Source of the DNA: Bifidobacterium olomucense | Lineage (GTDB): Bacteria > Actinomycetota > Actinomycetes > Actinomycetales > Bifidobacteriaceae | Direction of reading: 5' to 3' | NCBI RefSeq assembly: GCF_012932375.1 | Contig: NZ_JAAIIG010000005.1 | Location: 124,001-188,000, forward strand | DNA length: 64,000 nucleotides | Shown: piece after piece, positions 1-64,000 of the stretch | Numbering within the stretch: the first letter of the stretch is position 1 | How the letters are laid out: each line of letters starts with the position of its first letter | Made by a program: the position numbers and the translations under genes | The notes under the pieces: generated by a model | What the model was told of the DNA's origin: nothing | What the model saw: the letters and a program-made list of their open reading frames with translations, nothing else | Database searches by the model: none

Positions 1-75
1 AGGCGGTAGCCGAGCGAAGGTGATGCTGGGTCTCGCCGTAGGCGAGTCAGATATTGCTGAACGGAGGGGCCCGCA
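1..75. repeat. Partial copy of the ~120-bp hairpin repeat
   Basis: The first 75 bases match the tandem repeats at 20840-21075, sharing AGGCGGTAGCCGAGCGA and a following hairpin. Here the hairpin stem is CTCGCC/GGCGAG, whereas the other copies use CTTGCC/GGCAAG or CTGGCC/GGCCAG. The copy is cut by the window edge. Confidence 0.7.
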
Positions 76-88
76 GCAAAACCCTGTT

Positions 89-129
89 CGCAAAACGTAT
101 ACCAAGTCTGGATTGGTGTACGTTTTGCG
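89..129 (-). terminator. Hairpin downstream of the GH31 gene
   Basis: A 17-bp inverted repeat (arms 89-105 and 113-129, one G.U-compatible mismatch, 7-nt loop) lies just past the stop of the minus-strand GH31 gene. Its position and strength fit a transcription terminator, although the T-run on the minus strand is weak. Confidence 0.6.
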
Positions 130-157
130 AGCGGCCTCGCCTTAGTGGTAAGCGGTA

Positions 158-2692
158 TTACTCGCGAAGTAGAGGTTCGGCAATGGCCTGGATTACTGCT
201 TCAGGCATGTGCGCGTTATCGAAGTCATGTCGCGGATAATCATCATTGGTGCGTTCCAGTGTATGCAGAGCGTTCAATGCTTTGACGCCGTGATCACGGA
301 TAAGTGCGTAAGCCTGTTCTTTCGCAAGATAATCAATCTGCGCTCGATAGAGTACTTGGAAGGCATCCTCGATGACCGGATTTTCAGCGAGGGACATTCC
401 GCCGGGTGCACTGATGGTGAGCATTGCGGAAATCGGTACATTGGCAATGCGCAGAGACAAACTGAACGTATCAGAATCGTAGATGGTCCGTACTTGTACA
501 GGTATGCCATCCACTGATGCCTTCAGCGTGCTGTCGCTCACGCCTCGGAAGGTAATGGTCCATGTTCGGCATTGAGGCACTGCCTGGCAGTTGCCCGCGA
601 TCGGATTGATGGTGAAACGCGGTACGACATGGGACGATCCCGTTTCCTCATGAATGACATCATTCCATTCCAGAGTCATCGAGGTAGACGCCAGGGCGGC
701 TTCCTCCGGTTTTGCTTGATTGGTGCCATCGTCTTCTTTGAGGTCAAATGTGCCGTCTGCTCCTGGGAATACCAATAGCTCAATGTGTGCGGGATTCTGC
801 ACTGAGTTTAGTGTGCCATTGAGCTCATCCAACGGTTGCAGAGGTATGATGCCACCGGCCTTGGCAAACACCGGCATGCCATCCAGCGGACGCCATGCCT
901 CGAATCTTCGGCCGGAAGCCGTCAGCGATTCGTATCGTCGTCCGGTGAAGAAGTCGAACCATGTGCCTTGCGGCAGCCATACATTGGCTTTGGCCATCTG
1001 CACGTCTCGATCGGCCGGGGTGACGATTGGTGCCACAATCAATTCGGTGCCAAAGCGGAACTCTTGGCCGACCTCGTATGCTTGTGGAATTTCGGGTGCT
1101 TGCCAGTACATCGGTTCGACCAGCGGCCTTCCCTCGGCAGCGGCGCGCCAGTTCATCGTGTACAGATAAGGCAGCAGCATGTGGCGAAGCCGAAGGCTTT
1201 CGACCATTACCGCCTCTACTTCGGTGCGGAAGTTCCAAGGTTCCTTACCGTTGAATGGTGAGTTAGTGGAATGCAGTCGGTTGATGGGGCTAAACGTGCC
1301 CAACTGGTACCATCTGGCTTCCAGCTCCTCATCGCGGTAGCCGAACATATGACCGCCGATATCGTGGCTCCACCAGCCGTAGCCTATGTTTGAAGCTGTA
1401 GCGGTGAAATATGGCTGGAATTGCAAAGACTCCCACGTAACCACCGTATCCCCTGAGAATCCGACCGGGTATCGATGTGAGCCGGGGCCGGCATACCGTG
1501 AGAAAGTCAGAGGCCAGCGCGCGTCTCGTCCAGAATCCAGATAATGCAGATGATTGAGCATCCACAAGGGGTCGAGACCTTTCTGTCTGGTCACACCGCC
1601 CTGTTGCCAGTCGATCCACCAGAAGTCGGTCCCCATGTTTTCAAGCCGATGATGCAACTGAAAATATGCGTTCATGAACCGTGGGCTGGTCAGATCGAAC
1701 TCTACAGGTTCACCTTGTGCGGGGTCGAGACCTGTATGTCTGGCCGCCTCTTCGTAGCCTTCTTCAAATGACCGGATGCCATCGCGCGGATGTACGTTGA
1801 GCGTGGTCTTGAGCCCATGCTCATGTAGGGTGCGTTGGAATCGCTCCGGATCGGGAAACAGCGATCGATTCCATGTGTAACCGGTCCATCCGGAGCCGTA
1901 TTTCGGGTCCACTTCGTCCACGAGATGCCAATCCATATCGATTACGGCGGTGGTGAAGGGAAGTCCTTCCTGCTCGAAGCGGTTGATAAGCTCTAGGTAT
2001 TCCTGTTCGGTGTACCGATGATAGCGGCTCCACCAGTTGCCTAACGCGAATCGCGGGAGCAGAGGGACTGGTCCGGTCAGTCGGTAGAAATCTTGAATGG
2101 CTTCGATGTAACGATGTCCGTAGCCGAAGAAATAAAGGTCGGTGCCGTTGTAGTGACGCGAAACAACCCATGTACCGAATGGGTTGGCTTCTCCGTCGAC
2201 GGTTTCGGCTTCAGAGCCTTCTGTGATGATGTTAGAGGCAGAATCATCCAGTACTGCCCATCCATCGCGAGAAATTACGCCGAGATCCAAGGCGGTTGGT
2301 CCGTTGACGGCATCCAGTGTGCGTGCGGTACCATGTAGATTCCCATGTTGGTCATCGCCGTAGTGCCATGTGTTCATCTGCGAGTTGGATATTCCTTTGA
2401 CTACGATGCTGAGGCCTTCCTTGCTGAACGGCTGCATGTCATAGGTCAAGCGCAAGGCGGGGGTTTCGATGACGAGCAGACCATCGCGGATGGTTTGGGT
2501 AAAGCGGGGAGTGGTGTCAGTCCAGCGTCGGTTTATGACCATCTGTGTGGCGTGATCTTCGAAATGACCGTCGTCTTGCCATTCCAGTCGTATCAGCGAT
2601 TCCGTGAGGATGCCGATACGCCAATGGTCTGCTTGGATGGTGGACTCCGGATTCATTTTGGGGTTGGTGGAGAGACGGGGAAAGGAATTCAT
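158..2692 (-). CDS. GH31 family glycosidase (alpha-glucosidase-like)
   Basis: Predicted cytoplasmic glycoside hydrolase family 31 enzyme of 844 residues that would release sugars from non-reducing ends of imported oligosaccharides. No signal peptide is visible. The family fold shows as an N-terminal galactose-mutarotase-like region, then the barrel with IDMDWH and the WWIDWQQGG segment whose Asp (about residue 361) is the expected nucleophile. The FSGDT Asp is a candidate acid/base, and a beta-sandwich C-terminus follows. I chose the ATG at 2692 because AGGAG precedes it by six bases; an in-frame start 36 bases upstream has no such site. It follows the LacI gene on the same strand and faces away from an ABC importer, so the imported sugar is its likely substrate. 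The DWQQG form of the nucleophile motif differs from the usual DMNE-type motif, so alpha-glucosidase specificity is not certain. Confidence 0.85.
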   Translation of the reverse strand: MNSFPRLSTNPKMNPESTIQADHWRIGILTESLIRLEWQDDGHFEDHATQMVINRRWTDTTPRFTQTIRDGLLVIETPALRLTYDMQPFSKEGLSIVVKGISNSQMNTWHYGDDQHGNLHGTARTLDAVNGPTALDLGVISRDGWAVLDDSASNIITEGSEAETVDGEANPFGTWVVSRHYNGTDLYFFGYGHRYIEAIQDFYRLTGPVPLLPRFALGNWWSRYHRYTEQEYLELINRFEQEGLPFTTAVIDMDWHLVDEVDPKYGSGWTGYTWNRSLFPDPERFQRTLHEHGLKTTLNVHPRDGIRSFEEGYEEAARHTGLDPAQGEPVEFDLTSPRFMNAYFQLHHRLENMGTDFWWIDWQQGGVTRQKGLDPLWMLNHLHYLDSGRDARWPLTFSRYAGPGSHRYPVGFSGDTVVTWESLQFQPYFTATASNIGYGWWSHDIGGHMFGYRDEELEARWYQLGTFSPINRLHSTNSPFNGKEPWNFRTEVEAVMVESLRLRHMLLPYLYTMNWRAAAEGRPLVEPMYWQAPEIPQAYEVGQEFRFGTELIVAPIVTPADRDVQMAKANVWLPQGTWFDFFTGRRYESLTASGRRFEAWRPLDGMPVFAKAGGIIPLQPLDELNGTLNSVQNPAHIELLVFPGADGTFDLKEDDGTNQAKPEEAALASTSMTLEWNDVIHEETGSSHVVPRFTINPIAGNCQAVPQCRTWTITFRGVSDSTLKASVDGIPVQVRTIYDSDTFSLSLRIANVPISAMLTISAPGGMSLAENPVIEDAFQVLYRAQIDYLAKEQAYALIRDHGVKALNALHTLERTNDDYPRHDFDNAHMPEAVIQAIAEPLLRE

Positions 2693-2796
2693 GCGTGCTC
2701 CTGTGCTGGATTGTGTTGTGTTGGTCAATTGATTCAGGGGTATTGATTAGTAGATTGGAGTGCTTGGACGGTGAACTGTGCAATATTTGGTTGCAA

Positions 2797-3792
2797 TCAG
2801 CGGATGATGAGCTGTGGCGGCAGCAGCATATGCGTCGATATGGTATCGATACTGCGACTAGTGCTTTGGTTTTGGATGGAGTCGAGGATGGCTTTAGCGA
2901 TATCGCGCAATGGCTGCGCAACGCTGGAGAAGTTCAGGGAACGTGAGATTGGAGTGTCGTCGAACCCGGTGATAGTGATGTCTCCATGTGTCTCCATATA
3001 CACGCCTGCGGCGATTGTGTCACTGACGCATACCACGGCGTCGATGTCTGGGTTAGATCGCTGCAGGACTTGGTAAGCCTGCTGCCCGGATGCCATGTCA
3101 TCATCGGTGAGCACGAACAGTGTTTCGAGTTGCTCGGGTGTGCGGATTCGCGCGGCGGTCATGGCATCGCGCCAGCCGGCCAGTCGGTCCTGTCCTGTGC
3201 TGGAATCCTCGCGCCAGCCGATAAATGCGATGTTGCGGTGCCCGTGAAGGATGAGGTGTTGGGTCATACGGCGGATGCCGTCACGTCCGTCTACATCGAC
3301 CCATGCCACTGTGGGGTCGTTGACGTCGGTGCCCCAAGGTCTGCCGAACAGCGCAAAGTTCTGATGATGATCGCGCAACCAGTTCGGTCGTGGGTCGTTG
3401 AATATCACATCGGTAAGAATAAAAGCGTCTACGTCGGCAGTGGCGAGCAGGGACTCGCAGTGGGTGATTTCATCCGCTGGAGTATCGGTTTTATAGAGCA
3501 ATATGCGCAGATCGCGTGTATCGGTCTCGGCAGCCAAAGCATGTAAGAAACGGTCGAAGATTGGCGAATCTCCGGCATGGATGCCTAACGCCACGGTGTT
3601 GCTGCGGCTGGTGCGCAGCCGGCGTGCAGAGGCGTTGGGCTTATATCCCAGCTTTTGTATGGAAGCGAGCACGAGTTGGCGTGTGGCTGGTCGCACCTTC
3701 TCAGGGGTATTGATGACGTTGGATACGGTTTGCGCGGAGACGCCGGCGTCTCTTGCCACGTCTTTGATGGTTACTAGGAGTGAATCGGGCAA
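2797..3792 (-). CDS. LacI-family transcriptional regulator
   Basis: DNA-binding repressor of 331 residues. The N-terminus carries the LacI helix-turn-helix (VTIKDVARDAGVSAQTVSNVIN) and the hinge (KPNASARRL), followed by a periplasmic-binding-protein-like effector domain. The start is set at TTG 3792, which has an AGAGGAG ribosome-binding site a few bases upstream and places the HTH near the N-terminus; a longer GTG start (3828) lacks one. It is divergent from the sugar-binding lipoprotein gene and upstream of the GH31 gene on its own strand. It therefore probably controls both, through the AACGTTAAAA sites in the divergent region. Confidence 0.9.
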   Translation of the reverse strand: MPDSLLVTIKDVARDAGVSAQTVSNVINTPEKVRPATRQLVLASIQKLGYKPNASARRLRTSRSNTVALGIHAGDSPIFDRFLHALAAETDTRDLRILLYKTDTPADEITHCESLLATADVDAFILTDVIFNDPRPNWLRDHHQNFALFGRPWGTDVNDPTVAWVDVDGRDGIRRMTQHLILHGHRNIAFIGWREDSSTGQDRLAGWRDAMTAARIRTPEQLETLFVLTDDDMASGQQAYQVLQRSNPDIDAVVCVSDTIAAGVYMETHGDITITGFDDTPISRSLNFSSVAQPLRDIAKAILDSIQNQSTSRSIDTISTHMLLPPQLIIR

Positions 3793-3861
3793 ATCTGCTC
3801 CTCTCGTTGCGGCGCATCGGTGCGCCACGCGTATGTTGACAGGTTTTCGATGGTGCGTTAC

Positions 3862-3963
3862 ATTATAACCACGAATTCGAACGTTAAAATAATTGACACG
3901 CCAATAACCTAACTAAACCAAAAGCAAGTAGGCATTGTGTCGTGAAAAAAAATTATAACGTTA
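3862..3963. promoter_or_regulatory. Divergent promoter region with two LacI-type operator candidates
   Basis: Two copies of AACGTTAAAA lie at 3880-3889 and 3958-3967. The second sits in the palindrome TAACGTTA (3956-3963), with the central CG typical of LacI-family sites. A minus-strand TATAAT (3862-3867) lies beside the first copy, so the regulator may control itself. A TTGACA (3893-3898) faces the transporter, but no well-spaced -10 was found for it. Confidence 0.55.
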
Positions 3964-4059
3964 AAAATACGTGCGGACTTCCTCGACACCGAATGTCACT
4001 GCGAAGCCGGCATGTAGCGAATCCGTATCACAAAGCAGTGAAAGGTTAAGGAGCGAACA

Positions 4060-5313
4060 ATGAAACAAGGACGATTGGCTGCATGTGTGGCAAGCATCGC
4101 GGCATTGGCGATGTTGAGCGCATGCGGTGGCGGTGGTTTTTCGGAAGGCAATGCTGAGGTCAACGACGCTGATGACCTCACATCGGATGCGTCGAAGCCG
4201 ATGACCGTGATGATCTGGTCGTCAAGCGATGCCGAAGATAATGCGGTGAAGGATGCGGTAGCCGCTTGGGCCAAGAAGAGCGGACATAAAACTAGTGTTG
4301 TGGTTTCCAGCGATATCGGGCAGCAACTCTCCCAAGGCTTCGCTTCAGGCTCGCCGGCGGATGTGTTCTACCTCTCTCCGGAGCTAGTTGCCGGTTACGC
4401 TTCGAATGGTTCGCTGCTCGCTTATGGCGATTTGCTCAAGGATAAGGATGATTACTACTCCAACATCTTGCAATCGTTCACCTACAACGGCAAGTTGTAC
4501 GGAGCTCCGAAAGACGTTTCCACACTGCAGTTGGTCATCAACACGGACATGTGGCAGGAAGCTGGTTTGACCGACGCTGATTATCCGACAAGCTGGGATG
4601 ATCTGGAACGCGTAGCGCAAAAGCTCACTACGTCCGATCATGTAGGTCTGACCATGAGCGGTGAATTCGCGCGTATCGGCGTATTCATGGAGCAGGCTGG
4701 CGGCGGTTTGGTCAGCGATGACGGCACCAAGGCCATTGCCAATTCCGAAGGTAGCATTGCCGGACTGGCGGAGGTCAAGAAGATGCTGAACAATGGCAGT
4801 GCCAAATTCGCTGATGATCTCAATGCCGGGTGGGGAGGTGAGGCGTTCGGTCTCGGTAAGGCCGCCATGTCCATTGAGGGCAACTGGCTGACCGGTAGCA
4901 TGAAGAAAGACTACCCGAACATCAATTACAAGTTTGTGCCGCTGCCCGAAGGCCCATCCGGTAAGAAGACCCTGCTGTTCACCAATGCTTGGGGCATTGC
5001 CGCGGACAGTCCGAACCAGAAGGATTCTCTGAATCTGGTCGAATACCTGACCAGCAAAGACACAGTGATGAGCTTCTCTGAAGCGTTCGGCGTGATGCCC
5101 GCCAAGAAGAGCTTGACAGATGAATGGAAACAGCGGTATCCCGACCTTACGCCATTCGCTGACGCTTTGGATTATGCGGTAGGTGTGCCCAACAACAAAG
5201 ATATTTCCACGGTAATTAGCGATTTCAACTCTCAGGTCGGCAGTTTGAAGGATGGAGACGTTAAAGCCATCCTCGACAAGACGCAAAAGAATCTCGAAGC
5301 AATCGTCAAGTAA
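4060..5313 (+). CDS. Sugar ABC transporter substrate-binding lipoprotein
   Basis: Extracellular solute-binding protein (family 1, maltose-binding-like) of 417 residues that would capture an oligosaccharide at the cell surface. The N-terminus is a lipoprotein signal peptide ending in the lipobox LSAC, giving lipid-modified Cys22 and then a glycine-rich linker. AAGGAG precedes the ATG. It is first in an operon with two permeases and a debranching-like glycosidase. No ATPase gene is present, as is usual for actinobacterial sugar importers that share one MsiK-type ATPase. An alpha-glucoside ligand is inferred only from the neighbouring glycosidases. Confidence 0.92.
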   Translation: MKQGRLAACVASIAALAMLSACGGGGFSEGNAEVNDADDLTSDASKPMTVMIWSSSDAEDNAVKDAVAAWAKKSGHKTSVVVSSDIGQQLSQGFASGSPADVFYLSPELVAGYASNGSLLAYGDLLKDKDDYYSNILQSFTYNGKLYGAPKDVSTLQLVINTDMWQEAGLTDADYPTSWDDLERVAQKLTTSDHVGLTMSGEFARIGVFMEQAGGGLVSDDGTKAIANSEGSIAGLAEVKKMLNNGSAKFADDLNAGWGGEAFGLGKAAMSIEGNWLTGSMKKDYPNINYKFVPLPEGPSGKKTLLFTNAWGIAADSPNQKDSLNLVEYLTSKDTVMSFSEAFGVMPAKKSLTDEWKQRYPDLTPFADALDYAVGVPNNKDISTVISDFNSQVGSLKDGDVKAILDKTQKNLEAIVK

Positions 5314-5317
5314 TACA

Positions 5318-5381
5318 GCTGCGAACGTAGGTGCTTCGGATGCACCCTCATAGCAAGATCATCTGAAGCCTCGTTCGCAGC
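5318..5381 (+). terminator. Intercistronic hairpin between lipoprotein and permease genes
   Basis: GCTGCGAACG (5318-5327) pairs with CGTTCGCAGC (5372-5381), and a smaller GGTGC/GCACC hairpin lies inside. It follows the stop of the binding-protein gene and precedes the permease. It could cause partial termination or 3' protection, giving more binding protein than permease. A related sequence lies at about 17265-17300. Confidence 0.55.
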
Positions 5382-5401
5382 ATGGAGACGAAGGAAGTTT
5401 C

Positions 5402-6577
5402 ATGGCTAAGGTGACACGTCGTTCCTCTCGCGAGAGGCCGAACACTAGTATCCGCAGAACATCCGAGACGGTTTCTGGCTGGCTTTTCTGCCTACCGATC
5501 ATCATCATTCTTGGGTTGTTTCTTTTCGTGCCCATCGTGATGGCGCTATGGGTGAGCTTCTCCGACTGGAGCGGACGTGGCAACCCATTCTTCGGCAACG
5601 TACATTTCGTGGGATTGGACAACTACAAGCAAGTGTTGGTTTCCCCGGGACTTTCGCAAAGTGATTTCGGCACTGCGATGCGCAATAACCTCTGGTACAC
5701 ATTGCTGGTCATCCCACTACAGACCATGCTGTCCTTGGCGCTGGCGGTAATGTTGAATCGTAAGATTCTCAAAGCTCGTGGCTTCTTCAGGACAGCGTTC
5801 TATTTTCCTTCGGTCACCAGCTCCGTGGCGATTACCGTGCTATGGATGTTTCTTTTCAGCTCCACTGGATCTGTCAATGCGGTACTGTCTTGGTTCGGTG
5901 TCAAAGGTCCAAATTGGTTCAATGATCCGCGTGGCATCATTCAGGTAATACTCGGTTGGTTCGGTGTGAAACAAGGGCCGGCCACGCTCACGCAGCATGG
6001 CTTTCTCGGCATCACATGGTGGGATTGGCTGGCCGGCCCTTCCATAGCTATGTTCGCCATTATCCTCATGGCCATCTTTACCACATCGGGTACTTTCATG
6101 CTGATGTTTATCACCGCGTTGCAGGCCATCGGCAACGATACTGAAGAATCCGCCATCATGGATGGTGCTAACGCGTGGCAACGATTCTGGAAAATCACGT
6201 TGCCGCAGCTCAAGCCTACGATATTCGCGGTCATCATTCTTGGTGTGGTGAGTACGTGGCAGGTATTTGACCAAATCTATACCGGCACCAAAGGCGATCC
6301 GGCGAAAACTACCATAACCCCTGCGTTTCTTTCGTATTCCGCTGCATTCCAAAACCAGAAATGGGGGCAGGGCGCGGCAATATCGTTCATTCTGTTCGTG
6401 GTCATCATCGTGATGTCTGCAGTGGTGCGGTTCGTGTTGCGCGAACGTACGATGTCTAAACGCCAGCGTGCCTACTACGACAAGATGAAGGAAGAAGCAC
6501 GAGCCATGACGAAAACCAAGGCGTTGCCGGCTTCCATCCGCGAACATGCGACGGTCACTGATAGAGAAACGATTTGA
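5402..6577 (+). CDS. Sugar ABC transporter permease (MalF type)
   Basis: Integral membrane permease of 391 residues. Several hydrophobic segments are visible, starting at about residue 27 (LPIIIILGLFLFVPIVMAL). The cytoplasmic EAA loop that docks the ATPase appears as EESAIMDGANAWQRF followed by LPQLKP. GAAGGAAG precedes the ATG. It sits between the lipoprotein and the second permease and would form half of the membrane channel. The charged C-terminal tail after the last helix is longer than usual. Confidence 0.92.
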   Translation: MAKVTRRSSRERPNTSIRRTSETVSGWLFCLPIIIILGLFLFVPIVMALWVSFSDWSGRGNPFFGNVHFVGLDNYKQVLVSPGLSQSDFGTAMRNNLWYTLLVIPLQTMLSLALAVMLNRKILKARGFFRTAFYFPSVTSSVAITVLWMFLFSSTGSVNAVLSWFGVKGPNWFNDPRGIIQVILGWFGVKQGPATLTQHGFLGITWWDWLAGPSIAMFAIILMAIFTTSGTFMLMFITALQAIGNDTEESAIMDGANAWQRFWKITLPQLKPTIFAVIILGVVSTWQVFDQIYTGTKGDPAKTTITPAFLSYSAAFQNQKWGQGAAISFILFVVIIVMSAVVRFVLRERTMSKRQRAYYDKMKEEARAMTKTKALPASIREHATVTDRETI

Positions 6578-6598
6578 GCGGAGTTAAGGAGTAGGCAA

Positions 6599-7483
6599 AT
6601 GAGCAAATACAGTTTGTCTGATGCGCGGATATGCAATGGCGTTCAGCAATGGTGGAAACGTTTGCGTGATTCAGGCATGTTGCTATACGTGGTGCTGATC
6701 GTGATTGCGCTGATCTATATCATGCCATTCGTTATTCAGGTGAGCACCTCTTTTAAAACTGACGCCGACGCCTCCATGAATCCGGTGTCATTGGTACCTC
6801 AGGTATGGACCACAGCTGCGTACAGCAAGCTGTTTCTCCATTCTGATTTTCCGCTATGGTTCAAGAATTCACTGATTGTCACCCTGTGCGTGACGGTCGG
6901 CCGTGTGTTTTTCGATTCATTGGCTGGATATGCATTGGCTCGTCTGCGTTTTCCTGGGCGGAACCTGATCTACTTAACTCTGGTCGCTGTGATGAGTGTG
7001 CCGGGTGTGGCGTTGATGATTCCCAAGTTTTTGGTCATCAAAAGTCTCGGTATCTATGACACTTATGCCGGCATGATTTTCCCTCTGCTAGTGGATGCTG
7101 GCGGCGTGTTCATCATGAAGAACTTCTTCGAGTCGATTCCGCGCAGTGTCGAGGAACAAGCCATGGTGGATCGTGCCGGTACGTTCAGAATCTTCTGGTC
7201 TATCGTGCTGCCGATGGCAAGACCTTCAATCGTTACGATTTCCATCTTGTCGTTCCAAGGCTCTTGGAATGAGCTTTCACATTTCATCATCTCTACGCAG
7301 TCGGCTTCCATGGCAACGCTGACACGAGGCGTAGCTACGTTGGCCAGTGGGCAGTTGGGACAGGGCAATCAGTATCCGCTCAAACTGGCGGCTGCCGCCA
7401 TAATGACTGTCCCGGTGGCGATTCTGTTCTTCATTTTCCAAAAACGCATCATGAACGTTACGGATGGTGCAGTTAAAGGCTGA
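6599..7483 (+). CDS. Sugar ABC transporter permease (MalG type)
   Basis: Second channel subunit, 294 residues, with about six membrane segments and the EAA loop EEQAMVDRAGTFRIF followed by LPMARP. AAGGAG precedes the ATG, 21 bases after the first permease stops. Together with the upstream genes it forms a carbohydrate importer of the CUT1 class that needs an ATPase encoded elsewhere. Confidence 0.92.
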   Translation: MSKYSLSDARICNGVQQWWKRLRDSGMLLYVVLIVIALIYIMPFVIQVSTSFKTDADASMNPVSLVPQVWTTAAYSKLFLHSDFPLWFKNSLIVTLCVTVGRVFFDSLAGYALARLRFPGRNLIYLTLVAVMSVPGVALMIPKFLVIKSLGIYDTYAGMIFPLLVDAGGVFIMKNFFESIPRSVEEQAMVDRAGTFRIFWSIVLPMARPSIVTISILSFQGSWNELSHFIISTQSASMATLTRGVATLASGQLGQGNQYPLKLAAAAIMTVPVAILFFIFQKRIMNVTDGAVKG

Positions 7484-7583
7484 GCGGTGGCGTCAGAGAT
7501 ACTGCTTGTGTTATCAGTGCGGGGACAAGTTCAGTAGCTCAATCGCGTTGCTGGACTTGGGAATAACAAAGTAAGGAACAATT

Positions 7584-9590
7584 ATGTGCGATACAGCAAA
7601 GACGCTGCAGCCTTGGTTGCATGATAAATTGGCTCTGCTGCAGGCTCCATGCCAATTGTGGATGGGCAAAGACGGTGTTGTTGACGGTGCGTCGGCAACC
7701 GGATTCTATATGGGTGATGTGCGACTGATTTCAGCCATCGTCTTGGACGTCAATGGCGAGGTGCCGACGCCGATTTCTGTATCCCGTGACAGTGCGGATA
7801 CGGCATTGATTGTCTCAGTACCCCGATCGCTGGAAGGACCGACGGCCGACCCGCGTTTTCGCGTGACGGTCTCCCAGCATGTGCAGACGTGGGGGATGAC
7901 GCAGCAGATCGTTATTGAATCCGGAAGAGATGATGATGTCCAACTACCGGTTCGTGTCACTGTTGTCCCTGATATGTCAACGATGCAAGAGATTAAAGGC
8001 GGTGCGCGGTCTTCCGCTTTGGAGCGCAACGCCATCAAGATAAACATCGATCCCGGTAACGGTATTGATGTTGCTGATGATCAGGGCAATGCATATACCG
8101 TGCGTGCTGATCATGTTGACGATGTGTCATGGCATGCTCACGCGGTCACCTTGACTTGGCATTGTAAGGTTCCGGCGAACGGTGAAGTGCGGCTCTCATG
8201 GGACCTTGTGGCGCAACCCAATCGTGTCGCTCCCGTTGCCGCAGCCATAACGCCATGTCCTTGGGCGAACATGCGTGTTACGGGAGCGGATTGGCGCGTC
8301 TGCCAGTGGATTAATACGTCGTTACAGGATCTGGCGGCCCTTCGCATGACTATTGCGGACGATCCCGATCATGTGTTTCTTGCCGCAGGAGCACCGTGGT
8401 ACTTCACGTTGTTCGGGCGAGACTCATTGTGGTCGGCGCGCTTCATGTTGCCGTTGGATATCACGGTAGCGATGGACACTCTGCGTGTATTGGCTCGGTT
8501 CCAAGCCACGGAACATGATGTACAGAGCAATGCTGAACCGGGAAAAATCATGCATGAACTGCGTGGTGAGCGACTTGTGTCTCAAGGCACGTTCGCGGGT
8601 ACTCTCAGTCTTCCGCCGCTGTATTACGGCACTATCGATGCCACGCCGCTTTGGATTATCGTGCTCGGTGAAGCTCTGCGCTGGGGCGCGCCAACGGAGG
8701 AAGTGCGTGAGCTGCTTCCCAATCTTCAGGCGGCGCTTGCATGGCTGCGGGATTGGGGTGATTGCGACGGCGACGGATTCCTTGAGTACGTCGACCGGAC
8801 CGGTCACGGCTTGAGCAACCAAGGATGGAAAGATTCTGGGGATTCCGTGCGTTGGAACGACGGTCGCATCGCGGATGGCCCTATAGCCTTGTGCGAAGTT
8901 CAAGGATATGCCTATCAGGCAGCCTTGGAAGGAGCCGAGTTGTTGGAAACGTTCGGGCTTCCTGGAGCCGAAGAATGGCGGTCGTGGGCTGCGCAGCTGA
9001 AGATGCGGTTCAATGAGCAATTCTGGGTGGATGATGGTCGTGGCCGTTATCCGGCGATTGCTTTGGATAAAGACAAGCGTCCGGTCGATTCGCTTACCAG
9101 CAATATTGGCCATCTGCTCGGCACTGGCATTCTGGACGACGATGGCGTAAAGGATGTCGTTGCCCGACTGACCGGCGATGACATGCTTTCGGGATATGGC
9201 GTGCGTACGATGAGTGTGTCGGCTGGCGGCTACTGGCCAGAAAGCTATCATTGCGGTTCCGTGTGGGCCCATGACAGTGCCATCATCATGAATGGACTAC
9301 GTGCGGAAGGCTATCATGACGAAGCGGTGCAAGTAGCTGAAGGATTGGTACGCGCCGCAGCCGCATTTGATTACCAGATTCCCGAACTCTATTCAGGGGA
9401 TGCTTGGTGCGGCGGTGACGAACGAAGACCTGCACCATACCCAGCTGCATGTCATCCTCAGGCGTGGTCCGCTGCGTCTTCTATATCGGTACTTGCGTTG
9501 CTGCTCGATTTGAAGCCTGACGGTTCCTCGTCGCCATTGATTGACCCGCCGTTGGCTCGGGACCTGCGCATGGTGCGAGACGCAGGATGA
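7584..9590 (+). CDS. Glycogen-debranching-enzyme-like glycosidase (amylo-alpha-1,6-glucosidase family)
   Basis: Predicted cytoplasmic glycosidase of 668 residues. The N-terminal half resembles the N-terminal beta-sandwich domain of bacterial debranching enzymes (GFYMGDVR near residue 35). The C-terminal half is an (alpha/alpha)6-toroid with GRDSLWSARFMLPLD, the segment WGDCDGDGFLEYVDR, NQGWKDSGDS and a late PYPAACHPQAWSA motif, all typical of trehalase-like six-hairpin glycosidases. AAGGAA precedes the ATG. As the last gene of the importer operon it probably acts on imported alpha-linked oligosaccharides together with the GH31 enzyme. Family assignment is firm; substrate is not. Confidence 0.85.
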   Translation: MCDTAKTLQPWLHDKLALLQAPCQLWMGKDGVVDGASATGFYMGDVRLISAIVLDVNGEVPTPISVSRDSADTALIVSVPRSLEGPTADPRFRVTVSQHVQTWGMTQQIVIESGRDDDVQLPVRVTVVPDMSTMQEIKGGARSSALERNAIKINIDPGNGIDVADDQGNAYTVRADHVDDVSWHAHAVTLTWHCKVPANGEVRLSWDLVAQPNRVAPVAAAITPCPWANMRVTGADWRVCQWINTSLQDLAALRMTIADDPDHVFLAAGAPWYFTLFGRDSLWSARFMLPLDITVAMDTLRVLARFQATEHDVQSNAEPGKIMHELRGERLVSQGTFAGTLSLPPLYYGTIDATPLWIIVLGEALRWGAPTEEVRELLPNLQAALAWLRDWGDCDGDGFLEYVDRTGHGLSNQGWKDSGDSVRWNDGRIADGPIALCEVQGYAYQAALEGAELLETFGLPGAEEWRSWAAQLKMRFNEQFWVDDGRGRYPAIALDKDKRPVDSLTSNIGHLLGTGILDDDGVKDVVARLTGDDMLSGYGVRTMSVSAGGYWPESYHCGSVWAHDSAIIMNGLRAEGYHDEAVQVAEGLVRAAAAFDYQIPELYSGDAWCGGDERRPAPYPAACHPQAWSAASSISVLALLLDLKPDGSSSPLIDPPLARDLRMVRDAG

Positions 9591-9601
9591 TAAAAAAGAA
9601 A

Positions 9602-9687
9602 GCGTCGGACCGCGAAAGCGCCTGTCGGCGCAAGGGCCGCTCGCGGCGGCAAAAAATGGAGCCCGGGGCTTAAGCACGGCCCGACGC
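9602..9687 (-). terminator. Multi-hairpin terminator between convergent genes
   Basis: GCGTCGG (9602-9608) pairs with CCGACGC (9681-9687) and encloses smaller hairpins such as GCCGC/GCGGC at 9636-9650. On the minus strand the closing stem is followed by TTTCTTTTTT, so it should end transcription of the 9760-10581 gene. A minus-strand TATACT at 9696-9701 precedes it, so it could also be a short independent RNA. Confidence 0.6.
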
Positions 9688-9759
9688 GAATCCCTAGTAT
9701 AGCGTGCGCACTGATATTGGCACGCCGACCCGCGTCCTGATGCCTCCAAGCGCTCCGGC

Positions 9760-10581
9760 CTACTCCAGCCGTCCGCGACGCCAGAGATTGGCACCGTGCT
9801 GGAAAGCCTTCGCGGTGGTCATGAGGTTGGCGCTGGTATGCATCAGGCGAGCGGCTTTGGTCCGCACTATTTTTTCGTCGGAAGATGAGGCGAAACCGCC
9901 ATTGGCGTCGGCCCGAGAGACCATGCGCCGTGCCTCCACGCGCAATCCCAACGCCACGACATCAGTAAAGGCGGCCGCCCGCTCTAGCGCCACGGCGAAA
10001 TCGCCCACAAACGCACCGGACAGAATCGAATCGGCCAGTCGCACGATGTCGTCTTCCGTAGGTGCCTGATCTACTCCGGCGATGGCGGAAGCAGTGGTGG
10101 CCACCGGCTCGCCCAGTCGCCACAGTCGGGCGATTGCGTCACGGTTCGAGCGCATCCACGTGCGCAACATGTACAGTCGCCACAGCACGCCGGGCAACGA
10201 ATCCGGTTCGGCGTCGCTCCATAGCTCGGCGATTTCGTCCACGCCAACCGTTTCCACCAGCGTCAACACGCGTTGCACCACTTCCGGATCCTCGCTGTGA
10301 CGCACGCGGTCAAGCAACGCGGCGGCGGAAAGGTGACTCATTTCGCTCATGGCCTGCGGATCCATGCCGCCGGCCAATCCGTCGGCCACACCGGGGTCAA
10401 GCTGTGCCGGGCGTGACGGACGTGATGATCCCAGGCGCGCCGGGCCGAACGAGCCTCCGGCTGCACGCAGCGAGCCGAAGCCCGGGCCGAATCCGCCGAC
10501 CGTTGAGGCGCGCGAAGCATGCGCCGCAGCGGCGGCCGCCGACGAATTGGAGGAGTCAGGTGAAGCGGGTCTAGTAGACAA
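9760..10581 (-). CDS. Conserved-looking hypothetical protein
   Basis: I do not recognise this 273-residue protein. The first 70 residues are Ala/Gly/Ser/Pro-rich and probably disordered. The rest is a helical acidic region containing [18 protein letters not shown] and [29 protein letters not shown]. No signal peptide or membrane segment is seen. The first possible start is TTG 10581, overlapping the stop of the Nudix gene by 11 bases and so implying translational coupling. ATGs at about residue 73 would remove only the low-complexity part. It shares an operon with the Nudix/phosphatase gene, so a role in nucleotide or phosphate metabolism is possible but unproven. Confidence 0.7.
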
Positions 10582-11659
10582 GCGGTTGCACTTTCTGAAT
10601 ATCGATGATGGAAGGCGTGGTGCCCGGAGTGATGAACAGTACCACAGCGGAACCGGTCGGCATGAACGGCGTTTTGACGATCAATCGTTTGGCCAGCGAA
10701 TTAGAGACGCACAATCCGCGCAGTTGCTCAAACATGCCGCCGATCACCGGCCGATGCATACAGATTGCCGTAGGTTCGCGGCGGGCGAGCATCAGGTCGA
10801 TTTCGTGAGTCAAACAATCCCACGCGCCTTCCGGATTATCGGCGTACGCATCTTCGGTGAGCGCATCCAGCGTAACCATTTCGCGTTCGGTCTGCCACGA
10901 GTACGTTTGCAGCGTTTCCATGCAACGTATCCACGGCGATGTCGTGAGACGGGTGGGATTGAAGCAGGCGAGCTCGTGATTCAGCGCATATGCGGCGGCG
11001 GCGCCGCGAGGCGTAATCGGCCGGTTCGCGTCCGTACCTTTCCACATCTTGCGTGCCTCGGCCTTGCCGTGGCGCACGATAAGCAGCGGTACGGCGTTGA
11101 GCGCTCCCTCTTCGACACGGTCCACGAACGTCGCCAGAATGTCGCGGTCGGTGGAATGGGTGAGTTTTTTGCGTGCCTCGGCGGGGGTGAGCCATACGAT
11201 CTGGTCGATCTCGCCTACGTCCGCGCGGTGCACCGGGCCGAACGCCTTCGTGCGCTTGGCGTCGTCGGCGGCGCTGATAGGCGTGGCCATCCAGAATCGT
11301 ACGTGTTTGCTGTCGCTGGCGAGATCTTTCGTGTGACGATGTTTGCTGCCTTCTTCGGACATCGGGTAGGAGACGTCGCCCAGATACGGGCCGAGCGCGA
11401 CCGGCAGTCCGCTTTCCTCGCCGATTTCGCGAACCGCGGCGTGCAGGGCGGACTCGTTCGGATCGAGTTTGCCTTTCGGCCAACTCCAATCGTCGTATTT
11501 CGGTCGGTGCACGATGCACAGCTCGATGTAGTGCAATACGTTATTTGATGGTGCGGAAGTCGATGCAACGTTGCTGGCCGCAGGCGCATAGCCGGGTTTC
11601 CAACGGTACAAGATACCGCCGGCAGCCTCTACGATATGTCTCATTGTGTTGGTACCCAT
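10571..11659 (-). CDS. MutT1-like Nudix hydrolase fused to histidine phosphatase
   Basis: Two-domain enzyme of 362 residues. The N-terminal Nudix domain has a complete box ([20 protein letters not shown] then SG). The C-terminal domain starts with [10 protein letters not shown], the RHG motif of histidine phosphatases. This arrangement matches actinobacterial MutT1, which cleans up oxidised guanine nucleotides and diadenosine polyphosphates and is commonly encoded beside ppk, as here. The ATG at 11659 lies about eight bases after a minus-strand TACAAT (11668-11673), which suggests a leaderless transcript; a GTG at 11662 is adjacent. It overlaps the next gene. Confidence 0.88.
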
Positions 11660-11718
11660 CACTGGTCATTGTAGGGCAAAACCAACTGCCGCTACGTAGT
11701 TTGTGCTTACCAAACGAC

Positions 11719-11919
11719 GATGCCCGGCCCCCGTATGAATACGGAAAACCGGGCATCAATCGCTATCTGTCCGTGAAACAGTGTAGCAGCGTTTTGCGTT
11801 AACGTTCACACTGAGGGCGGGTGCGCTTCTGTGCGGACGCTAACGTGACGATTCGAATCGCATTTCGTTACGCCGATCCCTCTTTGGTGAGAGAAGAATT
11901 GGCGTAACGAAATGCGATT
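11719..11919. terminator. Two strong inverted repeats between ppk and the Nudix gene
   Basis: In the 297-base gap, AATCGCATTTCGTTACGCC (11856-11874) pairs perfectly with 11901-11919, a 19-bp stem suited to ending ppk transcription. A second element at 11719-11757 has GATGCCCGG/CCGGGCATC enclosing CCGTAT/ATACGG. Nothing else was seen in the gap. Confidence 0.65.
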
Positions 11920-11956
11920 TTCCGTGCCTAGCCGATCGTGGCGGATGCGAACGGCG

Positions 11957-14194
11957 TCAGTTATGCGAACGGCGACGACGCGTGTGCTTGCGGATCAGGT
12001 ACTCCTGGCTGTCCACCAGCGGACGGCCTTCGTCGTCCTTGGTGTGCAGCACGTAAGTGCCATCGGGCTGCATATGCCAGCTCACGGTGGAATCGGCCAT
12101 CTGCAGATCCACGTACTTGATCAGTTCGTCGATCTGCTCCGGAGCAGTTATGCGCACCAGAGCCTCCACGCGACGGTCAAGGTTGCGGTGCATCAGATCG
12201 GCGGAACCGATGTACACCTCGGGGCCGGACGCCGGACCCTCGCCGATCTGCGGGCCGTCTGCGTTGCAGAAGGCATAGATGCGGGAGTGCTCCAGGAATC
12301 GGCCGAGCACCGAACGGACGCGGATGTTCTCCGACAGGCCCGGAACGCCCGGCTTCAGCGCGCAGATGCCACGCTCGACGATGTCGATCTTGACGCCAGC
12401 CTGAGAGGCGCGGTACAGCGCGTCAATGGTCTTCTCGTCCACGATCGCGTTGCACTTGATCTTGATCCAGGCTTCCTTGCCGGCGCGGGCGGCGTCCTCT
12501 TCGCGGCGGATGCGCTGGATAAGGCCGGTGCGTACGGTACGCGGGGCCACCAGCAGACGGTGGAAGCTGGACTTCGGTGCGTAGCCGGAGAGCTGGTTGA
12601 ACAGTCGGGTGAGGTCCTGGCCGACTACCGGGTCGCAGGTCAGCAAGCCCAGATCGGTGTACAGACGCGCGGTCTTCGGGTTGTAGTTACCGGTGCCCAC
12701 GTGGCAGTAACGACGCAGGCCGTCCGCCTCCTGACGCACCACCTCGATGAGCTTGCAGTGGGTTTTCAGACCCACGATGCCATACACCACGTGTACGCCG
12801 GCGCGTTCGAGCTTGCGGGCCCAGGCGATGTTGGCGTCCTCGTCGAAGCGTGCCTTGATCTCCACCAGTGCCAGCACCTGCTTGCCGGCGTGGGCTGCGT
12901 CGATCAGCGCGTCGATGATCGGCGAGTTGGAGCTGGTGCGGTAGAGCGTCTGCTTGATGGCCAGAACCTTAGGATCCGCAGCAGCTTGTGCCAGAAAGGC
13001 CTGGACGGACGTGGAGAAGGAGTCGTAGGGGTGGTGCAGCAGGATGTCGCGCTCGCGGATGGCTGCGAAGATGTCCTGCGCACGGCTCGACTCGACCTCG
13101 GCGATCTGACGGTTCGTGGTCGGCACAAACGGGCGGAACTTCAGGTCCGGACGATCCACGCCGCCGAGCTCGAAGAGCACGGTCATATCCAGCGGGCTCG
13201 GCAGGCGGTAGACCTCGTCCTGGCTCACGCCGAGCTGGTCGGCGAGCAGCTGGGAGAGGAACGGGCTGGTGGAATCGGTGATCTCCAGACGGATCGGCGG
13301 TCCGAAGCGGCGACGCAGCAGTTCCTTCTCCATGGCGTTGAGCAGGTTCTCGGCGTCGTCCTCTTCCACGTCGATGTCCTCGTTACGGGTCACGCGGAAG
13401 GAACGGGCTTCCTTGATGATCATGCCCGGGAACAGGGATTCGAGGTGGGCGGCGATGAGCTTCTCCATCGTGATGAAGCCGTAACGCTCGTCCTTGGACT
13501 CCTCGTCCGTCATATCGTCCACCGGCACGAGGCGCGGCAGGTTGCCCGGGATCTTGACGCGGGCGAAGTGGGACTTGCCGGAGGACGGGTTTTCCACGAT
13601 CACGGCAAGGTTGATGGAGCCGCCGGAAATGTAGGGGAACGGGTGGGCCGGGTCCACGGCGAGCGGGGTGAGTACGGGGAACACCTGCTGGCGGTAGTAG
13701 CGCGAGAGGCGCTCCTGCTCGGAGGAGGTGAGCTTATCCCACGTCAGCAGAACGATATGTTCCTTCTCCAGTGCGGGCAGCAGCACATCGATGGCGTAGT
13801 GCGCGTGCTCATCCTGAAGACGGTGTGCGGTTTCGCTGATGGCGCGCAGCTGCTGGCGTGGGCTCAGGCCCGCGGCGGACGGCACGGCGATGCCCGAGTC
13901 GATGCGGCGCTTCAGGCCTGCCACGCGGACCATGAAGAACTCATCGAGGTTCGAGGCGAAAATCGCGGCGAAATTGGTGCGTTCGAGCAGGGGCAGGTCT
14001 TCATTCTCCGCGCATTCAAGCACGCGCTGGTTGAACTTGAGCCAGCTCAGTTCGCGGTCGAAGAAGCGGTCCGGAGGCAGCGGTGCCTCGCCTTCCTTAT
14101 CGACGCGGCGGTCGTTCTTGTCGGTTTCGGCAATATGCTCTGCGATTTGGCTTCGCAGAATTGCCTTTGAGGGTGCGTCAAATATCTGTGCCAT
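11957..14194 (-). CDS. ppk: Polyphosphate kinase 1
   Basis: Reversible transfer of the ATP gamma-phosphate to polyphosphate. The 745 residues carry the PPK1 N-terminal region ([18 protein letters not shown]), the head domain, and the C-terminal phospholipase-D-like domains. The autophosphorylated His lies in [13 protein letters not shown], with [10 protein letters not shown] next and [10 protein letters not shown] near the end. The start ATG follows a minus-strand TACGAT by seven bases, so the mRNA is probably leaderless. It lies upstream of the Nudix/phosphatase gene on the same strand. Confidence 0.95.
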
Positions 14195-14440
14195 AGCCTA
14201 TATCGTAAGCTTTGCTGTGGCCGGAAACCTAGTGAACGCTCAAAATTCAGGAGCCGTTCATATTGGATTGCCTTGGTGGGGCGTGAAGGGCGTTGTATGT
14301 GCGACACGCCGTTGGATTCGCGGAATCGCACATGAGTGAACATCATACGGGTTCGAATTGAACGCTTCTGCTCGTTTGCGGCGGGCGGCGAAGTGCGATT
14401 GAACAGTTGCGATAAAAACCGAACATTGCCGGTGTGCGGG

Positions 14441-14469
14441 TTGCGGGAATCTGCTGTGGTGAATAGATT
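14441..14469 (+). promoter_or_regulatory. Promoter of the candidate structured RNA
   Basis: TTGCGG (14441-14446) and TAGATT (14464-14469) are separated by exactly 17 bases. Transcription would start around 14476-14478, exactly where the closing stem of the RNA begins. Confidence 0.6.
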
Positions 14470-14477
14470 ATGAGGTA

Positions 14478-14642
14478 CAAGAACAACTGAACAGAGCAGA
14501 GCCCACAAGTAGTGTATGGTCACGAGGACTGTTACGTTGGACGGGCATTGGAAAGACTTACCGTTACAACGATGATGTTGTGCAGAGATTCTGCTCCAGT
14601 AGTTGTTCTTGAGAAGAAAAGGCCCGCTCCGGCGGGCCTTTT
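14478..14642 (+). ncRNA. Candidate structured small RNA, about 165 nt
   Basis: The ends can pair: CAAGAACAACT (14478-14488) with 14601-14611, then after small bulges GAGCAGA (14494-14500) with TCTGCTC (14590-14596). An inner hairpin is ACAAC/GTTGT (14566-14581). A Rho-independent terminator follows at once (GGCCCGC/GCGGGCC, 14621-14638, flanked by AAAA and TTTT), and a well-spaced promoter precedes it. No convincing ORF fits. The 5'-to-3' closing stem recalls 6S-type RNAs. SRP RNA, tmRNA and RNase P signatures were looked for and not seen, so the class is unassigned. Confidence 0.6.
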
Positions 14643-14696
14643 CGTTTGTGCGCCGATGGGCGAGGTGAAAATCTGGGGTTATAGGGCTATAGGTTT

Positions 14697-14945
14697 TTAT
14701 GGTGTTTTAGACCGGTCAGCACGGCCGCGACTTCGTGTGGTGAAGTTGTTGCCCGTCGATCGTGTGGGTCTCGGTCGTGCTGAGGCCGCATCGCCGAGAT
14801 TATGGATGGCCTTGGCGGAGGCGGCGCGAGCGTCGAAGGCGTCGGGAATCAAAGACGGGTTTCCACGGAGCGCATCCGTAACGGTGAGGGTGATCAGAAC
14901 GGCCGCGCGGGCCAGCTCCACGGCGAGTGTGAAATATTGTTTCAT
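14697..14945 (-). pseudogene. Possible remnant ORF in a gene-poor region
   Basis: A minus-strand frame beginning MKQYFTLAVELARAAVLI has a protein-like first half but turns Arg/Thr-rich and unconvincing. It lacks a ribosome-binding site. It may be a decayed gene fragment or chance. Apart from the repeats listed separately, 14643-15847 contains no other supportable gene. Confidence 0.2.
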
Positions 14946-15173
14946 GCATAGGGCATGCGTCACGCATGCGGGAAACGTCTCGTGGATGGCTCCATTCCGC
15001 CGAACACGCCGTGTGGGCGAGCGGCATGAAGTGCTTCACCCGTCCCCCAGGGAATGTGGGTGTGAAGCTCATCCTAATCGGTGCTGGTCCCGTATTCGTG
15101 TTCGTTATCCTCGGATTTGGGGAGTTAACGGGGCTTAGCGAGAGAACGCGGAGTAACTGTGGGGGCAGACTCG

Positions 15174-15374
15174 GTTACGAGGGGCTGATTTGCGTTACGA
15201 GGAAGGCCTATCTGCGTTACGAGGGGCTGTGTCGGGACGAGAACGCCTCCTGTTGGCTCTATGCGTCACCGCCGTTATGCCGTTTTGCGGCATTTGGCGG
15301 TTCGGGATACTCGGGTGGCGGCCCCTTGTAACGCAGATGGGTGTTTCGGATGGCGGGAATCCGCCCCTTGTAAG
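15174..15374. repeat. Nested inverted-repeat element, copy 1
   Basis: The outer arms are GTTACGAGGGGC (15174-15185) and GCCCCTTGTAA (15363-15373). The inner arms are 15207-15227 and 15321-15341 (21 bp, two mismatches, containing ATCTGCGTTAC). The centre forms a further hairpin around 15271-15300. The same architecture and arm words recur at 42726-42959. Confidence 0.6.
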
Positions 15375-15847
15375 CGGGAAAGGGCCAAAAGCTTGATGAG
15401 CCGGTCATGAGGCATGGTGGGGCTCGGCGTTGCGCGGCGGATGGGCGATGCGGATGACCCGATCGGTCGTGGCGGATGCCGTGGAACTGGGGCTTCATGG
15501 CAAACCGGCATGCAGCGGTGAAATCGGTGCTTTGCTGTGAATGAGGTGGTGTGAACGGTCTGATCGGCCAGACGTGCCTCGGAATAAGGGGCCTCAGAAG
15601 GGTGAGTAGCGCGGTCTGATCGGGTTTTGAAGACACTGCGGAAATCGGTGCTTTCCGGTGAATGAGCAGTTGCGAACGCTCCGCCGTTCAGTGGAACACC
15701 CGGTGGGCGGATAGCGCAAGACGCTCCGATCAACCATCCATGGGAACACTGTGGAATCGGCAGCGCTGTGGCACTGATGCGTCAATCGTGTTGAGGCGTC
15801 CGCGAACGATGCGGCGGAAGCAAGTCGAAACAGCTACAGTGGTGAGC

Positions 15848-17164
15848 ATGACGGAAATGCAGCGTGCTCCAGAAGGAATGTCGACCAAACCCCGCATCAG
15901 GCCCGCCGATGCGGATGACGACCGACCGGTCTCTATTTCCGCGCGTTTGGGACGTTTGCAGTTCCACCATTCCGGCAAATTCCGTGTGCTGCAAGTTGCG
16001 GATGTGCAGGATGGGCCGAAAATCGCCAAAGACACGATTACCCTTCTTGAAGCCAGTTTGGATGCCGCTCGCCCTGATGTGGTGATCTTCTCCGGCAATC
16101 AGATCGCCGGTTATGATCCGGCGTTCGCAGGATCCTTCCGCAAACGCCGTTGGAGCGAAGAGCCGATCGCTGAATCGGCGCTGGAACAAACTCGCGCTTT
16201 GGTGCGTCAAGCTGCCGAACAGTTGACGGCACCGCTTGCCGTTCGCGGCATTCCGTGGGCCATAACCTACGGCAATCATGATTTTCAGTGCGGCCTGAGC
16301 AATGCGCAATTGGACGCCATCTACCGTGAACTGCCCGGGTGCGTGAACCCGTCGACTCCATCGATCGCGGCGGGAACGCCAGAAACGCCGGAAGTTGCCA
16401 ATGCCCGGGAGCCGGTGCTGCCCCAGCAGACCATATATACCTCCAACCCACAGGAGCCGGGCACGTTCGCATTGCCTGTGATGGATATGGGTGGCTCGAA
16501 GGTCGCTCTTGGACTGGTTGTGCTGGATTCCGGCGACTATGTGCATGGCGGCGGTTTCGGTACGCCTTCGACGGCGGCCATGGAATTCCTGCGCAAGGTG
16601 CCGGGATTGGTCGGTGCCAAATCTGTGGTGTTCCAACATATGCCGCTGCCGGAGTACTACCAGGTGCTCAAGCCGGTGGCGGCCACTGCGGCCTTTGCCA
16701 TGCAAGGCTATCGTGATCATGCGGATACCTATTACACCTTGGATGATGAGCGTGTGCAGCCCGGCGGCTACCTCGGCGAAGGCATTTCCTGCCCGGACCG
16801 TTCAGAGGAGTTTGCGGTATTGCACGACAGTGAAGGCTACGTAGGTGTGGCTGCCGGTCATGACCATCGCAATGGATTCGTGGGCGAGTATGAGGGGTTG
16901 CTTTTGGCCGCCACGCCCACGTGCGGGTTCAACACCTATGGCCCGGCCCCGGCCAAGCGCGCCGTGAGGTTGATCGAATTCGACATTCGCCATCCGTATG
17001 AGCCGCGCACGCAACTTCTGGAATTCGGTGAGCTTGTGGGCAAGCCCAGCTCGCGTCGCGCATATACCTACGCCGTGAATCAGGCTACTCCCGGTGAAGG
17101 TGAAGGCGACGATCTGTTGCGCAGACCATCATTGTGGAGCCAGCTGACCGGATTATTCAAGTAA
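15848..17164 (+). CDS. Calcineurin-like metallophosphoesterase
   Basis: Predicted metal-dependent phosphoesterase of 438 residues. Visible metal-binding motifs are LQVADVQDG (first Asp), ITYGNHDF (GNHD), VVFQHMPLPEY, and GVAAGHDHRN near the C-terminus. No signal peptide is apparent, so it is probably cytoplasmic. I chose the ATG at 15848 because TACAGT (15835-15840) lies seven bases upstream, fitting a leaderless start; longer in-frame readings to 15662 have no ribosome-binding site and unusual composition. It stands alone between repeat-rich regions, and the substrate cannot be told from the sequence. Confidence 0.82.
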   Translation: MTEMQRAPEGMSTKPRIRPADADDDRPVSISARLGRLQFHHSGKFRVLQVADVQDGPKIAKDTITLLEASLDAARPDVVIFSGNQIAGYDPAFAGSFRKRRWSEEPIAESALEQTRALVRQAAEQLTAPLAVRGIPWAITYGNHDFQCGLSNAQLDAIYRELPGCVNPSTPSIAAGTPETPEVANAREPVLPQQTIYTSNPQEPGTFALPVMDMGGSKVALGLVVLDSGDYVHGGGFGTPSTAAMEFLRKVPGLVGAKSVVFQHMPLPEYYQVLKPVAATAAFAMQGYRDHADTYYTLDDERVQPGGYLGEGISCPDRSEEFAVLHDSEGYVGVAAGHDHRNGFVGEYEGLLLAATPTCGFNTYGPAPAKRAVRLIEFDIRHPYEPRTQLLEFGELVGKPSSRRAYTYAVNQATPGEGEGDDLLRRPSLWSQLTGLFK

Positions 17165-17495
17165 CTGCATAGCCATTGCGGTGGTCGGCTGTCAAAACTG
17201 GCAGGAAAACCTCGCTGGCGATGGTGTGGGCGAAGCTGTTATGCCAAACGCTGGCAGGCCGCCGCTCATAAGCAAGATTATTGAAGCCTCGCAGCCACCA
17301 GCTGGCAGAACTGCTTCATTTCCGATGCCATTGACAAAGGGAGCATGCCAAAAACTGGCACGCTCCCTTCGCTATTCCATATCTGAATGTATGTCCGAAA
17401 CGGTATTCCGTGCTGGCTCGGCGAATCAGCAAAACCGGGCGGATCAGTAGAATCCGCAGAGCCGCCGAACCGGGCGGATCAACCGAATCAGCCGT
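17165..17495. other. Intergenic region with hairpins and repeated CTGGCA words
   Basis: No gene is seen. The strongest structure is AAGGGAGC (17337-17344) with GCTCCCTT (17362-17369) around an inner TGCCA/TGGCA, a plausible terminator between the convergent phosphoesterase and IclR genes. Around 17265-17300 is a sequence resembling the intercistronic element at 5352-5381. ACCGGGCGGATCA occurs twice near 17436-17480. Confidence 0.5.
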
Positions 17496-18296
17496 TCAGC
17501 GAACCGCCTTGACCAACGCCTCGGTCAGGTATTTGCCAGCGGCCATCACCAGCGGTGCGTAACGGCGTCCGGGGGCGGCGCCCATACGCCCGGTCGGGCC
17601 GGAAATCGAGATCGCCGCAATGACCTGTCCAGACGCATTGCGGATCGGCGCGGAAATCGAGCACACGCCATCTTCACGCTCGTTGACCGATTCGGCCCAG
17701 CCACGCTTGCGGACTGCGGCCAGCTTGGTCGCGGTGAACTTGGCGTGACGCAGTCCCTGATGAAGACGGTCGGAATCCTCCCAGGCCAGCAGAATCTGTG
17801 CAGCGGAGCCGGCCTCCATGGACAGCATGGCACCCACGGGAATGGAATCGCGCAGACCGGAGGCGCGCTCTACGGCGGCAATGCACACACGCTGATCGCC
17901 CTGACGGCGGTAAATCTGTGCGGATTCGCCGGTGCGGTCCAGCAAGGTCTGCAGAATCGGGCCGGCGGCGGTCAGCAGACGGTCCTCGCCGGCGGCTGCG
18001 GCGAGCTCGGCGAAACGGGAGCCCAGTACGAAACGACCGTGCTGATCGCGCAGCACGAAACGATGGCGCTCAAGTGCGATTGCCAGACGATGTGCGGTGG
18101 GGCGGGCGAGGCCGGTGGCGGCGACCAGCTGGCCCAGGGTGGAAGGGCCGGACTCCAGCGCATCAAGAATCTTCACGGTCTTGTCAAGTACGCCGACGCC
18201 GGAATGAATCTCTCCGTCGTCCTTCGAGGCTGTCGTATCGCCCTGTTCGGGGGCGGTCAAATTGTTGTCAAGCGGTTCTTCTTCGGAATCAGTCAT
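17496..18296 (-). CDS. IclR-family regulator, probable leuCD regulator
   Basis: Regulator of 266 residues with a disordered acidic N-terminus, then the IclR winged helix (GPSTLGQLVAATGLARPTAHRLAIALERH) and the C-terminal effector domain (GDQRVCIAAVERASG, ISAPIRNASGQVIAAISISGPTGR). It is divergent from leuC. The actinobacterial LtbR/NdgR group of IclR regulators controls leuCD from exactly this position, so leucine-linked regulation is a strong inference. No clear ribosome-binding site precedes the ATG; an upstream CATAAT could support a near-leaderless start. Confidence 0.88.
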   Translation of the reverse strand: MTDSEEEPLDNNLTAPEQGDTTASKDDGEIHSGVGVLDKTVKILDALESGPSTLGQLVAATGLARPTAHRLAIALERHRFVLRDQHGRFVLGSRFAELAAAAGEDRLLTAAGPILQTLLDRTGESAQIYRRQGDQRVCIAAVERASGLRDSIPVGAMLSMEAGSAAQILLAWEDSDRLHQGLRHAKFTATKLAAVRKRGWAESVNEREDGVCSISAPIRNASGQVIAAISISGPTGRMGAAPGRRYAPLVMAAGKYLTEALVKAVR

Positions 18297-18315
18297 AATA
18301 GAGGCGATTATGCCA

Positions 18316-18363
18316 TCTCACATAGTGAAATACCAAATCGAGGAAGTGTCTCACGAGGTGATC
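18316..18363. promoter_or_regulatory. Two candidate IclR operators upstream of leuC
   Basis: TCTCACATAGTGAAA (18316-18330) and TCTCACGAGGTGATC (18349-18363) share the pattern TCTCAC-N3-GTGA. The first is close to a perfect palindrome, and the centres are 33 bp apart. They lie just upstream of the IclR start in the divergent region. The rest of 18297-18612 shows no leader ORF I would support. Confidence 0.5.
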
Positions 18364-18612
18364 ATGCGCGTGCGCGGGTTGCGATAGGACGATCTCGGTA
18401 CGATTGACATCGATGATCCGTCGATAATCCGTCGGCAGTCTGTCGATAGAGCGTCGGCAGCGCGACGACAAAGCAACGTATTTTTACCCCTGCTTTATAG
18501 GTATCTCAATATCCGGCCTGTGCATGGCCGCCCCTATCGGGACCACTTAGGCTATTACCACGAACAAGGCGCGAACACAATACCTCGCGCGGAATTTTTT
18601 GGAGGAAACGCT

Positions 18613-20016
18613 ATGGGAACGACACTGGCCGAGAAGGTCTGGGCCGATCATCTGGTGCGCAAGGGCAGCGACGGTGCGCCCGATCTGCTGTACATCGACT
18701 TGATGCTGATGCACGAGGTCACCAGCCCGCAGGCATTCGAGGGTCTGCGTCTGGCCGGCCGCAAGCCGCGTCATGTCGATCAGCTCATTGCCACCGAGGA
18801 TCACAACACCCCTACTGTGGATATCGATCGTCCGAATCCGGATGAAACCAGCGCACTGCAGCTGACCACGCTGGAAAAGAACTGCAAGGAATTCGGCGTG
18901 CGACTGCACCCGCTGGGCGACGCCGATCAGGGCATCGTGCACGCCTTCGCCCCGATTCTGGGTCTGACCCAGCCGGGCATGACCATCGTGTGCGGCGACT
19001 CGCATACTTCCACCCATGGTGCGTTCGGCGCGCTGGCGTTCGGCATCGGCACCTCCGAGGTGGAGCATGTGATGGCCACGCAGACGCTGTCTCTCAAGCC
19101 GTTCAAAACCATGGCCATCAACGTCAATGGCAAGTTGCCGGCGGACGCCACGGCCAAGGACATCATTTTGGCGATTATCGCCAAGATCGGCACCGGCGGC
19201 GGCCAGGGCTACGTGATTGAGTACCGCGGCGAGGCCATTCGCAACCTCACGATGGACGAGCGCATGACCGTGTGCAACATGTCCATTGAGGCCGGTGCCC
19301 GCGCTGGCATGATCGCGCCTGATGAGACCACGTTCGAATACCTGAAGGGCCGCCCGCACGCGCCGGAAGGCGAGCTGTGGGACAAGGCCGTGGCGTACTG
19401 GAAGACGCTCAAGACCGACGACGACGCCGTATTCGACAAGGTGGTGGATATCGACGCCACCAAGCTCGGACCCTATGTGACGTGGGGCACCAACCCCGGT
19501 CAGGGTCTGCCGATTACCGCCGACGTGCCGGATCCCGCCACGATCGCCGACGCCACCGAGCGTTCCGCCGCCGAGCGCGCGATCAAGTACATGGGCCTGA
19601 AGCCCGGCATGCCGATCAAGGACATCGCGGTGGACACCGTGTTCATCGGCTCCTGCACCAACGGCCGCATCGACGATCTGCGTCAGGCCGCCGCGATTAT
19701 GAAGGGCCATCACAAGGCCGATTCGATTCACCGCGTGCTGGTCGTGCCGGCATCCTCCCGCGTGCGTCTGGAAGCGGAGAAGGAAGGCCTTGACAAGGTA
19801 TTCAAGGACTTCGGCGCCGAGTGGCGTAACGCCGGTTGCTCGATGTGCCTCGGCATGAACCCGGACAAGCTGGTGCCGAACGAACGCTCGATTTCGACCT
19901 CGAACCGTAACTTCGAAGGCCGTCAGGGCAAGGGCTCGCGCACGCATCTGGCTTCGCCGGCTGTGGCCGCCGCCACCGCCATTCGCGGTACGATTTCGTC
20001 TCCCGCCGATCTGTAA
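18613..20016 (+). CDS. leuC: 3-isopropylmalate dehydratase large subunit
   Basis: Isomerises 2- to 3-isopropylmalate in leucine synthesis, as a heterodimer with LeuD and a 4Fe-4S cluster. The 467 residues show the aconitase-family signatures [23 protein letters not shown] and the cluster ligands FIGSCTNGR and CSMCLGMN. The ATG at 18613 is preceded by GGAGGAAA, so the longer reading upstream is not used. leuD starts 13 bases after the stop. Confidence 0.97.
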
Positions 20017-20029
20017 AGGACTGTTGATT

Positions 20030-20722
20030 ATGGAAAAACTCACTACTTTGACCGGTGTGGGCGTGCCGCTGCGTCGCTCCAATGTGGATACCGACCAGAT
20101 CATTCCGGCCGTGTTCCTGAAGCGCGTGACCAAGTCCGGATTCGATGATGCCCTGTTCTACGCCTGGCGCCGCGACCCGAACTTTGTGCTGAACCAGCCG
20201 GAATATGCCGGCAAAGGCCAGATTCTGGTGGCCGGCCCTGAGTTCGGCATCGGCTCTTCTCGTGAGCACGCCGTGTGGGCCCTGCATGATTACGGTTTCC
20301 GCGTGGTGATCGCGCCGAGTTTCGCCGACATTTTCTACGGCAACACCGCCAAGAATGGTGTGCTGGCCGCCATCATGCCGCAGGAATCCGTCGAGCTGCT
20401 GTGGAAGCTGCTCGAAGAGGAGCCGGGCCGTGAGATGACCGTCTCGCTGGAGACCCGCACCGTCACTTGCGGCGATGTGACTTTGCCGTTTGAGGTGAAC
20501 GATTACGTGCGTTGGCGTCTGATGAACGGCTACGACGACATTGATCTGACGCTGCAGCATGAGGACGATATCGCCGCCTACGAGAAGATGCGCGCCGAAA
20601 AGTTCCCGTTCAAGCCCAAGACCATTCCCGCCAAGCACTGGCCGGAAGAGCAAATCCAGTCCGCCCGCGAACCGGAAACTTCTGATTGGGCAGGCCCGTT
20701 GGCCGATCGCGGCATTATTTAG
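20030..20722 (+). CDS. leuD: 3-isopropylmalate dehydratase small subunit
   Basis: Small (swivel-domain) subunit, 230 residues, with the conserved [13 protein letters not shown] and [14 protein letters not shown] segments. AAAGGA overlaps the end of leuC and precedes the ATG at 20030. The last codons are duplicated 371 bases downstream (21076-21094) on the far side of a repeat array. The natural terminator seems to be the hairpin at 21121-21149. Confidence 0.96.
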
Positions 20723-20723
20723 C

Positions 20724-21094
20724 CGCGATCAGGCCGCAGGAAAGCACGGTGTGCTTTCCGCAGGGCCTGCGCCGAGCTACGGCAGCAGCGAGGCCAACAT
20801 TGAGCCTCGCTCGCAGAGCGAGTCCGTAATTGATGGCCGAACCGTGAAGCGGACAGTCCTGTGGACTGTCCGTAGGTGAGGCCTGAGTGAGGCGGTAGCC
20901 GAGCGAGGGTAAGGATTGAGTCTTGCCGTGAGGCAAGTCTTTAGTTGCTGGACCGAAGGGGAACCGTGAAGCGGACAGTCCTGTGGACTGTCCGTAGGTG
21001 AGGCCTGAGTGAGGCGGTAGCCGAGCGAGGGTAAGGATTGAGTCTTGCCGTAAGGCAAGTCTTTGATTGTTGGCTGATCGCGGCATTATTTAGC
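20724..21094. repeat. Repeat insertion after leuD: two 122-bp tandem units with flanking duplication
   Basis: Two tandem units (20840-20961 and 20962 to about 21075, period 122 bp) each contain the hairpin GGACAGTCC-TGT-GGACTGTCC and a second CTTGCC/GGCAAG hairpin. They are the reverse complement of the units at 29387-29746. A leader with GGAAAGCAC/GTGCTTTCC (about 20739-20759) precedes them. GATCGCGGCATTATTTAGC, the end of leuD, occurs at 20705-20723 and again at 21076-21094. Confidence 0.8.
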
Positions 21095-21120
21095 TTGCGA
21101 TCGTTTGGTTTTTGCATTGA

Positions 21121-21149
21121 GGTGATGATGGTTGCTGACCATCATCACC
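21121..21149 (+). terminator. leuCD terminator
   Basis: GGTGATGATGGT (21121-21132) pairs perfectly with ACCATCATCACC (21138-21149) around a 5-base loop and is followed by TTTGTTGTTT. It lies just after the second copy of the leuD end. Confidence 0.75.
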
Positions 21150-21313
21150 TTTGTTGTTTGAGCTGGGTTTGTGGGTTTGCTTGGGCTGGACTGAAGCTCG
21201 GGGGAACGGCCCTTCTGCCTATCGTTGGGAAGACCTATACTTTTCCCTGTATGCAACGATGCTCTCGGATGTGGTTTAGGCCGGGAAAATCATGACATAA
21301 GTTTGGAGAGACG

Positions 21314-24300
21314 ATGTCGAAGAACATCACACGACGATTGGCCGGAATCGCTGCTGCCGTGGCGAGCCTTGCCATGCTGTTCTGCGTGCTGCCCGCGCAG
21401 GCGGCGGATGCAAGCCTGAGCACGGACGCCGGCGCCAATGCCAATGTAGTGCAGGCGTTGAAATACGTGCAGGACCTGAATGCCTTGCGCGCTCGTACTG
21501 ATCGCCGCGCACTGACCAAGGAACAGATTGCCGCGGCTCAGAAGGCCGATAACAATTCCTCGATGACCGCTAGTCAGATTCCGGATGGCGTTGCCGACGG
21601 CTCTGCCGTGTCGGCGCTGAAGGTCAACAGCGATGTAATGAAGTGGGCGCAAACGCGTGCCGAGGAGATGGCACAACGCGCGGTAAGCAACCCCCAAACA
21701 CCGTTGTCCCATGACAATATGACGAATGGTCGCCCGTCTTGGTTCGGCAACTACAGCAATCCTATGGGAACGTATTATTTCGGCCCGGAGGCCTTGGCTA
21801 TCGGCTTCCTCGGCTATAACTCGTACAACCCGGTTGATTCGTGGTACAGCGAGCTGAACTACGAAATCGAACATCCGAACGCTTCCGCCGATGACTTGGC
21901 CTATTACCGTCAGGGCTATGGCCATTACCTGACCGAAGTGTTCCCCTATGCTGATATCGCCGGCATTGGCGTGTCCGTGGTTCCGAGCGGTCGTTGGAAA
22001 GGTGCGATTGTCACCGTGCTGGAAATCGCTCAGAGCAACGGCAATACCACCGGCACCACGCAGACTCCTGAAGAGGCTCTCGCAGGACTGCGCAGCATCC
22101 AGTCGGTCACCAACCCGGCCGCCATCACCGTGGAATCCGGCACCGCCAAGCCGACGAACCTGCCGGCTACGGTATCCGTGACGTACGATGACGGCACCGC
22201 CGGCCAGGCTGCCGTGACGTGGAATGTGCCGGATAACTGGAACGCCGATCGCAAGCAGCGCACGCTGACCGTGACGGGCACCGTCGCCGGTACCAGCAAG
22301 ACCGCTTCGTTGAAGCTCACCGTCAAGGCCGCCAGCATCACCGGCGTCACCGCGAACAGCGACACCAAGGTCACCACCGCTTCCGGCACTGCGCCGAGCT
22401 TGCCGTCCACCGCTACCGTCGCTTGGTCGAACGGCAGCTTCGACAACAATGTTGCTATCACATGGGATGCCAACGATTCCTACAAGAAGCGCGAGGGTGC
22501 CACCTACTCGCTGAACGGCAAGGTCGGCGATACCGGCAAGACGGTCACCGCACAGGTCACCGTCACCCCGGCCACCGCCACCAAGGCCGCCAGCCCGGCC
22601 ACGACCACCGTGGTCAAGGGCGGCGCACTCGGCTCCATCCCGACCTCCAAGGTGACTTGGTCCAATGGCGACGTCACCGATGAGAACATCGTCTGGGACG
22701 CCGGCAAGAACCCGTCTGCCGCCAACTTCGACGAACTGGGTGATCAGACCTTCACCGGCAAGGCTCAGGGTCTGCCCGTCACGTGGAAGGTCACCGTGGT
22801 GGATGCCAAGGTGACCAAGGTCTACAACCCGGCCGCCATCACCGTGGAATCCGGCACCGAACCGCAGTTGCCCGCGACCGTGAAGGCCGATCTGGACAAC
22901 GGCAAGAAGGGTCAGGATGTGCCGGTGACTTGGGCCGCCGTGCCGAACACGTGGAAGGACCGCAACGGTGGTTCCTTCGAGGTCAAGGGCGTGGCCAACG
23001 GCCAGTCCGATCAGACCGTGACCATCAAGGTGACCGTCAACCCCGCCAAGGCTACAGGCGCCACGTTCACCGACGGCACCACGGAAACCGCAGTGACCAC
23101 CGACTCCGGTACGAACCCGGCTTCCAAGCTGCCGAAGACCGCCAAGCTGGCATGGTCCAACGGCGACACCACCAACGCAACCATCACTTGGGAATCCAAG
23201 GATGACTACAAGAACCGTGCGGGTGGCCAGTACGATCTGACCGGTACCGCGGAAGGCTTCAAGCTCACCGCACATGTGACCGTGAACGCGGCCACCGTGA
23301 CCGGTATCGCCCAGCCTCAGGAGGTCACCGTTGGCGAAGGCGTCAAGCCGGCCATTCCGGCCACCGTCAAGGCGACCTGGTCCAACGGCGACAAGTCCGA
23401 CGAGACCATCGTCTGGAATGCCGACGCCGATCCGAACGCGGCCTCCTTCGAGACGGCCGGCGATCAGACCTTCACCGGTACCGCCGCAGGCAAGGCCGTT
23501 ACGTGGAAGGTGACCGTGGTGAAGGCCACCATCACCGGCGTTGACAACGCGACTGCCGAAACCGCAGCCGGAAAGGTGCCGACGCTGCCCGCAACCGTGA
23601 ACGCACACTGGTCGAACGGCGCTGCTGATACGCAGGTCGCCGTGACGTGGAACACCAACGGTGTGGACTTCTCCAACCGTTCCGGCGCGGACAAGACCGT
23701 CAAGGTGCTCGGCTCCGTTGAAGGCTGGAACGGCACGGTTGAGGCTGATGTCACCGTGCACAGCGCCACGGTCACCGGTGCGGTGGTTGACGGCGAAACC
23801 ACGCTGACCACGCCTTCCGGCACCGATCCGTCCGCCGAGTTCCCGAAGAACGCCAAGGTCTCTTGGAGCGACGGCGGCTCGGACACCACCGAAGCCATCG
23901 TGTGGAACACGTTCACCGACTACACCAAGCGCGAAGGCGGCACCTTCGACGTGAAGGGCACGGTGGAAGGCCAGACCGTCACCCTGAAGGTGACTGTGGA
24001 GCCTGCCACCCCGTCCAACGTGGAGCAGAGCCAGTTCGAGCTGACCACCACGGTCGGCACCAAGCCGGAGCTGCCCGCACAGATCAACGTGGTGTGGTCC
24101 AACGGCGATAAGGTTCCCGCCGCAGTTGAGTGGGAAGCATATGATGCCGCGCTGATCAACAAGGCCGGTACGTTCGAGGTGCAGGGCAAGGTCGGCAGCG
24201 AGGAATTCCCCGTCACCGCTACCGTGACTGTGAAGAAGGCCGAGGCTAAGCCGCAGCCGACCACACCGAAGGGCGATACCACTGCCAAGGGCGACACTGC

Positions 24301-24439
24301 CAACAACACGACTACCAATACCGCCAAGAACAAGCTGAGCAATACTGGTACGAATGTGGCCATTATCGCCGCTGCCGTGGTGATTCTCGCTGCCATCGCC
24401 GTGGTGGTGCTGACCGTCGCCAAGCGTCAGCGTCACTGA
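21314..24439 (+). CDS. Cell-surface CAP-domain protein with nine Ig-like repeats and sortase signal
   Basis: Wall-anchored protein of 1,041 residues. A signal peptide (about residues 1-31, ending AQAADA) is followed by a CAP/SCP-like domain (about 45-245, with WAQTRAEEMA, LSHDNM, DSWYSELNYEIEHP and GHYLTEVF). Nine bacterial Ig-like repeats of about 80 residues follow, each with a WSNG-type core and ending in a TVKVTV-like strand. A Thr/Asn-rich linker, the sortase motif LSNTG, a hydrophobic helix and the tail KRQRH close the protein. GGAGAG precedes the ATG. It stands alone behind leuCD. A host- or cell-contact role is inferred from architecture; CAP activity cannot be read from sequence. Confidence 0.9.
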   Translation: MSKNITRRLAGIAAAVASLAMLFCVLPAQAADASLSTDAGANANVVQALKYVQDLNALRARTDRRALTKEQIAAAQKADNNSSMTASQIPDGVADGSAVSALKVNSDVMKWAQTRAEEMAQRAVSNPQTPLSHDNMTNGRPSWFGNYSNPMGTYYFGPEALAIGFLGYNSYNPVDSWYSELNYEIEHPNASADDLAYYRQGYGHYLTEVFPYADIAGIGVSVVPSGRWKGAIVTVLEIAQSNGNTTGTTQTPEEALAGLRSIQSVTNPAAITVESGTAKPTNLPATVSVTYDDGTAGQAAVTWNVPDNWNADRKQRTLTVTGTVAGTSKTASLKLTVKAASITGVTANSDTKVTTASGTAPSLPSTATVAWSNGSFDNNVAITWDANDSYKKREGATYSLNGKVGDTGKTVTAQVTVTPATATKAASPATTTVVKGGALGSIPTSKVTWSNGDVTDENIVWDAGKNPSAANFDELGDQTFTGKAQGLPVTWKVTVVDAKVTKVYNPAAITVESGTEPQLPATVKADLDNGKKGQDVPVTWAAVPNTWKDRNGGSFEVKGVANGQSDQTVTIKVTVNPAKATGATFTDGTTETAVTTDSGTNPASKLPKTAKLAWSNGDTTNATITWESKDDYKNRAGGQYDLTGTAEGFKLTAHVTVNAATVTGIAQPQEVTVGEGVKPAIPATVKATWSNGDKSDETIVWNADADPNAASFETAGDQTFTGTAAGKAVTWKVTVVKATITGVDNATAETAAGKVPTLPATVNAHWSNGAADTQVAVTWNTNGVDFSNRSGADKTVKVLGSVEGWNGTVEADVTVHSATVTGAVVDGETTLTTPSGTDPSAEFPKNAKVSWSDGGSDTTEAIVWNTFTDYTKREGGTFDVKGTVEGQTVTLKVTVEPATPSNVEQSQFELTTTVGTKPELPAQINVVWSNGDKVPAAVEWEAYDAALINKAGTFEVQGKVGSEEFPVTATVTVKKAEAKPQPTTPKGDTTAKGDTANNTTTNTAKNKLSNTGTNVAIIAAAVVILAAIAVVVLTVAKRQRH

Positions 24440-24501
24440 TGCCAGTACGATATCGGCTGAGTAATCGGCACTGATCATCGGCCGATTATCGGCATCGACT
24501 G

Positions 24502-24533
24502 AAGGGTCTTCCGGGTCCACCGGAAGGCCCTTT
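24502..24533 (+). terminator. Terminator after the surface protein gene
   Basis: AAGGG-T-CTTCCGG pairs with CCGGAAG-G-CCCTT around GTCCA and is followed by a short T-run. It lies between convergent genes and may serve both. Confidence 0.7.
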
Positions 24534-24560
24534 GTCGTAAGTTTGGTTTCGCTCGACCGC

Positions 24561-26414
24561 TCACTGTCCGTCGAACCAGCGGGCGAGGGTCTCGGCATCC
24601 TTGCGATCGAGGAACAGGAAACGCAGCTCGCTGATGCCGTTCATGACGAACAACAGCATCCGCACACTGAAGATGCCGCGCGGCTCACGCCACAATGTGG
24701 TCGATCGCTTGAACGACTGCACGCGCGAGCGACGGGTCACCATCATGAATGTATTCAATGTGCTTGCGCCCGAAACCACTATGCGATTCGGCAGCACGGC
24801 AATGTCACGGACCGGTGCTGGTGCAGTCTCAGGCGAGGAGGAGGCGTCGAGGGTCTGTTGGACGGGCGCGGACGGGGATTCCTGCCCGACTTTGCGCAAG
24901 TGTTCGTCGGCAATTGCATACCCCTCTTCCCGGCACTTGAGCCAACGACAGGCAACCAGCCATAATCCGCATGCCAAAGGTACGAATAACAGCCACCAGG
25001 GCCATCCGAGCCCCGGCAAAGCAAGCGATGTACGCCATGCGGTTGCCGCGGCGGCATTTGATCCAAGCCAGACCAATGCCATCGCAGCCAACGTCGATAT
25101 CACTGGCATCGTGAGGTAATACCGCAGCAGACCGCGGCCGGTATGTCGGATTGTCAGGCCATGTGCGGAATCCGGTTCCCGCACGTCCCATTCCGGCAGC
25201 ATATCGTGCAGCACCGTATAGACCCGGCGCGTGCCAATCACCGGTAGAATACGGGCTGCGGAAATGGCGTTTTCTTCGTTTCCCTCACCGGTTGAGGAGC
25301 TTAATCCCAAACCCACCGAACACAGGCCGAACGGCCGGCGCAGCAGCGACTGCCGGATAATCACCGTCTGAATTCGACTGATCGGAATCGTGGATGTACG
25401 GCGTGTGAACAGCCCCCGTACCACCACTAGATCGTCGCCGCGACGCCACACTTCGAAACCATAGAATCGCAGCAGCGAGGTGACGATGCTCACCACCATC
25501 AGCGTCATCACACAGACCAACACCAGCATCACGACGGACAGTACGCCGCCTGTCAATGCGTCGCCCACCGACTGTTCGGCCCGACGTACCAGACTTTTCG
25601 GCACAATCTCCTGTATCTGCTGTATGAATCCGTATACCACGAATGCGGCTGCCAAGAATCCGAGATCGGTGATGGCGGACAGCAGGATATCCTTCACCGA
25701 GGCGCGAAACACCGGAGTCCGGCCACGCGAGTCCGCGGACGGTGCGGACTTGCCGACGCACGCAATGGGCCCGGCTGTGTAGGCGGGATCATAGGTCGCG
25801 TTGCGGTTGGGTGACGTGACAGTCGTGTGGGTCTGCGCTGTGTGGGTCTGCGCTGCGCTGGTCTGCACTGTGCGTGCCCGCGTGCGTAACTGCTCCAGCT
25901 CCAGTTGCAGTACTGCAGGCACGGCAGTCAATCGGATATCCGCATCTGCCGCACCTGCCGCCGAAACGGTGAGCTGTACGACGCCGAATGGCTGCAGATA
26001 CGCCGGTGACGAACTGTTGATGGCATGGATCGAGCCGTAGCTGATGGTGCGATGCTTGCGAAACAGCAGCCCGGATGTGAACGAGAGATTGTCCGAACCA
26101 AGCTGGTAACGGGTGGTCGACCATTCGACGATGGGAGGGATCAGCGCGGCGACGATGGCCAACGCCAAAGCCAGCACGATGATCGTACCGCTTAACTCCC
26201 GGCGCAGAATGACCAGAAACGTGATGAACAGACCGATGATGCCGCGCACTGAGGAAACCATCGCCACGATGAGCCCGGCCGGGTGCAGCATGCGCCAAAC
26301 GGTGACGGGCTGGCCGTTGGATTGGCTGTTGGGCCGGCTGTTGGATTGGCTGTTGGGCCGGTCGCCGGCCGGGCTGCTGCTGCCCACGGATGTGCTGTAC
26401 TGACCGTCTGCCAT
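24561..26414 (-). CDS. Bacterial PH-domain membrane protein (YdbT-like)
   Basis: Membrane protein of 617 residues with three bacterial PH-like segments alternating with hydrophobic helices (for example LLSAITDLGFLAAAFVVYGF and GGVLSVVMLVLVCVMTLMVV). The RISRIQTV-like segment STIPISRIQTVIIRQSLL is typical of YdbT. In Bacillus, YdbS/YdbT are linked to resistance to an antimicrobial peptide-like compound; the role here is unknown. The N-terminus has a repeated Asn/Ser/Gln/Arg stretch (SNSRPNSQSN). ATG 26414 overlaps the TGA of the upstream partner, so the two are translationally coupled. Confidence 0.82.
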   Translation of the reverse strand: MADGQYSTSVGSSSPAGDRPNSQSNSRPNSQSNGQPVTVWRMLHPAGLIVAMVSSVRGIIGLFITFLVILRRELSGTIIVLALALAIVAALIPPIVEWSTTRYQLGSDNLSFTSGLLFRKHRTISYGSIHAINSSSPAYLQPFGVVQLTVSAAGAADADIRLTAVPAVLQLELEQLRTRARTVQTSAAQTHTAQTHTTVTSPNRNATYDPAYTAGPIACVGKSAPSADSRGRTPVFRASVKDILLSAITDLGFLAAAFVVYGFIQQIQEIVPKSLVRRAEQSVGDALTGGVLSVVMLVLVCVMTLMVVSIVTSLLRFYGFEVWRRGDDLVVVRGLFTRRTSTIPISRIQTVIIRQSLLRRPFGLCSVGLGLSSSTGEGNEENAISAARILPVIGTRRVYTVLHDMLPEWDVREPDSAHGLTIRHTGRGLLRYYLTMPVISTLAAMALVWLGSNAAAATAWRTSLALPGLGWPWWLLFVPLACGLWLVACRWLKCREEGYAIADEHLRKVGQESPSAPVQQTLDASSSPETAPAPVRDIAVLPNRIVVSGASTLNTFMMVTRRSRVQSFKRSTTLWREPRGIFSVRMLLFVMNGISELRFLFLDRKDAETLARWFDGQ

Positions 26415-27007
26415 CACAGATCGTCCTTTGCCATGGCCACACGTTCGGTGATCAGCGCCACCATGCGTTCGGCTTCGGCGGTGTCCAGCGCGGCGATTTC
26501 ATGCTCGTCGGCCGCCGTGTGCACCACCACGGTGGTCAGACCGAAATGCCGTTGCACCGGATTCTGCTTGGTGTCCACATGCTGCACACGTGTGTATGGC
26601 GTGGTGATGGAGCGCCGGAACAACCAACCTTTGCGAGTGGCGAGATCGCGCTCGCCGATACGGAATCGCGTGAAGGCGTAGAGGTACTTGGTTTGCAGCG
26701 GCTGAAACGCAAGATCCAACACCGCATAGGTTGCCGCCAATGCGACGATAAGCCGCTGCCAGACTCCCCACCAGCCGTTTGCAACGCATACGATGGCGAC
26801 TACGGCGCAGACCGCCAGCCATATGCCGGTTTCAATCGCTTCGTTGATCAGCCACACCGTGCGTATTCGCGGTGGCAACGGTCGCCAGCCGGCGTCGATC
26901 GGTGCTGTGAAGTTGGCGGCACTGCCCGCGGTGTGCGCGCTGCCTTTGGGCTCTTCAGGCTCCATTGCCGTACTCCTCTCGTTCTGGTCTGTGCTGTACC
27001 CAACCAT
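26414..27007 (-). CDS. Bacterial PH-domain membrane protein (YdbS-like)
   Basis: Protein of 197 residues with two hydrophobic helices (TGIWLAVCAVVAIVCVANGWW, LIVALAATYAVLDLAF) followed by one bPH2 domain ending TTVVVHTAADEHEIAALD. This size and order match YdbS, the partner of YdbT. It is divergent from the DUF805 gene. The ribosome-binding site is GAGAGGAG, just upstream of the start. Confidence 0.85.
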   Translation of the reverse strand: MVGYSTDQNERSTAMEPEEPKGSAHTAGSAANFTAPIDAGWRPLPPRIRTVWLINEAIETGIWLAVCAVVAIVCVANGWWGVWQRLIVALAATYAVLDLAFQPLQTKYLYAFTRFRIGERDLATRKGWLFRRSITTPYTRVQHVDTKQNPVQRHFGLTTVVVHTAADEHEIAALDTAEAERMVALITERVAMAKDDL

Positions 27008-27125
27008 ATCCAGTCCGGCAGGTGTTCCGGCGCGATCGGTCCACAGATGTTGACCGAAGCGCCTCTCCGCTGGACGGGAACGGGTATTTGCGGTTGAGTG
27101 GAGCGTAACGAGAAAGGGATTGACG

Positions 27126-27872
27126 ATGAACGATGGTGATCACGCTCCGCAGGACCCGCGGATTCCACAGGGGCCGCACAGTTCTCATCATGGCGCAGTA
27201 CGACCGAACGGCAATCCGTACGTGGCGGGCCGATCCTTTCCTAATCCTTATGTGACAGGTCCGGTGCCCGGGCAAGGCAACGCGGACACCCCGCCGCTGT
27301 GGGCGCCGTGGTATGGCATCGGGTTCGGCAAAGCCATCGTGCGATTCTTCCGCAAGACGTTCTATTTTCACGGTCGGGCGTCCCGTGGCGAATACTGGTG
27401 GGCCCAGCTGCTCTTCATCCTGCTGAATATGGGCTTTGCCTATGCTGCGTATGGCATAGGCATGTTGATGGGCATCAGCAATGCCGGCAGTGACGGCGTC
27501 TTCGGTTCGCCGCTCGACGATTTCGCCAACAACGCGCAGCTGGTACCCCAGGCGTTGCTGTTTGTATCGAATCTGTCGTTGTCTGTACGTCGTCTGCACG
27601 ACGAGAATCGACGTGGCTGGTGGGTGGTGTTGCCCACGCTACTGCAGTTTGTCGGTTTGATTGCAGTGGTTGTTTCCGTCGTGGTGGGAAATGTGTCCGG
27701 TGATGGATCGTCGTCGGCTTTCGCGCAGACCATGGTCGTGGCGATGCTGTTGTGCTTCGGCGCGCTGCTGATGTCGGTCATCATCTCGATCACACTGATG
27801 ATTGGCCCCAGCAATCCGCTGGGTACGCGATTCGACCGGCCCGGCGCAGGCTGGGGATTGGGGCGGCGCTGA
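27126..27872 (+). CDS. DUF805 membrane protein
   Basis: Small membrane protein of 248 residues. A hydrophilic N-terminus (to about residue 70) is followed by the DUF805 signature (FYFHGRASRGEYWWAQL) and about four hydrophobic segments, with SLSVRRLHDENRRGWW between them. GAAAGGGA precedes the ATG. Its TGA overlaps the start of the sensor kinase (TGATG), so it is co-translated with the kinase and may be part of that sensory module. The function of DUF805 is not established. Confidence 0.85.
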   Translation: MNDGDHAPQDPRIPQGPHSSHHGAVRPNGNPYVAGRSFPNPYVTGPVPGQGNADTPPLWAPWYGIGFGKAIVRFFRKTFYFHGRASRGEYWWAQLLFILLNMGFAYAAYGIGMLMGISNAGSDGVFGSPLDDFANNAQLVPQALLFVSNLSLSVRRLHDENRRGWWVVLPTLLQFVGLIAVVVSVVVGNVSGDGSSSAFAQTMVVAMLLCFGALLMSVIISITLMIGPSNPLGTRFDRPGAGWGLGRR

Positions 27873-29389
27873 TGGTAGGTAGACGATCGGGGCGATTGAC
27901 GCAGTCCGCGCAATCCGCGCAGTCGGCGCAATCGGTGAGTGAGGCACGTGCCGGACTTGACGCCGCACGAGCCATGTGGCGTCGCTGGATGGTATGGTTC
28001 CGCGAGCCGCATTTTCTGGAGAAAACAAGCCTGTGTACCGGCGTGGCGATGGTGGTAACGCTGATCATCATGCCGCCGGATTCTCCGTTGCAGATGTTGT
28101 TTGCGCTTGGATGGCTGGTATTGGTGGCTATGCTGCCGTTCGCACCACGTACGTTGTGCATCATCGGCCCGGTGCTGTGCCTGATCGCCTCCGCAATGCC
28201 TCATCCGGGGTGGTGGACGGCCGGTGATTTCCTATTGATTGCGTCGTTCCTGTGCATCGGATATACGTTGCCGCGCTGGCCGGCGATCGGTATGCAGGTG
28301 GGCTATGCGGTGCTGGACGGCATCGGTGCCGCCTGGTTCGCTTTCCCCTCGCTGGGCGGCGGGCTCATCCGCGGTGTTATCGAGGCGCTGAACGATCTCA
28401 ATCGGCAAACGATGGCCGAAGACGGCATGACGATTGCATCGCATGCCGAAGCGGCGTTGCCGCAGTATTCGCTGGTGGTGTTTGTGGCAACACTGGCGTT
28501 GGACCTGATGGTGTTGGGCTTTCTGCGCGTATTCGGCACCGCATTCCGGCGCACTGCCGAAGCCGACGCGCGCGCCGAACGCACCGAATTGTTGCTCGGG
28601 CGCATCACCCGTGAGCAGGAATTAGCCCATGTGATTCACGATTCGGTGGCCAACGACATGTCCACCATCGCGATGTTGGCATGGCGTGCGAAAGCCATGG
28701 ATGACGACGCCGAATTGCTGGACGCGATCTACGCGCGCTCGCATCATGCATTGGACCGTGTGCATGAAGTAATCGATGTGCTCAACGGCAAGCGGGAGCT
28801 GGAGGAGCTGCGCGCGGGTGTCGCGGGAGCGGGCGTTTCAGGAGAGGCATTCGGGGCCGATCATGAGGCCGGGGTTTCGGATATGGCTGATATGGCTGAT
28901 ATGACTGAGGCCGAATCTGTGGCATCCGCAGCCGATCGGACTCCAATCGATGCGCACGTCGAAAAATACGTAGAGGATCAGGATCGCGCGATGAGCATGT
29001 TGGGGCTGCATGGCGTGAGTCGGTTGCACGCGGTACCGGGGGTGATGGTATCTGCTGCCGTGCAACGGGCGACGATGGGGCTGCTGGAAGAGATATACGC
29101 CAATATCGTGCGGCATTGCGCATTGGAGGACCAATCGGATGACGGTGCCGGTCGTACCTTGAATGATGACGAACCGGCCTATAGCCTGTTCATCGACATC
29201 ACGCAAGAAGGCATCCGAATCAATGAAATCAATATGATCGCCGACGAATCGCAGACGTTGGTGCATCAGCATCGTCAAGGTCGCGGTCTGACCATGCAGC
29301 GCGCGACCATCGAGGCTCTTGGCGGCACGCTCAATACCAGTGCCCAAGACGGTACATGGACACTCGGCGCGGAGATTCCGCTTGCTTAA
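27872..29389 (+). CDS. Membrane sensor histidine kinase (NarL-type partner), divergent ATP-binding region
   Basis: Kinase of 505 residues with about five or six N-terminal membrane segments, then a dimerisation/phosphoacceptor region (EQELAHVIHDSVANDMSTI, His about 256) and a C-terminal ATPase-like domain (EEIYANIVRHC as N-box, RGLTMQRATIEALGG late). The usual DxGxG of the G1 box is not evident: the aligned part reads INEINMIADES, so ATP binding may be altered. The start at 27872 overlaps the DUF805 stop; the N-terminus has a SAQ tandem repeat coded by a 9-bp DNA repeat (27901-27936). It is convergent with its likely response regulator, separated by the 120-bp repeats, and its stop codon lies in the first repeat. 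Confidence 0.82.
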   Translation: MVGRRSGRLTQSAQSAQSAQSVSEARAGLDAARAMWRRWMVWFREPHFLEKTSLCTGVAMVVTLIIMPPDSPLQMLFALGWLVLVAMLPFAPRTLCIIGPVLCLIASAMPHPGWWTAGDFLLIASFLCIGYTLPRWPAIGMQVGYAVLDGIGAAWFAFPSLGGGLIRGVIEALNDLNRQTMAEDGMTIASHAEAALPQYSLVVFVATLALDLMVLGFLRVFGTAFRRTAEADARAERTELLLGRITREQELAHVIHDSVANDMSTIAMLAWRAKAMDDDAELLDAIYARSHHALDRVHEVIDVLNGKRELEELRAGVAGAGVSGEAFGADHEAGVSDMADMADMTEAESVASAADRTPIDAHVEKYVEDQDRAMSMLGLHGVSRLHAVPGVMVSAAVQRATMGLLEEIYANIVRHCALEDQSDDGAGRTLNDDEPAYSLFIDITQEGIRINEINMIADESQTLVHQHRQGRGLTMQRATIEALGGTLNTSAQDGTWTLGAEIPLA

Positions 29390-29755
29390 CGGCTCTCCTT
29401 TGGCCCAGCAATTAAGGACTGGCCTTCGGCCAGGCTCAATCCCACCTTCGCTCGGCTGTCGCCTCGCTCAGGCTGAGCCTACAAACAGTCCACTGGACTG
29501 TTTGCCTAACGGCTCCCCTTCGGTCCAGCAATTAGGGACTGGCCTTCGGCCAGACTCAGACCTACCCTCGCTCGGCTATCGCCTCACTCGGGCTGAGCCT
29601 ACAAACAGTCCACTGGACTGTTTGCCTAACGGCTCCCCTTCGGTCCAGCAATTAGGGACTGGCCTTCGGCCAGACTCAGACCTACCCTCGCTCGGCTATC
29701 GCCTCGCTCAGGCTGAGCCTACAAACAGTCCACTGGACTGTTTGCTTAACGGCTC
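29382..29755. repeat. Three tandem 120-bp hairpin repeats between kinase and regulator
   Basis: Units begin with TAACGGCTC at 29387, 29507 and 29627, and a fourth start is at 29747. Each holds CTGGCC-TTC-GGCCAG and a 10-bp palindromic hairpin AAACAGTCCA-C-TGGACTGTTT. TTGCTTAACGGCTC occurs at both edges (29382-29395, 29742-29755) and supplies the TAA stops of both convergent genes. Confidence 0.85.
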
Positions 29756-30471
29756 AGCCATAACGCTATGGCATGGGCTAGGGAGTGGGCGCCTAGTTTG
29801 TCTACGGCTCGGTGGGCGTGGGTTCGGACGGTGGAGGCGGTGACTCCCCACTGGGCGGCGATCTGATCGTAGGTCAGTCCGCGGGAGAGCAGATGCAGTG
29901 TCTCGGCTTCTTTGGCACCGAGTTTAGGTGCTGGGCGGCCGTCGTTATCCATTCCGTTGCCATGGTTGGCCGTCGTGCCGTCCACCAGCATACGGTGTGC
30001 GTCGCTCGCCGTATGAAATTGCAATGGCGCGGATGCCGCAGCGCGCATAGACGGCGGAACAAACGTGCCGCCGGCCGCGACCGTACGCAACGCTTGCGCC
30101 AACTGCGGAATATCGGCCTTGGATGCGATGCCTTGCGCCCCGGCTGCAGCAATGCGCTCAGCGTATGTTTCCACGGTGAACGCGGTGATGCCGAGCAACA
30201 GCACCCGATCCGTGCGCGAACGAATCGTACGGCACACGCTGACGCCAGTCGCATCGCCAAGTGACATATCCACCATCAGCACTCGTGGACGAGTCTGCGG
30301 ATCCAGTGCCATTCGCACCGCTTCATCGGCCGTGCCTACGCCCCACATCCATCGCGCGGTAGACATCAGCTGCGGCAAAATCCCCTGCAATGCCAACAGC
30401 GCCATACGATCGTTATCCACAGCCGCCACCAAAACCGGCGAGGTTGTGTCCTTCCCCTGCTCAACGCTCAT
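29746..30471 (-). CDS. LuxR/NarL-family response regulator
   Basis: DNA-binding regulator of 241 residues. The receiver domain has acidic residues VDND, the phosphorylated Asp in RVLMVDMSLGD (about residue 68) and a late Lys in GIASKADI. The C-terminal LuxR helix-turn-helix is LGAKEAETLHLLSRGLTYDQIAAQWGVTASTVRTHAHRAVDKLG. The ATG at 30471 has AGGA nine bases upstream; another ATG is nine bases earlier. Its convergent neighbour is the sensor kinase, its probable partner. Confidence 0.88.
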   Translation of the reverse strand: MSVEQGKDTTSPVLVAAVDNDRMALLALQGILPQLMSTARWMWGVGTADEAVRMALDPQTRPRVLMVDMSLGDATGVSVCRTIRSRTDRVLLLGITAFTVETYAERIAAAGAQGIASKADIPQLAQALRTVAAGGTFVPPSMRAAASAPLQFHTASDAHRMLVDGTTANHGNGMDNDGRPAPKLGAKEAETLHLLSRGLTYDQIAAQWGVTASTVRTHAHRAVDKLGAHSLAHAIALWLSR

Positions 30472-30555
30472 GCGCACCATCCTAGTAGGAGTCTCTCGTG
30501 GACATCTGCGGACATCATCACGATTCGCTCAGGAAGAGTGGATAGGTTGGAACGC

Positions 30556-32073
30556 ATGAGCATGAACGAGCAGCAATCCGGGCAACCGCAGATACCGGCT
30601 CCGGCACAGCCTTCGCAGTGGGATTCGCAGGAGAATCAACGCGCGCAGCGCAACCAAGATCAACAGTCGCCTCTACCAAACATGTCGCGAGAAACATCGG
30701 CTCACAACCAACGTATTGGCCGGCCTCAGCCATCGCGCTCTCAGGGGCTCGACTTTATTGTGCAGCCAGACCAACAGCGGTACGGGCAGCCTGTGCCCTC
30801 GCCGCAATACGGCAACCCACAGTACAACGCCGGTACGTATGGTGCCGGGCCTTACGATAGCGGTCAATATGGTGGTGGACAGTATGCTGCCGCGCCGCAG
30901 TACGGCTATGGTCAGCCTTACTATCCGAATCCATACGGCTCGTCTGCTCCGGTCGGTCCATCGGTCCCGGCGTATTCCTACGGTCCGGCGCGGTCCTATC
31001 AACCTCAGCCGCAGCTGCAATCCCAAGCGCAACCGCAAACGTACATTCCATACTGGGCTGCAGTGCCGGTTCAGCCGATCGACCTGCGCAAAGCGTGGCG
31101 GACGTGGCGGCGCAAAGTCACCAATCGCGCGATGGGCTTGACCCTGGCGTATCAAGGCATGATGTACGTCGGCGCCATCGCCGCGTCCATCGTGGCGCTT
31201 ATCGCCGCTTCGGTGACCGGCAAACAGGACCTCGGCACCAGCTGGGATGGCATTATCAGCTTGGTATCCGTGATTACGGCATTCGGTTTCCTGCTGTTGA
31301 TGCGCCACCGCGACATCATCACCCGCGAATTCTGGCTCGGTGGCAGTCATGTGGACACGTATGGCGAACCGAATCAGCGTGGGCGCATCAGCCAGTACGG
31401 CGGCGGTCGCATGCGTCCTTTATGGTTCCTGGCGTTCATTGCGCTGGGGCTCGGCGTGCAAGGCGTGGTGACATTGGTGCAGCTCGCTTTCGCGATGGTC
31501 GGTGCCGATCTGGCCTCGCCCACCTCCGAAAGCATCAATGAATCCGCGGTGACCGTAAGCATGTGGCTGTATATCGGCTTAGTTGGACCGATCTGTGAGG
31601 AAGTGCTGTTCCGCGGCGTGCTGATGAAAGAGCTGAAGCCGCTCGGCCGCAACTTTGCGATCATAACGTCCGCGCTGGCGTTCGGCCTGTTCCATGATGA
31701 CGTGGTGCAGGGGACCTTCGCCTTCCTGTTCGGCCTGATTCTAGGCTTTGTGGCCATGGAATACTCGCTGATCTGGTCGATCGCGCTGCACGTGTTCAAC
31801 AATGCGATTCTTTCCGGCGTGATCGATACGTGGCTGGCAGGCTACCTTGACAGCACCGGGTACGCTATATATTCGATCGCGCTCGCCCTGATCGGTGTCA
31901 TTGGGGCGTTGATCGTATTTGCGTTCTGGGGGCGGGGCCTGCGGCAATATCGTCGCGATAATCGCAGCGTATCGGGCACTTACGCGGCGTGGGCGTGCCC
32001 GACGTTCATCATTTTCGTGGTGATCAACGCTGTGATGGCGGTGCTTTCGTTCGCTGCGGCGATGATCGGATGA
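30556..32073 (+). CDS. CPBP family intramembrane metalloprotease
   Basis: Membrane protein of 505 residues. The first ~170 are Gln/Pro/Tyr/Gly-rich low complexity with QYG- and PYG-type repeats. The rest has about eight hydrophobic helices with the CPBP (type II CAAX prenyl endopeptidase/bacteriocin-processing) motifs: GPICEEVLFRGVLMKEL (EExxxR), FGLFHDD (FxxxH) and LHVFNN (HxxxN). All catalytic residues appear present. The start is chosen at ATG 30556 with AGGTTGG upstream; ATG 30562 is also possible. It is divergent from the response regulator, which could regulate it. Confidence 0.85.
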   Translation: MSMNEQQSGQPQIPAPAQPSQWDSQENQRAQRNQDQQSPLPNMSRETSAHNQRIGRPQPSRSQGLDFIVQPDQQRYGQPVPSPQYGNPQYNAGTYGAGPYDSGQYGGGQYAAAPQYGYGQPYYPNPYGSSAPVGPSVPAYSYGPARSYQPQPQLQSQAQPQTYIPYWAAVPVQPIDLRKAWRTWRRKVTNRAMGLTLAYQGMMYVGAIAASIVALIAASVTGKQDLGTSWDGIISLVSVITAFGFLLLMRHRDIITREFWLGGSHVDTYGEPNQRGRISQYGGGRMRPLWFLAFIALGLGVQGVVTLVQLAFAMVGADLASPTSESINESAVTVSMWLYIGLVGPICEEVLFRGVLMKELKPLGRNFAIITSALAFGLFHDDVVQGTFAFLFGLILGFVAMEYSLIWSIALHVFNNAILSGVIDTWLAGYLDSTGYAIYSIALALIGVIGALIVFAFWGRGLRQYRRDNRSVSGTYAAWACPTFIIFVVINAVMAVLSFAAAMIG

Positions 32074-32170
32074 GGATTTTGAGGCTGGTCAGGCATCGAT
32101 TTCGCCTGAGGTGATTCCGACAACGAAGATATCGGGCGTGGGCTGGCCGGCGGTGGCTTATGGTTGATTC

Positions 32171-33304
32171 ATGAGTGATTTCGAGCCGTTCTACGATGTG
32201 AACCGCACCTATGAAGACAACTATGCATGTGGCCCGTTCGGAGCATTCGCCGCTGCGCTGGAGGGGAAGGGCGTTTTGCCTGTAGCCGATGGCAGCAGCT
32301 CCGGCTCCAATGCCTCCTCGACAACGGCCTCCACATTCCTGGGGCAGCCGGTGAATTTGGCGTTCGGTATTCCCGCGGGTCCGTTGCTCAACAGTCGTTA
32401 CACCACAGCGGCTTTCCGTATGGGATTCGATTTGGCCACGTACAAAACCGTGCGTTCGCGTGCGTGGGGCTGCAACCCGTTCCCGAATGTGCTGGCCGTG
32501 CACCCGAAGTCGGCGGACGGCCAGCTGACCCCCGGCAGCGCTGAGCTGGACGAAGGCGTGCTGGCGGATACGAACTATGAGCTGCCGATTTCCATCTCCA
32601 ACAGCTTCGGTGTGCCCTCGCAGGATCCGGACGTCTGGCAGCCGGATATGAGGGCCGCCATTGCCGCGGCCGGCCCGGGGCAGGTGCTGGTGCCGAGTTT
32701 CCAAGGTTCTCGTGTGGAAGGCATGAGCGAGGAGGACTATATCGCCGACCATGCCACTACGGCCCGATTGGTCAAGGAAACCGGCGCGAAGCTGATGGTG
32801 ATGAACACCAGTTGCCCGAATGAGGGACATAACCGTTTGCTGTGCCATAACCCGTTGCTTGTGGGTCGCATTACGGAGGCCGTGAAACAGGAAATCGGCG
32901 ATACGCCGCTGATGATCAAGCTGGCGTTTATTCCCAGCGATGATGATTTGGAGCTGATGGTGCGTTCCACCGTGGGCCGTGGCACCGTGCAGGGCTTCAG
33001 CACGATCAACACGATTTCCGCGAAGTTGGTGGATAAGGACGGCAATCAGGCGCTTCCGGGTGCCGGTCGCGATCGTTCCGGCGTGTGCGGCAGCGCGATT
33101 CGGGGTGCCGGCCTGGAAATGGTGCGTCGCTTGGCTGCGTTGCGTGAGCGTCTTGGGCTTGATTTCGCCATCAATGGCGTGGGCGGTGTGGTTTCGCCCG
33201 CCGATTACGAGGCGTACAAGCAGGCTGGCGCGGATTCGGTGATGTCCGCCACCGGAGCCATGTGGGACGCCGAATTGGCCCACAAGATCAAGGCGGCTCT
33301 CTGA
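32171..33304 (+). CDS. Dihydroorotate dehydrogenase-like flavoprotein
   Basis: Flavin-binding TIM-barrel enzyme of 377 residues. It shows LAFGIPAGPLLNSRYTTAAFRMGFD, the SNSFGVPS segment, the catalytic-loop signature NTSCPNEG, and C-terminal phosphate-binding GVGGVVSPADYEAYKQAGADSV. It is not in a pyrimidine operon and the N-terminal ~45 residues have a Ser-rich insertion. It could be the housekeeping PyrD or a paralogue of different specificity. No strong ribosome-binding site precedes the ATG. Confidence 0.8.
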   Translation: MSDFEPFYDVNRTYEDNYACGPFGAFAAALEGKGVLPVADGSSSGSNASSTTASTFLGQPVNLAFGIPAGPLLNSRYTTAAFRMGFDLATYKTVRSRAWGCNPFPNVLAVHPKSADGQLTPGSAELDEGVLADTNYELPISISNSFGVPSQDPDVWQPDMRAAIAAAGPGQVLVPSFQGSRVEGMSEEDYIADHATTARLVKETGAKLMVMNTSCPNEGHNRLLCHNPLLVGRITEAVKQEIGDTPLMIKLAFIPSDDDLELMVRSTVGRGTVQGFSTINTISAKLVDKDGNQALPGAGRDRSGVCGSAIRGAGLEMVRRLAALRERLGLDFAINGVGGVVSPADYEAYKQAGADSVMSATGAMWDAELAHKIKAAL

Positions 33305-33325
33305 CACCGTTACGGACGTCTTCGT

Positions 33326-33565
33326 CGTCCTCGTCCTCGTCCTCGTCCCCGTCCCCGTCCCCGTCCCCGTCCTCATCCCCCGCGAATATGTACCACTGAC
33401 GAACAGTGAGTGGTACATATTCGCGAAAGGGCGAGGAATGGGGCTGTGACTATGGAGTCTATGGAGTCTCTGAGGCCTCTGAGACTCCATAGACTCCATA
33501 GACTCACCGTTCGGGTCTTCTCGCGAAAAAGGCGCGCTGAGTGATGGTCAGCGCGCCTTTTTCGC
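33326..33565. repeat. Hexamer microsatellite and three long palindromes
   Basis: A degenerate CGTCCT/CGTCCC tandem array runs from about 33326 to 33373. It is followed by three inverted repeats. The first has 17-bp perfect arms, 33381-33397 and 33409-33425. The second is a 52-bp near-perfect palindrome, 33450-33501, built of TATGGAGTC repeats. The third has 18-bp perfect arms, 33523-33540 and 33548-33565, flanked by A and T runs, and is a good bidirectional terminator. No gene lies in 33305-33665. Confidence 0.8.
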
Positions 33566-33665
33566 AAAGAGGCCGTGCCGGAACGCCGGAACGTCGAAAC
33601 GGCAGGACGGTCGGGGCGTCCGAAACGGCAGGAACAGCTCAAGCAGAGCGGTGAAACGCTGCGAT

Positions 33666-35018
33666 CTACTCGGCTGCGGCCTTCATGGCCACGGCACCCA
33701 CGTAATAAACCGGCTTATCGAAGTTGGGCTGGAACAGGAAGTCCACGTTGGCCAGCTGATCGACAGTGAACCCGGCCTGAATCGCCATGGAGATCACGTT
33801 CGCGGCACCGGAGATGTCCGCCTTCGAGCAGAACTGGCCACCCTTGACCTGACGGGTTTCCGGATCCCACGTCAGGATCGAGGTGACTGGCGTGGTGGTG
33901 AGCATGAAGTCCGGGCGGTAGTCATCCACCAGCTCGGTTTCGCGTACCGTGAGCCCGCGGCGCTCGGCACCGGCCTTCGTCAGACCCGATGCGGCCAGAG
34001 ACAGATCATACAGCTGTACGGCCGAAGTGGCCTGCGTTCCCATATACTTCACGGTCGGCGTTTCGATGTTGCGTCCGACAAGCAGACCCTGACGCACGGC
34101 GTTGGTGGCCAGCGGTATGTAGTCGTGCTTGCCGGTCGGGTTGTAGAACACGGTGGCCGAGTCGCCGGCGGCGTACACGTCCGGCACGGAGGCCTGCATG
34201 TAGTCGTCCACAATGATCGCGCCGTTCGGCAGCATATCCACCTTGCCCTTGAGCAAGTCGGTGTTCGGCAGGAAGCCGACTGCGAGAATTGCCATCTCGG
34301 CCGTGTACTCGCCCTTTTCGGTGACCACGGTGACGGTATTGTCCGGATTGTCGCGGAATTCCACCACTTTCTGGCCGAGCGCAAGCGTCACGCCGTGTTC
34401 CTCGAATGCGGCGGCCACCTGATCGGTGATGGCCTTATCGAAGTTGTTGGCCAGCGGGCGGTCCAAACCGTCCACCAGCGTGGTCGTCACGCCGGTCAGG
34501 CTGAACTGCTCGGCGATTTCGGCACCGATGTAGCCCGAGCCGATCACGACCGCGGACTTGGCGGTTTTCGCCTTCTCCTTGATGGCGATGGCGTGGTCCC
34601 AGTTCTTGCACAGCAGCACATGCGGGCTGTCGATGCCCGGAATCGGCGGAATCACCGGGCGAGAGCCGGTGGTCACCACGAGCTTATCGAATGCGAGCGT
34701 CTCTTCGCTAGACGAATCGCTGCCATCCGACTCCAGAGCGCGATAGGTGAGGGTCTTGGCCTCAAGATCCACGGCCGTCACATCGGTGCGCATATGCATG
34801 GTTGCACCGGCCTGCGCCAGCGCTTCGGGGGAGGAATAGAACATCTTCTTCGGGTCGGAGACGTGGTCGCCCACCCACAATGCGATACCGCAGGAGAGGA
34901 AGGACAGGGTGCCGTTGCGTTCGAAAACGTGGACGGTCCAATCCGGATGTTCGGCAAGAATCGAGGTGGCGGCGAACGTGCCGGCGTGCGTGCAGCCGAT
35001 GACGGCGACGGTGGTCAT
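33666..35018 (-). CDS. NADH oxidase / CoA-disulfide reductase family flavoprotein
   Basis: FAD/NAD(P)H-dependent oxidoreductase of 450 residues. The N-terminal FAD motif is VAVIGCTHAG, and the redox-active Cys (Cys43) is in LSFLSCGIALW, the mark of water-forming NADH oxidase and CoA-disulfide reductases. The NAD fold is VVIGSGYIGAEIAEQFSL, the second FAD motif is VYAAGDSA, and a dimerisation domain is C-terminal. In an anaerobe it would reduce oxygen to water and regenerate NAD. AAGGAG precedes the ATG. It stands alone. The 319-base gap to murA holds only an 11-bp triplicate TCGCGATGTCT at 35171-35203. Confidence 0.88.
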   Translation of the reverse strand: MTTVAVIGCTHAGTFAATSILAEHPDWTVHVFERNGTLSFLSCGIALWVGDHVSDPKKMFYSSPEALAQAGATMHMRTDVTAVDLEAKTLTYRALESDGSDSSSEETLAFDKLVVTTGSRPVIPPIPGIDSPHVLLCKNWDHAIAIKEKAKTAKSAVVIGSGYIGAEIAEQFSLTGVTTTLVDGLDRPLANNFDKAITDQVAAAFEEHGVTLALGQKVVEFRDNPDNTVTVVTEKGEYTAEMAILAVGFLPNTDLLKGKVDMLPNGAIIVDDYMQASVPDVYAAGDSATVFYNPTGKHDYIPLATNAVRQGLLVGRNIETPTVKYMGTQATSAVQLYDLSLAASGLTKAGAERRGLTVRETELVDDYRPDFMLTTTPVTSILTWDPETRQVKGGQFCSKADISGAANVISMAIQAGFTVDQLANVDFLFQPNFDKPVYYVGAVAMKAAAE

Positions 35019-35337
35019 AAATGCTCCTTTGCTTGTGGCCTAGGCGTCAATTGCCCTGCCTTGCATCGTAGCGTAGAGGTATGGAGAAAGTCTCGGCAGA
35101 ATATGTGACGTAGATAACAATGAATATGGTGGCTATGGAGAAGCAAAGGTGATGCCCGCGACGGTGACGTTCGCGATGTCTTCGCGATGTCTTCGCGATG
35201 TCTCGTAGGCTCGCCAAAATTCCCGAGTTTGGCTCCCGGCGCATTTCACCGAGTGCGCACATGGGTTATGGCAAACTAGACACTAGCGTTTTTGAACCGC
35301 AATCTCAGTAAGAGCAAGCCGTATATAGGAGAGTGGC

Positions 35338-36663
35338 GTGGCTGTGGATACGAATGATGTGCTGCATGTTGAGGGTGGCAAGCCGTTGAACGGCACCATC
35401 AAGGTGCGTGGCGCGAAGAACTTCGTGAGCAAGGCCATGGTGGCCGCGCTGCTGGCACCGGGCAAGTCGGTGCTGAAGAACGTGCCGGAAATCCGTGACG
35501 TACACGTGGTGTCGGATCTGCTGCGTCTGCATGGCGTGGACGTGGATGTGGACGGCGCGAACGGTGTTGTGACCATCGACGCTTCCCACGTGCAGCTGGC
35601 GGATGTGGCGGACGTGGATACGCTTTCCGGCTCCTCCCGCATTCCGATTCTGTTCTCAGGCCCGCTGGTACACCGTCTGGGCGAGGCGTTCATCCCCGCA
35701 TTGGGCGGTTGTGCGATTGGCGGTCGACCGATTGACTTCCATTTGGAGACGCTGCGCAAACTCGGCGCCACAGTGGACAAGGAGCACGAGGACGGCATTC
35801 ACATCACCGCTCCCGACGGTCTGCACGGCGCGAAGATTCACCTGCCGTACCCGTCCGTAGGCGCCACTGAGCAGACGCTGCTGGCTGCCGTGCTCGCCGA
35901 GGGCAAGACCGAGCTGTCCGGCGCGGCGATCGAGCCGGAGATCATGGATCTGGTGGCTGTGCTGCAGAAGATGGGCGCGATCATCTCCGTGGACGTGGAC
36001 CGCACGTTCCGCATCGAAGGCGTCAAGGAGCTCAAGGGCTTTACGCACACCTCGCTGACCGATCGCATCGAGGCCGCCTCGTGGGCCTCCGCCGCGCTCG
36101 CCACCCACGGCGACATCTTCGTCAAGGGTGCCACCCAGCCGGAGATGATGACCTTCCTTAACGTATTCCGCAAGGTCGGCGGCGAATTCGACGTGACCGA
36201 CAAGGGCATCCGCTTCTGGCATCCGGGCGGAGACCTCAAGCCGGTGGCCATCGAAACCGACGTACACCCCGGTTTCATGACCGACTGGCAGCAGCCGCTC
36301 GTCGTGGCTCTGACTCAGGCGAACGGCCTGTCGATCGTGCACGAGACCGTGTACGAGAACCGTTTCGGCTTCACCAAGCCGCTCGTGCAGATGGGCGCCA
36401 CGATTCAGTTGTATCGCGAGTGCCTCGGCTCGCTGCCGTGCCGCTTCCAGCAGCGTAACTACAAGCATTCCGCCGTGATCTTCGGACCGACTCCGCTGAC
36501 CGGCCGCGACATCGACGTGCCGGATCTGCGCGGCGGCTTCTCCCACCTGATCGCGGCGCTGGCGGCCAAGGGCCCGTCCAACGTGCAGGGCATCTCGCTG
36601 ATTGATCGCGGTTATGCCGACTTCCGCGGCAAGCTTGAAGCGCTCGGCGCCGATTTCGACTAA
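35338..36663 (+). CDS. murA: UDP-N-acetylglucosamine 1-carboxyvinyltransferase
   Basis: First committed step of peptidoglycan synthesis: transfer of enolpyruvate from PEP to UDP-GlcNAc. The 441 residues show the start motif VRGAKNFVSKAMVAALLAPG and the active-site loop LGGCAIGGRPIDFH with Cys125, the residue alkylated by fosfomycin (some actinobacteria have Asp here). The C-terminus is DLRGGFSHLIAALAAKG. The start is GTG 35338, with AGGAGA eight bases upstream. Confidence 0.95.
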   Translation: MAVDTNDVLHVEGGKPLNGTIKVRGAKNFVSKAMVAALLAPGKSVLKNVPEIRDVHVVSDLLRLHGVDVDVDGANGVVTIDASHVQLADVADVDTLSGSSRIPILFSGPLVHRLGEAFIPALGGCAIGGRPIDFHLETLRKLGATVDKEHEDGIHITAPDGLHGAKIHLPYPSVGATEQTLLAAVLAEGKTELSGAAIEPEIMDLVAVLQKMGAIISVDVDRTFRIEGVKELKGFTHTSLTDRIEAASWASAALATHGDIFVKGATQPEMMTFLNVFRKVGGEFDVTDKGIRFWHPGGDLKPVAIETDVHPGFMTDWQQPLVVALTQANGLSIVHETVYENRFGFTKPLVQMGATIQLYRECLGSLPCRFQQRNYKHSAVIFGPTPLTGRDIDVPDLRGGFSHLIAALAAKGPSNVQGISLIDRGYADFRGKLEALGADFD

Positions 36664-36678
36664 TCTGTCGGGGTGACT

Positions 36679-36709
36679 AATCCGTCGGATCTGTCGGATC
36701 CGACGGATT
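36679..36709. terminator. Bidirectional terminator between murA and the MFS gene
   Basis: AATCCGTCGGATC (36679-36691) pairs perfectly with GATCCGACGGATT (36697-36709) around TGTCG. It lies between convergent genes. Confidence 0.7.
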
Positions 36710-36711
36710 GA

Positions 36712-38208
36712 TTACGTGATGGCTCCCTTCTTCCGGAAGGGGCCATTGTTTCTTGCGATCCCCTGCTCATCCTCAAATCGTTTGGAAAGCGGCACCGAAA
36801 CAACTGCACCAGCACCAAGCAGCGCCGCCGAAATCAGCAGCACGGCGGCGACCGGCATGTGATCGAATGCCCACCCGTACGCCATCTGGCCCAACGGTTG
36901 CGCACACATGCTGATGGCCGCGACCATCGCCATCACCTTGCCCGTTATCGCATCCGGCGTATTGAGCTGAATGGTGGGCAACGCGATCAGATTTGAGAAA
37001 CAGCTGGCGATCATCGTGCCGAACGTAAAGCCAACCAGCACAATCAACTTGACCCAAGCGGATGCCGGCAACAGAAATACCAAGCCCTGCGGCAGCAACG
37101 ACACTGCCAGCGCGACCATCGCGGCCGGAAACTTGCGCATCGTAAGTCGTGCGGCAAAGAAGCCGGCGACGAACGCTCCAATCACCCCTGAAACGCCGAC
37201 CAGACCGTCCGCGATGCCGTAGACCGTGGCATCGAAGCCGAGCACCGTGCGAATCACGTAGGGGAAACCGACTGCGGCATTGCCGATGATCACAAAGTTG
37301 AGTCCGGCCGCGTACAGCAACAGTGCGAACACATTCGGGCGGTCTTTGACGAGGAAGCGGATCCCGGTTTTGAGATCCTCGACCGGCGTGGGCAGTTTCT
37401 CGTTGCCGCGGTCGGGTGCCGCCAACCGAATGAAGCGTTCGAGGGCCGCGGCCGAGGCGAAGCTTGCGACGGCGATGATCATCATTGGACGGATGCCGGT
37501 CAGCGAATAGAGCACGCCGCCGAGGAAGCTGGGCAGCAGCGAGCCGAGCTGCTGCACCTGATTGACCACGGCCATGGCTTTGCGCAAGGTGCCCTGCCCG
37601 TGTTCGCGGAACATTTGGGGGAGCGCGGCCTGCACGGTTGGAGTTTCGAATGCGCCGAGCACCGCGAGCAGTACCTGCATGGTACCGATGGCCACAAGAT
37701 TGAAGCCGATGGCGGCGAACGTGAGTGCGCTTGCGAGGACGAGTATGGCTGAGATGGCATCGAGCGCGACCATGATGGTGCGGCGGTTCATGCGGTCGGC
37801 CAATACGCCGCCAAACGGGGAGAAAATGATGGTCGGCACGACGGAGATGGCCAGAATCGATGCGAACACGGTGGCCGAGCCGGTTTGGTCCAGCACCCAC
37901 ATCGCCATGGCGAAGCGCAGCATGAGGTTGCCGAACAGCGAGATGCCCTGGCCGGCGACGAGCAGAATGAAATCGCGGCTGAGGAGCGGCGATGCGTACT
38001 TTTCGCGCGATTCGTGCGCGTTGGGCGGGTTTATGGGGGCTGAAACGCGATTTTCGTGCGAAACGGGCGTTTTCGGGGCGGTAAGCGTACTTTTCGCACG
38101 ATTTGGCTGTTTCGGAGAGGTTTTGAGGGCTTGGGACGTACTTTTCGCGCGAAAAGTACGGGGAGTGTGGGAAGGGAGGGGAGTGTGGGAAGCGCGGAGG
38201 TCAGTCAT
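36712..38208 (-). CDS. MFS transporter (probable drug efflux)
   Basis: Major-facilitator protein with about twelve membrane helices beginning at SRDFILLVAGQGISLFGNLMLRFAMAMW, and the loop 2-3 motif GGVLADRMNRRT. The reading from ATG 38208 (498 residues) overlaps the end of the TetR gene, giving a coupled operon. However, it adds about 75 hydrophilic residues that are mostly coded by repeats, including a 24-bp perfect palindrome, so the true start may be nearer 37990. It is co-oriented with a TetR regulator that has its own operator, a typical inducible efflux pair. Confidence 0.8.
   Translation of the reverse strand: MTDLRASHTPLPSHTPRTFRAKSTSQALKTSPKQPNRAKSTLTAPKTPVSHENRVSAPINPPNAHESREKYASPLLSRDFILLVAGQGISLFGNLMLRFAMAMWVLDQTGSATVFASILAISVVPTIIFSPFGGVLADRMNRRTIMVALDAISAILVLASALTFAAIGFNLVAIGTMQVLLAVLGAFETPTVQAALPQMFREHGQGTLRKAMAVVNQVQQLGSLLPSFLGGVLYSLTGIRPMMIIAVASFASAAALERFIRLAAPDRGNEKLPTPVEDLKTGIRFLVKDRPNVFALLLYAAGLNFVIIGNAAVGFPYVIRTVLGFDATVYGIADGLVGVSGVIGAFVAGFFAARLTMRKFPAAMVALAVSLLPQGLVFLLPASAWVKLIVLVGFTFGTMIASCFSNLIALPTIQLNTPDAITGKVMAMVAAISMCAQPLGQMAYGWAFDHMPVAAVLLISAALLGAGAVVSVPLSKRFEDEQGIARNNGPFRKKGAIT
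37995..38160. repeat. Three copies of CGTACTTTTCGC in the MFS leader region
   Basis: CGTACTTTTCGCGCGA is at 37995-38010, CGTACTTTTCGCACGA at 38086-38101, and the third copy is within the 24-bp perfect palindrome 38137-38160. They lie between the TetR stop and the first MFS helix. Confidence 0.6.
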
Positions 38209-38872
38209 GTGGGGTCTGCTCGGGATTCTGTGCGTTGAGTTGGGCGTAGAAGTCGCAGGTTTGGCGGATGAGCTCGTCGTCGAAAACCGGTACGTTGATG
38301 GCATTGAGCATGGTGGCGAGGCATTGGATGCGATGTCTGAGCTCGGCTCGCGTTGGCGGGCAGAAACGGGTAAGCAGCCAATAGTTGGCCAGCAGTGAGA
38401 TGAGTTCGGCGGCTTCCTGCGGGTATTCGGTGGGGATTGAGCCGTCGCGCATGCCTTCCTCGATGATGGGTAGCCAGTGCTTGGGCAGCTCGGCGGCCCA
38501 GAAATTGAGGCTGGAGGCGAGGGTGGTGGGGTCGTCGAGGAGGGGGATCGTTACCTCGTTGAGCTTCCGGTGGTCCTTATTATCTATGGTGACTTTGAAC
38601 AGCTCGCGCATTTTCTCCAAGCCGTTGAGATCGGTGCGGGCCATGATGCGGTCGCGCGCGGCTTGGCTGTAGTCCCAATCCGTGTCGTTGAGTTTGTCGA
38701 GGATGGCCTCTTTGGATGTGAAGTGATGGTAGATCGCGCCTTTGGAGAGATTGCCGAGTCGGTCCACGATGTTTTGGATGGAAGTTTTCTCGTAGCCTTT
38801 TTCCGTGAACAGTTCGCGCGCGGCTTCGAGAATGCGCCGCTCGGTGACTTCCGGATGTGCATTGCGCGCCAT
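38201..38872 (-). CDS. TetR-family regulator
   Basis: Repressor of 223 residues with the N-terminal TetR helix-turn-helix (RRILEAARELFTEKGYEKTSIQNIVDRLGNLSKGAIYHHFTSKEAIL) and a helical ligand-binding domain. AAGGAG precedes the ATG. It is followed by and overlaps the MFS gene and has an 11-bp-arm palindrome just upstream, so it should repress its own operon until an effector binds. Confidence 0.92.
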   Translation of the reverse strand: MARNAHPEVTERRILEAARELFTEKGYEKTSIQNIVDRLGNLSKGAIYHHFTSKEAILDKLNDTDWDYSQAARDRIMARTDLNGLEKMRELFKVTIDNKDHRKLNEVTIPLLDDPTTLASSLNFWAAELPKHWLPIIEEGMRDGSIPTEYPQEAAELISLLANYWLLTRFCPPTRAELRHRIQCLATMLNAINVPVFDDELIRQTCDFYAQLNAQNPEQTPHD

Positions 38873-38918
38873 GCTCGGCTCCTTTCCGGTGGATTGTCTG
38901 TGATGTTCGGTCTCACAC

Positions 38919-38945
38919 TATACATACCGTCGGTCGGTATGTATA
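38919..38945. promoter_or_regulatory. TetR operator
   Basis: TATACATACCG (38919-38929) and its exact inverse (38935-38945) flank a 5-bp centre. The form (ATACATACCG half-sites) and position upstream of the TetR gene fit an autoregulatory operator. It is also about 115 bp upstream of argS. Confidence 0.75.
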
Positions 38946-39059
38946 GATGTGCGGCGAGCCTATATATGGTGCAATGGCTTGAGGAAAGCGTCGATGCGGC
39001 GGTATGTATATTCGCTGCGATCAGCAGGCACTGTCTGTGTTCTCGGTATTCTTAGAAGA

Positions 39060-40898
39060 ATGAGCCCTGAAGCGTTAAGTGAACTGATTTCCAAGATTGC
39101 CCACGACCTCGTCGCAGCCGGTCAAGCCGGCGATTTGACTGACGAGCTGATTCCGCCCGTCGAAAAGCTGACCGTGATGCGCCCGAAGGACCGCGCCCAC
39201 GGCGACTGGGCCTCCAACATTGCCATGCAGCTGGCCAAGAAGGCCGGCATGAGGCCGCACGATCTGGCCGAGCCGTTCGCCGCCGCACTCGTCGAGGCCG
39301 ACGGCATCAAGTCCGTCGAGGTGGCCGGCCCCGGCTTCATCAACATCACTCTTGACTCCGCATCCGCCGCCGCCGTGGTCGATCAGGTGCTGAACGCGCC
39401 GGCTGATGAGCATGGCATCTCCACGTACGGCCGCAACGATCACCTGTCCGGCAAGACCCTGAACCTTGAGTTCGTCTCCGCGAACCCGACCGGTCCGATC
39501 CACATTGGCGGCACCCGCTGGGCCGCCACCGGCGACGCTATGGCCCGCGTGCTTGAGGCCAATGGTGCCAAGGTAGTGCGCGAATACTACTTCAACGATC
39601 ACGGCGAGCAGATCAACCGCTTCGCCAAGTCGCTGGTCGCCGCCTGGGCGCACGACAACAACCTCGGCGAGGCCGGTTACCAGACCGAAACCCCGTTCGA
39701 CGGCTACAAGGGCGCCTACATCGATGAGATCGCACGCCGCGTCGAGGCCGAAGCCAAGGCCGACGGTGTGGATCTGACCGCTCTGCAGCACGAGGATCAG
39801 GGACTGAACGCCGACGGCGAGCCGATCGGCGAATCCGATTCCGAAGTGCGCGAAGAATTCCGCAAGCGCGCTGTGCCGATGATGTTCGACGAGATCCGCA
39901 AGTCCATGAAGGACTTCCGTGTGAACTTCGACGTGTGGTTCCATGAGAACAGCCTGTACTCCGACGGTGAAGTCAAGCGTGCCATCGAAGTGCTGCGCGA
40001 ACGCGGCGACATCTACGAGAAGGATGGCGCCACTTGGTTCGAGTCCACCAAGCACGGCGACGACAAGGACCGTGTGATTATCAAGTCCAACGGCGAGTTC
40101 GCCTACTTCGCCGCAGACATCGCGTACTACTGGAACAAGCGCCACCGTGCCACCGACCCGGCCGACGTGGCCATCTACATGCTTGGTGCCGACCACCACG
40201 GATACATTGGCCGCATGATGGCCATGTGCGCCGCCTTCGGCGACAAGCCCGGCGAGAACATGCAGATCCTGATCGGCCAGCTGGTCAACGTGCTGAAGGA
40301 CGGCAAGGCTGTGCGCATGTCCAAGCGCGCCGGCAACGTCGTGACCATCGACGATCTGGTCGAAGCCATCGGCGTGGACGCATCCCGCTATTCGCTGGCT
40401 CGCACCGATTACAACTCCCCGGTGGACATCGACCTCAACCTGCTCGCCTCTCACTCCAACGACAACCCGGTCTACTACGTGCAGTATGCGCACGCCCGCT
40501 CCTGCAATGTGGACCGCAACGCCGAGGCCGCCGGTATTTCGTATGACGGTGCTGATCTTTCGTTGCTTGATACCGAGGCTGACGGCGAAGTGCTCGCCGC
40601 GCTTGCCCAGTGGCCGGCTCTGCTCACCCTGGCCGGCGACGCTCGCGCCCCGCACCGCGTGGCCCACTATCTTGAGGATCTGGCCGCCGCCTACCACAAG
40701 TGGTACAACGTGGAGCGCGTGGTGCCGATGGAGCTGACCGATCCGGAGGCCCGCGGTGATGATGCTGAGTCCGTGCGCATCGCCAAGGCCCCGGAGCCGG
40801 ATCGCGCCGCAGCCCGCCTGAAGCTCAATGATGCCGTACGTGACGTGATCGCCGCCGGCCTCGACCTGCTCGGTGTCTCCGCTCCCGAGAAGATGTGA
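39060..40898 (+). CDS. argS: Arginyl-tRNA synthetase
   Basis: Class I synthetase of 612 residues. It has the additional N-terminal domain typical of ArgRS, the HIGH-type motif NPTGPIHIGGTRW, the KMSKS-type motif VRMSKRAGNVV, and a C-terminal anticodon-binding helical domain with DLAAAYHKWYN. The ATG at 39060 lies seven bases after TATTCT (39047-39052) and lacks a ribosome-binding site, suggesting leaderless translation. The last codons (GAGAAGATGTGATG) reappear before lysA. It heads the argS-lysA-hom-thrB cluster. Confidence 0.95.
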   Translation: MSPEALSELISKIAHDLVAAGQAGDLTDELIPPVEKLTVMRPKDRAHGDWASNIAMQLAKKAGMRPHDLAEPFAAALVEADGIKSVEVAGPGFINITLDSASAAAVVDQVLNAPADEHGISTYGRNDHLSGKTLNLEFVSANPTGPIHIGGTRWAATGDAMARVLEANGAKVVREYYFNDHGEQINRFAKSLVAAWAHDNNLGEAGYQTETPFDGYKGAYIDEIARRVEAEAKADGVDLTALQHEDQGLNADGEPIGESDSEVREEFRKRAVPMMFDEIRKSMKDFRVNFDVWFHENSLYSDGEVKRAIEVLRERGDIYEKDGATWFESTKHGDDKDRVIIKSNGEFAYFAADIAYYWNKRHRATDPADVAIYMLGADHHGYIGRMMAMCAAFGDKPGENMQILIGQLVNVLKDGKAVRMSKRAGNVVTIDDLVEAIGVDASRYSLARTDYNSPVDIDLNLLASHSNDNPVYYVQYAHARSCNVDRNAEAAGISYDGADLSLLDTEADGEVLAALAQWPALLTLAGDARAPHRVAHYLEDLAAAYHKWYNVERVVPMELTDPEARGDDAESVRIAKAPEPDRAAARLKLNDAVRDVIAAGLDLLGVSAPEKM

Positions 40899-41076
40899 TG
40901 GCCTAGCGGCCATCGTAGTATTCCGCGACGCTCACGACGCTATCGCTGTTCGCTGCTACGGACAGAAATCCTTCGGATTCCCCTCGCGGCATAGCCGCTC
41001 CCTTCGCCTACGGACAGTCCACTGGACTGTCCGTTTGACGGCTCAGCTGGACTGTCCGTCCTGAAAAGATGTGATG
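40887..41076. repeat. Repeat insertion between argS and lysA with 14-bp flanking duplication
   Basis: GAGAAGATGTGATG (40887-40900, end of argS) is repeated as GAAAAGATGTGATG (41063-41076). In between are hairpins AATCC/GGATT, GCGGC/GCCGC and GGACAGTCCA-C-TGGACTGTCC, plus TGACGGCTC, which match the ~120-bp repeat family in shortened form. Confidence 0.7.
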
Positions 41077-41080
41077 AATT

Positions 41081-42685
41081 ATGCCTATTACTCCAATTTG
41101 GCCGGCTGCGACTGCCATCGACCCGGCAACCGGTGCCATTACGTTCCATGGCCGTACCGCTGAATCGCTGTTGGATGAATTCGGCTCACCGCTGTACCTC
41201 ATCGACGCCGATGAGGTGAACGAGCGCGCGCATCATTTCGTGCGCGCCGCAGCCAACGCATTCAACAACTCCACCACGCATGTGAGCTTCGCCGGCAAGG
41301 CGTTCCTTTCCAAGGAAATCGTGCGTTTGGTGACCGCCGCAGGCATGCTGGTGGACACCTGCACGATGGGCGAGATGAAGATCGCCCTCGCGGCAGGCGT
41401 GCCCGGGCGCCGTCTGGTGCTGCACGGCAACAACAAGTCCGACGAGGAAATCGCGCTCGCCATCGAACAAGGTTTCGCCAAAATCGTGGTGGACGAGCCG
41501 AATGAGCCGGAGCGCATCGCCGCCATCGCCCGTAAGCTCGGCAAGCGCGCCCGTGTGATGCTGCGCGTTACCGTGGGCGTCCATGCGGGCGGCCATGAGT
41601 ACATCTCCACCGCGCACGAGGACCAGAAGTTCGGCGTGCCGCTGCTGTCGGCTGGAGCGGATGCTTCGGTGCTGGATACGGTACTGAACAACCTCGCCGA
41701 CGTGACGCCGGCAGCCACCAATGCGCGCATCGCCCCGGTCGTCGACCCTACGGCTCCGGCTGAGCATCGCGAACGCAAGCTGCAATACGACGTCAAATAC
41801 CCGTACGACCTCTCTCACGAAGAGGTTTCCGACAAGGACAAGGCATTGGCCCAAGCTATGACGGCCATTGCCGACGGCCCGTCCATCGCCGTGTTGAAGA
41901 CCATTCTGGCCAACCAGGACGTACTTGAACTGGTCGGCGCGCACTCGCACATTGGCTCCAACATCCACGACGCGGACGCCTTCATTCAGGCTGCCAAGCG
42001 CATGATGCTGCTGCGCAAGACCCTGTATGCCACGGACGCATTCACGCTGCCGGAAATCGACCTTGGCGGCGGCTACTCCGTGGCCTACACGGACGGCGAG
42101 GACTCGATGGACATCGACGTGGAGCTCACCCGTCTGGCCGAGGCCGTGGCTGCCACCAACCGCGCACTTGGCATGCCGGCACCCGCCATCAGCTTCGAGC
42201 CGGGCCGCTATATTGTGGCTCCGGCCGGCGTGACGCTGTACCGTGTGGGCACCATCAAGCATGTGCATCTGAGCGGTGAAGGCGATCATGCGCCCAAGGA
42301 TTCCGCCGGCAACCCGATCAGCGAACGCGTGTATGTGTCCGTGGACGGCGGCATGTCCGACAACATCCGACCGGCCCTGTATGGCGCCGACTACACCGCG
42401 CGCTTGGCGAATCGCAAGGGCTCCGACGAAACGATGTTGGCTCGCGTATGCGGCATGCACTGCGAATCCGGAGATATCGTGGTGCATGAGGTGCGGCTTC
42501 CCGCCGATCTTCGCCGCGGCGATATCCTGGCCGTACCGGTCACTGGTGCGTATGGCCGCACGATGGCCTCCAACTACAATCAAGCGCTGATCCCGGCCGT
42601 TGTGGCTGTGAGCGAAGGCGGCGCGCACGTGATGTTGCGCCGCCAGACCATCGACGACTTGCTCGCCCTCGACGTGAGCGAGTGA
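41081..42685 (+). CDS. lysA: Diaminopimelate decarboxylase
   Basis: PLP enzyme that converts meso-diaminopimelate to lysine. The 534 residues show the PLP lysine in HVSFAGKAFLSKEI, HSHIGSNI, GGGYSVAY, the phosphate-binding EPGRYIVAPAG and the active-site CGMHCESGD. The protein is about 100 residues longer than the common form, mainly through an insertion between about residues 185 and 280 (LSAGADASV to AGAHSHIG). There is no good ribosome-binding site beyond AAAGATG in the duplicated argS end, so the repeat insertion has replaced the leader. Confidence 0.94.
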   Translation: MPITPIWPAATAIDPATGAITFHGRTAESLLDEFGSPLYLIDADEVNERAHHFVRAAANAFNNSTTHVSFAGKAFLSKEIVRLVTAAGMLVDTCTMGEMKIALAAGVPGRRLVLHGNNKSDEEIALAIEQGFAKIVVDEPNEPERIAAIARKLGKRARVMLRVTVGVHAGGHEYISTAHEDQKFGVPLLSAGADASVLDTVLNNLADVTPAATNARIAPVVDPTAPAEHRERKLQYDVKYPYDLSHEEVSDKDKALAQAMTAIADGPSIAVLKTILANQDVLELVGAHSHIGSNIHDADAFIQAAKRMMLLRKTLYATDAFTLPEIDLGGGYSVAYTDGEDSMDIDVELTRLAEAVAATNRALGMPAPAISFEPGRYIVAPAGVTLYRVGTIKHVHLSGEGDHAPKDSAGNPISERVYVSVDGGMSDNIRPALYGADYTARLANRKGSDETMLARVCGMHCESGDIVVHEVRLPADLRRGDILAVPVTGAYGRTMASNYNQALIPAVVAVSEGGAHVMLRRQTIDDLLALDVSE

Positions 42686-42725
42686 TTTGAGCGGCGGTAG
42701 TTTGCCTCCCGCCCCCGCAACTTCG

Positions 42726-42959
42726 TAAACGAGATATATCTCGGTGTGTGTGAGACATATCGGCATATCTCGTTTACAAGGGGCGGTTAAAGCCTTTTCC
42801 GGAGACCTATCTGCTTTACAAGGGGCTCCTAAAACGCGAAATCCCGAGTATAAACGTTGCAATGGCGGCGAATGTACTCGGGATATTTCATATTCGGTGC
42901 CCCTTGTAAGGCAGATAGGTCTCCTGAAAAGCGGGAATCGGCCCCTTGTAAACGAGATA
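42726..42959. repeat. Nested inverted-repeat element, copy 2
   Basis: Outer arms (42766-42784 and 42941-42959) are 19 bp and perfect. Inner arms (42801-42826 and 42899-42924) are 26 bp with one mismatch. The core pairs AATCCCGAGTA with TACTCGGGAT. A third outer-arm word, GTAAACGAGATAT, lies at 42726-42738. The element fills most of the 402-base gap between lysA and hom; no gene is seen there. Confidence 0.8.
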
Positions 42960-43087
42960 CCCATTGGAATGGGTGCTTTGAGGTCGGAATACTACGAAAT
43001 CCGCAATTTTCCGGGCACGTTTGGAACGCTGTAGGAATCCATCCGTACAATAGCCGTGGATAGTACAGCTTTTTGGAAGGATTTGCA

Positions 43088-44404
43088 GTGGCAGAACTGA
43101 ACGAAACCCCGATTCGCGTAGGTCTGTTGGGTGCCGGCACGGTCGGTTCTCAGACCGCCCGCCTGATCGTCGAGCAGAAGGACGAGCTTTCCGCTCGTAT
43201 CGGCCGCCCGATCGAACTGACCGGTGTGGCTTGCCTCGATCCGAAGGAAACCGAGAAGTTCCCGTGGATCGACCAGTCCATCGTCACCACCGACACGATG
43301 AGCGTGGCCACCAACTCGGATATCGTGATCGAGCTGATCGGCGGCACCACCGTGGCCCGCAAGTTCGTGCTCGCCGCCATCGAATCCGGCGCTTCCGTGG
43401 TCACCGCGAATAAGGCGCTGCTGGCCAAGTACGGCCCGGAAATCTACGCCGCCGCCGAAGCCAAGGGCGTTGACATCTACTTCGAAGCCGCCGTAGGCGG
43501 TGCGATCCCGTTCCTGCGTCCGCTGCGTGAGTCCCTCGTGGGCGACAAGGTGACCAGCATGCTGGGCATCGTCAACGGCACCACCAACTATATTCTCGAC
43601 GAAATGACCACCAAGGGCCTCCAGTTCGACGACGTGTTGAAGGACGCTCAGGCCAAGGGCTACGCCGAAGCCGACCCGACCGGTGACATCGAAGGCTACG
43701 ACGCCGCCAACAAGGCCGCCATCATGGCCACGCTCGGTTTCCACACCTCCGTGACCATTGACGACGTGTCCGTCGAAGGCATCACCAAGATCACCGCCGA
43801 CGATATCGCCGCCGCTACCGCCGAGGGCAAGGTCATCAAACTGCTCGCCGTGGTCGAGAACAGCGAGGCCGGCGTCTCCGCCCGCGTTTACCCGGCGCTG
43901 ATTCCGGAATCGCATCCGCTGGCTTCCGTGCACGGCTCGTTCAACGCCGTGTTCGTCAAGGCCGAGGCGGCCGACGACCTCATGTTCTACGGCCGTGGCG
44001 CCGGCGGCGCTCCGACCGCCTCCGCCGTGGTGGGCGACGTGGTCACCGAGGCCCGTCATATCGCCGCCGGCTGCACGGGCCCGTCCATCCCGCTGTACAA
44101 GAACCTGAAGAAGGCCCCGATCGAGGCTTCTCGCGCCGCCTTTGCCGTGCGATTCCTGATTCACGACAAGCCGGGCGTGCTGGCTGCCATCGCCGCCGAG
44201 TTCGCCAAGAACGGCGTGTCCATCAACGGTGTGAACCAGGATTTGAAGCCCACGATGACCGATCCCGGTTACGACGGCGAAATCCAGCAGCTGCGTCTTG
44301 TCACCCACCTGACCGATGAAGTGACCTTGCGTCAGACCGTGGAAGCCGTGCAGCAGCTCGACTTTGTGACCGGCGAACCGTCCATCCTGCGCGTGCTGGA
44401 CTGA
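43088..44404 (+). CDS. hom: Homoserine dehydrogenase
   Basis: Reduces aspartate semialdehyde to homoserine for threonine and methionine. The 438 residues show the NAD(P) motif VGLLGAGTVGSQ, the catalytic region GIVNGTTNYIL with Asp/Lys in EADPTGDIEGYDAANKAAIMA, and a C-terminal ACT domain (FLIHDKPGVLAAIAAEFAKNGVSI) for threonine feedback. The start is GTG 43088 with GGAAGGA eight bases upstream. A hairpin CTGAAAGCC/GGCTTTCAG spans its stop codon. Confidence 0.96.
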   Translation: MAELNETPIRVGLLGAGTVGSQTARLIVEQKDELSARIGRPIELTGVACLDPKETEKFPWIDQSIVTTDTMSVATNSDIVIELIGGTTVARKFVLAAIESGASVVTANKALLAKYGPEIYAAAEAKGVDIYFEAAVGGAIPFLRPLRESLVGDKVTSMLGIVNGTTNYILDEMTTKGLQFDDVLKDAQAKGYAEADPTGDIEGYDAANKAAIMATLGFHTSVTIDDVSVEGITKITADDIAAATAEGKVIKLLAVVENSEAGVSARVYPALIPESHPLASVHGSFNAVFVKAEAADDLMFYGRGAGGAPTASAVVGDVVTEARHIAAGCTGPSIPLYKNLKKAPIEASRAAFAVRFLIHDKPGVLAAIAAEFAKNGVSINGVNQDLKPTMTDPGYDGEIQQLRLVTHLTDEVTLRQTVEAVQQLDFVTGEPSILRVLD

Positions 44405-44510
44405 AAGCCCGGTGGCTTTCAGTAGCAGCGAACAGCGATAGCAATCGCACATAGTGCGATTCAATTTGTGCTGTGCGACTGGCCGGAGCCCATTTGAAGG
44501 AGAGACTTAC

Positions 44511-45602
44511 ATGAATCCAATCTGTTCACAGGTGCGCGTGCGCGTGCCCGCCACATCCGCCAATTTGGGTTCCGGCTTCGACACCGTGGGCTTGGCGCTT
44601 GACTACCATGACGAGCTCACGTTCACGTTGAACGCCGATCCCACGGATGGTGTGGCCCACGTGTTCATCCACGGTGAGGGTGAGGATACGTTGCCGCGCG
44701 ACGAAACCCATTTGGTGGTTTCCACCTTCCGCCGCGCCTGCGCCACGTTTGGTTTGGGACGACTCGGTTTCACACTGGACGCCACGAACAACATTCCGCA
44801 GGCCCGCGGCATGGGCTCCTCCGCCGAGGCCATCGTGGCCGGCATCGCGGCGGCGGCGGCCTTCGCCCAGCCCGGCGATCTCAACCGTCCGGCCATCTTC
44901 GACATGGCCGCGCAGATCGAAGGCCATCCGGACAACGTGGCCCCGGCTGTGTTCGGCGGCCTGACCGTCTCCTGGGACTTCGCTACGGCCGAAGGCGTCG
45001 GCTCGGTGGCCATTCCCGGTGGCGAACCGCTGCACGGTGGTTTCCACACCGTCAACTATCCGGTCGATCCGGCCATCACTGCGGCCGTGTTCGTGCCGGA
45101 TTACGAGCTGTCCACCGAAAAGGCCCGCCGCGCGTTGCCGAAGGAACTGCCGTACAAGGATGCCGTGTACAACGTCTCCCGCGTGGGTCTGCTGCCCGCG
45201 GCCATGAATCCGGTGGTGCTTGCACAGGCCGAGGCTCAGGGAGGCACTGATGCGTTGGGCGAGAGCGCCGCAGGTTCAGCTGGTGCCGCGCAGGTGACTC
45301 CCGCCGCGTTTGCCACGGCGGCCGCACAGGCCAATGCGCTCCTCTTCACCGCCACACAGGACAAACTGCACCAGCCGTATCGTGCGCCGCTCATGCCGCC
45401 GTCCGCCGAACTGATCGAGCTGTTCCGCGCCAAGGGCTACGCTGCCGCAGTCTCCGGTGCCGGCCCATGCGTGCTTGTGCTGCATTACGGCAATGCGCGC
45501 GAGACCATCGATCAGGTGGCCGCCACCCAGCTGGCATCCGGCCACTGGCGTGTGCTGCACCTGCCCATCAACACCAAGGGCGTCGAGGTCGAACGGCGCT
45601 AG
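44511..45602 (+). CDS. thrB: Homoserine kinase
   Basis: GHMP-family kinase of 363 residues that phosphorylates homoserine. It shows RVPATSANLGSGFDTVGLAL, the ATP loop PQARGMGSSAEAIVAGIAAA, EGHPDNVAPAVFGGLT, and the C-terminal VSGAGPCVLVL. A Gly/Ala-rich insertion of about 35 residues lies near residue 240 (QGGTDALGESAAGSAGAAQ). GAAGGAGA precedes the ATG. It follows hom; thrC is not in the window. Confidence 0.94.
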   Translation: MNPICSQVRVRVPATSANLGSGFDTVGLALDYHDELTFTLNADPTDGVAHVFIHGEGEDTLPRDETHLVVSTFRRACATFGLGRLGFTLDATNNIPQARGMGSSAEAIVAGIAAAAAFAQPGDLNRPAIFDMAAQIEGHPDNVAPAVFGGLTVSWDFATAEGVGSVAIPGGEPLHGGFHTVNYPVDPAITAAVFVPDYELSTEKARRALPKELPYKDAVYNVSRVGLLPAAMNPVVLAQAEAQGGTDALGESAAGSAGAAQVTPAAFATAAAQANALLFTATQDKLHQPYRAPLMPPSAELIELFRAKGYAAAVSGAGPCVLVLHYGNARETIDQVAATQLASGHWRVLHLPINTKGVEVERR

Positions 45603-45657
45603 GGCAGAGGAATCGGTCGGTGTGACTCCTGATCGGCCTCCTCATCGCTGCAGATTC

Positions 45658-45777
45658 GCGAAACAGACACTATGTATGCGGCTGAACGAAGCGTCCGCAT
45701 AGATAGTGTCTGTTTCGCTATGAAAAACGTCACTAAGTATGCGGGGCCATGGTCGGGCCGCATACTTAGTGACGTTT
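45658..45777. repeat. Two long palindromes between convergent genes
   Basis: The arms 45658-45681 and 45695-45718 (24 bp, one mismatch) form one hairpin. The arms 45725-45744 and 45758-45777 (20 bp, perfect, with CACTAAGTATGCGG) form the other. The halves of both resemble each other. They probably act as bidirectional terminators. Nothing else lies in 45603-45826. Confidence 0.75.
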
Positions 45778-45826
45778 CGCGCTAGCCGGCATTGGTCCGC
45801 GCCGGTTGCAGAGCCGATGCGGCCGG

Positions 45827-47572
45827 TCAGTCTCGCACCAGCTCACGGCGACTGAGCCGGAACGTCGAGAACGCCCACACCATCACAGCCAACGTCAGCA
45901 CGCCCAACGGCATCCATGCCTCCAAACCGGGTACGGTCAGCCGGTTGGTGAACCAGTTGCCCATCAGGAACATATTCGGGAAGTAGATGAGCTGCGCGGG
46001 CAGCAGCACGAGCGACAGCAGCGGCACCATCACCAGCAACATACGGATGATCGACCGCATCGAACGGCACAGCCACGCGCCCAGCATCGTCACGGCCGGC
46101 GTCAGCACCAGCACCGTCGCACCGATAAGCGCCAGATACTGCCCGAACGTCCAGTAGGCCCACGGTACGATCGGCACGCCAAACATATATTCGAACGAGA
46201 TTCCGGCAACAGAAACGTTCGAATTGAGATTCAATACCGGCACGGCAAGGAAGTCGCGCAGCATCACCGCCAGCGGAATGCCGAACACGGCCAGTGAAAC
46301 CAATCCGATAATCAGCGAGCTGACCGCCATCGCTGTCACGCGTGCATGCTGCCCGGCACGGCCGGAACGCGAGGCCCATTGCAGTTGCGTCATGCGCCGG
46401 CCGCGGTCGCGTACCATCACCGGCACGGTCATCGCGGCGGAGGCGATTACCGAGAACGCGGCAATCACAAAGGCATACGTCCACGTCTTTTCCACCATGT
46501 TGTACTGGATGTAGCTGGATTGGCCGGGATTCGCGGCATAATGAGCCAGCCGCTCGGTCACAGCCTTGGGCATCGTGCCGGGCACGCGGTACGACTGCGA
46601 ACCGAGCGAAGCGTCATTCGGGTCGCATCCGGTGCCAAGCTGAGCGTCGTCTGCGGCGTCGGAGCCGTTATTGCCGCTATCGTTTGCGGTGTCCGTATTG
46701 GATAAGTCGGAACCATTGGCGTCCGCAGCGCCGCCATCGCCGGCCTCGCCCTTGCCGTCGCCGACACTGCCGCCGGCCTCGCCGCCCGACCCGTTCGTCA
46801 CCGTTTTACCGGTGATGCTCGTAGTCGCGCAGCCGCCGAAGGACGCGACTGACCAACCGTTTTCCACCTCCGCCCGGTAATCATGCTCGAACTGCTTCTG
46901 TAATGCCGTGATCGGATGATCGGTACTGGCGGTGGACCGCAGCATTTCCACCGAATTGGTCAGGTTGTGTTGCGCATCGGCCTGGATGATGGGGAAGTGC
47001 TCCATCAGATAGCTGATGTTGTACAAATCCTGCAACGCCTCGGAATCCTCGGTGATGACGCGGTCGGCCTCGCCTATCGCACGCTGCTGTTCCTCGGTCA
47101 TGTGCTCGGTCGGGTCCTTCGCCCGCTTGGCGGCGTCGATGGCGGCGCTTTCGGCTGTACTCGCGCCGGTCGCAGTCCTGCCGTCGGTGATTGTATTGGG
47201 CGCGCCGGTGGGGTAGAACGTTCCGCTGGCAATCGAGTCGTACCAGCGTTCATAACCGGCGAAATCGTTGATTCCGAGCGTTTTGGCCTCGGTCGGATGC
47301 GACTGGATATCGAGCGTCGCCTGCTTTTCGAGACGGGGAATGTCAGCCTTCATCTTGTCGATGGTGTCCTTATTGGTAAGCGGGCCATAACGGTCGATAA
47401 GCCGTCGCTCACTGTCCAGGTTGAGTGCCGTCCAGCCCGCGCGGTCGGTGTCGGTGTAGGCGTTGAAGGCCGGCAGAATGCCGACGAGTGTCCACAATGC
47501 GCCCATCGCGATGAGAATCAGTACGGGAAGTGGACGCCAGATCTTGCGCATCTCCGCTGCAAACAATGTCAT
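45827..47572 (-). CDS. ABC-2 type exporter permease, large extracytoplasmic loop
   Basis: Membrane protein of 581 residues. An N-terminal helix (LPVLILIAMGALWTLVGILPAF) is followed by a large hydrophilic loop of about 320 residues with a Gly/Asp/Asn-rich stretch, and then about five C-terminal helices. This matches ABC-2 permeases with an extracytoplasmic domain. It is the last gene of the sigma-factor/ABC operon, 14 bases after the preceding permease. The substrate is unknown. Confidence 0.8.
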   Translation of the reverse strand: MTLFAAEMRKIWRPLPVLILIAMGALWTLVGILPAFNAYTDTDRAGWTALNLDSERRLIDRYGPLTNKDTIDKMKADIPRLEKQATLDIQSHPTEAKTLGINDFAGYERWYDSIASGTFYPTGAPNTITDGRTATGASTAESAAIDAAKRAKDPTEHMTEEQQRAIGEADRVITEDSEALQDLYNISYLMEHFPIIQADAQHNLTNSVEMLRSTASTDHPITALQKQFEHDYRAEVENGWSVASFGGCATTSITGKTVTNGSGGEAGGSVGDGKGEAGDGGAADANGSDLSNTDTANDSGNNGSDAADDAQLGTGCDPNDASLGSQSYRVPGTMPKAVTERLAHYAANPGQSSYIQYNMVEKTWTYAFVIAAFSVIASAAMTVPVMVRDRGRRMTQLQWASRSGRAGQHARVTAMAVSSLIIGLVSLAVFGIPLAVMLRDFLAVPVLNLNSNVSVAGISFEYMFGVPIVPWAYWTFGQYLALIGATVLVLTPAVTMLGAWLCRSMRSIIRMLLVMVPLLSLVLLPAQLIYFPNMFLMGNWFTNRLTVPGLEAWMPLGVLTLAVMVWAFSTFRLSRRELVRD

Positions 47573-47586
47573 GATGGCTCCTTTGC

Positions 47587-49020
47587 TTATTTCAGGTCTT
47601 TACGATTGAATGAACGTCGCGCCAGCCGCACGAACGCCGAAAGATACACCAGCGAGCACACGGTTACGCCGGTCTCCCAGAACGCGGTCGGCGCGTCGAG
47701 TCCGAGTTCGGTGAACCACTGTTCACGCAACAGCAGCACACCCACCGGATTGAATCCGCCAACCCACGCGAGCCACGGCAATCCCAGCGAATGTGCCGCG
47801 CTCACGAGCCCGATCGCCAGCAGTACCGCCACTCCCGCACAACCCGCCACCGCGAACGTATTGCGGATAAGCAATCCCAACACCGCCGTGAACAGCGCAA
47901 AGCACAAGGTAATCACCAATCCCAGCGCCAGCCGCACGAACAAATACTGTCCGATGGTCAGATCCCACCACGTAATGAACGGCTGCTGCCCGAACACCGT
48001 GTTGAACTGGCTGGACACGCTCGCGCTCCATACGCCGCGCACGTCGAACACCATGAGATACGGCCCTACAATCGCCGCCACGAGCAGCAGATACGCTACC
48101 GCCGAGGCGATGAGCCCGGCCGCGATTTTCGGTGCCGCGAGTCGCCGGCCCGTGCGGGTGGCCATCAGCAGTTGCTCGGTGCCGGACGTGCGTTCGGAAC
48201 CGAGCGCCAGCGCCATCAGCAGTACCGCCAAAGCGCAGGTCTCAAAGAACAGGTAGCCGGTCATGCGAAACCAGTGCAGCAACGTGTCATCGGTGACCGT
48301 ACCGGCCGCAAGGTCCATCGCCGCTCCGGTTGCGGCCAGGTGCGTCACGCGCGCGGCGTAAGCGTCATACTTGTGTCGCATCAGCCAAGTGGCTACCGGG
48401 TCGCCGTCAACCTGCGTGAGTATCGCCTCCCGCAAGTTGGACGGATCGTAGGAGGCGAGCGTGTTCGTCGTGCCTTTGGTCACGGCCGTAAGTTGCCGGT
48501 GCAGTTCGTCTGTGGTCAACGTTGAGTCTGTGGGAATCTGCGCATTGATAACGATTGTGGCGTGACCGACGACTGACTGAGCCGACGACGTACCGAGCGC
48601 GTCGGCTGCCGTACTGCCGTCACCGGCACCGGTATCGCCGGTGACGTCGGCATTACCGGACTTGCTGATATCAGTAGTGTTGACTCGCGCCAGTTTTCGG
48701 CTGAAGTCGGGGCCGACCTTGCCTCCGATGGTTACGGCGACGGCGCTCGCGTAGTTGTGCAGCGCGACGGTGTTCGCCGGCACGGTCGCGGCCAACATAA
48801 GGTTGACCATCGCGAACACGGCGATGAACGCCCACACCAGCGGCAGTCGCGCGATCTTGACCAGTTCGGTGCCGGTGAACCGCAGGGGATGCAGGTGCGC
48901 GGTGCCGCTGCTGTTCCGCGGGCTGACCTCGGCAATGGACTTACGGGAATCATTGTCGGGGTCGTCGGTGTGACGCTGCCGTGCCCAACGCGCCTCAGGT
49001 TGTAATGGCAATGCGCTCAT
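47587..49020 (-). CDS. ABC-2 type exporter permease
   Basis: Membrane protein of 477 residues with one N-terminal helix (LPLVWAFIAVFAMVNLMLAAT), a loop of about 190 residues and about six C-terminal helices. The layout matches the next permease, so the two form a heterodimeric channel. The start is ATG 49020, one base after the ATPase stop, so the genes are coupled; upstream in-frame codons lie inside the ATPase gene. Confidence 0.8.
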   Translation of the reverse strand: MSALPLQPEARWARQRHTDDPDNDSRKSIAEVSPRNSSGTAHLHPLRFTGTELVKIARLPLVWAFIAVFAMVNLMLAATVPANTVALHNYASAVAVTIGGKVGPDFSRKLARVNTTDISKSGNADVTGDTGAGDGSTAADALGTSSAQSVVGHATIVINAQIPTDSTLTTDELHRQLTAVTKGTTNTLASYDPSNLREAILTQVDGDPVATWLMRHKYDAYAARVTHLAATGAAMDLAAGTVTDDTLLHWFRMTGYLFFETCALAVLLMALALGSERTSGTEQLLMATRTGRRLAAPKIAAGLIASAVAYLLLVAAIVGPYLMVFDVRGVWSASVSSQFNTVFGQQPFITWWDLTIGQYLFVRLALGLVITLCFALFTAVLGLLIRNTFAVAGCAGVAVLLAIGLVSAAHSLGLPWLAWVGGFNPVGVLLLREQWFTELGLDAPTAFWETGVTVCSLVYLSAFVRLARRSFNRKDLK

Positions 49021-49021
49021 C

Positions 49022-49903
49022 TCAGCCTCCGTAAATGACCAGGAAGGCGTCTTCGAGATTCGGCGCCACCATGACCGGGCCAGTGGGCGCAAGACCCGGT
49101 GCCGGTACGCCCACGGCTTCGGCGAGGGGAGTAGGCGAGTAGATGCGCAGCCGCGTCACGCCGCCGTACTGCACCTCGGACAGCAAACGTTGTCCTCCGG
49201 TCAGCGGCATGCCCGCCGGCACCTCGTAGATTCGGCCTTCCATCGACTTGCAGATGACGGCCGGCGCGGCATTGGCGAACACCGTGCCGTCGCGCAGCAT
49301 CACGATATGGCCTGCAATCGTTTCCAAATCGGAGACAATGTGGGTGGAAAGGATGACGATGCGATTGGCGGCGAACGAGTGGATGATGTTGCGGAAGCGT
49401 ACGCGCTCCTTCGGGTCGAGACCCGCGGTGGGCTCGTCGAGGATGAGGATGCGCGGGTCATGTACGAGTGCCTGCGCGATACCGACGCGCTGGATCATGC
49501 CGCCCGAGAACGTTCGCATCCGCTTGTTCGCGGAATCCGCGAGCCCTACCATGTCCAGCAGCGTATTGATACGCTCGTCCAGCCCGGCGCGCGGCATGCC
49601 CTGCAGTGCGGCGATATAGCGCAGGAACTGGCGCGGTGTGTAGTTCGGGTAGTAGCCGAAATCCTGCGGCAGGTAGCCGATTTGGCCGCGGTACCGTTCG
49701 CCAAGGGCCGTAATGTCTTCGCCATCCAATCGGATTGCGCCGGAATCGGGGAAGAGCAGTGTGGTCATAAGCTTCATCAACGTGGTCTTGCCCGCGCCAT
49801 TCGGGGCGAGCAGTCCGTAGACGCCGTGGTCGAACTCCAGATTGATGTCATGCAGGATGGTTTCGCCGGAAAGCTTCTTGGATACGTTGTCAACAGTGAG
49901 CAT
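49022..49903 (-). CDS. ABC exporter ATP-binding protein
   Basis: ATPase of 293 residues with Walker A GLLAPNGAGKTTLMKL, Q-loop IGYLPQDFGYYP, signature FSGGMIQRVGIAQAL, Walker B ILILDEPTAGLD and a switch His in STHIVSDLE. ATG 49903 has AAAGGA upstream; a reading extended to 50068 has no support and overlaps the preceding gene. It energises the two downstream permeases. Confidence 0.93.
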   Translation of the reverse strand: MLTVDNVSKKLSGETILHDINLEFDHGVYGLLAPNGAGKTTLMKLMTTLLFPDSGAIRLDGEDITALGERYRGQIGYLPQDFGYYPNYTPRQFLRYIAALQGMPRAGLDERINTLLDMVGLADSANKRMRTFSGGMIQRVGIAQALVHDPRILILDEPTAGLDPKERVRFRNIIHSFAANRIVILSTHIVSDLETIAGHIVMLRDGTVFANAAPAVICKSMEGRIYEVPAGMPLTGGQRLLSEVQYGGVTRLRIYSPTPLAEAVGVPAPGLAPTGPVMVAPNLEDAFLVIYGG

Positions 49904-50060
49904 GGTAGGTCCTTTCGGGCTGGGTGGGGTGATTCGACAAATGAAACGTTGCGCCATGATTGCCGGGGAATTGTCGGCGGAGACGACTGGGGGGACTGGG
50001 GGGAGGAGAGAGAAAGAGACGACGAGAATGGATGCCAAGTTGGTGAAGCAGACCTGACGA

Positions 50061-51077
50061 TTACGCAAACCGTGCGACGGCAGGGGAGAACCGCACGAAA
50101 CGGTTCATCGCCATGAAGTAAGCGATGCCCGTCACTGTAGCGGTGATCAGCGCGACCATCGGCGGCAGGCCGGTCAAGAGCGGGGCCAGCGCATCGTGCC
50201 AGATCAGCAACACCGCGCCTAACGTCACCCACGCGGCCGGCACTACAACCATCGACCACGGCCAATAGCAATGCACGTCCGCGGCCAGCTGCGCGATACC
50301 GAAAAGGAACAGCGCGCTGAAGGCCACGCCCAGTAGTGTCATCAGCGAGAACCGGGAGGTTGGGCCGTTTGTCGCTGTGATGAGTCCGGTCGCATGTGGC
50401 GTGCCCGCCGCATTGTCGGCTATGCCGTTTGTGCCAATGAATCCCATCCTTATGCCAATCGCGTTGATATACAGCCCGTACGCCACGATAAGCGTGGCTG
50501 CAACCGCGCCCACTACCAGCATGCGCAGCGCGCACAGGCGAACGAACGACCATCGCATCGTACGCAGCAGTTCGTCGGTGCGTTGCTCGTGCTCGCGCCA
50601 GCGCACCAGCAGATGCGTGGCCTCATAGAGGAACGGCGCGGCCAGAAACATGCTCGCGTACAGGGTGCCGGGGTTGGCGAAGACGTACGCGCCGTCGGAC
50701 AGCATCCGCAGGAACGGAATCAGCCAGATGGCTACGGTCATCACCAAGGCGACCGCCACGCAGTCCCATGAGCCGAAGAACAGGTCCCGCAGACGCAGGG
50801 AGCCGCGTGCCTCGCGCAGTGTGGACCACAGGGTGACGCGCTGAGGTGCCCCCGCTTGAACCGCCGCCGCAATCGCTTGCTCACGCTGCAGTGGCGAGAC
50901 GGCCAGAGCGCTAGCAATGGAGGTATTGACGGTGGTGGCTTTGTCTGTGGCGGCCGCAGCCGCCGCGCGTGCCGCCACGGCCCGTGCGATGCGGGATTCC
51001 ATCATGTCAAAGTCGCCGCGGTCGGCGGCATGGTTGATGGCGTCCGCGGCGGTATTGCGATCAGTCTGCTCGTTCAT
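50061..51077 (-). CDS. Membrane protein, possible anti-sigma factor
   Basis: Protein of 338 residues. The N-terminal ~85 residues are cytoplasmic, acidic then Ala-rich, followed by about six membrane segments (VAVALVMTVAIWLIPFL, MLVVGAVAATLIVAYGLYI, LLGVAFSALFLFGIAQLAA, others). Its start lies inside the end of the sigma factor gene (17-base overlap), the usual arrangement for a sigma/anti-sigma pair. No zinc-finger anti-sigma motif is seen, so this role is inferred from position only. A 157-base purine-rich gap (on the plus strand) separates it from the ATPase gene. Confidence 0.65.
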   Translation of the reverse strand: MNEQTDRNTAADAINHAADRGDFDMMESRIARAVAARAAAAAATDKATTVNTSIASALAVSPLQREQAIAAAVQAGAPQRVTLWSTLREARGSLRLRDLFFGSWDCVAVALVMTVAIWLIPFLRMLSDGAYVFANPGTLYASMFLAAPFLYEATHLLVRWREHEQRTDELLRTMRWSFVRLCALRMLVVGAVAATLIVAYGLYINAIGIRMGFIGTNGIADNAAGTPHATGLITATNGPTSRFSLMTLLGVAFSALFLFGIAQLAADVHCYWPWSMVVVPAAWVTLGAVLLIWHDALAPLLTGLPPMVALITATVTGIAYFMAMNRFVRFSPAVARFA

Positions 51078-51753
51078 CGCCGAACTCCTTTCGAATCGCT
51101 TGAATAAGTCGGTAGTAACGGGCCTTCACGGCCTCCGTGCGCTCGCCGCGGGCTGCCGCGATTTGCGCGAACGTAAGCTCTGCAGCCGTATGCAAGTGGA
51201 AGATTTCTTGGGTGCCGGCGTCGAATCGGGAAACGAACGTTTCGATGCGGGCCAGCAGATCGGCATCGGCTTGCGATTCGGCTGGGTCTCGCGCCTGCCG
51301 GGCTCCGGCGACGGGTGCCGCAGTGCCATTGGCGATGGCGTTGCCAACGGTGTCACCAACGGCACTGCCAGCATCGCCATCCTGCGGGTCGAGCGGCGTA
51401 ATGCGGATGCGATTCGCCCGCCGCGCGTCGATCACCTTGCGTGAGGCAATGGCGTACATCCAAGTGCGCACCGATGCTTTGCTGGAATCATAGGTGGACA
51501 GCGCCCGCAAGGCGGCGATCATCGTCTCCTGCGTGAGGTCGAGCGCATGATCGCGGTCGCCGGTCGTGCGCCAGATGAAGGCGCACACGTCATCGAAATA
51601 CGCACGCACCAACTGATCGGCCGCCTCCTGCGAACCGTGGCGAACAATTGCGCGAATCAGCCGACGGTCGGTCGCGGCTCGGGTTTCGGCGGCGTCGGCG
51701 GACGTACCGTTACGCCCGCCGACGCCTCGTCTCGCCACCGTGAACCACCCCAT
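51061..51753 (-). CDS. ECF-type RNA polymerase sigma factor
   Basis: Sigma-70 family factor of 230 residues with region 2 (LVRAYFDDVCAFIWRTTGDRDHALDLTQETMIAALRAL, RTWMYAIASRKVIDARR) and region 4 (EIFHLHTAAELTFAQIAAARGERTEAVKARYYR). An Ala/Asp/Gly-rich linker lies between them. ATG 51753 has AGGAGAG at normal spacing; ATG 51759 is too close. It heads an operon with a membrane protein and an ABC exporter, much like Bacillus sigY-yxlCDEFG. A minus-strand GTGAAA...CGTCTC pair (51826 to 51796) may be its own promoter. Confidence 0.88.
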   Translation of the reverse strand: MGWFTVARRGVGGRNGTSADAAETRAATDRRLIRAIVRHGSQEAADQLVRAYFDDVCAFIWRTTGDRDHALDLTQETMIAALRALSTYDSSKASVRTWMYAIASRKVIDARRANRIRITPLDPQDGDAGSAVGDTVGNAIANGTAAPVAGARQARDPAESQADADLLARIETFVSRFDAGTQEIFHLHTAAELTFAQIAAARGERTEAVKARYYRLIQAIRKEFGDERAD

Positions 51754-51880
51754 GACCATCTCTCCTTTTCGCTGCGTTCACAGGTATATACGTGCGAGAC
51801 GCGCGAATCGTTGCACCAAATTTCACCCGGGCGTGTCGGGGTGGCGGGAGTTGCGCAGATACAGCCCGTTTTTGCATGGG

Positions 51881-51950
51881 AATAGGCATTATCTGCGCGG
51901 CGATGTGGTCGGGCGATGTGGTCGGTCCGCGTACTTAATGCCGTTTGTGC
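51881..51950. repeat. Degenerate palindrome related to 45658-45777
   Basis: CCGCGTACTTAATGCCGTTT (51927-51946) resembles the arm at 45758-45777, and a weaker inverse lies around 51885-51905. It lies in the 277-base divergent gap 51754-52030, which also holds the sigma-factor promoter candidate; no gene is seen. Confidence 0.45.
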
Positions 51951-52030
51951 TGGCGGTTGCTGCACATATTCGCCATTGCCCGCGCCAATTCATACAATGC
52001 AAGGTAGTGAACCTAACCCAGGAGGGCTGA

Positions 52031-53515
52031 ATGTCGATTCCGCTGATTCTTGCGTCCAAGTCCAAGCCGCGCCGCGATGTGCTGTATGCAGCCGGCATCT
52101 GCCCCACGATTCGCGTCTCGCATGTGGACGAGCCCGCCGCGCTTCAGGCCGCCGCCCGCGAAGCCGGTGTGACGGTGGATGAGCTGACCGTCGATCAGCG
52201 GGTGATGATTCTGGCCGAGGCCAAGGCCCAGGCCGTCCATCGAGCCTACCGTAACGTGGCTGCGACGGCCGCTGCCGCAACCGGTGAGCGTGTGATTGCG
52301 TATCCGTTGCGTGCCGCCGAAGTACAGACCGAGGATGCCGCCGGGGCCGATGCAAACGTTGCCGGTACGTCCGCCGCGCCTGCCCCCGCCGTGCCTGAAG
52401 CGCAGTCCATCGACTACTCTTCGGACCGTATCGCTACCACCCGCGACTTTTCCGGCGTGGATATGCCAACCGTCACCGAGCCGATTTCCAATATCGTTGC
52501 GCTGCAGCCGGGACTCACTCGCGCTACGGTCGGACCGCTTATCATTGGCTGCGATTCAATGTTCCTGCTGGACGGCGAATGCTATGGCAAGCCGCACAGC
52601 GCTGAAGTCGCACGTGAACGTTTGCGTAGAATGCGCGGAGCCAGCGGCGAACTGTGGACCGGACACTGCGTCATCGACTTCGCCACCGGTCGTGTGGCGC
52701 GTGGTGCAAGCCATGCCGTTGTGAAGTTCGGCGATTTTACAGACAAGGACATCGAACGGTACATCGCTACCGGAGAGCCGCTGGAAGTGGCCGGATCGTT
52801 TACGCTGGAAGGCTTCGGCGGCGCGTTCATCGACGGCATCGAAGGCGATCCGCATGGCATCATCGGCATCAGCCTGCCGTTGCTCCGCAAGTTGACCCGC
52901 GAGCTCGGCGTGGATTGGACTGATCTGTGGAACGTTCAGCGCGGTGAAAACGCGCCTGAGGCGGCGGACGCGGCCGGCATTCCGGCGGCAGGCAAGGATA
53001 ACCTGCCGCCTGTGGAGAATGTGCATCAGCCCGGCGATGGCTGGGTGGACTGCGCTTGCGGACGCAAGCATTGGGGCACCAACGGCGCGTCCGGCATCCT
53101 GCTGGCCCGTCGCGATCCGACCACCGGCAAGGTGACGGATGTGGTGATGCAGCATCGCGCCGCATGGAGTGCGGAAGGCGGCACTTGGGGTATTCCCGGC
53201 GGTGCCACGGCAGACGGTGAGTCGCCGATCGAAGGCGCGCTGCGCGAAAGCTATGAAGAGGCGAATATCACGCCTGAGGATATCGAAGTAGTCGGCTCCT
53301 ACCGTGAGGACCACGGCAACTGGGCGTACACCACCGTGTTCGCATTCGAGAAGCCCGGTCACCGCGTTGAGCCGAAAGCCAACGACGACGAAAGCAAGGA
53401 GATCTGCTGGGTGCCGATCAACGATGTGCCCAACCGCAAGCTCTTGACCGCCATGAAAACCGACTGGCCCCGCTTCGCCGCCCGTCTCAACGAGTTGGCG
53501 GCCGCGTTACGGTAG
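52031..53515 (+). CDS. Maf nucleotide pyrophosphatase fused to a Nudix hydrolase
   Basis: Two-domain protein of 494 residues. Residues 1 to about 305 are a Maf-like domain: LILASKSKPRRDVLYAAGI, GCDSMFLLDGECYGKP, GSFTLEGFGGAFIDGIEGDPHGIIGISLPLL. It carries an Ala-rich insertion (about 80-165) not typical of Maf. A link containing DCACGRKHWG leads to a Nudix domain with the box GATADGESPIEGALRESYEE, where the usual final Gly is replaced (EEANI). Both domains hydrolyse abnormal nucleotides, so it is a plausible dual house-cleaning enzyme. AGGAGG precedes the ATG. Its end overlaps the opposite-strand 57-residue ORF by nine bases. Confidence 0.88.
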   Translation: MSIPLILASKSKPRRDVLYAAGICPTIRVSHVDEPAALQAAAREAGVTVDELTVDQRVMILAEAKAQAVHRAYRNVAATAAAATGERVIAYPLRAAEVQTEDAAGADANVAGTSAAPAPAVPEAQSIDYSSDRIATTRDFSGVDMPTVTEPISNIVALQPGLTRATVGPLIIGCDSMFLLDGECYGKPHSAEVARERLRRMRGASGELWTGHCVIDFATGRVARGASHAVVKFGDFTDKDIERYIATGEPLEVAGSFTLEGFGGAFIDGIEGDPHGIIGISLPLLRKLTRELGVDWTDLWNVQRGENAPEAADAAGIPAAGKDNLPPVENVHQPGDGWVDCACGRKHWGTNGASGILLARRDPTTGKVTDVVMQHRAAWSAEGGTWGIPGGATADGESPIEGALRESYEEANITPEDIEVVGSYREDHGNWAYTTVFAFEKPGHRVEPKANDDESKEICWVPINDVPNRKLLTAMKTDWPRFAARLNELAAALR

Positions 53516-53680
53516 AGGTGCCGACGATTGCGGTTGCCGTGTGACCGTCTGCCGAATCGGAAATGGATCATCTTCTCTGGTAAGGGTTGAGTTTGGGAAA
53601 CCGTCTTCGGCTTCTTGAGCCCAATCCTCAATCATCTTATCGGTGATTGGTGTGCCATCGGGTGTGGTGTATCGCTTCAT
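53507..53680 (-). CDS. Truncated antitoxin-like 57-residue protein
   Basis: A short minus-strand gene coding MKRYTTPDGTPITDKMIEDW and onwards for 57 residues, with AAGGAC upstream. This N-terminal type (TPDG.xxTDxMIxxWAxEAExG) is known to me from actinobacterial ribbon-helix-helix (CopG-like) antitoxins, where the DNA-binding half follows. Here the reading ends at the boundary with the Maf-Nudix gene, so the RHH half is missing. It is third in an operon behind the toxin-like gene, 30 bases after its stop. It may be a remnant. Confidence 0.55.
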   Translation of the reverse strand: MKRYTTPDGTPITDKMIEDWAQEAEDGFPNSTLTREDDPFPIRQTVTRQPQSSAPLP

Positions 53681-53710
53681 CTCTGGTCCTTAGTTGAGAT
53701 TGGATAATGG

Positions 53711-54094
53711 CTATTGCAGCTGGGCCAAACGCCGGTAGATGTCGGAGGGCAGGTGCCGATTGCCGAAGCCTTTGACTCGGATGCCGTCGGCGGTGCGCAT
53801 GTATACGATGCGCATATCGGCGCGGGATTGCTGTCCTCGCCGGTGTTGGAAGTGGAACGACTTCCAGCCGGCGAAGTCGTATTTCAGTTCGCTGCCCTCT
53901 ACCGTACCTTCCGTGAGCTGTGTCATAGCGCGGTGAACGGACGCAACAGCGATTTTGAATTCGTCCTCATCCGGCCATACGTAGGCAAGCAGAATCACAT
54001 CATCAGCGAGGGTGTCCGGATCCATCTGCAATCCGCGAACCGATGCGATGATGGCAATGGCCCGCTCTAAAAGTGCGTTGCTGATAGCCATCAT
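53711..54094 (-). CDS. Toxin-like protein of a toxin-antitoxin pair
   Basis: Protein of 127 residues. The C-terminal part (ADMRIVYMRTADGIRVKGFGNRHLPSDIYRRL) has the strand-strand-helix ending of RelE/ParE-fold toxins. The N-terminus is helical and acidic. Its ATG overlaps the TGA of the upstream gene (ATGA), giving tight translational coupling in antitoxin-then-toxin order. Family membership is inferred from pattern and layout; no catalytic residue assignment is possible. Confidence 0.6.
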   Translation of the reverse strand: MMAISNALLERAIAIIASVRGLQMDPDTLADDVILLAYVWPDEDEFKIAVASVHRAMTQLTEGTVEGSELKYDFAGWKSFHFQHRRGQQSRADMRIVYMRTADGIRVKGFGNRHLPSDIYRRLAQLQ

Positions 54095-54453
54095 TGACCG
54101 CCATCGAGAAAAGCGCGCACCTTCTCCTTACGTTTGGACAGACTGTCCTGTGCTGACTGGGACAGGTCAGCTCCGGTCTTCCACTGTTCCTTGTCTCCGC
54201 GCGCAATGAACATCTGCTGCATGGTGAATCGCTCGACCTCGGATTCCAATGCATTAATGGCATCCAACATTTCGTTCAGTGACTCCACGGACACCAGATA
54301 ACCGGCCGTGTCCGTACGGTCGACGATTTCCAGCAAGCCGCGCTCGGCCAACGTCTTACGCCAAGCATTCGAGCGCGACAGTTCCGTCAATCCGATACGA
54401 GAGCCCGGAGTAGCAACTTCGCGCAGTGCCTCCGCGCGTTCTTTGATATCCAT
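54091..54453 (-). CDS. Antitoxin-like protein
   Basis: Protein of 120 residues from ATG 54453. The stretch SRIGLTELSRSNAWRKTLAERGLLEIVDRTDTAGYLVSVESLNEMLDAINALE resembles Phd/YefM-type antitoxins (local regulator strand, then a helix beginning at the VSVESLNEML segment). The charged C-terminal tail would bind the toxin. The promoter region contains TACACA-N6-TGTGTA, which would fit autorepression. Confidence 0.6.
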   Translation of the reverse strand: MDIKERAEALREVATPGSRIGLTELSRSNAWRKTLAERGLLEIVDRTDTAGYLVSVESLNEMLDAINALESEVERFTMQQMFIARGDKEQWKTGADLSQSAQDSLSKRKEKVRAFLDGGQ

Positions 54454-54480
54454 CCCAATCACCGCCAAACATCAGAATCA

Positions 54481-54530
54481 ACTATGATTTAATTACACAT
54501 ATTATTGTGTATTATAATGTGAACCATAGT
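54481..54530. promoter_or_regulatory. Operator/promoter of the toxin-antitoxin operon
   Basis: TACACATATTATTGTGTA (54494-54511) is a palindrome with 6-bp arms. An outer pair ACTATG (54481-54486) and CATAGT (54525-54530) encloses it. The region is very AT-rich compared with its surroundings and includes a minus-strand TATAAT. Confidence 0.55.
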
Positions 54531-54554
54531 CAAATAGGATGATGTAAGCCATTG

Positions 54555-55481
54555 TCATCGTCGAATTTCGCTGTGCTTGCGGAACTCCATGGGGGTCAGG
54601 CCGGTTTTACGCTTGAATGCGGCGCAGAAGGAGCTGGTGTCGGTGAAGCCGCATTCCTCGCAGAGCTGGCGCAGCGAGATATCCGAATTGATCAGACGAT
54701 ATTTCGCCGCATGCATGCGGGCGTCCAGCACGTAGGCGTACGGCGTGTAGCCGGTTTCCTTTTTGAAGACGCGAATGAAATGATATTCGCTCATGTACAC
54801 CAGTCCGGCCAGCTCGCCCACGGTCAGCGGCTCGTTCAAATGGTTGGCGATATACGCCAGCACGCTTTCGATGGCATGTGGCCCTCGGCGGGCGGCGAGT
54901 CCGGAGGCTCCGCCGAGGGCCGACGCTGCCGAGCCTGAGCCGCCGTCAACCGGAGCCGACGCCGCGTCGTCCGCGCCCAGCGCAAACTCGGTGAGCACAT
55001 CCGTGATGTACTTGGCCATCAACGGTTCCGAAATACGCGCGGCCATATGGAACGTTTCGTAGATTTTCGTCAACTGGGTGATCGCGTATCCTGGTTCGCG
55101 CAGCGAGAACACCGAGCCGAGTCGTTCGTGAATCAGCTCGTAATAGGCGCGCGCGGTAGGGCCGTCGAAGTGCAGCCACAGCACGTCGCTGTCTTCGGCG
55201 GTGCTGTAGGAGTGATGGGCGTAGCAGTCGACCAGCACGAAGTCGCCGGCAGAGGCATGCTGTGCGCTTTCGCCGAACTTCGACACCACGTCGAACGAGC
55301 CGGAGCGGATCGCCATAATCAGGAAACTGTCGAACGAGCTGCGCTCCTGCCGGTAGCCGGCCTCGTAATGGAAGAACCCTGCGCGCAGCGGATGCAGGAA
55401 CGTGCGCAGCGCCGTTTTGCTGGGTGTGTAGATATAGAATTCCGAACCTTCATTGGTTATGCCATGTTCCGCCGGCTTCAT
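54555..55481 (-). CDS. AraC-family transcriptional regulator
   Basis: Regulator of 308 residues. The N-terminal cupin-like sugar-sensing domain (GDFVLVDCYAHHSY, VLWLHFDGPTARAYYEL) and the C-terminal double helix-turn-helix (ESVLAYIANHLNEPLTVGELAGLVYMSEYHFIRVFKKETGYTPYAYV, LCEECGFTDTSSFCAAFKRKTGLTPMEFR) are clear. ATG 55481 has AAGGAGG upstream. It is divergent from the DUF5107 gene. Shared sites at 55604 and 61870 suggest that it controls that gene and the ABC importer beyond. Confidence 0.92.
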   Translation of the reverse strand: MKPAEHGITNEGSEFYIYTPSKTALRTFLHPLRAGFFHYEAGYRQERSSFDSFLIMAIRSGSFDVVSKFGESAQHASAGDFVLVDCYAHHSYSTAEDSDVLWLHFDGPTARAYYELIHERLGSVFSLREPGYAITQLTKIYETFHMAARISEPLMAKYITDVLTEFALGADDAASAPVDGGSGSAASALGGASGLAARRGPHAIESVLAYIANHLNEPLTVGELAGLVYMSEYHFIRVFKKETGYTPYAYVLDARMHAAKYRLINSDISLRQLCEECGFTDTSSFCAAFKRKTGLTPMEFRKHSEIRR

Positions 55482-55603
55482 CGCCGCCTCCTTGTGCTGG
55501 CTTTGGGCTACGTTGACTTGCGTTACGTGGTGCCAAGCCACGTCACGTTGCGCTGAGCCGCGCCGGGCCGCATCGATCCGCTACTTTGCAACCGCGCCAG
55601 TCA

Positions 55604-55634
55604 AATAGCAATTATTTCATATTGAAGAACAATT
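55604..55634. promoter_or_regulatory. AraC-type site upstream of the DUF5107 gene
   Basis: AATAGCAATTATTTCATA starting at 55604, then TTG and CAATT at offset 26, matches the sequence at 61870 in 19 of 21 bases, with CAATT at the same offset. It lies in the divergent AraC/DUF5107 region. Confidence 0.6.
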
Positions 55635-55753
55635 ACTCTAGATGTCAACGATATTTTCGGCCATAGACTAAAGGCAATCAATCAAAAGATTGTGGCTCGC
55701 ATGAGTCAAGAAGAACGCAACAACGGTAAACACTACAACGAAGTGGAGCAATC

Positions 55754-58700
55754 ATGGCCGTTACCATTCAGGACACCGTCATCACTATCCCGACCTACGG
55801 GATCGGAGCTGCGGACAAGAACCCGCAGTTCATCGAAAAGCGCGTCTACCAGGGCAGCTCTGGCCGCGTCTACCCATACCCGGTGATCGAAACCATCAGC
55901 GACGAGAAGCGCGACAAGGCCTACAAGGCCGTGATCATCGAGAATGAATACCTCGAAATCACCGTGCTTCCCGAACTCGGCGGACGTATCCAGTACGCCA
56001 AGGACAAGACCAACAATTACGACTTCGTCTACCGTAACGACGTCATCAAGCCGGCGCTTGTGGGCCTGACCGGCCCGTGGATCTCCGGCGGCATCGAATT
56101 CAACTGGCCGCAGCATCACCGCCCGACCACCTACTCGCCGGTGGACTACGACATCAAAGACCTGCCGGACGGCGGCAAGGCGGTGCTCTGCCACGACACC
56201 GATCAGATGTACGGCACCCAGGTGGTCACCACCATCGCCCTGCATCCCGGCAAAGCCTACATCGAAATCACCGCACAGCTGTACAACGGCACCGCACTGC
56301 CGCAGACCTTCCTGTGGTGGGCGAACCCGGCCGTACCGGTCAACGAGCACACCAAAACCGTGATGCCGCCGGATGTAACCGCAGTCATGGACCACGGCAA
56401 GCGCGACGTCTCCCGGTACCCGATCGCCACCGGCACCTACTACAAGCATGACTATTCGCGCGGCGTGGACATCGGCCGCTACAAGAACGTGCCGGTGCCG
56501 ACCAGCTACATGGCCGCACACTCCGACTACAACTTCGTCGGCGGCTATGATTTCGGCGTCGGCGCAGGCATTCTGCACGTGGCCGACCACCACGTGAGCC
56601 CCGGCAAGAAGCAGTGGACCTGGGGCAACGGCGACTTCGGCCGCGCCTGGGACCGCAACCTGACCGACGCCAACGGCCCGTACGTGGAGCTGATGACCGG
56701 CGTCTTCACCGACAACCAGCCCGACTTCACCTGGTTGAAGCCCTACGAAGGCAAGACCTTCACCCAGTACTTCATGCCGTACAAGGCCGTGGGCCAGGTC
56801 AAGAACGCGTCCATCAAGGCCGCCGTGAACCTGGAGATCGGCCCGGAGGACACGTTCGGTGCCGCCGGCGAGGTCGAAGGCATCGAAGCTCAGGGCTTGA
56901 AGGCCGGGCAGGGCCGCGTGACCGTGTACGCCACCAGCGTGTATGAGAACGCCACCGTCACCGTGACCACCAAGGGCGGCAAGACGCTGTACTCCTACAC
57001 CGGCACGATCAGCCCGAACGACATCGTCCGCGCCGAATTCGAAACCGGCGAGGTTCCGGCCACCGAAATCACCGCCACCGTAGCGGACGCGAACGGCACC
57101 GTGCTCATCGACTACACCCCGCAACCAAAGAAGATCGACAAACTGCCGGAGCCGGCCAAGGCCGCCGACGAACCGGCGAAGATCGCCACTAACGAGGAGC
57201 TGCTGCTCGCCGGTCTGCATCTGGAACAGTACCGTCACGCCACCTACATGCCGGACCCGTACTACCTCGAAGGCCTGAAGCGCGACCCGCAAGACGCCCG
57301 CATCAACAATGCGTACGGCCGTCTGCAGCTGCGCCGCGGTGTGTTCGATTGCGCCGAAGCCCACTTCCGCTCGGCAATCAAGCGTTTGACCAAGCACAAC
57401 ACCCAGCCGTACGATTCCGAGCCGCACTACAACCTTGGCTTGGTCCTGTTCCTGCAGGGCAGGTATGACGAGGCGTTCGACGCCTTCTTCAAGGCCACCT
57501 GGGACGATACGCAGAAGGAACGCGCCTTCTTCTACATGGCCGCCATCGCCGCCCGCCGAGGCGACTTCGCGGACGCGCTGGAATACGTGAACAACGCGCT
57601 GACCCGCAACACCATGAACATCAAGGCCCGCGGCCTGAAGGCCTACGTGCTGCGCAAGCTCGGACGTACGGACGAGGCCGCGACAGCGCTCGCCGAAAAC
57701 CTCGCCATCGATGAGTTCGACTTCGTTTCCGGATACGAGCGTGTGCTCGCCGGGGGAGAGCCGGCCGAACTGCAGCGTCTGATGCGCGGCTTCTTCGAAA
57801 ACTATCTGCAGGCCGCCCGCGACTATGCGCTGTTCGGTGCCTATGAGGAGGCGCTGGACTTGCTTGCCGAAGCCGATCAGTCGAAGCCGATGGTCAAGTA
57901 TTACGAAGGCTACTATCTTGCCGAACTGGGCCGTGATCTTGGTGCCAAGGCCGCGTTCGAGGCCGCCGAGGCCGCGCCAAGCGACTACTGCTTCCCGAAC
58001 AAGCTGGAGGATATCGCGCCGCTTGAGAAGGCCATCGCAGTGGTGGACGGCGCCAAGGCCCCGTACTACCTCGGCTGCCTCTACTACGACAAGGTGCAGG
58101 CCGACAAAGCCATCGCCCTGTGGGAGCAGTCGCGCGATCTTGACCCTGAATTCCCGACCGTACACCGCAATCTGGCGCTCGCCTACTACAACAAGCGCGG
58201 TGACGCGGCGGCTGCCAAGGTCGAAATCGAACAGGCCTACGCACTGGACGAATCCGATGCCCGCGTGTTCTTGGAAACCGACCAGCTGCATCGCAAGATC
58301 GGCTGGACCTACGCCCAGCGTCTCACCGAGTTCGAAAAGCATCTCGACGTGGTGGCCAAGCGCGACGACTTGTTCATCGAATACCTGACCGTGCTCAACC
58401 TGACCGGCAACTACGCCAAGGCCTACGAGCTGATGAGCCAGCGCCGCTTCCACCCGTGGGAGGGCGGCGAAGGCAAGATCACCGGCCAGTACCGCATCGC
58501 ACTGACCCTGCTCGCCAAGGATGCGATGGCGGCCGGCGACTGGGCCAAGGCCAAGGAACTGCTGGTCAAGACGCTCGTCTACCCCGAGAACTTGGGCGAA
58601 GGCAAGCTCGAAGGCCAGAAGGACAACGATATCCACTACTACCTCGGTGTGGTGGAGCGCGCACTTGGCGACGAGGAAGCGGCCCGCGCTGAATTCCGTC

Positions 58701-59098
58701 AGGCCACCATCGGCCCCGACGAGGTGAAGGGCGCGATGTACTACAACGACCAGCCCGCCGAAATGATCCTCTTCCAAGGTCTCGCCCACAAGGCGCTTGG
58801 CGAGGAAGGCCCGGCCAACGCCCGATTCTACCGTCTGCTGGACTACGGTGAGCAGCACCTCGACGATCAGGTCAAGATCGATTACTTCGCCGTCTCCCTG
58901 CCGGACTTCCTCATCTTCGAAAACGACTACACGAAGATGAACCGCGTCCACTGCGAATACCTGATGGGACTCGCGAACATCGGCCGCGGCGAACGCGAGG
59001 AAGCCGAACGTTTCCTCACCGAAGCCCTGGGCGCAGACCCCAGCCACATCCAGGCCAACCTGTTCACCGATGAGGTGATGAATCGTCACGTGCTGTGA
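55754..59098 (+). CDS. DUF5107 and TPR-repeat protein, carbohydrate-related, function unknown
   Basis: Large protein of 1,114 residues without signal peptide or membrane segments, so cytoplasmic. The N-terminal ~340 residues match the DUF5107 type: a galactose-mutarotase/glycosidase-like beta-sandwich with LEITVLPELGGRIQYAKDK, WISGGIEFNWPQHHRPTTY and WWANPAVPVNEHT. Residues from about 340 to 460 are beta-rich. The rest is a long run of tetratricopeptide-like helices (INNAYGRLQLRRGVFDCAEAHFRSAI, FPTVHRNLALAYYNKRGD and others). GGAG precedes the ATG. Context (AraC, CdaR, glycerate kinase, sugar importer) points to a carbohydrate-active enzyme; I cannot name the reaction. Confidence 0.82.
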   Translation: MAVTIQDTVITIPTYGIGAADKNPQFIEKRVYQGSSGRVYPYPVIETISDEKRDKAYKAVIIENEYLEITVLPELGGRIQYAKDKTNNYDFVYRNDVIKPALVGLTGPWISGGIEFNWPQHHRPTTYSPVDYDIKDLPDGGKAVLCHDTDQMYGTQVVTTIALHPGKAYIEITAQLYNGTALPQTFLWWANPAVPVNEHTKTVMPPDVTAVMDHGKRDVSRYPIATGTYYKHDYSRGVDIGRYKNVPVPTSYMAAHSDYNFVGGYDFGVGAGILHVADHHVSPGKKQWTWGNGDFGRAWDRNLTDANGPYVELMTGVFTDNQPDFTWLKPYEGKTFTQYFMPYKAVGQVKNASIKAAVNLEIGPEDTFGAAGEVEGIEAQGLKAGQGRVTVYATSVYENATVTVTTKGGKTLYSYTGTISPNDIVRAEFETGEVPATEITATVADANGTVLIDYTPQPKKIDKLPEPAKAADEPAKIATNEELLLAGLHLEQYRHATYMPDPYYLEGLKRDPQDARINNAYGRLQLRRGVFDCAEAHFRSAIKRLTKHNTQPYDSEPHYNLGLVLFLQGRYDEAFDAFFKATWDDTQKERAFFYMAAIAARRGDFADALEYVNNALTRNTMNIKARGLKAYVLRKLGRTDEAATALAENLAIDEFDFVSGYERVLAGGEPAELQRLMRGFFENYLQAARDYALFGAYEEALDLLAEADQSKPMVKYYEGYYLAELGRDLGAKAAFEAAEAAPSDYCFPNKLEDIAPLEKAIAVVDGAKAPYYLGCLYYDKVQADKAIALWEQSRDLDPEFPTVHRNLALAYYNKRGDAAAAKVEIEQAYALDESDARVFLETDQLHRKIGWTYAQRLTEFEKHLDVVAKRDDLFIEYLTVLNLTGNYAKAYELMSQRRFHPWEGGEGKITGQYRIALTLLAKDAMAAGDWAKAKELLVKTLVYPENLGEGKLEGQKDNDIHYYLGVVERALGDEEAARAEFRQATIGPDEVKGAMYYNDQPAEMILFQGLAHKALGEEGPANARFYRLLDYGEQHLDDQVKIDYFAVSLPDFLIFENDYTKMNRVHCEYLMGLANIGRGEREEAERFLTEALGADPSHIQANLFTDEVMNRHVL

Positions 59099-59116
59099 TG
59101 TCCTGTGAACATCTGT

Positions 59117-59152
59117 GCGCCGGCTCCCTGTCTTCCGAGGGGGAGCCGGCGC
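59117..59152 (+). terminator. Terminator after the DUF5107 gene
   Basis: GCGCCGGCTCCC (59117-59128) pairs perfectly with GGGAGCCGGCGC (59141-59152), between convergent genes. Confidence 0.75.
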
Positions 59153-59210
59153 TTCCGTATGCCGTAAGCGAGGCCGTGCGTCACGTACCGCGCGTCGCGT
59201 GCCGCGCTGA

Positions 59211-60467
59211 TCATGGAGTAGTCCGCCAGAACTTCAGCAGTCGCCGCAGCGCAAACGCCAAGGCCAGCAACGTGTAGTCGCCTAAATCACGCGGATTGTA
59301 ACCGGTTGCGCGAGCGATTTTATTGAGTCGATTCTGCACGGTGTTCTTATGGAGAAACAGCTCCTCGGCCGTGTGCCCGATGCTGCCGTTGTGCCGCGTG
59401 TACGCGTCGAACAGTACAGCCGCCTCGTCCTTCTCCTTCTCGGTGAGGCCGTCCAAAATCCGATTCGAGAAACGTTCGGCAGTCGTATCTTTGATCGCGC
59501 ACAACGCCATGCCCAGCGTGGAATCGTCATAGTCCAGTGTACGTGGGTAACCGGTGCTGATTTCAGGGGCGACTGCAACTGCAGTCTCCGCGCCGGCCGC
59601 AATGTTGCGTTGCCGATGCAGAAACGCCAGCCATAATTCGGCGCTGCGCGCTTGCAGATACGCTTCTCGATAGTCGGCAATAGCGTCTACCGGCTCACTG
59701 ACGCCGAACACCAACGGATACCCGGTGGATTGGGACACCGCTTGCGAAATGCGGTCGAGCACTTCCCGATGCGCAGTGGTGCCGGAGCCGACGACGCTAC
59801 TGTCTGCGGCGAGAATCAAACGAAATTCGCCACCGTATATGGAATACAGACTGTGCGGCTGATCTGTCATAAGGCGATCGACCATATCGTAGGTGCTGTC
59901 TTGCGTGATGTCGTTGTGTACCGTGCCGACGCGCTGCACGGTCCTGTTGCGCAGCTCCTGCGGCACATGCAGCCGCCCTACCGCCACCACACGCGGCACG
60001 GTGAGATCCACGCTCAACGTGTCCGTCAGGTAGCCGATCAACCCGGTATCCGGCTGTGGCGCGATCAACAGATTCGTGAGGTTCGCGGCCATCATGCGTC
60101 TATCGAACCGGGAGACCTGCTCCATGTTTTCGCGCACCAAAATCTCGGTCATCTTCTTGATGACGTTGCCGAACGGCTCCACTTCGGCGCGCTGGCCGGT
60201 GATGCCGATCACGGCGATCACCGCGTCGCCCTGCATCACCGGCACATTGATGCCGTCACGCGCGCCGGCGAACGGATGCTTGGCGTCCACCGCCACGCTT
60301 TGCTTGGTGCGTGCGGCGAGCCGCGCGGCCTCATGATCGGTGTCCACGCGGGTAGGATCGGTGCTGGCGATGATATGGCCGTTGGTGTCGAAGAAGTTGA
60401 TGTCGTGGCTTAACGCGCCTTTGATGTTCTCCACGATGGTGGAGGCGATGCGTGGGTCGATGTCCAT
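59211..60467 (-). CDS. CdaR-family sugar diacid regulator
   Basis: Regulator of 418 residues. The N-terminal sugar-diacid recognition domain (NINFFDTNGHIIASTDPTRVDT-like region near residue 23, INVPVMQGDAVIAVIGITG) is followed by a central domain and the C-terminal PucR-type helix-turn-helix (SIGHTAEELFLHKNTVQNRLNKIARATGYNPRDL). In Escherichia CdaR activates glycerate/glucarate genes; here it is divergent from glycerate kinase, so glycerate or a related acid is the likely signal. AAAGGAG precedes the ATG. Confidence 0.9.
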   Translation of the reverse strand: MDIDPRIASTIVENIKGALSHDINFFDTNGHIIASTDPTRVDTDHEAARLAARTKQSVAVDAKHPFAGARDGINVPVMQGDAVIAVIGITGQRAEVEPFGNVIKKMTEILVRENMEQVSRFDRRMMAANLTNLLIAPQPDTGLIGYLTDTLSVDLTVPRVVAVGRLHVPQELRNRTVQRVGTVHNDITQDSTYDMVDRLMTDQPHSLYSIYGGEFRLILAADSSVVGSGTTAHREVLDRISQAVSQSTGYPLVFGVSEPVDAIADYREAYLQARSAELWLAFLHRQRNIAAGAETAVAVAPEISTGYPRTLDYDDSTLGMALCAIKDTTAERFSNRILDGLTEKEKDEAAVLFDAYTRHNGSIGHTAEELFLHKNTVQNRLNKIARATGYNPRDLGDYTLLALAFALRRLLKFWRTTP

Positions 60468-60525
60468 CTTCGGCTCCTTTGCTTGGCTCGACTGCCTTGG
60501 TTGCTACGACTGCTTGAACCCTCCA

Positions 60526-60547
60526 TATATGGTACCTGTACCATATA
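60526..60547. promoter_or_regulatory. Palindromic operator between cdaR-like gene and glycerate kinase
   Basis: TATATGGTAC and GTACCATATA are perfect 10-bp arms around CT. Related half-sites (ATATACC around 60587-60593, GGTATAT around 60646-60652) lie closer to the kinase start. These are candidate CdaR sites. Confidence 0.6.
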
Positions 60548-60681
60548 AATCCGTGAATTGCTTGGGTTTTATGGCCTCAAGATAGTTGTATATACCATGT
60601 GCTGTCGGTGATACTAGTACCGTCCACAACAACGATGGGCATACGGTATATCAAGGAACGCGCTGTGCGGGAGGTGCTCAA

Positions 60682-61833
60682 GTGAAGTTCGTCATCGCTC
60701 CTGATTCGTTCAAAAACTGCATGACCGCGCGCGAGGCGGCCGAAGCCATCCGCTCCGGGCTTGCCGTGGTGTTCCCCGATGCCGACTACGACATGGTGCC
60801 GATGGCGGACGGGGGCGAAGGTACGGTACAAGCGCTGGTGGATGCCACCGGCGGCACCTTGCGCCAGACCACAGTGCTCGATCCGCTGCAACGGCCCGTA
60901 CTTGCGACCTATGGATTGCTGGGGGTTGACGGTGACGCACCAACCGCGGTCATCGAAATGGCCGCCGCCTCGGGCATCGGTTTCGTAGACGAGTCCACGG
61001 AAAATCCGCTCGCCGCCACCACTTACGGGACTGGGCAGCTCATCCGCGCGGCCCTCGATGATGGTGCCGAACGCATCATCATCGGCATCGGTGGTTCGGC
61101 CACCAACGATGGCGGGGCCGGCATGGCCGAAGCGTTGGGGGTCGGATTCCTCGATGCTCGCGGCAACGCCATCAAGCGTGGGGGAGGTGCTCTCAGCCAA
61201 CTGAGCACTATCGATACCGCCGGTCTCGACCCACGTCTGAAGAGCACGGAGATCCTCATCGCCTCCGATGTGGATAACCCGCTGACCGGTCCGCACGGCG
61301 CGTCCGCCGTGTTCGGTCCGCAAAAAGGTGCCACGCCGGCGATGGTCGGTCAGTTGGACAAGGCCCTTGTCCATTACGCCGCGTTGATCAAGGATCAACT
61401 CGGTTGCGACGTGGCCCGCATTCCGGGCGCAGGCGCGGCCGGTGGTCTTGGCGCGGGATTGCTGGCCTTCACCGACGCGCGCATGCAATCCGGCGTGGAA
61501 ATCGTGGCGCAAACCGTGCGGCTTGCGCAAAGGGCCGCAGATGCCGATTACTGCATCACCGGCGAAGGCGGCATCGATGCGCAAACCCAATACGGCAAAA
61601 CGCCGATGGGCGTGGCGCGAACCGTGCGCCAGGGCAATCCGCATATCGGCGTCATCGCTCTGGCCGGATATGTAGGCAGCGGCATCGGCCCACTCTACGA
61701 TCTTGGCATCGATGCGATATTCGGCATTGCTCCGGGAGCGACCACGTTGGCGCAGGCGCTTGCCGATGGACCGCGAAACCTTGCGCGCGCGGCCGAAAAT
61801 GTTGCCCGGCTGATTGCGCTGAGCCAGCGGTGA
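60682..61833 (+). CDS. Glycerate kinase (type 1)
   Basis: Phosphorylates glycerate to phosphoglycerate, feeding lower glycolysis. The 383 residues show FVIAPDSFKNCMTAREAAEAI at the start, MADGGEGTVQALV, IGIGGSATNDGGAGMAEALG, NPLTGPHGASAVFGPQKG and ITGEGGIDAQTQYGKTPMGVA, all characteristic of the GarK/GlxK family. The start is GTG 60682 with GGGAGG at good spacing; the longer reading from 60586 runs through the promoter. It is divergent from the CdaR regulator and upstream of the ABC operon. Confidence 0.93.
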   Translation: MKFVIAPDSFKNCMTAREAAEAIRSGLAVVFPDADYDMVPMADGGEGTVQALVDATGGTLRQTTVLDPLQRPVLATYGLLGVDGDAPTAVIEMAAASGIGFVDESTENPLAATTYGTGQLIRAALDDGAERIIIGIGGSATNDGGAGMAEALGVGFLDARGNAIKRGGGALSQLSTIDTAGLDPRLKSTEILIASDVDNPLTGPHGASAVFGPQKGATPAMVGQLDKALVHYAALIKDQLGCDVARIPGAGAAGGLGAGLLAFTDARMQSGVEIVAQTVRLAQRAADADYCITGEGGIDAQTQYGKTPMGVARTVRQGNPHIGVIALAGYVGSGIGPLYDLGIDAIFGIAPGATTLAQALADGPRNLARAAENVARLIALSQR

Positions 61834-61869
61834 AGTCGGCGGCGCTATGCCCGACAATCACCCATAGCC

Positions 61870-61940
61870 AATAGCAATAATTTCATACTGGCGCGCAATT
61901 TATGCCGGTAAATCAGGCGAATAGCGCAATAGTATGAAAT
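61870..61940. promoter_or_regulatory. AraC-type sites upstream of the second ABC operon
   Basis: AATAGCAATAATTTCATA starting at 61870 repeats the 55604 site. ATTTCATACT (61880-61889) recurs inverted as AGTATGAAAT (61931-61940), giving two half-sites 51 bp apart. They lie 130-200 bp upstream of the binding-protein start. Confidence 0.6.
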
Positions 61941-62071
61941 CAATAACAGCAAAGCAGCAACCAGAACGAAGCAGTTCGGCAGTCGCTTTGGAATACACCT
62001 TTGGCGTGATATGCGTCCAATCCCCCAACCAGCAGGCTTGGCGCAAGCATGCCCTGATGAAAGGAACCATC

Positions 62072-63325
62072 ATGAAGAAAACTTGGCAGACCATCGTCGG
62101 CGCCGGTGCCGCGATCGCCATGATCGCCTCCCTCGCAGGCTGCGGATCAGGCAGCGCATCCGGTAAAACGGAGCTCTCGTTCTTCGCGAACAATACACAG
62201 GACGTCTACCAGCCGGTGATCGACGCGTTCGAAAAGAAGAACCCGGACATCAAAGTCAAGTTCAGCACCACCAACGGTGCCCAGGCCGGCTACCAGCAGA
62301 CCTTGCAGACCCGCATCTCCGGCGGCCAGCTTGCCGACGTATATGTGGCGCCTCCCGAGCAGCTGAGCGACCTGGTCAAGAACGGCGTGGCCAAGGACCT
62401 GACCAACGAATCGTTCATGGAGCGCATCGGCGATACGAACAAGGCCCAAGCCAGCGTGGACGGCAAGGTGTACGCCATGTCCATTACCGCATGGACCAAC
62501 GCCTACGCCTACAACAAGGACCTGCTTGCCAAGGCCGGTTACGATTCCATTCCCGAAACCTGGGATGAGTTCATCGACATGTTGAAGGCGCTGAAGGATG
62601 CGGGCGTCGAGAAGCCGTATCTGGAGCCCAAGGCGGGTCTTGGCGCTCTGGTGGAAGGCTGGATCGGCTACGATTCCTCCAAGCAATCCAAGAGCATCGA
62701 TCAGCAGATCGGCGACGGCAGCTCCACCTTCGCCAAGAGCTACACCAAGTACTACAAGGAATGGGCCAAGCTGTTCGACGCCGGCGTGATGGGCTCCGAA
62801 GTCACCGGTCTCGCGGACGATCAGGTCCGCTCCGAATTCGCGGCCGGCCGCCTGGCCGTTATGCCGTCCGGATACTGGGATGTGAACACGTTCAAGGACG
62901 CCGGCATCAACTTCGCATTCGGCCGGATGCCGATGCTGCATAAGGGAGACACGCCTTACGCCCCCGGTGCCGCTGATTCCGGCTACGCCATCAACGCCAA
63001 GATCGATGGAGCCAAGCTCAAGGCCGCCGAATCCTTCCTCGACTTCCTCTCCTCTGAAGAAGGCCTGAAGCTCATCCAAGACAACATGGGTCTGATCCCG
63101 TCCACCAAGAACTACACGCCGGACATCGATGAGACCTTCAAAGAGCCGTACGACCTCTACCTGAAGACCGGCAACGTGTATCTGAACACGCTCGGCTGGC
63201 CCGCCAGCGGCCGCAGCGCCCTGCGCGCCGAAACCTTCGCCCAGCTGCAGCAGGTGGCGCTCGGCTCCATCACCCCGGCTCAGGCCACCGCCAACCTGGA
63301 TACCAAGCTCAAGACGCTGTCCTGA
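62072..63325 (+). CDS. Sugar ABC transporter substrate-binding lipoprotein
   Basis: Surface solute-binding protein of 417 residues with a lipoprotein signal and lipobox LAGC (Cys24), then a family 1 binding fold (ELSFFANNTQDVYQPVIDAFEKKNPDIKVKF, AYNKDLLAKAGYDSIPETWDEF, FAAGRLAVMPSGYWDV). AAAGGA precedes the ATG; a longer frame from 61934 crosses the promoter. It begins a second importer operon in the AraC/CdaR region. The ligand is unknown. Confidence 0.92.
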   Translation: MKKTWQTIVGAGAAIAMIASLAGCGSGSASGKTELSFFANNTQDVYQPVIDAFEKKNPDIKVKFSTTNGAQAGYQQTLQTRISGGQLADVYVAPPEQLSDLVKNGVAKDLTNESFMERIGDTNKAQASVDGKVYAMSITAWTNAYAYNKDLLAKAGYDSIPETWDEFIDMLKALKDAGVEKPYLEPKAGLGALVEGWIGYDSSKQSKSIDQQIGDGSSTFAKSYTKYYKEWAKLFDAGVMGSEVTGLADDQVRSEFAAGRLAVMPSGYWDVNTFKDAGINFAFGRMPMLHKGDTPYAPGAADSGYAINAKIDGAKLKAAESFLDFLSSEEGLKLIQDNMGLIPSTKNYTPDIDETFKEPYDLYLKTGNVYLNTLGWPASGRSALRAETFAQLQQVALGSITPAQATANLDTKLKTLS

Positions 63326-63336
63326 AGGTGAATGAC

Positions 63337-64000
63337 ATGTCACAGGCAACCGCAATAGTCACCGCGTCCGCCCTTCCCGAGGCGGGCGCGGCCCCCGCCC
63401 GAGCCATTGCCGGCTCAGTCCAGGACTTTGAAGCTTCCCACACCCGCGATCGCAAACGTCGCAATCTCATGGAGAACCTCACCTCCGTGCGATTCCTGCT
63501 GCCACTGCTCGCGGTGTACATCATCATCGTACTGATTCCATTCCTCCAGAGCATCGTCTTCAGCCTCACCGACTACGACGGCTACGATTTCGCCAACGCC
63601 AAGTTCGTAGGAATCGCCAACTATCAGGCGATCTTCCAAGACCAGACCCTGCTTGCCGGCCTCGGCTTCACCCTGCTCTACACCGTGGCCACCACCGTAC
63701 TGATCACCGCCATCGCGTTGCCGCTGGCCGTGACCCTCAACCGGAAGTTCTTCGGACGCAACTTCGCACGCTCCCTGTTCTTCTTCTTCTCCGTACCTTC
63801 GATGGCAGTGCTCGGCCTGGTGTGGCAGTATATCTTCTCGCCGCTCGGCACCGGAGCCGTCAACACTTTCCTCGGCAAGTTCGGTGTGAGCCCGGTACCG
63901 TGGCTCTCCAACCCGGCGCTCGCCAAGTTCTGCGTGATTTTCATCGCCGTATGGGCGCAGGTCGGCTGGCACGCCACCCTGTATCTGGCGTACCTGCAAG
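63337..64000 (+). CDS. Sugar ABC transporter permease (partial, runs off the window)
   Basis: The reading from ATG 63337 stays open to the end of the window (221 codons). About 50 hydrophilic residues (MSQATAIVTASALPEAG...) precede the first helix (FLLPLLAVYIIIVLIPFLQSIVFSLTDY), and at least four further hydrophobic segments follow, matching MalF-type permeases. The EAA loop is beyond the edge. It starts 11 bases after the lipoprotein stop. Confidence 0.9.
   Translation, partial: MSQATAIVTASALPEAGAAPARAIAGSVQDFEASHTRDRKRRNLMENLTSVRFLLPLLAVYIIIVLIPFLQSIVFSLTDYDGYDFANAKFVGIANYQAIFQDQTLLAGLGFTLLYTVATTVLITAIALPLAVTLNRKFFGRNFARSLFFFFSVPSMAVLGLVWQYIFSPLGTGAVNTFLGKFGVSPVPWLSNPALAKFCVIFIAVWAQVGWHATLYLAYLQ

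Follow-up and report, generated by a model that had tools for sequence, protein, structure and literature searches.

The Ms1 RNA (Rfam RF02566) is known as MTS2823 in Mycobacterium tuberculosis and as scr3559 in Streptomyces coelicolor. This 6S-like actinobacterial RNA binds core RNA polymerase, lies near the replication origin and is transcribed towards the origin in 84% of cases (PMC4191392). Its flanking genes carry the annotations HAD-IB hydrolase, CpaE or chromosome partitioning (PMC9130861). According to a survey of 2022, Ms1 is absent from Bifidobacterium; none was found there because the syntenic gaps that the survey recognised were too short (PMC9130861). In corynebacteria, CoRP is an unrelated polymerase-binding RNA able to replace Ms1, and the 2024 RIP-seq paper expects Bifidobacterium bifidum to hold an undiscovered polymerase-binding RNA as well (PMC11077062). 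So far, both 6S RNA and Ms1 have been reported missing from bifidobacteria. RNA-seq of B. animalis subsp. lactis yielded 11 sRNAs, none of them listed beside ppk or cpaE (PMC4338058).

The DNA analysed here, referred to as the window, is a stretch of 64,000 nucleotides from Bifidobacterium olomucense. It contains a structured RNA gene next to the polyphosphate kinase gene ppk (11957-14194, reverse strand), which is a conserved neighbour. The RNA gene is present in nearly all members of the genus and offers a concrete candidate for the RNA predicted in B. bifidum.

The RNA gene, its signals and its fold

The RNA gene occupies positions 14477-14643 of the forward strand, with a predicted transcript of about 166 nt and a likely start at A14477. 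The covariance model R1 matches it at G000:C34:138477-138645, corresponding to window positions 14477-14645, with an E-value of 5.6e-37. The putative promoter consists of a -35 element TTGCGG (14441-14446, forward strand) and, after a 17-nt spacer, a -10 element TAGATT (14464-14469, forward strand) placed 7 nt ahead of the start. A TTGC-type -35 element is present in most of the 93 homologs, and the place of the -10 element is taken in them by CATAAT, GATAAT or TAGATT. All 93 homologs carry a promoter-like sequence 6-10 nt ahead of the first stem (P1), with scores far above those of shuffled upstream regions; a score of 9-10 of 12 was reached in 40 of the 93, where about one would be expected from the shuffled upstreams. 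An intrinsic terminator (14617-14642, forward strand), made of an 11-bp stem and a terminal U run, closes the gene, and all ten of its modelled pairs show double changes in homologs. To the extent that sequence can tell, the locus is a genuine, independently transcribed RNA gene with its own promoter and terminator. The preliminary description had proposed a promoter with a 17-nt spacer, a start at the base of a stem and a Rho-independent terminator, and these signals recur throughout the homologs.

The region 14441-14642 (202 nt, terminator included) folds better than 200 of 200 shuffled sequences (z = −3.77). For the RNA body without the terminator, z was −2.55 and 3 of 200 shuffles were equally good. 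The consensus fold comprises, in order, the closing stems P1 and P2, a short RCC loop, a CACAA:UUGUG stem (P3), two hairpins (P4 and P5) and the terminator. The 5′ strand of P1 (14478-14488, forward strand) forms 11 bp with 14601-14611, with double changes in all nine pairs tested; in relatives this stem consists of 4-5 bp, a 2 × 2 internal loop and a further 4 bp. The 5′ strand of P2, GAGCAGA (14494-14500, forward strand), forms 7 bp with 14590-14596, with double changes in all seven pairs. The 3′ strands of both stems thus lie together at 14590-14611 (forward strand), as indicated by the fold and by covariation. These are the 11-bp and 7-bp closing stems read earlier from the single sequence, and the paired ends have been kept in relatives.

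The segment GCC CACAA (14501-14508, forward strand) supplies the 3-nt loop and then the 5′ strand of P3 (14504-14508), whose partner is UUGUG at 14578-14582; this segment includes the CCCAC motif. P3 is paired in 99.1% of cases and is nearly invariant, so it gives no covariation information. P4 is the hairpin UGGUC-ACGAG-GACUG (14517-14531, forward strand), with double changes in five of five pairs. P5, CGUUGGACGG / CCGUU-A(bulge)-CAACG (14535-14571, forward strand), is a bulged 10-bp hairpin that is 97.9% paired and has four pairs with double changes; its 16-nt loop (14545-14560) is partly conserved, with a conserved CUUA at the loop end.

Covariation was assessed in 93 aligned sequences against 500 shuffles. 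The share of paired cells was 94.5% versus 81.9% in the shuffles, cells changed on both sides numbered 496 versus 122.5, and the covariation score was 0.411 versus 0.173; none of the 500 shuffles reached any of these values, which are to be read with the alignment having been fitted to the structure of the model, somewhat in favour of the fold. Sliding the partners lowered pairing to 34-50%.

Folding of the single sequence gives an inner fold of GCCC:GGGC plus a CRAC:GUUG hairpin, which is not the structure supported across the family. The inner hairpin of the preliminary description, also drawn from one sequence, gives way in the consensus to CACAA:UUGUG, P4 and P5. The segment GUUGUG (14577-14582) can pair either with CACAA (14504-14508) in P3 or with CRAC (14567-14570) in a local hairpin; as each of these partners hardly varies among homologs, the RNA may be able to switch conformation.

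At the gathering thresholds, the window has no match in Rfam. At E ≤ 10 the window gave chance terminator-type matches and neither 6S nor Ms1 (RF02566), so the search against Rfam that had been suggested for placing the RNA did not place it in either family. As the RNA fails the RF02566 model, it is not filed there. A covariance search of the whole genome found no 6S RNA (RF00013), which leaves the niche of such an RNA open. The locus thus represents an RNA family that covariation supports and Rfam 15 lacks, and its description as an unassigned structured RNA stands.

Distribution and genomic neighbourhood

Of 37 genomes of the genus, 33 carry the RNA gene by DNA search; one further match, the 34th, comes from outside the Bifidobacteriaceae and covers the terminator alone. 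A covariance model built from 30 homologs detected the RNA in 159 of 189 Bifidobacteriaceae genomes, almost always in one copy. Among genomes of good quality it is present in 146 of 161. The RNA occurs in 8 of the 16 genera of the family, and several of the genera that lack it have genomes of only 0.7-1.2 Mb. Outside the Bifidobacteriaceae, 248 genomes of the order and 396 of the phylum yielded only weak, partial or terminator-like matches. The RNA has been kept for the age of the Bifidobacteriaceae.

The models found no convincing copy in the fairly complete genomes G029, G008, G077, G086, G148, G159 and G175, where the RNA is either lost or very diverged. A few of the genomes without a hit, such as G029, are complete Bifidobacterium genomes. 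In genome G113, two equally scoring copies in opposite orientation were found on one contig (C1:52376-52539 and 183902-184065). This assembly is flagged as 8% contaminated, and the double copy could be artefactual or could have arisen by inverted duplication in the recent past.

The neighbours were mapped by tblastn of ppk, CpaE and TadA across the loci. Of the 83 loci with both neighbours inside the fetched stretch, 80 have the RNA between ppk and cpaE-tadA. In 34 loci, belonging to other genera and to some Bifidobacterium (e.g., B. avesanii), the RNA shares the strand of ppk and runs opposite to cpaE, and several genera have it 42-70 nt ahead of ppk. In 46 Bifidobacterium loci the RNA is inverted relative to this arrangement. 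The divergence from the ppk operon pointed out earlier thus describes the window and most Bifidobacterium, and does not extend to the other genera and the few Bifidobacterium with the RNA on the ppk strand. What characterises the RNA is consequently its linkage to ppk and cpaE, not divergence from ppk.

In the subclade of the window, metallophosphoesterase and IclR genes (15662-18296) replace cpaE-tadA beside the RNA, and the tadA gene of this genome is on another contig, C35.

The RNA is near the origin and points towards dnaA in all 12 complete genomes of the genera g25 and g35, at a distance of 130-324 kb from dnaA where this could be computed. In Bifidobacterium it is near the origin yet points away from it in 14 of 15 genomes.

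Comparison with Ms1 and the possible function of the RNA

The tad locus of 40 other actinobacteria was used for comparison. In three Cellulomonadaceae-like genomes (family f8), the gene order is ppk, further genes including one for 660-668 amino acids, the Ms1 interval, a gene in the HAD position, cpaE and tadA. The gene for 660-668 amino acids stands in the Acs position; both Acs and HAD were assigned from size and position. The ppk products of these three genomes are 67.8-68.7% identical to that of the window. In mycobacterium-like L304, the Rfam Ms1 model matches the corresponding interval of the tad locus, and the match and cpaE are on opposite strands. If the genes separating ppk from cpaE were lost, Ms1 would come to lie exactly where the bifidobacterial RNA is, on the same strand. 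By eye, no HAD or Acs remnants were recognised in the 11 Bifidobacteriaceae loci with listed ORFs. The linkage of ppk with tad/cpaE occurs also outside the Bifidobacteriaceae, in the f8 loci L312-L314, and is thus older than this family.

The bifidobacterial RNA shares with Ms1 its location beside cpaE-tadA near the origin, its strand and, in the tested genera other than Bifidobacterium, its transcription towards the origin. Both have a primary-sigma-type promoter (recognised here from its sequence), a start at A, a terminator, a long closing stem and an internal junction, represented here by P1/P2 and the P3-P4-P5 arrangement of the covariation-supported fold. The CCCAC motif is common to both and is invariant in the Cellulomonadaceae-like Ms1. 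In contrast to Ms1, the bifidobacterial RNA fails the Rfam model, measures about 166 nt as against about 300 nt in mycobacteria, is flanked by ppk without genes in the HAD and Acs positions, and is inverted in most Bifidobacterium.

The Ms1 RNAs of 19 f8 genomes were aligned, and model R3 was built from them. Their fold contains closing stems, an ACC loop, a P3 starting with CAC, a P4 hairpin, a two-part P5 and P3′, with covariation of 0.237 versus 0.123. Applied to six further families, R3 finds the tad-locus Ms1 of seven genomes (E-values from 4e-8 to 1e-4) and gives no match to the bifidobacterial RNA. A model built from Bifidobacteriaceae only (R2) gives a weak full-length alignment with the L340 Ms1 (10.5 bits, E = 0.14, a rough E-value), and its P4-P5 part aligns, also weakly, with the Ms1 of L328-L330 (E = 0.41-0.66, likewise rough). 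Four of the six R2 matches at E ≤ 2 fall on Ms1 cores, which account for about 2% of the searched sequence; three of the four are close relatives. Matches of the P4-P5 type were found neither in 96 kb of control loci nor among 13 other f8 Ms1, and a loose search for Ms1 motifs in GC-rich loci returned mostly noise.

Compared with the f8 Ms1 (L328-L347; genera in PMC9130861), the bifidobacterial RNA has the same helix order through to the terminator, a core of similar length (about 114 nt), P4 and P5 that R2 aligns in L328-L330 and L340, and ppk in the neighbourhood. The f8 Ms1 differ in having CACGC:GCG(CC)UG as P3 and a short P5 loop, and most of their sequences are beyond the reach of the models. 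The case for common descent with Ms1 comes chiefly from position, strand, orientation to the origin and layout, to which the sequence comparison adds suggestively.

Taken together, the RNA is probably a short, diverged positional ortholog of Ms1 in the Bifidobacteriaceae that sequesters the polymerase core; we give this reading a probability of roughly 0.64. It is somewhat better than an even bet that bifidobacteria have a compact Ms1-like polymerase-binding RNA, of about half the length, docking through the invariant P3 and the bulged P5 and mostly inverted in the genus. According to this model, the RNA would be transcribed from a primary-sigma promoter and would accumulate when growth slows, as Ms1 does. 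Free core RNA polymerase would receive the P3-P4-P5 junction in its nucleic-acid cleft, with contact probably made by the bulged P5 and the almost unvarying P3. Polymerase would be held in reserve until growth resumes, as by Ms1 in Mycobacterium smegmatis.

An RNA of independent origin, binding polymerase or forming another ribonucleoprotein as CoRP does in corynebacteria, is rather unlikely. Failure of both the Ms1 and the 6S models, the replacement of Ms1 by CoRP elsewhere (PMC11077062) and the conservation of sequence on both strands of P3 and P5, which suits protein binding, would all agree with such an origin. Like CoRP, the RNA is a candidate polymerase binder in an actinobacterium without recognisable Ms1; CoRP, compared here by its description only, differs in being about 500 nt long and located between tRNA genes (PMC11077062). 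The exact Ms1 interval, strand and orientation to the origin, together with the shared CCCAC motif and P4-P5 layout, argue for descent from Ms1 instead. That the RNA regulates mRNAs in trans by base pairing through the conserved P5 loop is unlikely. An RNA with its own promoter and terminator and a partly conserved 16-nt loop could act in this way, but conservation peaks in the paired segments P3 and P5, both ends are sealed in P1, unlike those of most such sRNAs, and no anti-Shine-Dalgarno seed was evident by inspection.

The preliminary description had compared the RNA with 6S-type RNAs because of the long-range pairing of its 5′ and 3′ ends. It also resembles 6S RNA (RF00013) in size, 6S measuring 150-210 nt, and in having an internal junction with a single-stranded region. 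A true 6S RNA too diverged for Rfam, which would bind the sigma-A holoenzyme and template product RNAs, is nevertheless highly improbable, given the lack of a 6S match at any threshold tried, the small hairpin on the 5′ strand of the junction, a different internal layout and a genomic place that is that of Ms1. The covariance model therefore does not bear out 6S itself, whereas membership in the polymerase-binding class is indirectly supported by its sharing the place, strand and layout of Ms1. Least probable of all is a cis-acting leader or attenuator of ppk. The RNA is found upstream of ppk in nearly all genomes, and where it shares the strand of ppk, as in several genera, the short distance between them would fit a leader. 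In the window and in 40 other loci the two are on opposite strands, the RNA's own terminator stops it before ppk, and several genomes have retained the RNA without ppk next to it; the inversion led us to reject this explanation.

If the Ms1 reading is confirmed, fewer small genomes would seem to have lost Ms1, the locus would show how short an Ms1-type RNA can be, and a handle on stationary-phase polymerase management in gut bifidobacteria would be gained. Even with a different function, it constitutes a covariation-supported RNA family new to Rfam 15.

Sequence elements upstream of the RNA

LexA has been reported at the Ms1 locus of M. tuberculosis (PMC4191392); no LexA box was found upstream of the homologs of the bifidobacterial RNA. 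A direct repeat, GAACA-N15-GAACA, with copies 20 bp apart (14401-14425, no strand assigned), is situated upstream of the RNA promoter, between it and the divergent ppk, and is present in many Bifidobacterium homologs too. Among RMACA pairs upstream of homologs, 20 bp is by far the commonest spacing (23 pairs, the next commonest having 6). The repeat is a possible candidate site for a regulator. In another genus (L073, L074, L077, L080 and L082), the element TGTGAAGATTC lies about 70-85 nt upstream of the RNA and may be the site of another regulator.
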